Positions 1 through 33,435 of a stretch of DNA of 33,435 nucleotides are shown here, one piece after another (position 1 is the first letter of the stretch; each line of letters begins with the position of its first letter). Source of the DNA: Clostridiales bacterium (lineage in GTDB: Bacteria; Bacillota; Clostridia; Christensenellales; CAG-314). The translations under genes were made by a program, and so were the position numbers. Under the pieces are notes generated by a model. That model worked only from the letters and a program-made list of their open reading frames with translations, did not search any database and was not told the DNA's origin. The stretch is taken from positions 1 to 33,435 of the forward strand of contig JAFLVL010000009.1 of NCBI GenBank assembly GCA_022508325.1, given 5' to 3'.

Positions 1-55
1 GTTCGGCTGGGGCGCATTGCGTAGCACCTAAGTCCCCAGACGAATACCCGAGGCG

Positions 56-799
56 CTATTTGTCGCTATGCTTCAAAAAATAATAGTCGAACAGGTGGTC
101 ACCGCAGGCAAGCTTCTCAAGCATTGCTTTGCGAATGACGTTCATGTCATAGGGAACTGATACTCGGCGGTAACTCCAACCGTTCTCGTCGTACTCTATC
201 ACTATGCCGCACGCAATCGGGTCGGGGTGACAGCCTACGCTTCCCACGTCAACGTAAATTCGCTTGCCCACAATGTCGCATGGCGAATGCTTGTGCCCGA
301 AAAACACCGCGTCGCAATTCATTTTGTCCAAACTCGCAAATATCTTGTCGAACTTCTCTGCAGTAGGCTCTGTCTGCAATGGCATGAAGGGGTAGTCCTC
401 CATGCTCGTCCAAGGTTGCACGAACGCGTAATGGGCAAATGCAAGCGTAGCTCCTCCGCAGTTGCGAGTGACGAATAGCGGGAATTTCTCCACTTTTTGT
501 CTCTGTTCTTCCGTTAAAGTCGCAAATACCTGCACCTTATGCTCGGCAGGAACGTTTGACAGATTGCGAACCGCCGTATGATTCATTGCAAAGTCACGGT
601 CATGATTGCCCAGCACCAAAGTGACGTCGGATCTGGACAAAAGCAGCTCCAAACACTCGAACGAATTAGGTCCAATGGATATTACGTCGCCTGTATGAAT
701 GATTTCGTTGCACTTTTCCTCGTCCAACAGCTGTAAAATTGCTGTCAAAGCCGCAAAATTACCGTGAACGTCGCTTATTACGCCAATTTTCTTTTTCAT
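56..799 (-). CDS. Metallophosphoesterase (YfcE/MJ0936-like calcineurin-type phosphodiesterase)
   Basis: Begins MKKKIGVISDVHGNFAAL; GDVISIGPNS, GNHD and GHKH motifs. Start re-assigned from ORF-track 1060 to the ATG at 799. Confidence 0.88.
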   Translation of the reverse strand: MKKKIGVISDVHGNFAALTAILQLLDEEKCNEIIHTGDVISIGPNSFECLELLLSRSDVTLVLGNHDRDFAMNHTAVRNLSNVPAEHKVQVFATLTEEQRQKVEKFPLFVTRNCGGATLAFAHYAFVQPWTSMEDYPFMPLQTEPTAEKFDKIFASLDKMNCDAVFFGHKHSPCDIVGKRIYVDVGSVGCHPDPIACGIVIEYDENGWSYRRVSVPYDMNVIRKAMLEKLACGDHLFDYYFLKHSDK

Positions 800-864
800 A
801 ATTATAATTATAGCCAATCGCGCAACAAAAAGCAATAAAGCCGTCAAAATTTCAGTCGCGATAG

Positions 865-893
865 TTGGATTTGCGCGCGATTTATGATAGAAT
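865..893 (+). promoter_or_regulatory. Probable sigma-A promoter of GH36 gene
   Basis: TTGGAT (865-870), 17-nt spacer, TAGAAT (888-893), upstream of ATG 911. Confidence 0.5.
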
Positions 894-910
894 GGAAATT
901 GAGGTGCTTT

Positions 911-3241
911 ATGATAACAGTAAAAGACAATATTTTCCGAATTGACACGGCAAACACAACCTATATCTTTCGCGTAACTCCCACCAACCACCTTCAACAC
1001 CTCTATTATGGCGCAAGAGTGGGCGAAATTGACGACGTGAGTTTTCTCGCGGAAAAACAAGGTAGCGGGCAGGGCACTGCCATTGCTCTCGAAACAAAAG
1101 AAGGCAAATTCTTCCCCGACAACACTTCATTGGAGTGCTCGTCGGTTGGGCGTGGCGACTATCGCGAAAATATCGTCACAATAGCAGACGGCAACGACAA
1201 CATCGTGTGTGAATTTCTATTCGATAGCTACGAACTGATAGACGGCTTCACTCTGCGCGAATTACCGTCAAGTCGCAACAAGGAGCAAACCATTGCCGTG
1301 CATACTGTTGACAGCGCGCGAAAGCTCAAGCTCACCCTCTACTACTCCACCCATAAAGACAGCGACGTAATAGTCAAAAGCGTTGCCGTCACTAACGAGG
1401 GCGACGACGAGGTGCGCCTTCTGCGCGTGATGAGCAACCAACTGGATCTGCCCGAAGACGACTTCACTCTCGACACCCTTGACGGCGCGTGGGCGCGCGA
1501 AAGGTATATAAACAGCGAAAAACTGCGTGTGGGCGTCACCAAAATAGACAGCAAGCGCGGAATAAGCAGTAACACACACAACCCCTATATCGTACTGAAA
1601 AAGAATGACTGTACGCTCCGTCATGGCGAAGCGTACGGCTTCAATCTGATATACTCCGGTAACCATGCGGAAATTATCGACAAGACGCCGCTACACAAGG
1701 TGCGCGTATTGAACGGAATAAACGATAGCGGTTTTTGCTGGCATTTGAGTGCAGGTCAAACCTTCTACTCACCCGAGGCAACTCTATGCTACTCCGACAA
1801 AGGAACTAACGTACTATCGCAACGCTACCACCGTTTCGTCAATAATTGCATAATTCCCGAGCAATGGGCGTATCGTGAGCGTCCGATTCTGGTCAACAAC
1901 TGGGAAGCGACATACTTCAACTTCACCGAGAAAAAGATTCTCGACATTGCAAAGAAAGCAAAAGAACTGGGTATCGAGCTGTTCGTGTTGGACGACGGCT
2001 GGTTCGGCAGTCGCACCGACGACACGAAGGGACTTGGAGACTGGACGCCCAACAAAAAGCGTCTACCCAAGGGTCTGGACGGACTGGCAGACAAAATCAA
2101 TCAACTGGGATTGAAATTCGGCATTTGGGTAGAGCCGGAAATGGTCAACGAGAACAGCGACCTCTACCGCGCGCACCCCGATTGGGCTGTTAAACACCCC
2201 GACTACGAGCCACTAAGATGCCGCAACCAATTAGTTCTCGACCTTGCCAACCCCGACGTATGCGACTACGTTATCGACGCTATGTGTAAGGTTTTCGGTT
2301 CGGCAAATATTTTCTACGTCAAGTGGGACTTCAACCGCCCGCTGACCGACGCTTATTCGCCGACTCTTTTCAACCGTCAAGGGGAATTCTATCACCGCTT
2401 TATGCTCGGCTTTTACCGAATTTTATCGACGCTGACGAAAGCCTTCCCTAATATTCTATTCGAAGGGTGCGCGTCTGGCGGCAACAGATTCGACTTGGGC
2501 GCACTATGCTACTTCCCGCAAATTTGGTGCAGTGACAACACCGACAGCTTCGACAGAGTTCATATACACGAAGGGACGCTGACTTGTTATCCCCAGAGCT
2601 GTATAGGCTCGCACGTCTCGGCAAGTCCCAATCACCAAACGCTTCGTTTGAGTACGGTAGACAACCGTTTCAACACTGCGTGTATCGGTGCGTTCGGCTA
2701 CGAGCTTGACTTGACTGCCCTAAACAAAATCGACACTGACTCCGTGAAAAAGCAGATTGAATGGTACAAAAAGTACCGCAAAACGTTGCAATTCGGTACG
2801 TATTATCAGCTTAAAAGCGTTTTCTCCGACACAAAAGCAAGCTGGTGCATAATTAGCGACGACAAGTCGCAAGCGGTAGTAAACCTCACTAACACAATCG
2901 CAGAGACTATTCCCCGCCAAGAAATTTTGCGCGTGCCTGACCTTGACCCATCGGCAAAATACAAGTTTGAAACGCGTAGACAGTTGTTCAGTATCAAAGC
3001 GTTCGGCGGACTTATTAACACCGTCGCGCCCATTCACCTGAAAGAGAACGGCAAGCTGTTGGAGCTCATCGCCAACAACCATCCTTTGCAAAGCGAACAG
3101 GAAAACTACGTCCTGACCGGCGAAATGCTCGCAAAATGCGGAGTCAAACTCAATCAGGAATGGTCAAGCACAGGCTACGACTCTACCATTCGCGTAATGT
3201 TCGACTTCGGCAGCAGATTGTACGCAATAGATAAAGTGTAG
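911..3241 (+). CDS. Alpha-galactosidase, GH36 family
   Basis: FVLDDGWFG, GIWVEPEMVNENSDLYRAHPDW, FYVKWDFNR, FEGCASGGNRFD motifs; start re-assigned to ATG 911 preceded by GAGG. Confidence 0.93.
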   Translation: MITVKDNIFRIDTANTTYIFRVTPTNHLQHLYYGARVGEIDDVSFLAEKQGSGQGTAIALETKEGKFFPDNTSLECSSVGRGDYRENIVTIADGNDNIVCEFLFDSYELIDGFTLRELPSSRNKEQTIAVHTVDSARKLKLTLYYSTHKDSDVIVKSVAVTNEGDDEVRLLRVMSNQLDLPEDDFTLDTLDGAWARERYINSEKLRVGVTKIDSKRGISSNTHNPYIVLKKNDCTLRHGEAYGFNLIYSGNHAEIIDKTPLHKVRVLNGINDSGFCWHLSAGQTFYSPEATLCYSDKGTNVLSQRYHRFVNNCIIPEQWAYRERPILVNNWEATYFNFTEKKILDIAKKAKELGIELFVLDDGWFGSRTDDTKGLGDWTPNKKRLPKGLDGLADKINQLGLKFGIWVEPEMVNENSDLYRAHPDWAVKHPDYEPLRCRNQLVLDLANPDVCDYVIDAMCKVFGSANIFYVKWDFNRPLTDAYSPTLFNRQGEFYHRFMLGFYRILSTLTKAFPNILFEGCASGGNRFDLGALCYFPQIWCSDNTDSFDRVHIHEGTLTCYPQSCIGSHVSASPNHQTLRLSTVDNRFNTACIGAFGYELDLTALNKIDTDSVKKQIEWYKKYRKTLQFGTYYQLKSVFSDTKASWCIISDDKSQAVVNLTNTIAETIPRQEILRVPDLDPSAKYKFETRRQLFSIKAFGGLINTVAPIHLKENGKLLELIANNHPLQSEQENYVLTGEMLAKCGVKLNQEWSSTGYDSTIRVMFDFGSRLYAIDKV

Positions 3242-3457
3242 CGGCTCGGGTATTCCAAACGGCTTCACTCGCGCACAAAAGGCGTGCACAGGACGCTCGT
3301 TGTAGGTTGTTTTGTAGCGGAACACCCTCGCCGACATAAGAGAGTGACTGTAATAAGACGACTGCAATGTCGCAAAGTGCGTGCTCGCAGAGCCTTCGCC
3401 TGTCCTTGGCGAACTACACGCCACGCAATTGGTGAGTTTAATTTGACTTAACGAAAG

Positions 3458-3496
3458 AAAAAGACTTTCTACGTTTTTGTAGAAAAGTCTTTTTTA
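3458..3496. terminator. Bidirectional Rho-independent terminator
   Basis: AAAGACTTTCTAC-gtttt-GTAGAAAAGTCTTTTTT hairpin between convergent GH36 and glpK genes. Confidence 0.75.
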
Positions 3497-3533
3497 ATTT
3501 ATAGTAAAGATTTATTTGCCGTAAGAAGTGAAA

Positions 3534-5018
3534 TCAGTTGCCACCGCGAGTGAGAGAGTGTATGCAGTTTGCCCAGCCGTCGACGAGCTTTTTGCGTTTA
3601 CTGTCGCTCATCTCGGGGCTGAACGTGCGTTCAATCTGTTTGTTGGACTTGATTTCTTCAATGTTCTTCCAATATCCAACCGCAAGTCCCGCGAGGTAGC
3701 ACGCGCCGAGAGCCGTGGTCTCCACCACCTTTGGGCGAACGACGTCTGTGTTGAGTATGTCCGCCTGAAACTGCAACAAAAAGTTGTTAGCAGACGCGCC
3801 GCCGTCGACGTTAAGTGACTTTATCGGACTGCCGAGGTCTGCTTCCATTGCCTTAGCCACGTCGTATACCTGGTAGGCGATGCCCTCCAATGCCGCGCGA
3901 ATAAAGTGTTCCTTCTTGGTGCCGCGAGTCAATCCGAATACCGTTCCGCGAACCTTAGCGTCCCAGTAGGGCGCGCCAAGTCCGACAAAAGCGGGCACGA
4001 GATAGACGCCGTTGGTGTCCTTGACCTTCAAGGCGTAATTTTCCGTCTCGGCGGCAGTGCGAATCATTCTCATCTCGTCGCGTAGCCATTGCACGATTGC
4101 TCCGCCCATAAATACGCTGCCTTCGAGAACGTAACTCGGCTTGTCGGTACAGCTTGCCGCAAGCGTAGTCACCAGTCCGTTGGAGCTGACAGGCTCGTCG
4201 CCTGTGTTCATCAAAAGAAAACAGCCTGTGCCGTAGGTATTCTTCATACTGCCCTTCTCTACGCACAGTTGCCCGAAAAGCGCGGCTTGTTGGTCGCCGA
4301 CAACTCCGCAGATGGGAATATCCGAACCCACGATTGTGTGGTCTGCGTAGCCGTAGTTGTAGCTGGACGGTCTGACCTCGGGCAGCATACATTTCGGTAT
4401 GTCGAACAGCTTGAGCAAATCGTCGTCCCAACTGAGCGTGTGAATGTTGTAGAGCATTGTCCTCGACGCATTGGTATAGTCGGTGGCGAAAATTCTGCCC
4501 TTAGACAGATGCCACATGACGTAGGTGTCAACCGTACCGAAAAGCAATTCGCCCCTTTCCGCCCTGCTTCTTGCGCCTGCGACGTTGTCGAGAATCCATT
4601 TGATTTTAGTCGCGGAAAAATACGCGTCCAATACAAGACCAGTCTTTTCGTAAATTAACTTGTCAAGTCCTTCGGCTTTGAGATTGTCGCAATAGTCTGC
4701 CGTGCGGCGGCATTGCCACACGATAGCGTTGTAGATGGGTTTGCCTGTAATCTTGTCCCAAACTATGGTCGTCTCGCGTTGGTTGGTTATGCCGATTGCC
4801 GCAATGTCCTCGCTCGACACGCCTGCGCGAATGAGAGCCTCGGGGATTACTCCCACTTGGCTACCCATAATCTCGTTGGGGTCGTGCTCTACCCAACCAG
4901 TGTGCGGGTATATTTGCGGGAATTCCTGTTGGGCAGAACCGACGATTTCGCCCTTGTTATTGAAAACTATGGCGCGCGAGCTTGTCGTGCCCTGGTCTAG
5001 CGCAAGAATGTATTTCAT
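3534..5018 (-). CDS. glpK: Glycerol kinase
   Basis: [69 protein letters not shown]. Confidence 0.97.
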
Positions 5019-5368
5019 TTTGCTTCCCTCGTCGCAATAATATCTACATCGGTACCGCAAACGTTGGCAAGCAATACATCGCCTATTTTAACAGGCGCAG
5101 TTGCTCTAATATTTTTTATCTCGTCCAAGCACTCGAAAATTTTACTCTTCGCAATGGGCGCGGACGTCTTGACCGAAACACGTTTTGTCTTGGAGCCGAT
5201 GACGGGCACAGAACTTGTAACCATACGCTTAGGCGCGGTTATTTCGTTGACTGCGTAGGTTGCGCCACGCGGACAAGTGTTGCCCGAAACCTTTATATTT
5301 GCCAAATCCTTGTCGTCCACCGATAGGCGGCAGCCTAGCGGGCAGTTGATACAAATCAGTTCTCTCAT
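5015..5368 (-). CDS. DUF1667 domain protein associated with glycerol-3-phosphate oxidation
   Basis: [17 protein letters not shown]...[28 protein letters not shown]; 4-nt overlap with glpK. Confidence 0.88.
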
Positions 5369-6636
5369 TTGACGCCTCCTACGTTCAACGTGACTTCAAG
5401 TTTATTGCCCTGCTTGACCTTAGCCACAAGTTCGGGCTTCAATACTATCGTTTCCATTTCGCCGGGGGTGACGATTTGTTTGCGTCTCGATACTATCTTC
5501 TCGCCGTCGAGCAGTACTGCGATTTCTACGTTTTTGAAAGCGTTCGATACGCGCATACGCAGACTGATTTGTTCTGCGTCGTCGTCCTTGCGGATTTTCT
5601 GCGGAACGACGTATCTGACACCGTTTGTGCCGCAGGTTGGTACAAACTCAGCCGTTTTAACGCCGTTTCTTATATACTTTGCGGCGCAAATACCTGCATG
5701 GCGGCTCTCCTTGCTCACGTAGTCCACCAAATCGTGAACGTGCAAAACGTTGCCGCACTCGAATATACCTTCTACGCTAGTCATCATTTGGTCGTCAACT
5801 ATCGCGCCGTTGGTGATGGGCGAGATTTCCACCCCTGCATAGCCAGCAAGCTCGTTCTCGGGCAGCAATCCTACCGAAAGCAACAGCGTATCGCATTTAA
5901 TTTCTTTAGCCGTCTCCATTATAGGTTGAAGTCTTTCGTCTACTTTGGCGATAACCACCGAGCTGACGCGTCCGTTCTTTGCCTTAATGTCAACGACGGT
6001 ATGCGAGAACATCAGTGGAATATTGAAGTCGTTCAAGCATTGCACGATATTGCGGTTTAGTCCCGACGAATAGGGCATAAGTTCCACTACCGCCTTGACC
6101 TTTGCACCCTCGAACGTCATACGGCGCGCCATGATAAGTCCAATATCGCCCGAGCCAAGCACTACTACTTCTTTGCCTACTTTCAGTCCGTCGATATTGA
6201 CCAATTTTTGCGCTGTGCCTGCGGAAAAGATTCCCGCCGCTCTTGCGCCCGCAATATTTATGCCGCCGCGAGGTCTCTCACGGCAACCGCAAGTGAGAAT
6301 TATTGCCTTAGCGGCAATTTTTTGCAAGCCTTCCTGCTCCGAAACGTAAGTTACGACCTTGTCTGCCGTTACGTTGATAACAGTCGATCCAAGCTTGTAG
6401 TCAATGCCGCGTTCGAATACGAATTCTTCGTATCTTGCTGCATATTCGGGTCCTGTAAGCTCTTCTTTGAAGGTGTGCAGACCGAATCCGTTGTGTATGC
6501 ATTGATTGAGTATGCCGCCGAGGTTTTCCTCACGCTCGAGAATAACTAGATCGCGTATACCCTCGTCAAAAGCTGCCGTTGCCGCGGCAAGTCCGGCGGG
6601 TCCACCGCCGATTATTACAAGATCACAGTTTTTCAT
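5365..6636 (-). CDS. FAD-dependent NAD(P)-disulfide-type oxidoreductase of the glp operon
   Basis: DLVIIGGGPAGLAAATAA; CGCRERPRGGINIAGARAAGIFSAGTAQ; VVVLGSGDIGLIMARRM. Start re-assigned to ATG 6636. Confidence 0.88.
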   Translation of the reverse strand: MKNCDLVIIGGGPAGLAAATAAFDEGIRDLVILEREENLGGILNQCIHNGFGLHTFKEELTGPEYAARYEEFVFERGIDYKLGSTVINVTADKVVTYVSEQEGLQKIAAKAIILTCGCRERPRGGINIAGARAAGIFSAGTAQKLVNIDGLKVGKEVVVLGSGDIGLIMARRMTFEGAKVKAVVELMPYSSGLNRNIVQCLNDFNIPLMFSHTVVDIKAKNGRVSSVVIAKVDERLQPIMETAKEIKCDTLLLSVGLLPENELAGYAGVEISPITNGAIVDDQMMTSVEGIFECGNVLHVHDLVDYVSKESRHAGICAAKYIRNGVKTAEFVPTCGTNGVRYVVPQKIRKDDDAEQISLRMRVSNAFKNVEIAVLLDGEKIVSRRKQIVTPGEMETIVLKPELVAKVKQGNKLEVTLNVGGVK

Positions 6637-8059
6637 CCGTCCTCCCCAGGGCAACATTGCTCTTTTTGCCGAATTTCGTAATTTCCGTCATGTCTTTGCC
6701 CAGCTCTCGCGACAGTATCTCCATAATGCGCGGTGTGCAGAAGCCCATTTGGCAACGCCCCATTCCCGCGCGGGTGCGACGCTTTACTCCGTCGAGATCG
6801 GTTGCTCCCACAGGGCGGCGAATACTGTCCACAATCTCACCCTCCGTCACGTTCTCGCATCGGCACACTATTTTGCCGTAGAGCGGATTTTGCTTGATAA
6901 GCTCTTCGCGTTCGCTGTCACTCATTTTGGCGAAACAGGATATACCTTTGCGGCGACTGATAAAATTGTCTTTTCTAACTGCTTGCAGTTTGCCCGCAAT
7001 CTCTTCGGCTACGTCTACAGCTATTGCCGGCGCGGAGGTGAGCCCGGGAGACTCGATACCCGCCACGTTATAGAAATTTGGCACGTCACTCTCGCCTATT
7101 ACAAAGTCGCCTTCGGTACTGTGCGCGCGAAGTCCCGCAAATTGCGTGATAATGTTTCTACGCGCCAAGCTCGGTACGCTCTTAGTTGCTGTATTAAACG
7201 CGTTGTTTAGACCGTTAAAAGTCGTATCTACGTCGTTTTTGCTAGGTACGTCGTCTGCTGTCGGTCCGACGATAATATTGCCGTGAGTGGTTGGCGCAAC
7301 CAGTACGCCCTTACCCATTGCAGAGGGCAGTTGGAATAGCGTCTTGTCGCACAGTCCGCCACACTTTTTGTCAAGCAAGCAATACTCGCCCTTGCGCGAG
7401 ATAATTTCCAGCTTTTTCTCGCCTACAACCTTGTTATAGATTTCGTCGGCGTAAACGCCCGCGCAGTTGACGACTATTTTTGCCTTTACAGTCTTGCGAC
7501 CCAGCTTTACCTTGAAGCCGTCTCCGTCGCGGTCAATATTTTTGACCTCTTGACCGAGCAAAAATTCTACGCCGTTGGTCGCCGCGTTTTCTGCAAGCGC
7601 GATAGTCATTTCGTAAGGGCTGACGATGCCCGACGTCTCGGCGTAAAGCGCCGCTACGACCTCGTTAGCCACGTTGGGTTCCATTTCGCGAACCGCGCGA
7701 CCGTCGATTACCGACAGACCCTTGACACCGTTGCGTTGACCTTGTTCAAGAAGCTCATAAAGCTTGCCTTTCTCGCTCTCGTCAAAGCACAGGACCAACG
7801 CGCCGTTCTGACGGAACGGAAAATCCAGTTCTCTCGACAACTCGGGAAACATTCTTGCGCCCAACACATTGTAGATAGCCTTATTTGTGCCTGTGTGCGC
7901 GTCAAACCCCGCGTGTACTATGCCGGAATTTGCCTTGCTAGTACCCATGGATACGTCGTTTTCTTTGTCGGCGACGGCGATTTTGAGCTGATAGCGCGCA
8001 AGTTCTCTCGCGACGGAACAGCCCACTACGCCCGCGCCGACGATAAATACGTCATACAT
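6623..8059 (-). CDS. Glycerol-3-phosphate dehydrogenase-like FAD oxidoreductase with C-terminal BFD-like [2Fe-2S] domain (GlpA-like)
   Basis: MYDVFIVGAGVVGCSVARELARY; DAO fold; C-terminal CRCENVTEGEI...GMGRCQMGFCTPRI. Start re-assigned to ATG 8059. Confidence 0.88.
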   Translation of the reverse strand: MYDVFIVGAGVVGCSVARELARYQLKIAVADKENDVSMGTSKANSGIVHAGFDAHTGTNKAIYNVLGARMFPELSRELDFPFRQNGALVLCFDESEKGKLYELLEQGQRNGVKGLSVIDGRAVREMEPNVANEVVAALYAETSGIVSPYEMTIALAENAATNGVEFLLGQEVKNIDRDGDGFKVKLGRKTVKAKIVVNCAGVYADEIYNKVVGEKKLEIISRKGEYCLLDKKCGGLCDKTLFQLPSAMGKGVLVAPTTHGNIIVGPTADDVPSKNDVDTTFNGLNNAFNTATKSVPSLARRNIITQFAGLRAHSTEGDFVIGESDVPNFYNVAGIESPGLTSAPAIAVDVAEEIAGKLQAVRKDNFISRRKGISCFAKMSDSEREELIKQNPLYGKIVCRCENVTEGEIVDSIRRPVGATDLDGVKRRTRAGMGRCQMGFCTPRIMEILSRELGKDMTEITKFGKKSNVALGRTDEKL

Positions 8060-8097
8060 TTGATTATATTTGCTCCTTTTTACAATACATTGTGAGG

Positions 8098-8182
8098 GGT
8101 GAAATTTTTGCTCCGCAAAAGTGAAATTCACCTTCGGTGAGTGAAATTTCACTCGCGCAACGCACGAATTTCACTGTTGCGC
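8098..8182. repeat. Compound palindromic repeat cluster
   Basis: Repeated GTGAAATT units in both orientations; perfect 16-bp palindrome GAGTGAAATTTCACTC (8139-8154); inverted repeat GCGCAAC (8155-8161)/GTTGCGC (8176-8182). Confidence 0.7.
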
Positions 8183-8191
8183 AAGGTCATT

Positions 8192-9121
8192 TTACTGTTT
8201 TCTGGCGACTAATTTTTTAGCTTGCGCAACAATATCGTCCACTGTCAAGCCGTAGTCGCGTTTCAAATCGTTCAGACTGCCCACCTGCGTCAGCTTGTCT
8301 CTTACAGCCACAGCGTCGCAAAGCGTCGGGCAACTAGCCGAAAGCGTTTCTGTGACAGCACCGTACAATCCGCCATGAATACTGTGGTTCTCAACGGTCA
8401 ACACAGCGCCTGTCTTTTTAGCCGATTTGATGATAGCTTCTTCGTCAAAGGGCTTGATTGTGTGAATTCCTAGCAGTTCTGCAGATATACCCTCTTTTTT
8501 CAGTTTCTTCACCGCTTCGTTGGCGTCGAAAAGGGACGTTCCGCTGGCAACTATCGTTATGTCCTTGCCACCTTTAATCTTGTCTGCCTTGCCAAAGTGG
8601 AATTCGTAGCTGTCGTCAAACAGCTCTTCCGTCTGTTTGCGAACAAACCTGAGATACATTGGACCGTTGTGCTCGACGATATATGGCAGAGCCTTAGCTA
8701 GCTGTACACCGTCAACAATGTCGAGTACCGCAATGTTGGGAAGAGCGCGTAGGCTTGCCACGTCTTCAAAGCACATGTGAGTACCGCCGTTATATGTGGT
8801 ATGCACGCCGGGGTCAAAGCCGATAATCTTCACGTTCTGCTCGGAATAGCATATTGACACGGCTATCTGGTCGAAAATGCGACGCGTGGTAAAGGGCGCG
8901 AAGCTGTGAATGAAGGGAATAAATCCGCTTGCGGCAAGACCTGTGGCAATGCAAGCCATATTAGCCTCGGCAATACCCACGTCTACGCAACGGTCGGGGA
9001 ATTCCTTATAAAGAGCCTTTGTGCCGCCTGCGCCTGCAAGGTCGGCGTCCAATACGAAAATTTTGTCGTTTTCTCTCATCAAACGGGCAAGTCCGTCGGT
9101 ATAAGCTTTTCTAAGTTCCAT
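8192..9121 (-). CDS. Transketolase, C-terminal subunit
   Basis: DADLAGAGGTKALYKEFPDRCVDVGIAEANMACIATGLA; VENHSIHGGLYGAVTE. Confidence 0.93.
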   Translation of the reverse strand: MELRKAYTDGLARLMRENDKIFVLDADLAGAGGTKALYKEFPDRCVDVGIAEANMACIATGLAASGFIPFIHSFAPFTTRRIFDQIAVSICYSEQNVKIIGFDPGVHTTYNGGTHMCFEDVASLRALPNIAVLDIVDGVQLAKALPYIVEHNGPMYLRFVRKQTEELFDDSYEFHFGKADKIKGGKDITIVASGTSLFDANEAVKKLKKEGISAELLGIHTIKPFDEEAIIKSAKKTGAVLTVENHSIHGGLYGAVTETLSASCPTLCDAVAVRDKLTQVGSLNDLKRDYGLTVDDIVAQAKKLVARKQ

Positions 9122-9133
9122 GTCTATCCCCTC

Positions 9134-9937
9134 CTATTTCAGTTCCTTCAGCGCGAGCTCATATTGCTCGTCATTAACGTTTGTGCTGTGTACGCCAATG
9201 CCCATGGTCTCGTAGAAGCTAACGCCCTTGCCCTTGACGGTATCGAGCACTATACAGCTAGGTTGTTTTTTCTGCTTTTTGGCGAATTTGATAGCCGCGT
9301 CGATTGCCTTGTGGTCGTGTCCGTCTACGCGTTGCGTAACGAATCCGAAAGCGTCAAACTTGGCTTCGATGTCTTCAATGTCAATTACGTCCTTGGTCAG
9401 TCCGTCAATCTGCATTTTGTTGCTGTCGACGAATACGATTATGTTATTGAGGTGCTTGCTACCCGCAAACATTGCGCCTTCCCAGTTCTGCCCCTCTTGC
9501 AGTTCGCCGTCGCCTGTGATGACGTATACGTGACCGTCGAGCCCCTTTGCCTTGTTGGCGAGCGCAAGTCCGCACGCGCAGGAAAGTCCCTGTCCGAGAC
9601 TGCCCGCAGTCATGTCTACGCCGGGTGTCAGGTTGATATTCACGTGTGAGGGCAAACGAGTGCCGAGCTTGTTCAACGTGTCAAGCCATTCCAGCGGGAA
9701 GAAGCCCTTGAGCGCCAACGTCGCGTAAAGCGCGGGGCCTGCGTGGCCTTTGCTAAGCACGAGCTTGTCACGGTCCTCTTTTCTCGGGTCTGCGGGGTCT
9801 ACGTTCATGTGCTTCTCGTAAAGCACGGCAAGCAAATCGACGATAGACAGACTGCCACCGACGTGTCCCGAACCTTGCGAATGTAGACATCTAAGCGTTT
9901 CGCGCCTGATTTCTTTGCTGAATTTTTCCAATTTCAT
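9134..9937 (-). CDS. Transketolase, N-terminal (TPP-binding) subunit
   Basis: SQGSGHVGGSLSIVDLLAVLY; LVLSKGHAGPALYA; GSLGQGLSCACGLALA; ITGDGELQEGQNWEGAMFA. Confidence 0.94.
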   Translation of the reverse strand: MKLEKFSKEIRRETLRCLHSQGSGHVGGSLSIVDLLAVLYEKHMNVDPADPRKEDRDKLVLSKGHAGPALYATLALKGFFPLEWLDTLNKLGTRLPSHVNINLTPGVDMTAGSLGQGLSCACGLALANKAKGLDGHVYVITGDGELQEGQNWEGAMFAGSKHLNNIIVFVDSNKMQIDGLTKDVIDIEDIEAKFDAFGFVTQRVDGHDHKAIDAAIKFAKKQKKQPSCIVLDTVKGKGVSFYETMGIGVHSTNVNDEQYELALKELK

Positions 9938-9997
9938 ATTTGTTCACCTCTCGGTTTTATTTTTGTTTTTGTATATATCTTTTGTCAAAGACCGATT

Positions 9998-11896
9998 TTA
10001 TTTTAGTAGCTCGCCCAATCGGTCGTGGCAGGTGAAATACACCACCTGCGCGTGCGTAGATAGCTGTTTGAGCAAACGCGTTGCGCGTAAAAAATTGCTC
10101 TCGTCAAAGTTTACGAATGCGTCGTCGATAATTATGAATGGAATGTCGCCGTCGTAAAGCAATTCGGAGAGTGCCACGCGGAAACACAGTAGCGTTATTT
10201 CGCGTATTCCGCGGGAGAACGCGCTCATGTCCCGCGTCTGTCCCTCTTCGCGAATTCTGACGTTGAAGCTTCTGTCTATCACCACTGCGTAATCACTTTG
10301 GGTAATGCCCGACAGTAGCTCACTGCACCGCGATGTCAAACGAGGCAGATAGCTTGACGACAGGTTGTCCTTTGCCTCCGCAAGAAGCCTCGACACGGTG
10401 TCCGCAACCTCATATTCGAACTCCGCCTGTTTTCTCTGCTCCGCCACGTTCAACAGCTCGTCTTGAATGGAGACACTGTCGAACGTAAGCCCCTTTCGCT
10501 CCGTCGTCAGTTGCCCAACTTGCATAGAAAGCGCATTTAACCGCTCTGCTAGGTCGTTTAATGCGCGATTTATATCGTTTAACGCGTTTTCTGTCATTTG
10601 ACTGTCGGCGGACGGAGCTTTCATAACACTTCGTAGCGTGTCGCGCTCGCGTACGTCCTCACCGTACTTCTTGTACGCGTCCCACAGCCGCTGCTTCGCC
10701 GTGTCCAAATCCTCGCCGTCAACGTAAACGTATTTTCTGACAATGCCGAAATACTGCGCCAACAGCTCCTTCTGCTTGTTTTCCGCGTTAGTTGTATTGT
10801 GACGAGATTTACGCCAGAGTAAATAATCTACCACCAAACCAAAGACAGCAACTACGACGCCGCTGACGATCAAGGATATCCCCTCGTTAATGAAGCTTTG
10901 CGATACCACCCCCGTTATGCCGAGAATTGCCGCCACCACGCCGATAATAATGGGGATGGCATACCAAATCAAAGTCCACTTGCTGATTTTTTTTACGAAC
11001 TTTTCCTCTTTGAAATTGGCTAGTTCGTTAGCAATGCTCTCGCACCGCCCAACGTCGCGGTCAAACTCGGGCGGAATTCTGCGTATCTTCTCCTCAAGCT
11101 CGGCAAGGCGTTCTGCCGCGCGCTGTTCCTCGGGTGAAGCTTGACTTGCCGCCACCTCGCGCTGTAATTGCCTTTGCTTGACGGTATACTGTTCCTGTTG
11201 GTTGAGTAGCGTCTGCTTTTCCTGTTCAATCTCGTTAAGCGTATTCTCAATCTCTGCCGCGCGCCGTTCTGCTCGCTCCTCGTCGGCTTGCCTCTGCAAC
11301 AGCTCTCGCCGCTTGCAATCCAGCTCGTAGATTACGCCGCCATTGCCACGTTCGAAACGGTAGTTCTTTTTGTACGCGCGCAGCTTCTCTTGTATTTTGT
11401 CGTAATCATCCGCGCCGTTCTGAATGAGGTTACCAAGACGGTTGTCAAAGTTGTCGTTTGACGATAGCTCTACCGCCTCTTGCGGAAAATACGCCGAACG
11501 GTCGTAGCTGTCGGCAGTCAGACCCAACAAAAATTCCCCGGGCTGCAAGCCGCCTAAATCTATGGGCTTGCCTGTCTTGTCGTTGGTGACAGTCAAGGTT
11601 TCATTCTTCGCCGTTGCGCCGAAAAAGCGTTCAATGCGCAAAGTCTGCCCATCGTGTTCCACCGTCATGCTACCGCCAAATAGACCCGAACTCTGCCAAG
11701 GCGCAAATCGCGACGAGTCCTTCACTCCCCCTGCTGTTTTGTAGGTAAAGCCGTAGAGCATTGCACGAATAAAGCTCGCCATTGTGGTTTTGCCAAAGCC
11801 GTTGACATTCTGAATGACGTTTACGCCGTCTTTTAACGCGAGGTTGACGCCACTAAGCTTGCCGAAGGATTGGGCGTGAATACTGATTATCTTCAT
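9998..11896 (-). CDS. SbcC/YhaN-like AAA ATPase with coiled coil and membrane-spanning insertion
   Basis: MKIISIHAQSFGKLSG...GFGKTTMASFIRAMLYGF; two hydrophobic helices in mid-protein; C-terminal FSRGIREITLLCFRVALSELL and FIIIDDAFVNFDE. Confidence 0.85.
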   Translation of the reverse strand: MKIISIHAQSFGKLSGVNLALKDGVNVIQNVNGFGKTTMASFIRAMLYGFTYKTAGGVKDSSRFAPWQSSGLFGGSMTVEHDGQTLRIERFFGATAKNETLTVTNDKTGKPIDLGGLQPGEFLLGLTADSYDRSAYFPQEAVELSSNDNFDNRLGNLIQNGADDYDKIQEKLRAYKKNYRFERGNGGVIYELDCKRRELLQRQADEERAERRAAEIENTLNEIEQEKQTLLNQQEQYTVKQRQLQREVAASQASPEEQRAAERLAELEEKIRRIPPEFDRDVGRCESIANELANFKEEKFVKKISKWTLIWYAIPIIIGVVAAILGITGVVSQSFINEGISLIVSGVVVAVFGLVVDYLLWRKSRHNTTNAENKQKELLAQYFGIVRKYVYVDGEDLDTAKQRLWDAYKKYGEDVRERDTLRSVMKAPSADSQMTENALNDINRALNDLAERLNALSMQVGQLTTERKGLTFDSVSIQDELLNVAEQRKQAEFEYEVADTVSRLLAEAKDNLSSSYLPRLTSRCSELLSGITQSDYAVVIDRSFNVRIREEGQTRDMSAFSRGIREITLLCFRVALSELLYDGDIPFIIIDDAFVNFDESNFLRATRLLKQLSTHAQVVYFTCHDRLGELLK

Positions 11897-12930
11897 GCCT
11901 TCACCTCGCCGCTTAAATAAGTCAGTCCCATTTTCAGAACGGCTTCGCGTAGTCGCTCGTCCTCTATTTCGCCAGCCAGCTTGACGAATTCGCCGCGCAA
12001 TGACACCTCTTGAGAAAGCTTGTCGATGTCAATACTCAACACAGTTGCGTCCTTTATGCGCAATGCGAAAAATCTGCCGTCAAGTAGCTCTCTTGCCACC
12101 ATTTCGACGTGCAAATCCTCTCTTGCCTCACCTGTCAGTATAAGGTTCAGATAATTTCGCGGCGAAACCTCTGCTACAGCATTTTGAATTTTATTTTGCA
12201 GAGCAATGTCGCTTGTAACCCCGCTTATGTCTACGGTAACGGTTACAACCTTGCGCACCGCTTGCGTTACAAAATTTATTTTATCTGCATCGGTATCTAT
12301 TTCCACAAAACCGGTCTCTGCCGTCTCGTCAAAGCCACGCGCTTCGAGTACGCCACAGTAACAGCCTTTGACAGAACCGAACTTAAGCGGGCAAAAGGCG
12401 TGTCTGTGCCCCAACGCGACGTATTTGGCGCCACTTTGCGCAATAGATTTTTTGTCAATCAGTCCGTAGGCGGGGTCATCTACGTCGCCGTGCAACACCA
12501 ACACGTTATACGACGTCTTATCAAGCGATAAAGTCGCCCATTCTTCTTGGTCGTTTGTTCCAAGCTCGCGCCCACAGATTACGACGTTGCCGTGCTTATA
12601 TTTCGTCCAACTGTCGTCGAAAAAGTTGATTTCGGGGCAAAGTTTACGCAATTTTTCGTAAGCTTGAGCCCCACCGTGATTACCGCGCAAGACGAACCAA
12701 CTCGCTTTGCCACTCTTTACAATATCTGCAACGCTTCTGATCGTCTGCTCGGTGGTAAATTTCTCGTCAAATAGATCGCCCGCAACTATTATCGCCTCGA
12801 CGCCGTTGTTTGACGCGTACTCGTTTAAGTTTGATAGCGCCGTCAAAAGCTCGTGCCTACGCGTAGTCGAGTTGTTGACGCCCGCAAGCGGCGAATCTAA
12901 ATGTATATCTGCCGTGTGAATAATTTTCAT
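11893..12930 (-). CDS. YhaO/SbcD-like DNA repair exonuclease (metallophosphoesterase)
   Basis: MKIIHTADIHLDSPLAG; VAGDLFDEKFTT; RGNHGG; GHRH; 4-nt overlap with downstream YhaN-like gene. Confidence 0.88.
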   Translation of the reverse strand: MKIIHTADIHLDSPLAGVNNSTTRRHELLTALSNLNEYASNNGVEAIIVAGDLFDEKFTTEQTIRSVADIVKSGKASWFVLRGNHGGAQAYEKLRKLCPEINFFDDSWTKYKHGNVVICGRELGTNDQEEWATLSLDKTSYNVLVLHGDVDDPAYGLIDKKSIAQSGAKYVALGHRHAFCPLKFGSVKGCYCGVLEARGFDETAETGFVEIDTDADKINFVTQAVRKVVTVTVDISGVTSDIALQNKIQNAVAEVSPRNYLNLILTGEAREDLHVEMVARELLDGRFFALRIKDATVLSIDIDKLSQEVSLRGEFVKLAGEIEDERLREAVLKMGLTYLSGEVKA

Positions 12931-13029
12931 ACCTTTTTATTCTACCACAGCTTGCTAAAACTTTCAATACGTTAATTACTATAAAGATATAAATTGGATT
13001 TATAAGAAATAGTTTCGCGCAAATAATAA

Positions 13030-13058
13030 AAACCCTATATCATTGCGATACAGGGTTT
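13030..13058 (-). terminator. Rho-independent terminator for small-ORF unit
   Basis: AAACCCTATATC-attgc-GATACAGGGTTT hairpin; T-rich tail on the minus strand. Confidence 0.6.
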
Positions 13059-13105
13059 AACTAAATATTTCTACAATTAGCAGGGCAATTCCACTAGAGC
13101 AATGG

Positions 13106-13225
13106 TTATTTGCCGATTTGCGAGCAAGCGCGCGTAAGACCTAATGCGAAAAGATATTCCATTTGCTCTTCGAAAACGTCGCATGTGTCTCTTTCTTCGT
13201 TTGTGTAATCTTCATATCTAAGCAT
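13106..13225 (-). CDS. Small peptide, 39 aa, unknown function
   Basis: MLRYEDYTNEERDTCDVFEEQMEYLFALGLTRACSQIGK*, preceded by strong Shine-Dalgarno TTAGGAGG; followed by hairpin terminator. Confidence 0.6.
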   Translation of the reverse strand: MLRYEDYTNEERDTCDVFEEQMEYLFALGLTRACSQIGK

Positions 13226-13428
13226 TTCGTCTACCTCCTAATTTTTCGAATTGATCTTCAATTTGTTTTTTATTAAATCAGCTTTTCAGCCGGAATTATT
13301 ACTTAAAGTGCAACTCTGTCGCTCTTGCGCTGACAATGCAGCTCCGAAAATTATATTAAGCGACAATTTCCGCACATGAACCTAGTGACTCCACGGCAAT
13401 GGCGAACCTAGTGCCCCTGTGGCAACAG

Positions 13429-13542
13429 TTAAGCGCTAAGTTGGCTCATCATCATAGCAACGCCAAGCGCAGCCAGACAATCGTCCTGCAAACTGTTACT
13501 TTGTTCAACGTTGTCGAATTTGTAATCATCTTCAAAATACAT
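13429..13542 (-). CDS. Small peptide, 37 aa, unknown function
   Basis: MYFEDDYKFDNVEQSNSLQDDCLAALGVAMMMSQLSA*, preceded by strong Shine-Dalgarno AAGGAGGT. Confidence 0.6.
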   Translation of the reverse strand: MYFEDDYKFDNVEQSNSLQDDCLAALGVAMMMSQLSA

Positions 13543-13749
13543 ATTAACTTACCTCCTTCTAATTATTCACAGATTTTTTTGTTTTACACCCATATTATAT
13601 TTGCTTTTTTGCAAAACGTATTATATAATACTGTAAAATACTAACACAATACTGTCATTTAAGAGAAATTTTGCTTTTTCGCGGCAAAATTATTAAAAAA
13701 TTCACTCCACAATAAGCAAAATTACATAAATTATATAATAGGGAACAAC

Positions 13750-14682
13750 ATGCTGACGGATTTTCACGCAATAAACGAGAAAAATTACAATCAATACAAA
13801 GAAAAGACGGTGCACGGCACGCCCATGTTGCCTTTTGCCAAATACCATACGGAAATTTCCGGACTTTTGCCCTTCTATCCCATTCATTGGCATGAGGAAA
13901 TGGAGATTATCAAGGTACAGAGCGGCAAAGGGGTGTTTTACGTGGACGGTGGCAGGTACGAGGCGGAGGCAGGCGACATAATTATATTGCGCCCATTCGT
14001 CATGCACTCCATCAACCGCCTTGGCGAGAACGATATGACCATAGACGCGATTGTTTTTAATTTGCGACTGCTGGAAACGGAAGGAGCGGACGTTTGCACG
14101 CTGAAATACTTTGCGCCACTGCTGAACGAAAGACACTCGGTGCCCTGTATCGTGCGCTCAAGCGACAGCTGGTACCGTCCGTTTGACGAGAGCACCACAT
14201 CGATATTTTTGTGCAACCCCGACGAGGAGGGCGCTGAGCTGGATATTAAGGCGAATTTGTATTGGATGTTTTACCACATCTACAACAACCGCCTGATAAA
14301 CGCTCAGCCGAATATTGCCGAGGATAAGCGTTGCTATACCGTGAGACGCGCTCTCGAATATATTCGTGCCGAGTACATGAATGAGATAACCATCGAAAAG
14401 ATTGCCAAATATTGCGGTTACAGCGAGTTTTATCTGATGAAGCTGTTCAAACAGCACACGGGAGCCAGCATAGTGGACTACGTGAACAATTACCGTCTGA
14501 CCGTTGCCGGACGGCAACTGCGCGACACAGACGACGATATTGCCACTATCGCCTATCAGGTGGGCTACAACAACGTATCCTACTTCAACCGCCAATTCAA
14601 AAAACAATACGGCATGACCCCGAAAGAATTCCGCTCCTCGCCGGACAGGCGACCGGGTTCGCCTGCGAAGCCTACGGTTTGA
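13750..14682 (+). CDS. AraC family transcriptional regulator (cupin sensor + HTH)
   Basis: HWHEEMEIIKVQSGKGVFYVDG...GDIIILRPFVMHSI; C-terminal IEKIAKYCGYSEFYLMKLFKQHTG...IAYQVGYNNVSYFNRQFKKQYGMTPKEFR. Confidence 0.94.
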   Translation: MLTDFHAINEKNYNQYKEKTVHGTPMLPFAKYHTEISGLLPFYPIHWHEEMEIIKVQSGKGVFYVDGGRYEAEAGDIIILRPFVMHSINRLGENDMTIDAIVFNLRLLETEGADVCTLKYFAPLLNERHSVPCIVRSSDSWYRPFDESTTSIFLCNPDEEGAELDIKANLYWMFYHIYNNRLINAQPNIAEDKRCYTVRRALEYIRAEYMNEITIEKIAKYCGYSEFYLMKLFKQHTGASIVDYVNNYRLTVAGRQLRDTDDDIATIAYQVGYNNVSYFNRQFKKQYGMTPKEFRSSPDRRPGSPAKPTV

Positions 14683-14857
14683 TATTATTTACTGCGTACA
14701 CAGAATATTAGCAGCGCTGTATAAATGTTGACTATATTATAGATTTGATATATAATGTATACGCAAGTCTCCATAGTTAAACGGATATAATAAAAAGACT
14801 CGTTTGCACGTCGCCTTTTTATTGCTTCGTAGAACAAGCCCCCTCTATTAGTACCTT

Positions 14858-14933
14858 GTTCCCGTGGCGCAATGGATAACGCAATCGCCTCCTAAGCGAT
14901 AGATTGGCTGTTCGAACCAGCTCGGGAACGCCA
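14858..14933 (+). tRNA. tRNA-Arg (anticodon CCT)
   Basis: GTTCCCG/CGGGAAC acceptor stem, ATCGC-CTCCTAA-GCGAT anticodon arm, GGCTG-TTCGAAC-CAGCT T arm, encoded CCA. Confidence 0.93.
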
Positions 14934-14934
14934 A

Positions 14935-14965
14935 AAAACGACCGATGAAAAATCGGTCGTTTTTC
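14935..14965 (+). terminator. Rho-independent terminator after tRNA-Arg
   Basis: AAAACGACCGAT-gaaaa-ATCGGTCGTTTTT. Confidence 0.85.
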
Positions 14966-15031
14966 ATTTTATAATGATACATACGTCGCTTACAATAAAA
15001 TCTGACCTTCTCTATAAAGATCTGATTGCGC

Positions 15032-15052
15032 ATTTGATTGACGTCGTTGCAA
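15032..15052 (+). repeat. Imperfect direct repeat, left copy
   Basis: ATTTGATTGACGtCGTTGCAA; 20/21 identical to 19146-19166. Confidence 0.7.
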
Positions 15053-15059
15053 GCGGCAA

Positions 15060-16672
15060 GAAAAAATTACGTATGGCCCGTCTAACGGAGTAATAAAACC
15101 GTTTTCAACCAGGACATTCCAATATGACAACTTACACAGAATTACTCGGGAAACCAATAATAGGTTGAGTATCTCGAAAATTTATAGCTACTATTCCGAC
15201 GGACGCTTGAAAAAAATAAGCGGCATAGGGAAGAATAGTGGTACTAAAAACTTCATTTATGATGCAAATGGCAGACTGATTTCGATTAACAGTTCCACCA
15301 CTTATGCTTACGACCATTTCGAAAACCGCATTTCCAAAACAGCAAACGGAGTAACTACTCGCTATACATTCGATATCGGTGGCAGATTGGTAGAAGCAAA
15401 CGGCGCAAAGTACAGCTATAATGCCGACGGAATCAGATACAAAAAGACGCTTGCCAACGGTGAAACTGTAAAAATGTATCTTGACGGCGGTAAGTTACTG
15501 GGCGAAGATAGAAGCGACTGCAAATTGCGCTATTTCTACGACGCAATGGGACTGAAAAGAATACGGAGAATCGAAGGCGACGGTGTGATTGACTACGAAT
15601 GAGTAAAAGACAATCAAGGTAGCATTATTATGCTTACGTCTGCTCATAGCGGTGTCGTATTTGCTCGCCATGAATATGATGCGCTTGGCAATTGCACTAT
15701 TCTTGAAAATATAGACGGCGTTGCAGAAAAGAATCCCTTCCGCTGGAAAGGTTTCTACTTCGACTCTGAAACAGGATTCTATTACGCAAACGGAAGCTAC
15801 TACGATCCTGAAACTGCTTTATACGTTGATGCCGCTCAAGTATCTACTGTAATAGACAATGCACTTTCTCCAAGGCACATTGACAGAAACGGCATGTTGT
15901 GCTACAATCCTCTTGCTCTTGCAGGCAGTCCATTTACCGCATTCCCAACAATGGAAATGGAAGCAGACGAAACGTATGATCCAGGGCAGACTTGGTGGGA
16001 TAATCTGTGGGAGAAATCATGTAACTGGTGGCAAAATATTCCTAAATGGATAAAATTTGGAATCGGCTTAGCAGTAATAGTAGGACTAGCTATTGCTACC
16101 ATAGCAACAGGTGGCGCATCAGGTGTCTTGTGGGGCGCAGTTTGTGCCGGCGCATTGAAAGGTGCTTTGATTGGAGCGACGTCTGGAGCTATTGTTTCCG
16201 GTACGATTGAAGGTTTAGTCTCCCTGAGCAATCATCAAAGATTTTGGGATGGTTTTGCTAACGGCGCAGCAGACAGATTTATGTTTGGTGCGATAACAGG
16301 AGCAATAACAGGTGCGATAGAAGGTGCAAATGGATGGTATAATGCGAAGGCAAGTTATCCTCCAAATAATGGAGCGGTTCCTGGCACCGAGCAAGAAATT
16401 GTATTGCAACCTGGAAAATATTCACGTTATGGAACAATAGGACCCAAAAGCGATTATATAACGGCTGCAGGGGCAAGTCCAAGCCAACTTTCATTGCCGC
16501 CATGGAATGATATAGGGGGTTAATAGAAATAACCGTACTTAAACCCATACCGAATGTTACTCAGTAAGTTGTTGCCCCATGGGTGCCGTGGCACGGTATA
16601 GGAGGGGGCATACAATATTTGTTGCCAGATCCGATTATAGTCTTGAGAGATTTAGGTTACTTAATATTTTAG
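15060..16672 (+). pseudogene. 5'-truncated RHS/YD-repeat protein with TNT-like C-terminal toxin domain
   Basis: YD repeats (FQYDNLHRITRETNN, FIYDANGRLISINS, TRYTFDIGGRLVE), RHS core NPFRWKGFYFDSETGFYYANGSYYDPETALYVDA. In-frame TGA at 15600-15602. Frameshift near 16513 and in-frame TAA inside the C-terminal segment ...VLKPIPNVTQ*VVAPWVPWHGIGGGIQYLLPDPIIVLRDLGYLIF*. Confidence 0.85.
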
Positions 16673-16684
16673 GAGAACATTAAT

Positions 16685-16993
16685 ATGCAAATTAAAAATG
16701 ATTCTAAAAAAGAAAAAATTTTACTAGACAAAGGCATAGGTTTAATAGAGCATTTTAATTACCATTTTGTAGCCTACAACACAAAATTCTTAGGATATAG
16801 CCAAAATGATAATTACATTATTCGTGGCGAAAATTCAAATAATTCACAATTATTACATGAATTTTGTTATGGATATGACGATTTACACCATGAACTCCAC
16901 TTATTAAAAGTTTATCAAACAAAACAAGGTAAAAAATATGCTGCTATTGAAATCTCAAATTGTGTTTATGCATTTTGGGATATTCTCGAATAG
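16685..16993 (+). CDS. Small protein, candidate immunity protein for the RHS/TNT toxin
   Basis: 102-aa intact ORF with AGGAGA Shine-Dalgarno, 12 nt after the toxin stop; markedly AT-rich. Confidence 0.6.
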   Translation: MQIKNDSKKEKILLDKGIGLIEHFNYHFVAYNTKFLGYSQNDNYIIRGENSNNSQLLHEFCYGYDDLHHELHLLKVYQTKQGKKYAAIEISNCVYAFWDILE

Positions 16994-17068
16994 CAATCAA
17001 CTCAACCTCGAAAGAATAATGAAATAAACGATATAAAGCCAAGAAAAGTCTCGAAAGCGAGGACAATA

Positions 17069-17110
17069 AAGACGGCAGACAAGGTACTTTAGATACCTTT
17101 CTGCCGTCTT
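17069..17110 (+). terminator. Rho-independent terminator
   Basis: AAGACGGCAGacAAGGTA-ctttaga-TACCTTtCTGCCGTCTT hairpin followed by GTTTATTT. Confidence 0.75.
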
Positions 17111-17151
17111 GTTTATTTAAAACAAAAAATAATGAAAAAAGGAGAAAAAAT

Positions 17152-17385
17152 ATGGAACTCAAAGACAGAAAGGCAACTAACCCCGGAAGAGTTAAGTTGA
17201 GAAACGTAAGTACCGGAGCAGAAACAACTTATGACCTCACCTTAGCAGACAACCCCACGGAACAAGGTACTCCGATCACCAAGCAGACCTTGGAAGCTCT
17301 CAAAGCAGAAATTCTTGACGAAGTACAAGCCAAGTTGAACGAGGTGTTTGTTTTGTCCGGCACTACCTTGACTATTAAAATATAG
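17152..17385 (+). CDS. Small phage-type protein (tail/accessory module-like)
   Basis: MELKDRKATNPGRVKLRNVSTGAETTYDLTLADNPTEQGTPITKQTLEALK; resembles small proteins near phage tail/fibre genes of Firmicutes phages (recalled pattern, not searched). Confidence 0.5.
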   Translation: MELKDRKATNPGRVKLRNVSTGAETTYDLTLADNPTEQGTPITKQTLEALKAEILDEVQAKLNEVFVLSGTTLTIKI

Positions 17386-17394
17386 GAGGCAATT

Positions 17395-18128
17395 ATGGCT
17401 CTGAAAGTAAACAGTATTGAGCCTAAAAACATCAAAGTTGATGATAACGGCACTATTACCGAACTAACAAAAGTACGAGTGTCTAAAGACGACAAACTAG
17501 TGAGTAGTTGGAATAAGACATATAAGCTGACCAATCGAAAGGTAACCACAGTACGGTCACTGTAGGACTTATGAATTCTGAAGGTGCGCAAATAACCGAT
17601 ACAGTATATAACGGAAGCACAATCACTTACGGCAATCATCTTGATATTACCGTTGGGGCAGATGAAGGATACAAAGTGTCTTGGAAACTTAACAACGTAA
17701 CTCAAACTTCCAATCATGTGACCGTTCCTGTTACCGGTGATGTTGCTATCACAGTTACAGAAACTACCACTCTGCAAAGCTTGGAGAAGCCTGTTATTTC
17801 CGGTACTTTTACTTACGATGCGCATGATGGATTTTATTATCTGTCATCTCAAATAAAAAACACCAATCCTCGCGCAGTTACGGCAAGTATTTTGGTGTAT
17901 GCGAACGGAGATGTATTGAACCGCACTTGGTCGATGACAATTCCAGCCAATTCAACAGAAACGTACAATCATGGGGAAATGTTCTCTAGCGGAGCGAGAA
18001 TGAGTGTTACGTTCTCTTGCAATGGGTATGGGGATTCCACCAGTTCTACAACTTTTTGACAATACATCAGCGGAGGTAGTACCGGCGGAGGCAGCACCGA
18101 TGATGAAACCACTACCACTACACCTTAA
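17395..18128 (+). pseudogene. Degraded phage-like/Ig-like repeat protein
   Basis: ORF from 17395 stops at TAG, continues in another frame (GNHSTVTVGLMNSEGAQITDTVYNGSTITYGNHLDITV...), then an in-frame TGA at 18057 and QYISGGSTGGGSTDDETTTTTP*. Confidence 0.5.
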
Positions 18129-18139
18129 GGAGCAATATT

Positions 18140-18382
18140 ATGGTAAGACCTATAGACAATTATATAGAAGTAGAAACGCAAGGAAGCTTCTCCTTGTGGA
18201 TTAACAAGCCCGTATATAAAATTTACGAAACAAGCGGTGGATATATCAGAAACGTGAGAACAGGAGAAAACGTGGGACAGCACGTTGAGTTGCACATGAA
18301 TCTTTATGATGAGAATCATGTTAAGCTTGAAGTCGCAAGCTACGAAGAAGATTGCTATGAACTTGTGGAGGAATGGGTATGA
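18140..18382 (+). CDS. Hypothetical small protein in phage-like cluster
   Basis: 80-aa ORF (MVRPIDNYIEVETQGSFSLW...) with AAGGAG Shine-Dalgarno. Confidence 0.5.
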   Translation: MVRPIDNYIEVETQGSFSLWINKPVYKIYETSGGYIRNVRTGENVGQHVELHMNLYDENHVKLEVASYEEDCYELVEEWV

Positions 18383-19078
18383 CGGACAATTTATCAACGA
18401 TTTGAAGGCATCGCCGTATTTTAACCGTATCTTGAACGGGCACGACGTAATAATGATATCTTTAACAAGTTCGAGACTTATTGGTATTACTGATGAACGA
18501 AGCGACTATGATTTGATAGTAATAACAAATGACGCAGAAAGAGAAGAGTATGTTTCAGAATTTTTGACCTATTATTCCAATAAAGTTCATTGGCACTACA
18601 TTCCGATAATGAATTTGATTGCAAATGAAAATGGAAATTTGCTCAGTTGCAGTGGCGAAGTTGAATTCGTTGGCTTGAGCGAACAGAAAATCATATATGT
18701 AAATCCTAAATATCTAAAAGTAATAAACTATTTGATAGAAAAAAAGGATGTTGTTGCTAAAGTAGGCGTATACGGTTTAGTAAGTTTTCATGCTCGTTTC
18801 ATATCTAGAATATTGAGGGCTAACGAAATTAAAACGGAAGATTATTGCAAGTTTATTTACCATTTGTGTTTTGCTTCGTATATCATTTTGTCCGAAACGC
18901 CCGACAAGAATTTTTTGTCGGAGATAAAAGAATAAGATGGAGAACGGTGTCAGACGAATACAAAAGCTTGGCTGTAGAACGAATACGGCTATTGTATAAT
19001 TTTGTTACCGAGCATCCTCTTGACATTAGTAACATTATTTGCGAATTTAACAAGAGTGTCAGTTTGATGCTTGCTTGA
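18306..19078 (+). pseudogene. Nucleotidyltransferase-like protein, frameshifted
   Basis: SLTSSRLIGITDERSDYDLIVIT resembles the Pol-beta nucleotidyltransferase motif; ORF ends at 18935 but plausible continuation RIRWRTVSDEYKSLAVERIRLLYNFV... lies in another frame to 19078. True 5' end uncertain. Confidence 0.45.
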
Positions 19079-19145
19079 AATCTTGATTTGTACTAATCAG
19101 ATACGATAAGGACAAGCGTAGAAGTTGTTACATCAAGAATTCGCG

Positions 19146-19166
19146 ATTTGATTGACGGCGTTGCAA
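19146..19166 (+). repeat. Imperfect direct repeat, right copy
   Basis: ATTTGATTGACGgCGTTGCAA; 20/21 identical to 15032-15052. Confidence 0.7.
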
Positions 19167-19212
19167 CAAGAAACGGTTCTGCCTATTATATGGCGAACCG
19201 TTTCTTGTTGCA
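19162..19212 (-). terminator. Long inverted repeat / terminator-like hairpin overlapping CDS 3' end
   Basis: 18-bp perfect arms TGCAACAAGAAACGGTTC (19162-19179)/GAACCGTTTCTTGTTGCA (19195-19212). Confidence 0.6.
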
Positions 19213-21222
19213 TATAAAATTGTCTGTTGCGTAAAGCTCTACGTCTTGCTCGAGTCTCAGTTCGGGGTCGGGCGTGTCTTCAATGGAGTCTAGCCAGCTG
19301 AGAGTGCCGAATTGGTAAGTAATCGAGTAGTACTTCGTCACGTCGTTGCCGTTTGCGTCCAATACCGTCGCAGTCACCGTGTTGGGCGCGGTGTCTTGGT
19401 CAGGTTGTAACGTTCCGGTAACTTTAAACTGCGCTGAATGCCCATTAAGCAGCGATCCAACCGAAATCCAAGCCAAATTGCTGCTTAGTGGCGTGCCGTT
19501 TCGCGCTTGCGCAACAGATATGCTTGTAACAGTCAAAGGACGGCGATTGACTGTCAACGGACTGCCTACAAATTCCACTGCGTTGGGGTCGTCTTGGTCA
19601 GCGAGTAAATCTCTGCCGTTGTTGTCCACTACCGTGACCTTACTCTGACTGCGCGCGGTAGCAAGAGACAGAACACCCGGTTCCGTGAGACTGCCGACGA
19701 GCGTCACTCTGACCCACGACGCGTCTACGCCGACAGGAACACTTTCCACGAACCAATCGGTAGCTTGATAGCTTAGTGGCGTGCCGTCGTAGAACTTGCT
19801 GAGCGCGTATACGCGAACTTTTATCGTAGGTTTGACGCGAATTTTGCCCCACTGTCCGCGCGGCAAGTAGTTTGCCGAGACGTCTCTGCCGTTGCCGTCC
19901 ACCACTGTGTAGGTCTGAACATTGTCAGCGTAGCCCACTTGATTTGATTTGTCTGTGACGTTTGTCACCCCTGCCGAAGCTGCCGCCGTCACTCTGTGTC
20001 CGTCCAATAACCCTTCGTTCAATCCGCTTGATGTCAAGACCTCGTATTGCAGATATTTGTGCCCAGTGCCGTCGTGAACGAATGTTTTGTCGCCTGTGCG
20101 CACGTCGAAAACGCGTTTAGTTACGGTCAATTTGCCGCAGATGTAGCTTAACGTGTAATTTGCGGTGACGTCTGTGCCGTGTTCGTCCGTAACCGCGAAG
20201 CTTTGCGGCTTATTGTCAACGCTACCTACGTCAACTATTGCCGTCCAAGCGCCAAAGGTAACGTTATGCCCATTTACTAGGTTGTCAAACGTGTGTCCCT
20301 CGGTGTGGCTGTGTGGCTGACCGTCGTATACCCAGCTGTCGCCAATGCTTGTGACGGTGATTTCGCGTTCAACGACTGTAAGCTCGCCCAAATCGAAACT
20401 TGCATGGTAGTGAACAGTAACGTCGTTGCTGTCCTCGTCGAAAATTCTATAACTTGTAACCTCGTTTTTTGCGCTGCCGACATCGGTAATAGATATAGTC
20501 ACCACATCTCTTAGGGTATGCCCATCCAGCAAGCCCTTTGCCGTAGCAGCATTTAACGCGTGAGGTTGTCCGTCATAGACCCAACTGTCGCCGTACGTGG
20601 TTATTTTGATTGAAATAGGATTACAAATTAACGTTTTAGCTTGTACCGTCACGTTGTAGTTGGCGGTAACGTCATTGCCATCGTTGTCAATTATCCTGAC
20701 GTCACCTTTGACAGGCGCAACATCTACCGTGTCCTGCGAATAGGCAAACTCAAACCCGCCGAAAATCAGTTTGTCGCCGTATTTAAGGTTGTCTGCGGCA
20801 ACATCTTGGGGAATGCTTCCGAAATCCAGCTCAAAATCGACCACTTTTAGCGTTAAATCTGCAGGAATAATGGCAAAAGTATGTATCTCGCCGTATCTTT
20901 CTTCACCTGAAAGCGTAAAAGACACAGCTTGCGCCTCGTAATTGCCTACGAATAGCGGTTCTTCATACGACCAAGCCCCGCCTACCGCTCTGTACCGAAA
21001 AGCGACGTTGCCGTAAAATGCTTTTGCCGAGATATTGGGTTTGTCGCCGTAGATTACGGTATCTTCACATTCTGAAAAGGTGACAGTTCCAACGAAATAC
21101 AGCAATACCGATGCGATAATAAGCAGTACGACTACTGCCAATATCAGATATCGCCATTTCCAAACGGCAAGAATACGCGCGTTGCGGCGGGCAAGCTTTT
21201 CTTGATACTCCTGATATAGCAT
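19186..21222 (-). CDS. Signal-anchored surface protein with MBG/Ig-like repeats
   Basis: N-terminal basic segment + TM (YLILAVVVLLIIASVLLYFVG); recurrent 'DSWVYDGQPH...' and 'GNDVTANYxxxxxxGxLTV' units (about 6). Confidence 0.85.
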   Translation of the reverse strand: MLYQEYQEKLARRNARILAVWKWRYLILAVVVLLIIASVLLYFVGTVTFSECEDTVIYGDKPNISAKAFYGNVAFRYRAVGGAWSYEEPLFVGNYEAQAVSFTLSGEERYGEIHTFAIIPADLTLKVVDFELDFGSIPQDVAADNLKYGDKLIFGGFEFAYSQDTVDVAPVKGDVRIIDNDGNDVTANYNVTVQAKTLICNPISIKITTYGDSWVYDGQPHALNAATAKGLLDGHTLRDVVTISITDVGSAKNEVTSYRIFDEDSNDVTVHYHASFDLGELTVVEREITVTSIGDSWVYDGQPHSHTEGHTFDNLVNGHNVTFGAWTAIVDVGSVDNKPQSFAVTDEHGTDVTANYTLSYICGKLTVTKRVFDVRTGDKTFVHDGTGHKYLQYEVLTSSGLNEGLLDGHRVTAAASAGVTNVTDKSNQVGYADNVQTYTVVDGNGRDVSANYLPRGQWGKIRVKPTIKVRVYALSKFYDGTPLSYQATDWFVESVPVGVDASWVRVTLVGSLTEPGVLSLATARSQSKVTVVDNNGRDLLADQDDPNAVEFVGSPLTVNRRPLTVTSISVAQARNGTPLSSNLAWISVGSLLNGHSAQFKVTGTLQPDQDTAPNTVTATVLDANGNDVTKYYSITYQFGTLSWLDSIEDTPDPELRLEQDVELYATDNFICNKKRFAI

Positions 21223-21232
21223 CTTGCCCCTC

Positions 21233-22375
21233 CTACCTCAGCGTCAACGTGCCGAACACGAATGCGATAGAATAGTTTGCCGTAACGTCAACACCGTTGC
21301 GCATTATGCGCACTGTAGCCACATTTGCGCACGTGCCTCGCTCCGTCAATTGCGCTGTAAATTCTATTTTTATCTCGTCGCCCTGTAGCAATCCAATTTG
21401 CGTGTACTCGTGACACACGAGTGCGCTGCCGTTATAGACGGCTGTCAGCGAACCGGTCGTAATGGTCAGCTGCCTTTGCGTCATCGTCAGTGTGCCATAC
21501 TCCAACGTGATTTGGTAGCCATGAGTGATATCATTGCCGTCGCTGTCTAATATCTTCACCATGAAAGTATTGGCAATACTTCCAACCGTCTCGAGCGTTG
21601 CGAAAGAATAAACTTGGATTTTGTGTCCTTCAGGAAGAGAACCGTATAGAACATCGTAGCCCATATCGTAAAGAGGAGCACCGTCGTATTCTTTTGACGC
21701 GCTGGCGCTACGTACCGTCAGCTGTTGCATATCACACGCCGAACACCTGCCCGATTGGTCAAAAACGTGCTCGCCGGTAGGCTTTAACTCTCGCGTTTCA
21801 CGAACTAAGTGGCATTGTACACACGTACGATACTCCCATCCCGATCTGCCACAGGTGGGGTCTGCCGTACGCTGCCACTCGTCTTCATAGACGTGCTCGC
21901 CTGTTGCCGGTATTGTGCTCATCACGACGAATTTGCACTTGTCGCACCGGCGCAAGGCTACGCCAGGCGACATGCACGTGGCAGCTATATAAGTTTCCCA
22001 ATCGCCAAATCTATGCGTGCAAGTCACCGAACCCCAGTCGAAATCGTCGGGGAGGTCGTCCCAGGGTATGTCTTCCCAAGGATAGTTATCGGGTAATTCT
22101 TCCCAAGGGACGTCTTCCCATGGGACCTTTTCCCACGGCATATCATCGGGTAGTTGATCCCAAGGTACTTCGTCGTAGGGGAAATCATCGGGAAAGTCCT
22201 GCCAGGGAATCTTGTCCCAAGGCACATCGTTTGGCAAATCAAAGCGCGGTTTTTCGGGAGACTCGCCTTTGGCTTGCACAAGACTGTATGTAAGCGCGCA
22301 CATTAGCAAAAGTACAAATACTACCAACGCGCCTAATATGTAGACAAATTTAGATTTTCTCATACCTCGCCTCAA
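21233..22375 (-). CDS. Signal-anchored surface protein: Pro-Trp-acidic repeat stalk, Cys/His modules, MBG-like domains
   Basis: TM near N-terminus; PWxxΦ repeats; two CTHRFGDWETYIAATC.../CxxC...IPATGEH modules; two YDG...GxDVTANY...GTLTL units. Confidence 0.85.
   Translation of the reverse strand: MRRGMRKSKFVYILGALVVFVLLLMCALTYSLVQAKGESPEKPRFDLPNDVPWDKIPWQDFPDDFPYDEVPWDQLPDDMPWEKVPWEDVPWEELPDNYPWEDIPWDDLPDDFDWGSVTCTHRFGDWETYIAATCMSPGVALRRCDKCKFVVMSTIPATGEHVYEDEWQRTADPTCGRSGWEYRTCVQCHLVRETRELKPTGEHVFDQSGRCSACDMQQLTVRSASASKEYDGAPLYDMGYDVLYGSLPEGHKIQVYSFATLETVGSIANTFMVKILDSDGNDITHGYQITLEYGTLTMTQRQLTITTGSLTAVYNGSALVCHEYTQIGLLQGDEIKIEFTAQLTERGTCANVATVRIMRNGVDVTANYSIAFVFGTLTLR
22034..22237 (-). 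repeat. Protein-coding Pro-Trp-acidic repeat tract
   Basis: LPNDVPWDKIPWQDFPDDFPYDEVPWDQLPDDMPWEKVPWEDVPWEELPDNYPWEDIPWDDLPDDFDW. Confidence 0.9.
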
Positions 22376-23763
22376 TCCGACGTTATACTGTCAAGATAGC
22401 GTCTGCATTGCGAATCTTCGCCGAAGGTGTTGACGATAAAGCTCTTGAGCTGATCTATTTCGCCACGCAATCTCGACAGATCTCTGTATTCCAATTTGCG
22501 GAGAACTTTCTTGGCAAGAATGTCGTCAATGGCCTCCAATTCGCTGCCGCCGCAAGCGACATACACCGCTACGTAGTCTCCTATCTGACGGCGAATACGG
22601 TTGCCGTAGGTCATTTGAAACTTGTCCGTCAAGAACGCATCGAATGCCGTAATATCTGCCTGAAATTGCGCACCGGGACGGTAGTCCTTGATAGCCTGAG
22701 CTACCATTTCTTGAAATTTGGTGTAGCTGAGCGCGACGGTCGCCGACTCTTCTACCTCAAACGGTTGCGCTTTGCCGCCCAAATCTACAATCATTGCACG
22801 ATCATATACCTTGTCTGAGATGGGGTACGCCGAGTCGTCATCGTTGACTGTGCCTACAAACCACATGCTTTCGGGCAGCTTGAGGCAACCGTTGACAATG
22901 CCTTCGGGGTCGTTTGCCCACGCGTCGGATGCCGCTTCAAGATACCGTAGTTCGGGATTGGGCAGCTCCATAAGTGACAAAAACTCCGCAAAGTAATACT
23001 CAATCCGCGCGATATTCATTTCGTCTAACACGGTGATATACATGCGGTCGCCGAAATTCGCCTCGTATATCTTTCTGAACAGCGTCGTTTCGTTGAAATG
23101 TTTGGTAAATTCGTTGTAGTAGCCGAGCAGGTCAGCACGCTCCTTCCACATGGGTTGCACGGGTATAATAGTCGAGGAATTGTTAACAAATTCGCCGAAT
23201 GCGTAAGCCAGCGACGTTTTGCCCGAACCCGAGACGCCTGTGAGTATAAGCATGTGCGACGCGCCCAAAGATGCGACAAACTTGCGTACATCCTGCTCGG
23301 AAAAATACAGCTTGAGCTTATCTGCGGCAAAATTGCGAAAATCGGCACATAATTGACTGAGACTGCTTACTTCCTTGCCTTCTGCCACCGTTTTTCCCTG
23401 TGTCAAAGGGCTGAAACGGCTGGGAAGAGTCTGATTTTGATGGGCGACAAAGTCGGCTCTTTCCGCATCTATTGCCTGTTTCAAACCGTCCTCTAACGTC
23501 CAGGTAACTTTGTTTATCTTGCGTCCCCTGGCAACGGTAAATATCAGGAACACAATCAAAAGGATAGGCAGAGCAAATCCCCAAAATACTATCAGGGCGC
23601 TATTGTAGCTGTAGGTAATGTAGATAAAAAACGTTTCAAGATAGGGAACGAGTGTGCCCGCGATGCCATAATATATGAGCGTGATAATTCCTGTTCCACC
23701 AAGCAGCAGAACGAGAGCAAGCAACACTATCAAAAACCATGTATGATTTCGTCTTTTCTTCAT
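22372..23763 (-). CDS. Membrane-anchored McrB-type AAA+ ATPase (copy B)
   Basis: Two N-terminal TM helices; Walker A GVSGSGKTS; PVQPMWKERADLLGYYNEFTKHF; Walker B VLDEMNIARIEYYFAEFLSLME; sensor GTVNDDDSAYPISDKVYDRA. Confidence 0.88.
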   Translation of the reverse strand: MKKRRNHTWFLIVLLALVLLLGGTGIITLIYYGIAGTLVPYLETFFIYITYSYNSALIVFWGFALPILLIVFLIFTVARGRKINKVTWTLEDGLKQAIDAERADFVAHQNQTLPSRFSPLTQGKTVAEGKEVSSLSQLCADFRNFAADKLKLYFSEQDVRKFVASLGASHMLILTGVSGSGKTSLAYAFGEFVNNSSTIIPVQPMWKERADLLGYYNEFTKHFNETTLFRKIYEANFGDRMYITVLDEMNIARIEYYFAEFLSLMELPNPELRYLEAASDAWANDPEGIVNGCLKLPESMWFVGTVNDDDSAYPISDKVYDRAMIVDLGGKAQPFEVEESATVALSYTKFQEMVAQAIKDYRPGAQFQADITAFDAFLTDKFQMTYGNRIRRQIGDYVAVYVACGGSELEAIDDILAKKVLRKLEYRDLSRLRGEIDQLKSFIVNTFGEDSQCRRYLDSITSD

Positions 23764-25199
23764 TGTTTGTCACCGTTATCTTTGGATTTTCCAAAAATCT
23801 GTTTTTTGAGGTCGTCGCGCGCTTGATTGCGTATATTTGCTTTGGCACTTTTCCACTTCTTTTTGACAATTCTGCCCAGCGCGTTGTACAGACCTTCCAA
23901 TTCGTCAAATTCCTTCTTTGTCGGCGTCTTTTTGTCGGTAGCCAAAACGGCAAGCTGTGCCTTCAATAGCAAATTCTCCTCTTGCAATTTGTTTTGCACC
24001 GTTTCAAATTCCGTAATTGTGTTTTGGAGCAAAATTTTACTTTGCGCAAGCCTGTCGGAATATCCGCTGATTGCCTCGGCGCATTTTTGCAAAATCGATT
24101 GCTTTTCTGCAAGGACAGACTGTAATTGCTCTTGTGTTTGCTCCGTCTGTTGGATTTGAACGCTCAGCGTCTGTTTTAATTGCTCTATTTGTGGCTCGGC
24201 GGCGTCCAAAAGCTCGCTTCTTTGCTGTAAGACAAGCAGATAGGCGCCATCACCCTCTGCAAAACGCCTTTTGAGCTGTTCGAGCTGTTCGCGACGTTCT
24301 TTTTCGCACTCACTCGCCAATCCGTCGGATAGCTCCAGCGCGTTGACGTAGTCGGAAAAGGAGAGCAGTAGGCACAACGCCTCAACATCCTCCGACACCT
24401 CCAGCGTCTGCGTGGAATATTCTACGCTGTAACCGTCTCCCTCGTAAGAAAGCAGGTAGTCGTATAAAGCAACCGCTAACTTGAAGTTTTTGTCCATCTT
24501 GAGCACGTTATTCTTGGTGATTACGGTTTGCACCATATCCACCTTAGACAGCTCGACCATGAGGGGAGTGGACAGATAAAAGTCTACAGTACGCAAAATA
24601 TTCGCCAAACGCTCTGCCGCGTCGCAAAGGGAGAGCAAATAGTCGTCGTTTTGCCGCTCGTCCAGTAAATCAATGGCAATATTCAGCTTGCGAACGCCAA
24701 AATCCAGCTGCAAATTGGCGTCCAGCTTGCCAGAAAAGCTACTCGTAGCCTTTGCAATAGGCTCGTACCTCGCGGACACGAAGCTCTTGACCGTAGTAAG
24801 CAAACGGTACAAAAACCTATTTTCGTAGGTGGCGTAGTCATTGAGTCGCTCCACCGTGTACAGCTTGTCGGGTACGATATTGTCATCGAAGTTGGTCTCG
24901 CGTGAGATAAACTCGCCGTGGCGGGCAAGATGCTGAATCGACTCCTTGGAAATGCGCTTGACCTTCTCTATGGGTTGCACCTCTCCTTCGGAACGTATAA
25001 ACCGACGTTCTTCATCGATGGCTTTCCCGACGAAGTCAAGTCCCCGCTCTATTGCTACAATCCACTTGTCATCAACGGTGCATTTGGCGTAACTGACATT
25101 GAGAGTCGCAGAGCCTTCTTTTGTAAGCTCCCTGTAGCCGTCGCCCACTGCCTGACGGAGTGACTGTAAAATTTTGTAAAGATTAGTTTGCTCGGACAT
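23760..25199 (-). CDS. DUF2357/McrC N-terminal-like protein with long C-terminal coiled coil, no evident nuclease domain
   Basis: LYTVERLNDYATYENRFLYRLLTTVKSFV resembles the ENRF motif of DUF2357/McrC-like proteins; Gln/Glu-rich coiled coil; basic C-terminus. Start re-assigned to ATG 25199 (MSEQTN...). Confidence 0.65.
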   Translation of the reverse strand: MSEQTNLYKILQSLRQAVGDGYRELTKEGSATLNVSYAKCTVDDKWIVAIERGLDFVGKAIDEERRFIRSEGEVQPIEKVKRISKESIQHLARHGEFISRETNFDDNIVPDKLYTVERLNDYATYENRFLYRLLTTVKSFVSARYEPIAKATSSFSGKLDANLQLDFGVRKLNIAIDLLDERQNDDYLLSLCDAAERLANILRTVDFYLSTPLMVELSKVDMVQTVITKNNVLKMDKNFKLAVALYDYLLSYEGDGYSVEYSTQTLEVSEDVEALCLLLSFSDYVNALELSDGLASECEKERREQLEQLKRRFAEGDGAYLLVLQQRSELLDAAEPQIEQLKQTLSVQIQQTEQTQEQLQSVLAEKQSILQKCAEAISGYSDRLAQSKILLQNTITEFETVQNKLQEENLLLKAQLAVLATDKKTPTKKEFDELEGLYNALGRIVKKKWKSAKANIRNQARDDLKKQIFGKSKDNGDKQ

Positions 25200-25207
25200 A
25201 GTTACTC

Positions 25208-26491
25208 CTAACTGTTGCGAGCAAGGGCGCGAATGTAGTTGACGCAATGCGTCATCGTACCTTTGCCAAAGCAGTCCTCAATAAACTGTATCAGCTCGTC
25301 GGCATCCTTCTTGCGATAGGCAATATTTTGCATTTCCAGCTTGCGAAGTACCTTTTTGGTGAGAATGTCATCTAACGCCTTCTCTTCATTGCCGCCGCAC
25401 GCCACATATACGGGCAGGTAGCTCTTTATTTGCTTCATCACGCGGTTGCCGAAGGATATGCGAAAATGCTTTTGCAGGTATTCATCAAGTTTGTTGAGTC
25501 TGTCGGAAGAAGCTTTTGAAATGGAATTTATCTTGAGTACCTCTGCCACTTTGTCGTTGAAAGCCTGCGCAGAGATGGGCATTGTGCCAAATTTTGCCGC
25601 TTCAAAAGGTTCTGCTTTGTGGTCTAACTGAATTATCATCGTGCGGTCGTAGACCTTGTCGGAGATGGCAAACGTGCTGTCGTCGTTATTTGCCGTGCCC
25701 AAAAACCACATATTTTCCGGCAATTTGATACTGCCGTTTTTGAGGTCCTTGGGGTCGGAGCTCCATTTGTCGGTGATAATGTCAAGATACCGCAACTCGG
25801 GGTTGGGAATCTCCATTAGCGAAAGAAATTCCGCAAAGTAGTACTCTACGCGCGCAATGTTTAGCTCGTCCAAAATGGTGACAAACATCGCTTGACTTTT
25901 ATTTGCCTCATACATTTTCGATAGCAAAGGCGTCTCGTTGAAACGCTTGGTGAATTCGTTGTAGTAGCCGAGTAGGTCGGATCTTTCCTTCCACATAGGC
26001 TGTACCGGAATAACGGTAGAGGGATTATTCAGAAATTCGCCAAAGGCAAACGCCAACGAAGTTTTGCCGGTACCCGACATGCCCTGCAAAATAATGAAAT
26101 GGGACACAGCCAGACCGCTCACAAAAGCGCGAATAGTATCGCGGTCGTAGTATAATCCAAGCTTTCCCGCGGCGTAGTTGCGGAACTCCTCGCACAGTTC
26201 GCTTAGCGTAAAATTGTCTACAAATTGTTCTTTTGGCGCCTTATTCCAACGCTCGTCGATGGACTTCAACATCTCAAAACGCGAGCTTGAGACCTCAGCT
26301 TGTTCGCTTGCTTTGTTCGCGCTCGATTTGAGTTGCTTGTTGACGCTGTTGAGTCTGCGTTCGTTTATTATAGCGGCAATGACGATCAACCCCATCAATA
26401 CCACCATGACAGCCATGTACATAATGACGAATTCCGGGGTTTTGATAAAATTCCATATTTGAGCCAAGGTTATGCTGAATAAATTTCTCAT
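25208..26491 (-). CDS. Membrane-anchored McrB-type AAA+ ATPase (copy A)
   Basis: One N-terminal TM helix; Walker A GMSGTGKTS; PVQPMWKERSDLLGYYNEFTKRF; Walker B ILDELNIARVEYYFAEFLSLME; sensor GTANNDDSTFAISDKVYDRT. Strongly similar to 22372-23763. Confidence 0.88.
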   Translation of the reverse strand: MRNLFSITLAQIWNFIKTPEFVIMYMAVMVVLMGLIVIAAIINERRLNSVNKQLKSSANKASEQAEVSSSRFEMLKSIDERWNKAPKEQFVDNFTLSELCEEFRNYAAGKLGLYYDRDTIRAFVSGLAVSHFIILQGMSGTGKTSLAFAFGEFLNNPSTVIPVQPMWKERSDLLGYYNEFTKRFNETPLLSKMYEANKSQAMFVTILDELNIARVEYYFAEFLSLMEIPNPELRYLDIITDKWSSDPKDLKNGSIKLPENMWFLGTANNDDSTFAISDKVYDRTMIIQLDHKAEPFEAAKFGTMPISAQAFNDKVAEVLKINSISKASSDRLNKLDEYLQKHFRISFGNRVMKQIKSYLPVYVACGGNEEKALDDILTKKVLRKLEMQNIAYRKKDADELIQFIEDCFGKGTMTHCVNYIRALARNS

Positions 26492-26519
26492 AAGTTCTCT
26501 CTAAAAAAGGCTTTTTTCG

Positions 26520-27320
26520 TTAATCTAATATAGGGTTGTTTGTGCGGCGCAACCCACGCGAAAACATAAGCGCCGTAACACTCGCCATGGGCAGTATCAC
26601 AAACACGCCCGAGCCTGCAAATATCATTACTCGCTCTATGTCGTCAGCGGTACAGTTTGCAAGCAACACGTAGCCCGCAATCAACAGGCAAAACAGCGTT
26701 GCAGACGTCGCTAGCAATATTGCGCGACGACGCCTCCACACCGATTTGCGACGCACCACACAGATCACTGCCACGGCGACTATCTCCGCCGCCACACCTG
26801 CAAGCAACAGGCGTTTAACGGTGAAAAGAGACGCCAATTTGAGCAGAATGTAGTCCATAATAAGTGTCAGAATGACGGCGGCAACCGCCATTGCCAACAC
26901 AAGCAAGGCTATCTGCGTGGCGAAAAACCAATCCATGTTCTTTGCCTTTGGTCGCAAGTCGCTTGAGGATGCCCTACTGTCGCTCCGTTTAGGTGCAAAC
27001 TTGAGTATCAATACGCCCACAACAAAAACCACCGCGGCAACTCCTACCGCAACGTATATCGACCACAAAATAGGCGCGCCTTGCAAATTTAAATATGCGA
27101 ACTCCGCCTCGCTTTGCGTAACGTAGGTTGCAATAACCCAGCACAGCGTAGAAACGTCCAACGCTACCACCGCCGAAAAAACCGTCAAATAGGATAATTT
27201 GGCACGCCGATTGCCCTCCTGCGCAGCATTCATAAGTTTGCTGAAAACACAGGGCGCAACAAAGGAAAAGAATATATTAAAAACTATTCCTATGATTAGC
27301 CAAAGTATCCAATAAAACAT
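26520..27320 (-). CDS. Polytopic membrane protein, unknown function
   Basis: 266 aa with about 6-7 hydrophobic helices; first gene of the AAA+ operon. Confidence 0.75.
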   Translation of the reverse strand: MFYWILWLIIGIVFNIFFSFVAPCVFSKLMNAAQEGNRRAKLSYLTVFSAVVALDVSTLCWVIATYVTQSEAEFAYLNLQGAPILWSIYVAVGVAAVVFVVGVLILKFAPKRSDSRASSSDLRPKAKNMDWFFATQIALLVLAMAVAAVILTLIMDYILLKLASLFTVKRLLLAGVAAEIVAVAVICVVRRKSVWRRRRAILLATSATLFCLLIAGYVLLANCTADDIERVMIFAGSGVFVILPMASVTALMFSRGLRRTNNPILD

Positions 27321-27353
27321 AAATTCGGTAGTCTTCCTTTATACGTCTATATT

Positions 27354-27382
27354 ATTTTAATTATTAATTCGCCCTCTGTCAA
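27354..27382 (-). promoter_or_regulatory. Probable sigma-A promoter of the AAA+ operon
   Basis: Minus strand TTGACA (27377-27382), 17-nt spacer, TAAAAT (27354-27359). Confidence 0.6.
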
Positions 27383-27473
27383 CAATTATCGACAAAATAG
27401 CATATACGACGCGCGCACAAATTCCCTATTTGTCCTTTGGGCAATTTATTTTCTTTTCGCGTTTGTCAAGCGC

Positions 27474-27506
27474 AAAAATACAGCCGAGAATGGGCGGTTC
27501 TCGGCT
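27474..27506 (-). terminator. Rho-independent terminator downstream of the S-4TM-like gene
   Basis: AGCCGAGAA (27482-27490)/TTCTCGGCT (27498-27506) with T-rich tail on minus strand. Confidence 0.75.
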
Positions 27507-27527
27507 TGTCGGTTAGTATTGAACAAC

Positions 27528-28733
27528 CTACTTTTTCGTTGTTTTCTTGGCGGTAGAGGATTTTTTCGCGGTTTTGCGCGACTGTTGCGTTTTGGTTGTC
27601 GATTGCGGTTTAGTAGCCGATTGCGATTTGGTTGCAGGCTCGGGTTTATTGTCTGACTTGGTTGCAGTAGCTTTACTTGGCGCGGTTTTAGCAGGTTCGG
27701 TTTTCGCAGGCGTGTCCGTTTTTGCCTTTTTGCTCTTTTGTTTAGAGCCTTTTTCCAACTTATTCAGCTTGTCGAGGTCGTAGTCGACCTTGGTTATCAG
27801 CGTTCTGCCTTTGGGAGATGAAATGATACCCTTCTGCATCATAGACTTGCCTTTAAGCTCCACTATCGCCCTCTCGAAACGAATGGTTACGCCCTCTTCG
27901 AGGTCGGCAACACCCCTGCTGAACATTTTCTTAAACACGGTATAGATTGTCGGTCGGTTCGTCAGCATCTCGAATTCGATATACTGAACGTAGTAATGCA
28001 TTCTTGCCAAACGCTCGAGCGAGACGTCTCCGTCGGCGAAATAGTTGTCTATGTCCGCGCACAGTTTCGTGCAATCACGCATACATTCTTTGCACTTGCC
28101 GCACGCCTTGATAATGGGACTGACGACAGGATAGAAGGTAATGAGCAGAGTCAGATATTCGATGGTTTCGCTTTTGAAAAATACCGCCACTACAAAGCCC
28201 ACGGCAACCATAATCAGGAAGAACAGATATATGTAGAAAATTCTGCTAAGCAAAAATTTGGTGGTCGCTGCCGAGCGACGGCAGAGATACAAGTAAGCGT
28301 ATTCGTCGGGGATTTCCTCGGGCACGTTGACGTCGTAATAAGCGTCCTTGCCGCGCATTTGCGGCAAACCCTTGCGAATGGCAAGCTCGTTCACCTCGTT
28401 GGTGGTCTCGCGGTCGTACTCTATCTTGGAAAACTCCGTACCTGCAATGCCTGTCTCGTACAGCTGGTACTCCATTACCGCCTTTTTCTTGTATTCGTTG
28501 AGAAATGACGTCAGCGATTCGTTGAGCAACGACAAGCCGAAGGAAATAATCGAGCAAATAAAGACGTATTGGTTGGAAACAGCGGGAATGAAAGACAAAA
28601 CGATGGGAACAAGCGCAATAACGTACAGCAACACGCGAGATGCCTTGAGGTCGAAAAACATCTTTTGTGAGGCGTAATAAAATTTGGCAAATTCCTCTTT
28701 CCGCGATCTTTCCTTAACTCTGTTTTTAGTCAT
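27528..28733 (-). CDS. Four-TM membrane protein, possibly S-4TM-like, with Lys/Pro/Thr-rich C-terminal tail
   Basis: Two pairs of TM helices separated by a cytoplasmic segment (…LCRRSAATTKFLLSRIFY); YYVQYIEFEMLTNRPTIYTVFKKMF; tail KTDTPAKTEPAKTAPSKATATKSD...KKTTKK. Confidence 0.6.
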   Translation of the reverse strand: MTKNRVKERSRKEEFAKFYYASQKMFFDLKASRVLLYVIALVPIVLSFIPAVSNQYVFICSIISFGLSLLNESLTSFLNEYKKKAVMEYQLYETGIAGTEFSKIEYDRETTNEVNELAIRKGLPQMRGKDAYYDVNVPEEIPDEYAYLYLCRRSAATTKFLLSRIFYIYLFFLIMVAVGFVVAVFFKSETIEYLTLLITFYPVVSPIIKACGKCKECMRDCTKLCADIDNYFADGDVSLERLARMHYYVQYIEFEMLTNRPTIYTVFKKMFSRGVADLEEGVTIRFERAIVELKGKSMMQKGIISSPKGRTLITKVDYDLDKLNKLEKGSKQKSKKAKTDTPAKTEPAKTAPSKATATKSDNKPEPATKSQSATKPQSTTKTQQSRKTAKKSSTAKKTTKK

Positions 28734-28781
28734 CTGTTCTCCCTAGCGCCCTTAAACGCCGTATCAATGCTTATTTCGTTC

Positions 28782-28810
28782 ATTATACGAATAAACACGG
28801 CTTTTGTCAA
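28782..28810 (-). promoter_or_regulatory. Consensus sigma-A promoter of the S-4TM-like gene
   Basis: Minus strand TTGACA (28805-28810), 17-nt spacer, TATAAT (28782-28787). Confidence 0.75.
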
Positions 28811-28820
28811 TTATCTGGTA

Positions 28821-28849
28821 TTGACTTGCGCCTTTGATTATGTTATAAT
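28821..28849 (+). promoter_or_regulatory. Sigma-A promoter of the DHH operon
   Basis: TTGACT (28821-28826), 17-nt spacer, TATAAT (28844-28849). Confidence 0.75.
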
Positions 28850-28910
28850 AGCTTGCTAAACAATTTAATAATGCAATAATTAAGACATTATAGAAAGTTG
28901 AGAGGTAAAA

Positions 28911-29861
28911 ATGTTCAAAAAGGCGAAAAAGTTAATTGAAAAGTACGATACGATAATTATTCACAGACACACCAACCCCGACGGAGACGCGCTGGGCAGT
29001 CAAATAGGTCTGCGCGAAATCATACGCGAGAACTACCCCGACAAGACCGTCTATATCGTCGGAGACGGCACCAAACGCTACGCTTTCATGGAAGGTTGGC
29101 AGCCCGACGAAATTCCCGACGAGTTTTATCAAGGCGCATTGGCGATTATACTGGACACATCTGCTAAACACCTGATTAGCGACACTCGCTACCCGCAAGC
29201 CGCCGAAACGCTACGCTTCGACCACCACCTGTTCGTTGAGAAAATTTGCGACGTCGAGGTTGTAGACAGCACCTTTGAAAGCTGTTGCGGACTGCTTACG
29301 CAATTTGCCATAGACTGCAAACTGAAATTCAACACCCTTGCCGCAAAATCGCTCTTTACAGGCATGGTGACGGACAGTGGACGCTTCCGCTACGACTCGG
29401 CAAACCCACGCACGTTCAGACTTGCGGCGACGCTGACCGAGCAGGGATTTGACACAAACGAGATTTACTGCGAGCTGTACGCCGACGACCTGTCAATGCT
29501 TCAACTGCGTTCGCAGTACGTATTGAAAATTCAACTTGCCGGCGACGGCGTGGCATTTATCGTCACGACTAACGACGAACTGCACCGCCTAGAAAAGGAA
29601 TACGGCGTGGACTCATTCGGTATTTCCCGCGGAATGGTAGGCACTATGGCGGACATTCGCGGCATAGACAGTTGGGTGAACTTTACGCAGACTGACGATT
29701 GCGTACTCTGCGAATTACGTTCCAAAAAGCACAACATTAACCCCATCGCCGTAAAATACGGCGGCGGCGGACACGCCAAAGCAAGCGGCGCGGCTATACC
29801 CGACCTTGACACAGCAATGAAGATGGTTGCGGACCTAAAGGCTTTACATAGAGGTGAATAA
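28911..29861 (+). CDS. DHH/DHHA1 phosphoesterase (NrnA-like), copy 1
   Basis: IIHRHTNPDGDALGSQIGL; FDHHLF; FTGMVTDSGRFRYDS; YGGGGHAKASGA. Confidence 0.92.
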   Translation: MFKKAKKLIEKYDTIIIHRHTNPDGDALGSQIGLREIIRENYPDKTVYIVGDGTKRYAFMEGWQPDEIPDEFYQGALAIILDTSAKHLISDTRYPQAAETLRFDHHLFVEKICDVEVVDSTFESCCGLLTQFAIDCKLKFNTLAAKSLFTGMVTDSGRFRYDSANPRTFRLAATLTEQGFDTNEIYCELYADDLSMLQLRSQYVLKIQLAGDGVAFIVTTNDELHRLEKEYGVDSFGISRGMVGTMADIRGIDSWVNFTQTDDCVLCELRSKKHNINPIAVKYGGGGHAKASGAAIPDLDTAMKMVADLKALHRGE

Positions 29862-30847
29862 TGACACAACAAAGAAAAGCAATGAAACAAATTTTGGATA
29901 AAATCAAAGCCTACGATACGATAATCGTATCGCGCCACGTACGCCCCGACGGCGACGCAATAGGCTCGTCGCGCGGACTGGCTGCAATGCTGCGTCTGTC
30001 TTTCCCCGAGAAGAAAATCTACGTACAATCGGAAGATTCAAGCGACTATCTTGCCTTCCTCGGTCCTGACGACGCGCCCGTGCCCGACAGCGTATATTCC
30101 GAAGCGCTACTAATAGTCACCGATACGGCAACGCTGGAGCGCATATCTAATACTCGCTACGCGCTTGCCAAAGAAATCGTAAAAATCGACCACCATATAA
30201 ACCGTGACCCTTACGGCTCGGTATACTGGGTAGAGGATTTGCGCTCCTCTGCCTGCGAAATGATAGCGTATTTCTACAAAACCTTCAAAAAAGAGCTGAA
30301 GCTTGACAAGGAGGCGGCTACTTATATCTTCACAGGCATGGTGACGGACAGCGGACGCTTCCGTTACGAGGCGACGACAGGCGACACTCTGCGCCTTGCG
30401 GGCATGCTACTCGACTTCGGCATTGACATTGACACGCTATATGCCCATCTCTATCTCGAGGAGTACGACCAACTCAAATTCCAAGCTTACGTTCTGCAAA
30501 ACATGCAAATTACGCCTAACGGTTTGGTTCATCTGCACGTCGACAAGGCAATGCAGGAGCAATTCCACCTCACCAGCGAACAGGCAAGCGAGGCTATCTC
30601 CTATCTCAAATATATTAAAGGTTGTATCTCACAGTTGGCTTTCATTGACATGCCCGACGGCACCATTCGCGTACGACTGCGCAGCCGTTTTATGGAGATA
30701 AACGAGCTTGCGGAGAAATACAACGGCGGCGGACACCAATTCACATGCGGAGCAACGCTCTACGACCCCGCCGACATCGAGAAAATGCTCAACGACGGCG
30801 ACGCAATGGTTGGCGAATTCAAAAGAACACACAAAGGTTGGTTATGA
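29861..30847 (+). CDS. DHH/DHHA1 phosphoesterase (NrnA-like), copy 2
   Basis: IVSRHVRPDGDAIGSSRGL; IDHHIN; FTGMVTDSGRFRYEA; YNGGGHQFTCGA; overlaps copy 1 stop. Confidence 0.92.
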   Translation: MTQQRKAMKQILDKIKAYDTIIVSRHVRPDGDAIGSSRGLAAMLRLSFPEKKIYVQSEDSSDYLAFLGPDDAPVPDSVYSEALLIVTDTATLERISNTRYALAKEIVKIDHHINRDPYGSVYWVEDLRSSACEMIAYFYKTFKKELKLDKEAATYIFTGMVTDSGRFRYEATTGDTLRLAGMLLDFGIDIDTLYAHLYLEEYDQLKFQAYVLQNMQITPNGLVHLHVDKAMQEQFHLTSEQASEAISYLKYIKGCISQLAFIDMPDGTIRVRLRSRFMEINELAEKYNGGGHQFTCGATLYDPADIEKMLNDGDAMVGEFKRTHKGWL

Positions 30848-31572
30848 TGAAAATTCTTGTATGTAACGACGACGGCATAAACGCCGAAGGTATAAAACTG
30901 CTGACAAACTGGGCAAAAAAGCTCGGTGAAGTGACTGTGTCTGCGCCAAAAGTACAACAAAGCGCCAAAAGTCACGCCATCAACATTCATGAGGGACCTA
31001 TAGAGGTGCGACAAGTGCCCTACATTGACGGAGTAACGGCTTACGAAGTTAATTCAACGCCTGTAGACAGCGTGCGATTCGCCACACTGGGGCTAAACGC
31101 CCACTACGATCTCATTTTGTCGGGTGTTAACCGCGGCTTTAACATGGGGGAAGATATTCTGTACAGTGGCACTGCGGCAAACGTTTTTGAAGCGGCACTG
31201 CGCGGCTGTAAAGGAATAGCCTTCTCGACAGACCCGACGAGCTTTGCCGAAGCGGAAAAATGGCTGGATAAAATCTGGGATTATTTCGTGAAAAACGATT
31301 TGCTCGCGGCAAACGACATTTATAATGTCAATATTCCGCTAGACGCCAAAGGTATCAAGTGGACGAAACAGGGCGGCGCGTACTTCACCGACGAATTTAT
31401 AGAAATCGGGCAAGGACAGTACAGCCAAGAGGGGTACTCGGTATACAAGCATGGCGAAGACTTCACCCTAGATACCGACTCCGTGATGAACGGCTTCATT
31501 TCCGTAACACCGCTTTCCACCCGCCGCGACGACCTAGCAGTATTTGAAAAGCTGTTTGAAAAAATAAAGTAA
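30844..31572 (+). CDS. surE: 5'/3'-nucleotidase SurE
   Basis: MMKILVCNDDGINAEGIKLL; APKVQQSAKSHAI; LILSGVNRGFNMGEDILYSGTAANVFEAAL. Start re-assigned from 30745. Confidence 0.92.
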   Translation: MMKILVCNDDGINAEGIKLLTNWAKKLGEVTVSAPKVQQSAKSHAINIHEGPIEVRQVPYIDGVTAYEVNSTPVDSVRFATLGLNAHYDLILSGVNRGFNMGEDILYSGTAANVFEAALRGCKGIAFSTDPTSFAEAEKWLDKIWDYFVKNDLLAANDIYNVNIPLDAKGIKWTKQGGAYFTDEFIEIGQGQYSQEGYSVYKHGEDFTLDTDSVMNGFISVTPLSTRRDDLAVFEKLFEKIK

Positions 31573-31588
31573 TAAAATTAAATATACC

Positions 31589-31621
31589 AAAAGCCTCCTC
31601 TATCACAGGGGAGGCTTTTTT
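31589..31621. terminator. Rho-independent terminator
   Basis: AAAAGCCTCC-tctatcacag-GGGAGGCTTTTTT between convergent genes. Confidence 0.85.
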
Positions 31622-31622
31622 A

Positions 31623-33200
31623 TCAAATAATTGTTTTCAAAATATTCTTCTTATATCTTGCAAAAAGCGTTGTCGCGTGGTCTACGAGCGAAAGGTTGAT
31701 AGTTTGCGACAACAGGTTTTTGTTCGTGTTGTTGTTTACGTTAATGTAGTTCGAAGCCGCAACCGTTCCAAGCGACAGCAGAAAATCGCGTGTAATCAGG
31801 CGATAGTTATATGCCGAAACGCCCGCTTTCGTCAACGGCACAGGGTCAAATCCGCTTGTGAACGCCGATGGGAAATAGTTATATTGGCGGTTGCTGTTCT
31901 GATGATACAGTAAGTAGTCTATGACTGCAATGTAGTAGTATTCGTTAGATTCTATTTTTTTGCCAGACACGCGCCATATACTGTTGCTGTCGTATTTTGC
32001 CTCGTTGAGAATGTCTGCGCCTATGACTTTTGCTACGTACACAATGTTGTCGAAGGGTATCGCCTCGTAGAGCGCAGTATAGGTGACGTTGCCCTGTTGC
32101 AGTGAGTTTCTTGCATTGTTGACCATAGCGAGGTCAATGTCGTAGCCCTTTGATTGCGCGTATTCTGCAATGGCGTGGCAAACAAGACGGGGAACGCCTG
32201 TTTGGCTGTTGAGATAGCCGCCGTTTAGTGTTGCCAATACTTGATTGGCTTCATTTTTTATACTCTCGTTGGAGTTGTCTATCTTTTCGCCTACATCATA
32301 CTTATTCGGCCAACGGCTGCTGAAGGCTATATTCTCGCTCTTTTTGCATGTTACGTTGCCGTTCCCGTCCACAGTCAGCGTCACGTGTGACACGTAATTG
32401 CCATAGCTGCCGCCTTGAATGAAGGGAACACCGTTTTTCGTTTGTTTTTCGTCGCGATGGGTATGCGCGCAGAAAACCGCGTCGGCGTAGGCAGTAATAT
32501 CCCACGAATTGTCATCAAGGAAGGTATCCCGACCGGTGTGCGCGGAGACGACCACGATATCGCAACCAAGTTCGTCGCGGAGTTTCTCCGACAGTTCGGG
32601 CACGACGACTGCAGGGTCTTTGAAACCGATAGTCTGCACCAGTTGCGAAGAAATGGAGGTTATTTGGTCTTTGCCGATTACGCCAATAATGCCCACCTTC
32701 AAGCCGTTGTTCAGCTCTTTAATGACGTATTCTTGCGCAAAGTCAGCCAATTCGCCCCAGCCTGTCGACCTATTCCAATCGTAAATATTTGCGCCGAGGT
32801 AGGGGGTTTGACTGTTGCCGGCGAGTGTGCGAAGATTATCCAATCCCCAGTCAAATTCGTGGTTGCCATAGGTGAAGGAATCGAAACCTGTGTCGTCCAT
32901 ACATTCGGCAAGCAGCGCGCCATAGTTGCTGTTGGATTCCATCGAGCCTTGGAACATGTCGCCCGAGTTGATGAGTACCGTGTTGCCACCGGCTTTTTGC
33001 TCCGCAAGATAACCCGACACCTGTGCCATCTTGTTCCACTCGCCGTGGAAGTCGTTTATCGCGTAGAACTCTACCGTATTGGCGCCACCACCGCCTCCGA
33101 GACCGCCCAGATCTCCAAGCACATCGCAAGCCGCAAGCAGAACGCTAACCGCCAGCACCGCTACCAACATCAAACTAACAAGAATTTTCCGTTTTTTCAT
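31623..33200 (-). CDS. UshA-like 5'-nucleotidase/metallophosphoesterase lipoprotein
   Basis: Lipobox LLAAC; FYAINDFHGEW, INSGDMFQGS, YGNHEFDWG, CAHTHRDE; C-terminal 5'-nucleotidase region. Start re-assigned to ATG 33200. Confidence 0.9.
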   Translation of the reverse strand: MKKRKILVSLMLVAVLAVSVLLAACDVLGDLGGLGGGGGANTVEFYAINDFHGEWNKMAQVSGYLAEQKAGGNTVLINSGDMFQGSMESNSNYGALLAECMDDTGFDSFTYGNHEFDWGLDNLRTLAGNSQTPYLGANIYDWNRSTGWGELADFAQEYVIKELNNGLKVGIIGVIGKDQITSISSQLVQTIGFKDPAVVVPELSEKLRDELGCDIVVVSAHTGRDTFLDDNSWDITAYADAVFCAHTHRDEKQTKNGVPFIQGGSYGNYVSHVTLTVDGNGNVTCKKSENIAFSSRWPNKYDVGEKIDNSNESIKNEANQVLATLNGGYLNSQTGVPRLVCHAIAEYAQSKGYDIDLAMVNNARNSLQQGNVTYTALYEAIPFDNIVYVAKVIGADILNEAKYDSNSIWRVSGKKIESNEYYYIAVIDYLLYHQNSNRQYNYFPSAFTSGFDPVPLTKAGVSAYNYRLITRDFLLSLGTVAASNYINVNNNTNKNLLSQTINLSLVDHATTLFARYKKNILKTII

Positions 33201-33383
33201 AAGCACCTCAATTTGTACATAATATTGTACTTTAATTTAACAGATTTTGCAATACCTAACGCTGAGTTCGCTCTCGCACTTCATATCTAAAAACTAATTA
33301 CGCGCAAGCAGTTGCATTTTTTTTTAAATTGTTGTATTATATACAAGCAGGTCAGCAAAATCAAAGATTAATAAGTAAATTAT

Positions 33384-33435
33384 CTGGGTGTAGCGCAGTT
33401 GGTAGCGCACAAGACTGGGGGTCTTGGGGTCGCTG
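33384..33435 (+). tRNA. tRNA-Pro (anticodon GGG), truncated by window end
   Basis: CTGGGTG TA GCGC-AGTTGGTA-GCGC A CAAGA-CTGGGGG-TCTTG; 3' half beyond window. Confidence 0.8.

Follow-up and report, generated by a model that had tools for sequence, protein, structure and literature searches.

McrB-family AAA+ motors are known from DNA restriction, where the partner protein McrC sits as a plug in the McrB ring and stimulates its hydrolysis (PMC7680126). Bell et al. 2024 (PMC11090510) named, without studying it, a branch of McrB called CoCoPALM, in which the McrB motor is fused to an FtsB-like transmembrane segment and a coiled coil, the McrC is a coiled-coil protein, the McrB motif is of the NxD type and usually followed by E or D, and a signal peptidase family protein is present in the locus. 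The same authors report that, wherever a CoCoNuT is nuclease-less, a separate nuclease is found nearby (PMC11090510). In Staphylococcus aureus, the McrB-family protein PcdA has been coopted for cell division (PMC10602043). Here, a McrBC-type motor is found in gut Clostridia within a membrane operon that also encodes surface proteins dedicated to it.

Architecture and conservation of the operon

In the window (the whole 33,435-nucleotide stretch of DNA that was analysed), the six genes at 19186-27320, all on the minus strand, make up one operon, as the first-pass annotation had described, and all six reading frames are open. The operon begins with t, a polytopic membrane protein of 266 amino acids (26520-27320), followed by AAA_A, which has one N-terminal transmembrane segment, a short charged linker and a McrB-family AAA+ motor (25208-26491). 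Next are C, with a DUF2357 (McrC N-terminal-like) domain and a coiled-coil helix of ~100 residues (23760-25199), and AAA_B, in which the motor follows a transmembrane hairpin of two segments (22372-23763). The last two genes encode M1, a protein with a signal anchor, a P/W-rich repeat stalk, CxxC segments and MBG/YDG-like domains (21233-22363), and M2, a type-II membrane protein with an ectodomain of tandem MBG-like beta domains (19186-21222).

The junctions had been described as 4-nt overlaps or gaps under 30 nt, and this holds for the 28-nt gap between t and AAA_A, the 4-nt overlap of C and AAA_B (23760-23763) and the 10-nt gap between M1 and M2. Going by homologues, C probably starts at the ATG at 25199 (MSEQTNLYKI..) and not at the TTG at 25247, and M1 probably at the ATG at 22363 (MRKSKFVYILG..), so that the junctions after AAA_A and after AAA_B are probably 8-nt gaps and not overlaps. 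Upstream of the operon, a sigma-70-like promoter match on the minus strand (TTGACA-17-TAAAAT, 27354-27382) is, at 11/12 positions, the best of the region, although promoter-like sites overall are not above chance (8 versus 9.5 +/- 3.2 in shuffles). The hairpin at 19162-19212 (minus strand) is real (-37.6 kcal/mol, z = -8.1) and unique within the genome; it overlaps the stop codon of M2, has no T-run, and is a candidate transcript end.

The order AAA_A (one transmembrane segment), DUF2357/coiled coil, AAA_B (two transmembrane segments) is kept in 60/75 related loci, which rules out a chance cluster or annotation artefact, and one or two type-II surface proteins (M1/M2) stand behind these genes in almost every contig that is long enough. 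The gene-neighbourhood check proposed at first pass thus came out positive. Four loci (L054, L074, L075 and L077) have one motor with M1/M2 and are without C and AAA_B; this means either that C can be dispensed with in some loci or that the four are broken or misassembled.

Most related loci contain eight genes, including three extra upstream genes, and the window lineage carries a shortened form. The position of t is occupied in most relatives by X3, a GH3/transmembrane/dead-AAA protein with a GH3/Fn3 module and an AAA domain without motifs. The C-terminal half of t resembles the membrane segment of X3 (E 4.7e-7 in a profile comparison, of moderate weight as membrane segments are compared), and t is probably a shortened relic of X3. 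The S_4TM gene at 27528-28733 was rejected as a part of the system; it is a flank gene, found beside the NrnA pair in genome G007, which lacks the operon.

Two intact motors, nearly identical to each other in 15 loci

By sequence, AAA_A and AAA_B are motors of the McrB family, in agreement with the initial assignment of a membrane-anchored McrB-type pair: both match AAA_5 above the cut-off, and McrB is the sole match of their profile in the PDB. The Walker A motif (GMSGTGKT, 26060-26083, minus strand, placed by sequence and alignment), Walker B motif and N-N-D-D motif of AAA_A are all intact, as are the motor motifs of AAA_B (Walker A GVSGSGKT, 23215-23238, minus strand, placed by sequence), and Walker motifs are intact in every A copy and in nearly every B copy. 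The signature motif reads GTANNDDS and GTVNDDDS in the window motors, and N.DDS is present in 78/78 A copies and 65/67 B copies (some genomes counted twice); this fits the NxD type, although NxxD is also permitted when the motors are aligned to E. coli McrB without gaps. The N-terminus of each motor consists of a membrane anchor, seen by hydropathy, and a short linker, and has no DNA-binding specificity domain.

A and B are almost the same over the 346 codons of the motor part in 15 loci, with dS <= 0.062 in 14 of them and a dS of 0.36 with a dN of 0.005 in L078, whereas the N-terminal anchors of the same pairs share only 32-57% and motors from different loci differ by a dS of ~0.7 or more. 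The isolate Anaerocaecibacter muris (L092) is among these 15 loci. The pattern, which is new here, reads as gene conversion between the motor parts, and near-identical motors on differing anchors hint at a mixed A/B ring. An assembly artefact is unlikely, as the pairs in L078, L080, L087 and L092 differ synonymously and the isolate also shows the identity; for fully identical pairs, short-read collapse is a possible cause. Gene conversion could also homogenise neighbouring paralogues without any mixed ring. Two near-identical motors on unlike anchors represent an unusual natural constraint that is directly testable.

A DUF2357 partner without a nuclease

C matches DUF2357 with 28.6 bits against a Pfam cut-off of 23.3, and its structure model ends in a 100-residue helix. 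The first-pass annotation had seen no nuclease in this partner, and no hidden one was found: a profile search gave no match to the PD-(D/E)XK family (PDDEXK_7) among 27 homologues, and the model shows no nuclease fold. No nuclease (HEPN, PLD or other) lies next to C among the operon genes and window neighbours; a genome-wide nuclease search gave no match, and its controls gave none either. Searched against the PDB with Foldseek, the C model returned nothing significant and no McrC match, which neither supports nor denies homology to McrC, and comparing profiles with the lone E. coli McrC sequence gave no match. Because the model has no structural match to McrC, the fit of C into the ring rests on the modest profile match.

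These results bear on the possibility that the operon is an anti-phage or anti-plasmid system, in which a McrB/DUF2357 unit tethered to the membrane would detect invading nucleic acid or phage at the envelope, or attack it there, and the surface proteins would serve as receptors, decoys or effectors. We regard this as unlikely, though well worth keeping in view. It agrees with the McrBC ancestry of the motors and with the PADLOC candidate profile PDC-M26A, which is matched by 17/17 A/B and related motors (E 3.5e-42 and 6.9e-46 for those of the window, the match covering only the profile part around the motor); PDC-M26A, however, is a candidate label without a described function. The patchy distribution (4 pairs among 25 genomes of the genus) and a site that varies between genomes, with an integrase-like gene there in one relative, also fit defence. 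Against it, neither the operon nor the 27 C homologues contain a nuclease or a recognisable toxic effector, the separate nuclease that is constant near nuclease-less CoCoNuTs is not seen here, and among the 104 flank genes of other loci most have housekeeping or transport roles and none recurs as a defence partner, the defence-profile matches being scattered singles. Carriage by plasmids or phages was rejected, since only remote McrB relatives are found there.

Defence genes are often patchy and at variable sites, and the patchy occurrence of this operon at a variable site counts against an envelope machine.

Dedicated surface proteins

M1 has an N-terminal signal anchor with an SKFVYILG motif, and its slot in relatives holds MBG, Gly-rich or transglutaminase ectodomains. 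The AlphaFold model of M2 consists of a single N-terminal helix and tandem beta domains, and Foldseek finds generic beta-sandwich rods (S-layer, cadherin and adhesin domains), at low TM-scores, and no specific relative. Matches to MBG/YDG are weak (best 2e-4, below the cut-off); the first-pass description of M1 and M2 as surface proteins is supported. The M2 ectodomain varies widely in length and the cytoplasmic tail (MLYQEYQEKLARRNARILAVWKWRY, 21148-21222, minus strand) is conserved, with Y3 and Y6 in 48/52 rows and K/R9 in 51/52 of an alignment of 52 relatives. M2 is dedicated to the A/B system: its N-terminus is present in 20/20 genomes that carry both A and B in full, in 11 further genomes of the taxonomic order and in 0/397 genomes from elsewhere in the phylum (Fisher p ~4e-26 for association with the full pair, kinship of genomes ignored).

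The exchangeable ectodomain slots (MBG, P/W stalk, transglutaminase, and a BspA-type LRR in the protein X2), together with the GH3/Fn3 module and motif-less AAA of X3, could also point to a transmembrane sensor, whose ectodomains would bind glycans, mucin or neighbouring cells and whose AAA+ assembly would read or reset their state. This is quite improbable, as the operon lacks an output module (kinase, cyclase or transcription factor) and two intact NTPases suggest work over signalling.

Proposed mechanism

The most likely reading, to which we give about an even chance, is a motor tethered to the membrane whose work is to assemble or move surface proteins. A and B would be two versions of one motor, placed at the cytoplasmic side of the membrane by different anchors and joined in a mixed ring, and C would plug and stimulate this ring through DUF2357, as McrC does with McrB, its coiled coil replacing the nuclease. 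NTP hydrolysis would move C relative to the ring, this motion would act on the short, conserved tails that M2 (and M1) have in the cytoplasm, and through this contact the rod-like surface proteins would be assembled, oriented or cycled. We infer that the ring is mixed, that the tails are contacted and that the machine acts at the surface, and C as plug and shaft would follow by analogy with McrBC. A more specific version is held only tentatively, in which a separate envelope motor, built of a gene-converted mixed ring and a DUF2357 coiled-coil shaft, drives dedicated surface rods via their tails, perhaps by rotating, as has been suggested for McrBC. The evidence suggests a defence motor rebuilt into a cell-surface machine in some gut Clostridia, and the isolate carrier A. 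muris opens the role of McrB motors at the envelope to experiment.

Comparison with described systems

With McrBC of E. coli K-12 (Type IV restriction), the window shares a McrB-family AAA+ motor and a DUF2357 partner in one operon; unlike it, the operon has membrane-anchored motors and no DNA-binding domain or PD-(D/E)XK nuclease, and keeps only one of two neighbouring finger arginines (ALRRRF versus VYDRTM/A). The NxD McrB branch, coiled coils and nuclease-less McrC variants are shared with CoCoNuT (Bell et al. 2024), whereas a HEPN or other nuclease neighbour and RNA-binding domains are absent here. PcdA is likewise a McrB-family protein coopted for envelope-related work and has no restriction nuclease, but its N-terminal domains are of the EVE type, its Walker A motif is degraded and a DUF2357 partner is lacking. 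Its cooption provides a precedent that favours an envelope machine.

The closest likeness is to CoCoPALM, with an NxD-type motif and transmembrane anchor on a McrB-family motor, a McrC-like partner with a coiled coil (DUF2357 and the 100-residue helix), and surface or export genes adjoining the motor genes. CoCoPALM-like loci in the same taxonomic order encode one motor along with TasA-like proteins and a signal peptidase of the SipW type; a literature search on McrB with TasA, or on PDC-M26, found none. That these single-motor relatives also adjoin surface parts favours an envelope machine. The operon could in principle be an ordinary CoCoPALM with replaced cargo, doing the job of the SipW/TasA-linked type with other fibre proteins, as motor family, N-x-D-D motif, anchor and coiled-coil DUF2357 partner are the same. 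We consider this very unlikely. In our tree, AAA_A groups in one clade with its orthologues, and the A/B motors form a clade apart from the SipW-linked single-motor type (support 96/99); some genomes carry both types (e.g. G276, G339 and G375); and neither the window operon nor the A/B loci contain signal peptidase or TasA-like genes, at least one of which is present in 15/20 sampled single-motor loci. The claim of an undescribed system therefore stands in part: a similar membrane motor layout had already been named CoCoPALM, while two motors on different anchors, the MBG, P/W stalk and transglutaminase surface proteins of A/B loci, and the three upstream genes added in most A/B relatives set the operon apart and give the CoCoPALM branch a well-bounded, testable relative.

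Structure and genomic setting of the operon

The two membrane-anchored McrB-type AAA+ motors of the window, A and B, are encoded in a six-gene operon on the minus strand (27320-19186), transcribed in the order t (a polytopic membrane protein), A, C (a DUF2357/coiled-coil partner), B, M1 and M2 (surface proteins with MBG-like domains). The promoter match upstream (27354-27382) and the terminal hairpin proposed in the first-pass annotation were both recovered; the latter is strong and near-perfect, with 21 bp, and lies over the M2 stop codon (19162-19212). The M2 protein of the window carries about 34 extra C-terminal residues relative to those of two related loci (L016 and L017), which end at FGTL[SR]W[LI]. 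Transmembrane (TM) segments were called throughout from hydropathy alone, and we infer the membrane orientation and topology of the operon proteins.

The source genome is a 1.31-Mb draft, 77% complete, of an uncultured gut Clostridium; in the public collection, MAGs from the rabbit gut are its nearest relatives. Relatives lacking the operon still hold its window neighbours: one (G007) has the NrnA pair, SurE and S_4TM, and another (G023) has the AraC gene and the NrnA pair, with an integrase-like gene and others between them. In a third relative (G024), the operon and the SurE locus are on separate contigs. Together these placements mark the operon as an accessory unit whose site varies, which is compatible with surface variation and defence alike. 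No recurrent defence partner was found among the flanking genes of the other loci, and we regard a defence system as a possible if doubtful reading.

Beside the operon lies a gene for an S_4TM (SMODS-associating 4TM effector) family protein with a K/T/A-rich tail (27528-28733, minus strand), which adjoins the NrnA pair in G007 (L142) too, with no CBASS gene in view. Two adjacent NrnA-like DHH/DHHA1 genes, paralogues that are approximately 33% alike, are followed by SurE (28911-30847, plus strand); this trio stays together in G007, G023 and G024. On the other side, Rhs-repeat protein fragments (15165-16523, plus strand) occupy the variable stretch that separates the operon from the AraC regulator, and the product of a gene at 18306-18935 on the plus strand matches nucleotidyltransferases (Polbeta) very weakly (E 0.05).

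Conservation of the locus

A scan of genome contigs with an A/B alignment yielded 75 loci, a set chosen by A/B similarity and so biased to this type; carriers are almost all MAGs, and those with names include Candidatus Gallimonas, Candidatus Borkfalkia and Anaerocaecibacter. The order A-C-B is kept in 60 of the 75, as annotated with profiles made from the same set, which are fit for gene order and are no independent test of family membership. Most loci without the full A-C-B end at a contig edge, and four (L054, L074, L075 and L077) have one motor and M1/M2 without C and B.

Approximately 34 loci carry an eight-gene operon, X1, X2, X3, A, C, B, M1, M2. X1 and X2 are membrane proteins, X2 sometimes with 1000-2000 aa and, in the one copy tested, with BspA-type leucine-rich repeats. 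X3, upstream of A and with no evident signal peptide (L018 3952-7758, L048 6297-9986 and other copies), combines GH3 C-terminal and Fn3 modules, a TM segment and an AAA-like part with neither Walker A nor Walker B in any of the 56 copies. In the window and its near relatives t replaces X1-X3, and its C-terminal half resembles the membrane segment of X3. A polytopic gene of roughly 500 aa, with an N-terminus CvpA-like in look, precedes X1 in L071, L074, L075 and L077 and is possibly a ninth operon member in that lineage.

Sequence exchange between the motors

A (427 aa, one TM) and B (463 aa, two TM) both match AAA_5, and McrB was the sole PDB match of a profile built from the two. In the McrB finger region, only one of two neighbouring arginines is kept in A, B and the motors of single-motor loci (ALRRRF in EcMcrB versus VYDR). 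Comparison of A with B inside single loci gave median identities of 70% for the AAA core and 48% for the lid, against 27% for the N-terminal anchor part. The motors of 15 loci are alike over their whole length (98-100% identity as protein, 94-100% as DNA), while the anchors remain different; the near-identical stretch, approximately 1.1 kb long, starts 200-290 nt upstream of Walker A and extends to the stop codon or to a point no more than 18 nt from it. Synonymous divergence does not exceed 0.06 for 14 of these 15 and reaches 0.36 for L078, with only four non-synonymous changes there; between motors of neighbouring species, dS is approximately 0.7 or more. A and B of the same locus group as neighbours in several lineages of the tree; in the lineage that includes the window, identity in the core has fallen to 61%. 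A genome of the same genus as the window, G018, has lost C and holds a single motor that is A-like in its front half and B-like in the rear (L054 10001-11266, also L137) and that by its sequence is a recombinant of A and B. Near-identical motors, paired tree positions and this recombinant together indicate repeated sequence exchange between A and B. In functional terms, the simplest explanation would be that both motor parts have to fit one ring or one partner.

A dedicated surface protein and a proposed mechanism

M1 combines a signal anchor with a P/W-rich repeat stalk and cysteine pairs, and its MBG/YDG matches are weak. Its slot is exchangeable among relatives, holding a P/W stalk, MBG, Gly-rich or 2150-aa protein, the last membrane-anchored with the same N-terminal motif (L073 14810-21266, L083 14647-21116) and with transglutaminase domains by Pfam in L083. 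M2 consists of a cytoplasmic tail of 25 residues, one TM and predicted tandem beta domains; nearly every M2 protein retains the tail pattern M-x-Y-x-x-Y-x-x-[KR]-[LIM], and the ectodomains measure about 400 to 2300 aa, many being cut by contig ends. Searches with the M2 N-terminus (tail, TM and first domain) gave strong matches in 31 of 396 genomes of the order, including all 20 with a complete A/B pair; as these genomes are kin to each other, p-values for the co-occurrence overstate independence. In most of the other 11, the motor matches are partial or weak and in some cases lie at contig ends, the pattern expected if assemblies break at near-identical repeats. Among the 396, genomes holding the single-motor type alone had no match, and across 398 genomes of the phylum the only match was the window's own genome, motor matches elsewhere being remote (below 155 bits). 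M2 is dedicated to the A/B system.

C scores 28.6 bits against DUF2357, the N-terminal family of McrC, for which the cut-off is 23.3; 17 of 27 C homologues match this family too, and none of the 27 has a nuclease match. The AlphaFold model of C (mean pLDDT 81) shows a mixed alpha/beta domain to approximately residue 290, then helices of approximately 100 and 40 residues, with no nuclease fold found.

The McrB hexamer of McrBC is plugged by a single McrC finger, which also stimulates hydrolysis, and a rotary cycle has been put forward for this complex (PMC7680126). By analogy, C may plug an A/B ring, and with the pore so blocked, threading of protein through it would be unlikely. The more natural output would be for C, with the coiled coil it carries, to move against the membrane-fixed ring, and the M2 tail, conserved and right under the membrane, would be the obvious candidate receiver of this motion. 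A sensing device built from these parts is unlikely. A machine for surface-protein assembly or remodelling is the reading we favour, at about even chances.

Relationship to CoCoPALM and other McrB-family systems

In CoCoPALM, an FtsB-like TM/coiled-coil segment is fused to an NxD McrB motor, with a coiled-coil McrC and signal peptidase family proteins as partners; the authors who named it deferred it to later work (Bell et al. 2024, PMC11090510). Many genomes of the window's order have single-motor loci that fit this description exactly, with a motor, C, a SipW/archaeal-type signal peptidase (recognised by NCBIfam matches) and TasA-like proteins (recognised solely by the N-terminal signature T-[TY]-[FY]-A-W-F); one or both of the latter genes occur in 15 of 20 sampled loci. 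In contrast, neither was found in the annotated A/B loci; as the signal peptidase is absent, we call the window type a relative or variant of CoCoPALM rather than a member. In a tree of 89 rows, A and B form one clade (support 96/99) beside the single-motor rows; as E. coli McrB is on a very long branch, this clade may be sister to those rows or nested in them. That the A/B type performs the ordinary CoCoPALM job with other cargo would suit this kinship, and with the signal peptidase absent from its loci we consider it very unlikely. For an assembly or remodelling machine there is a parallel in PcdA, an McrB-family protein coopted for cell division (PMC10602043); such a shift of task has thus happened before in this family.
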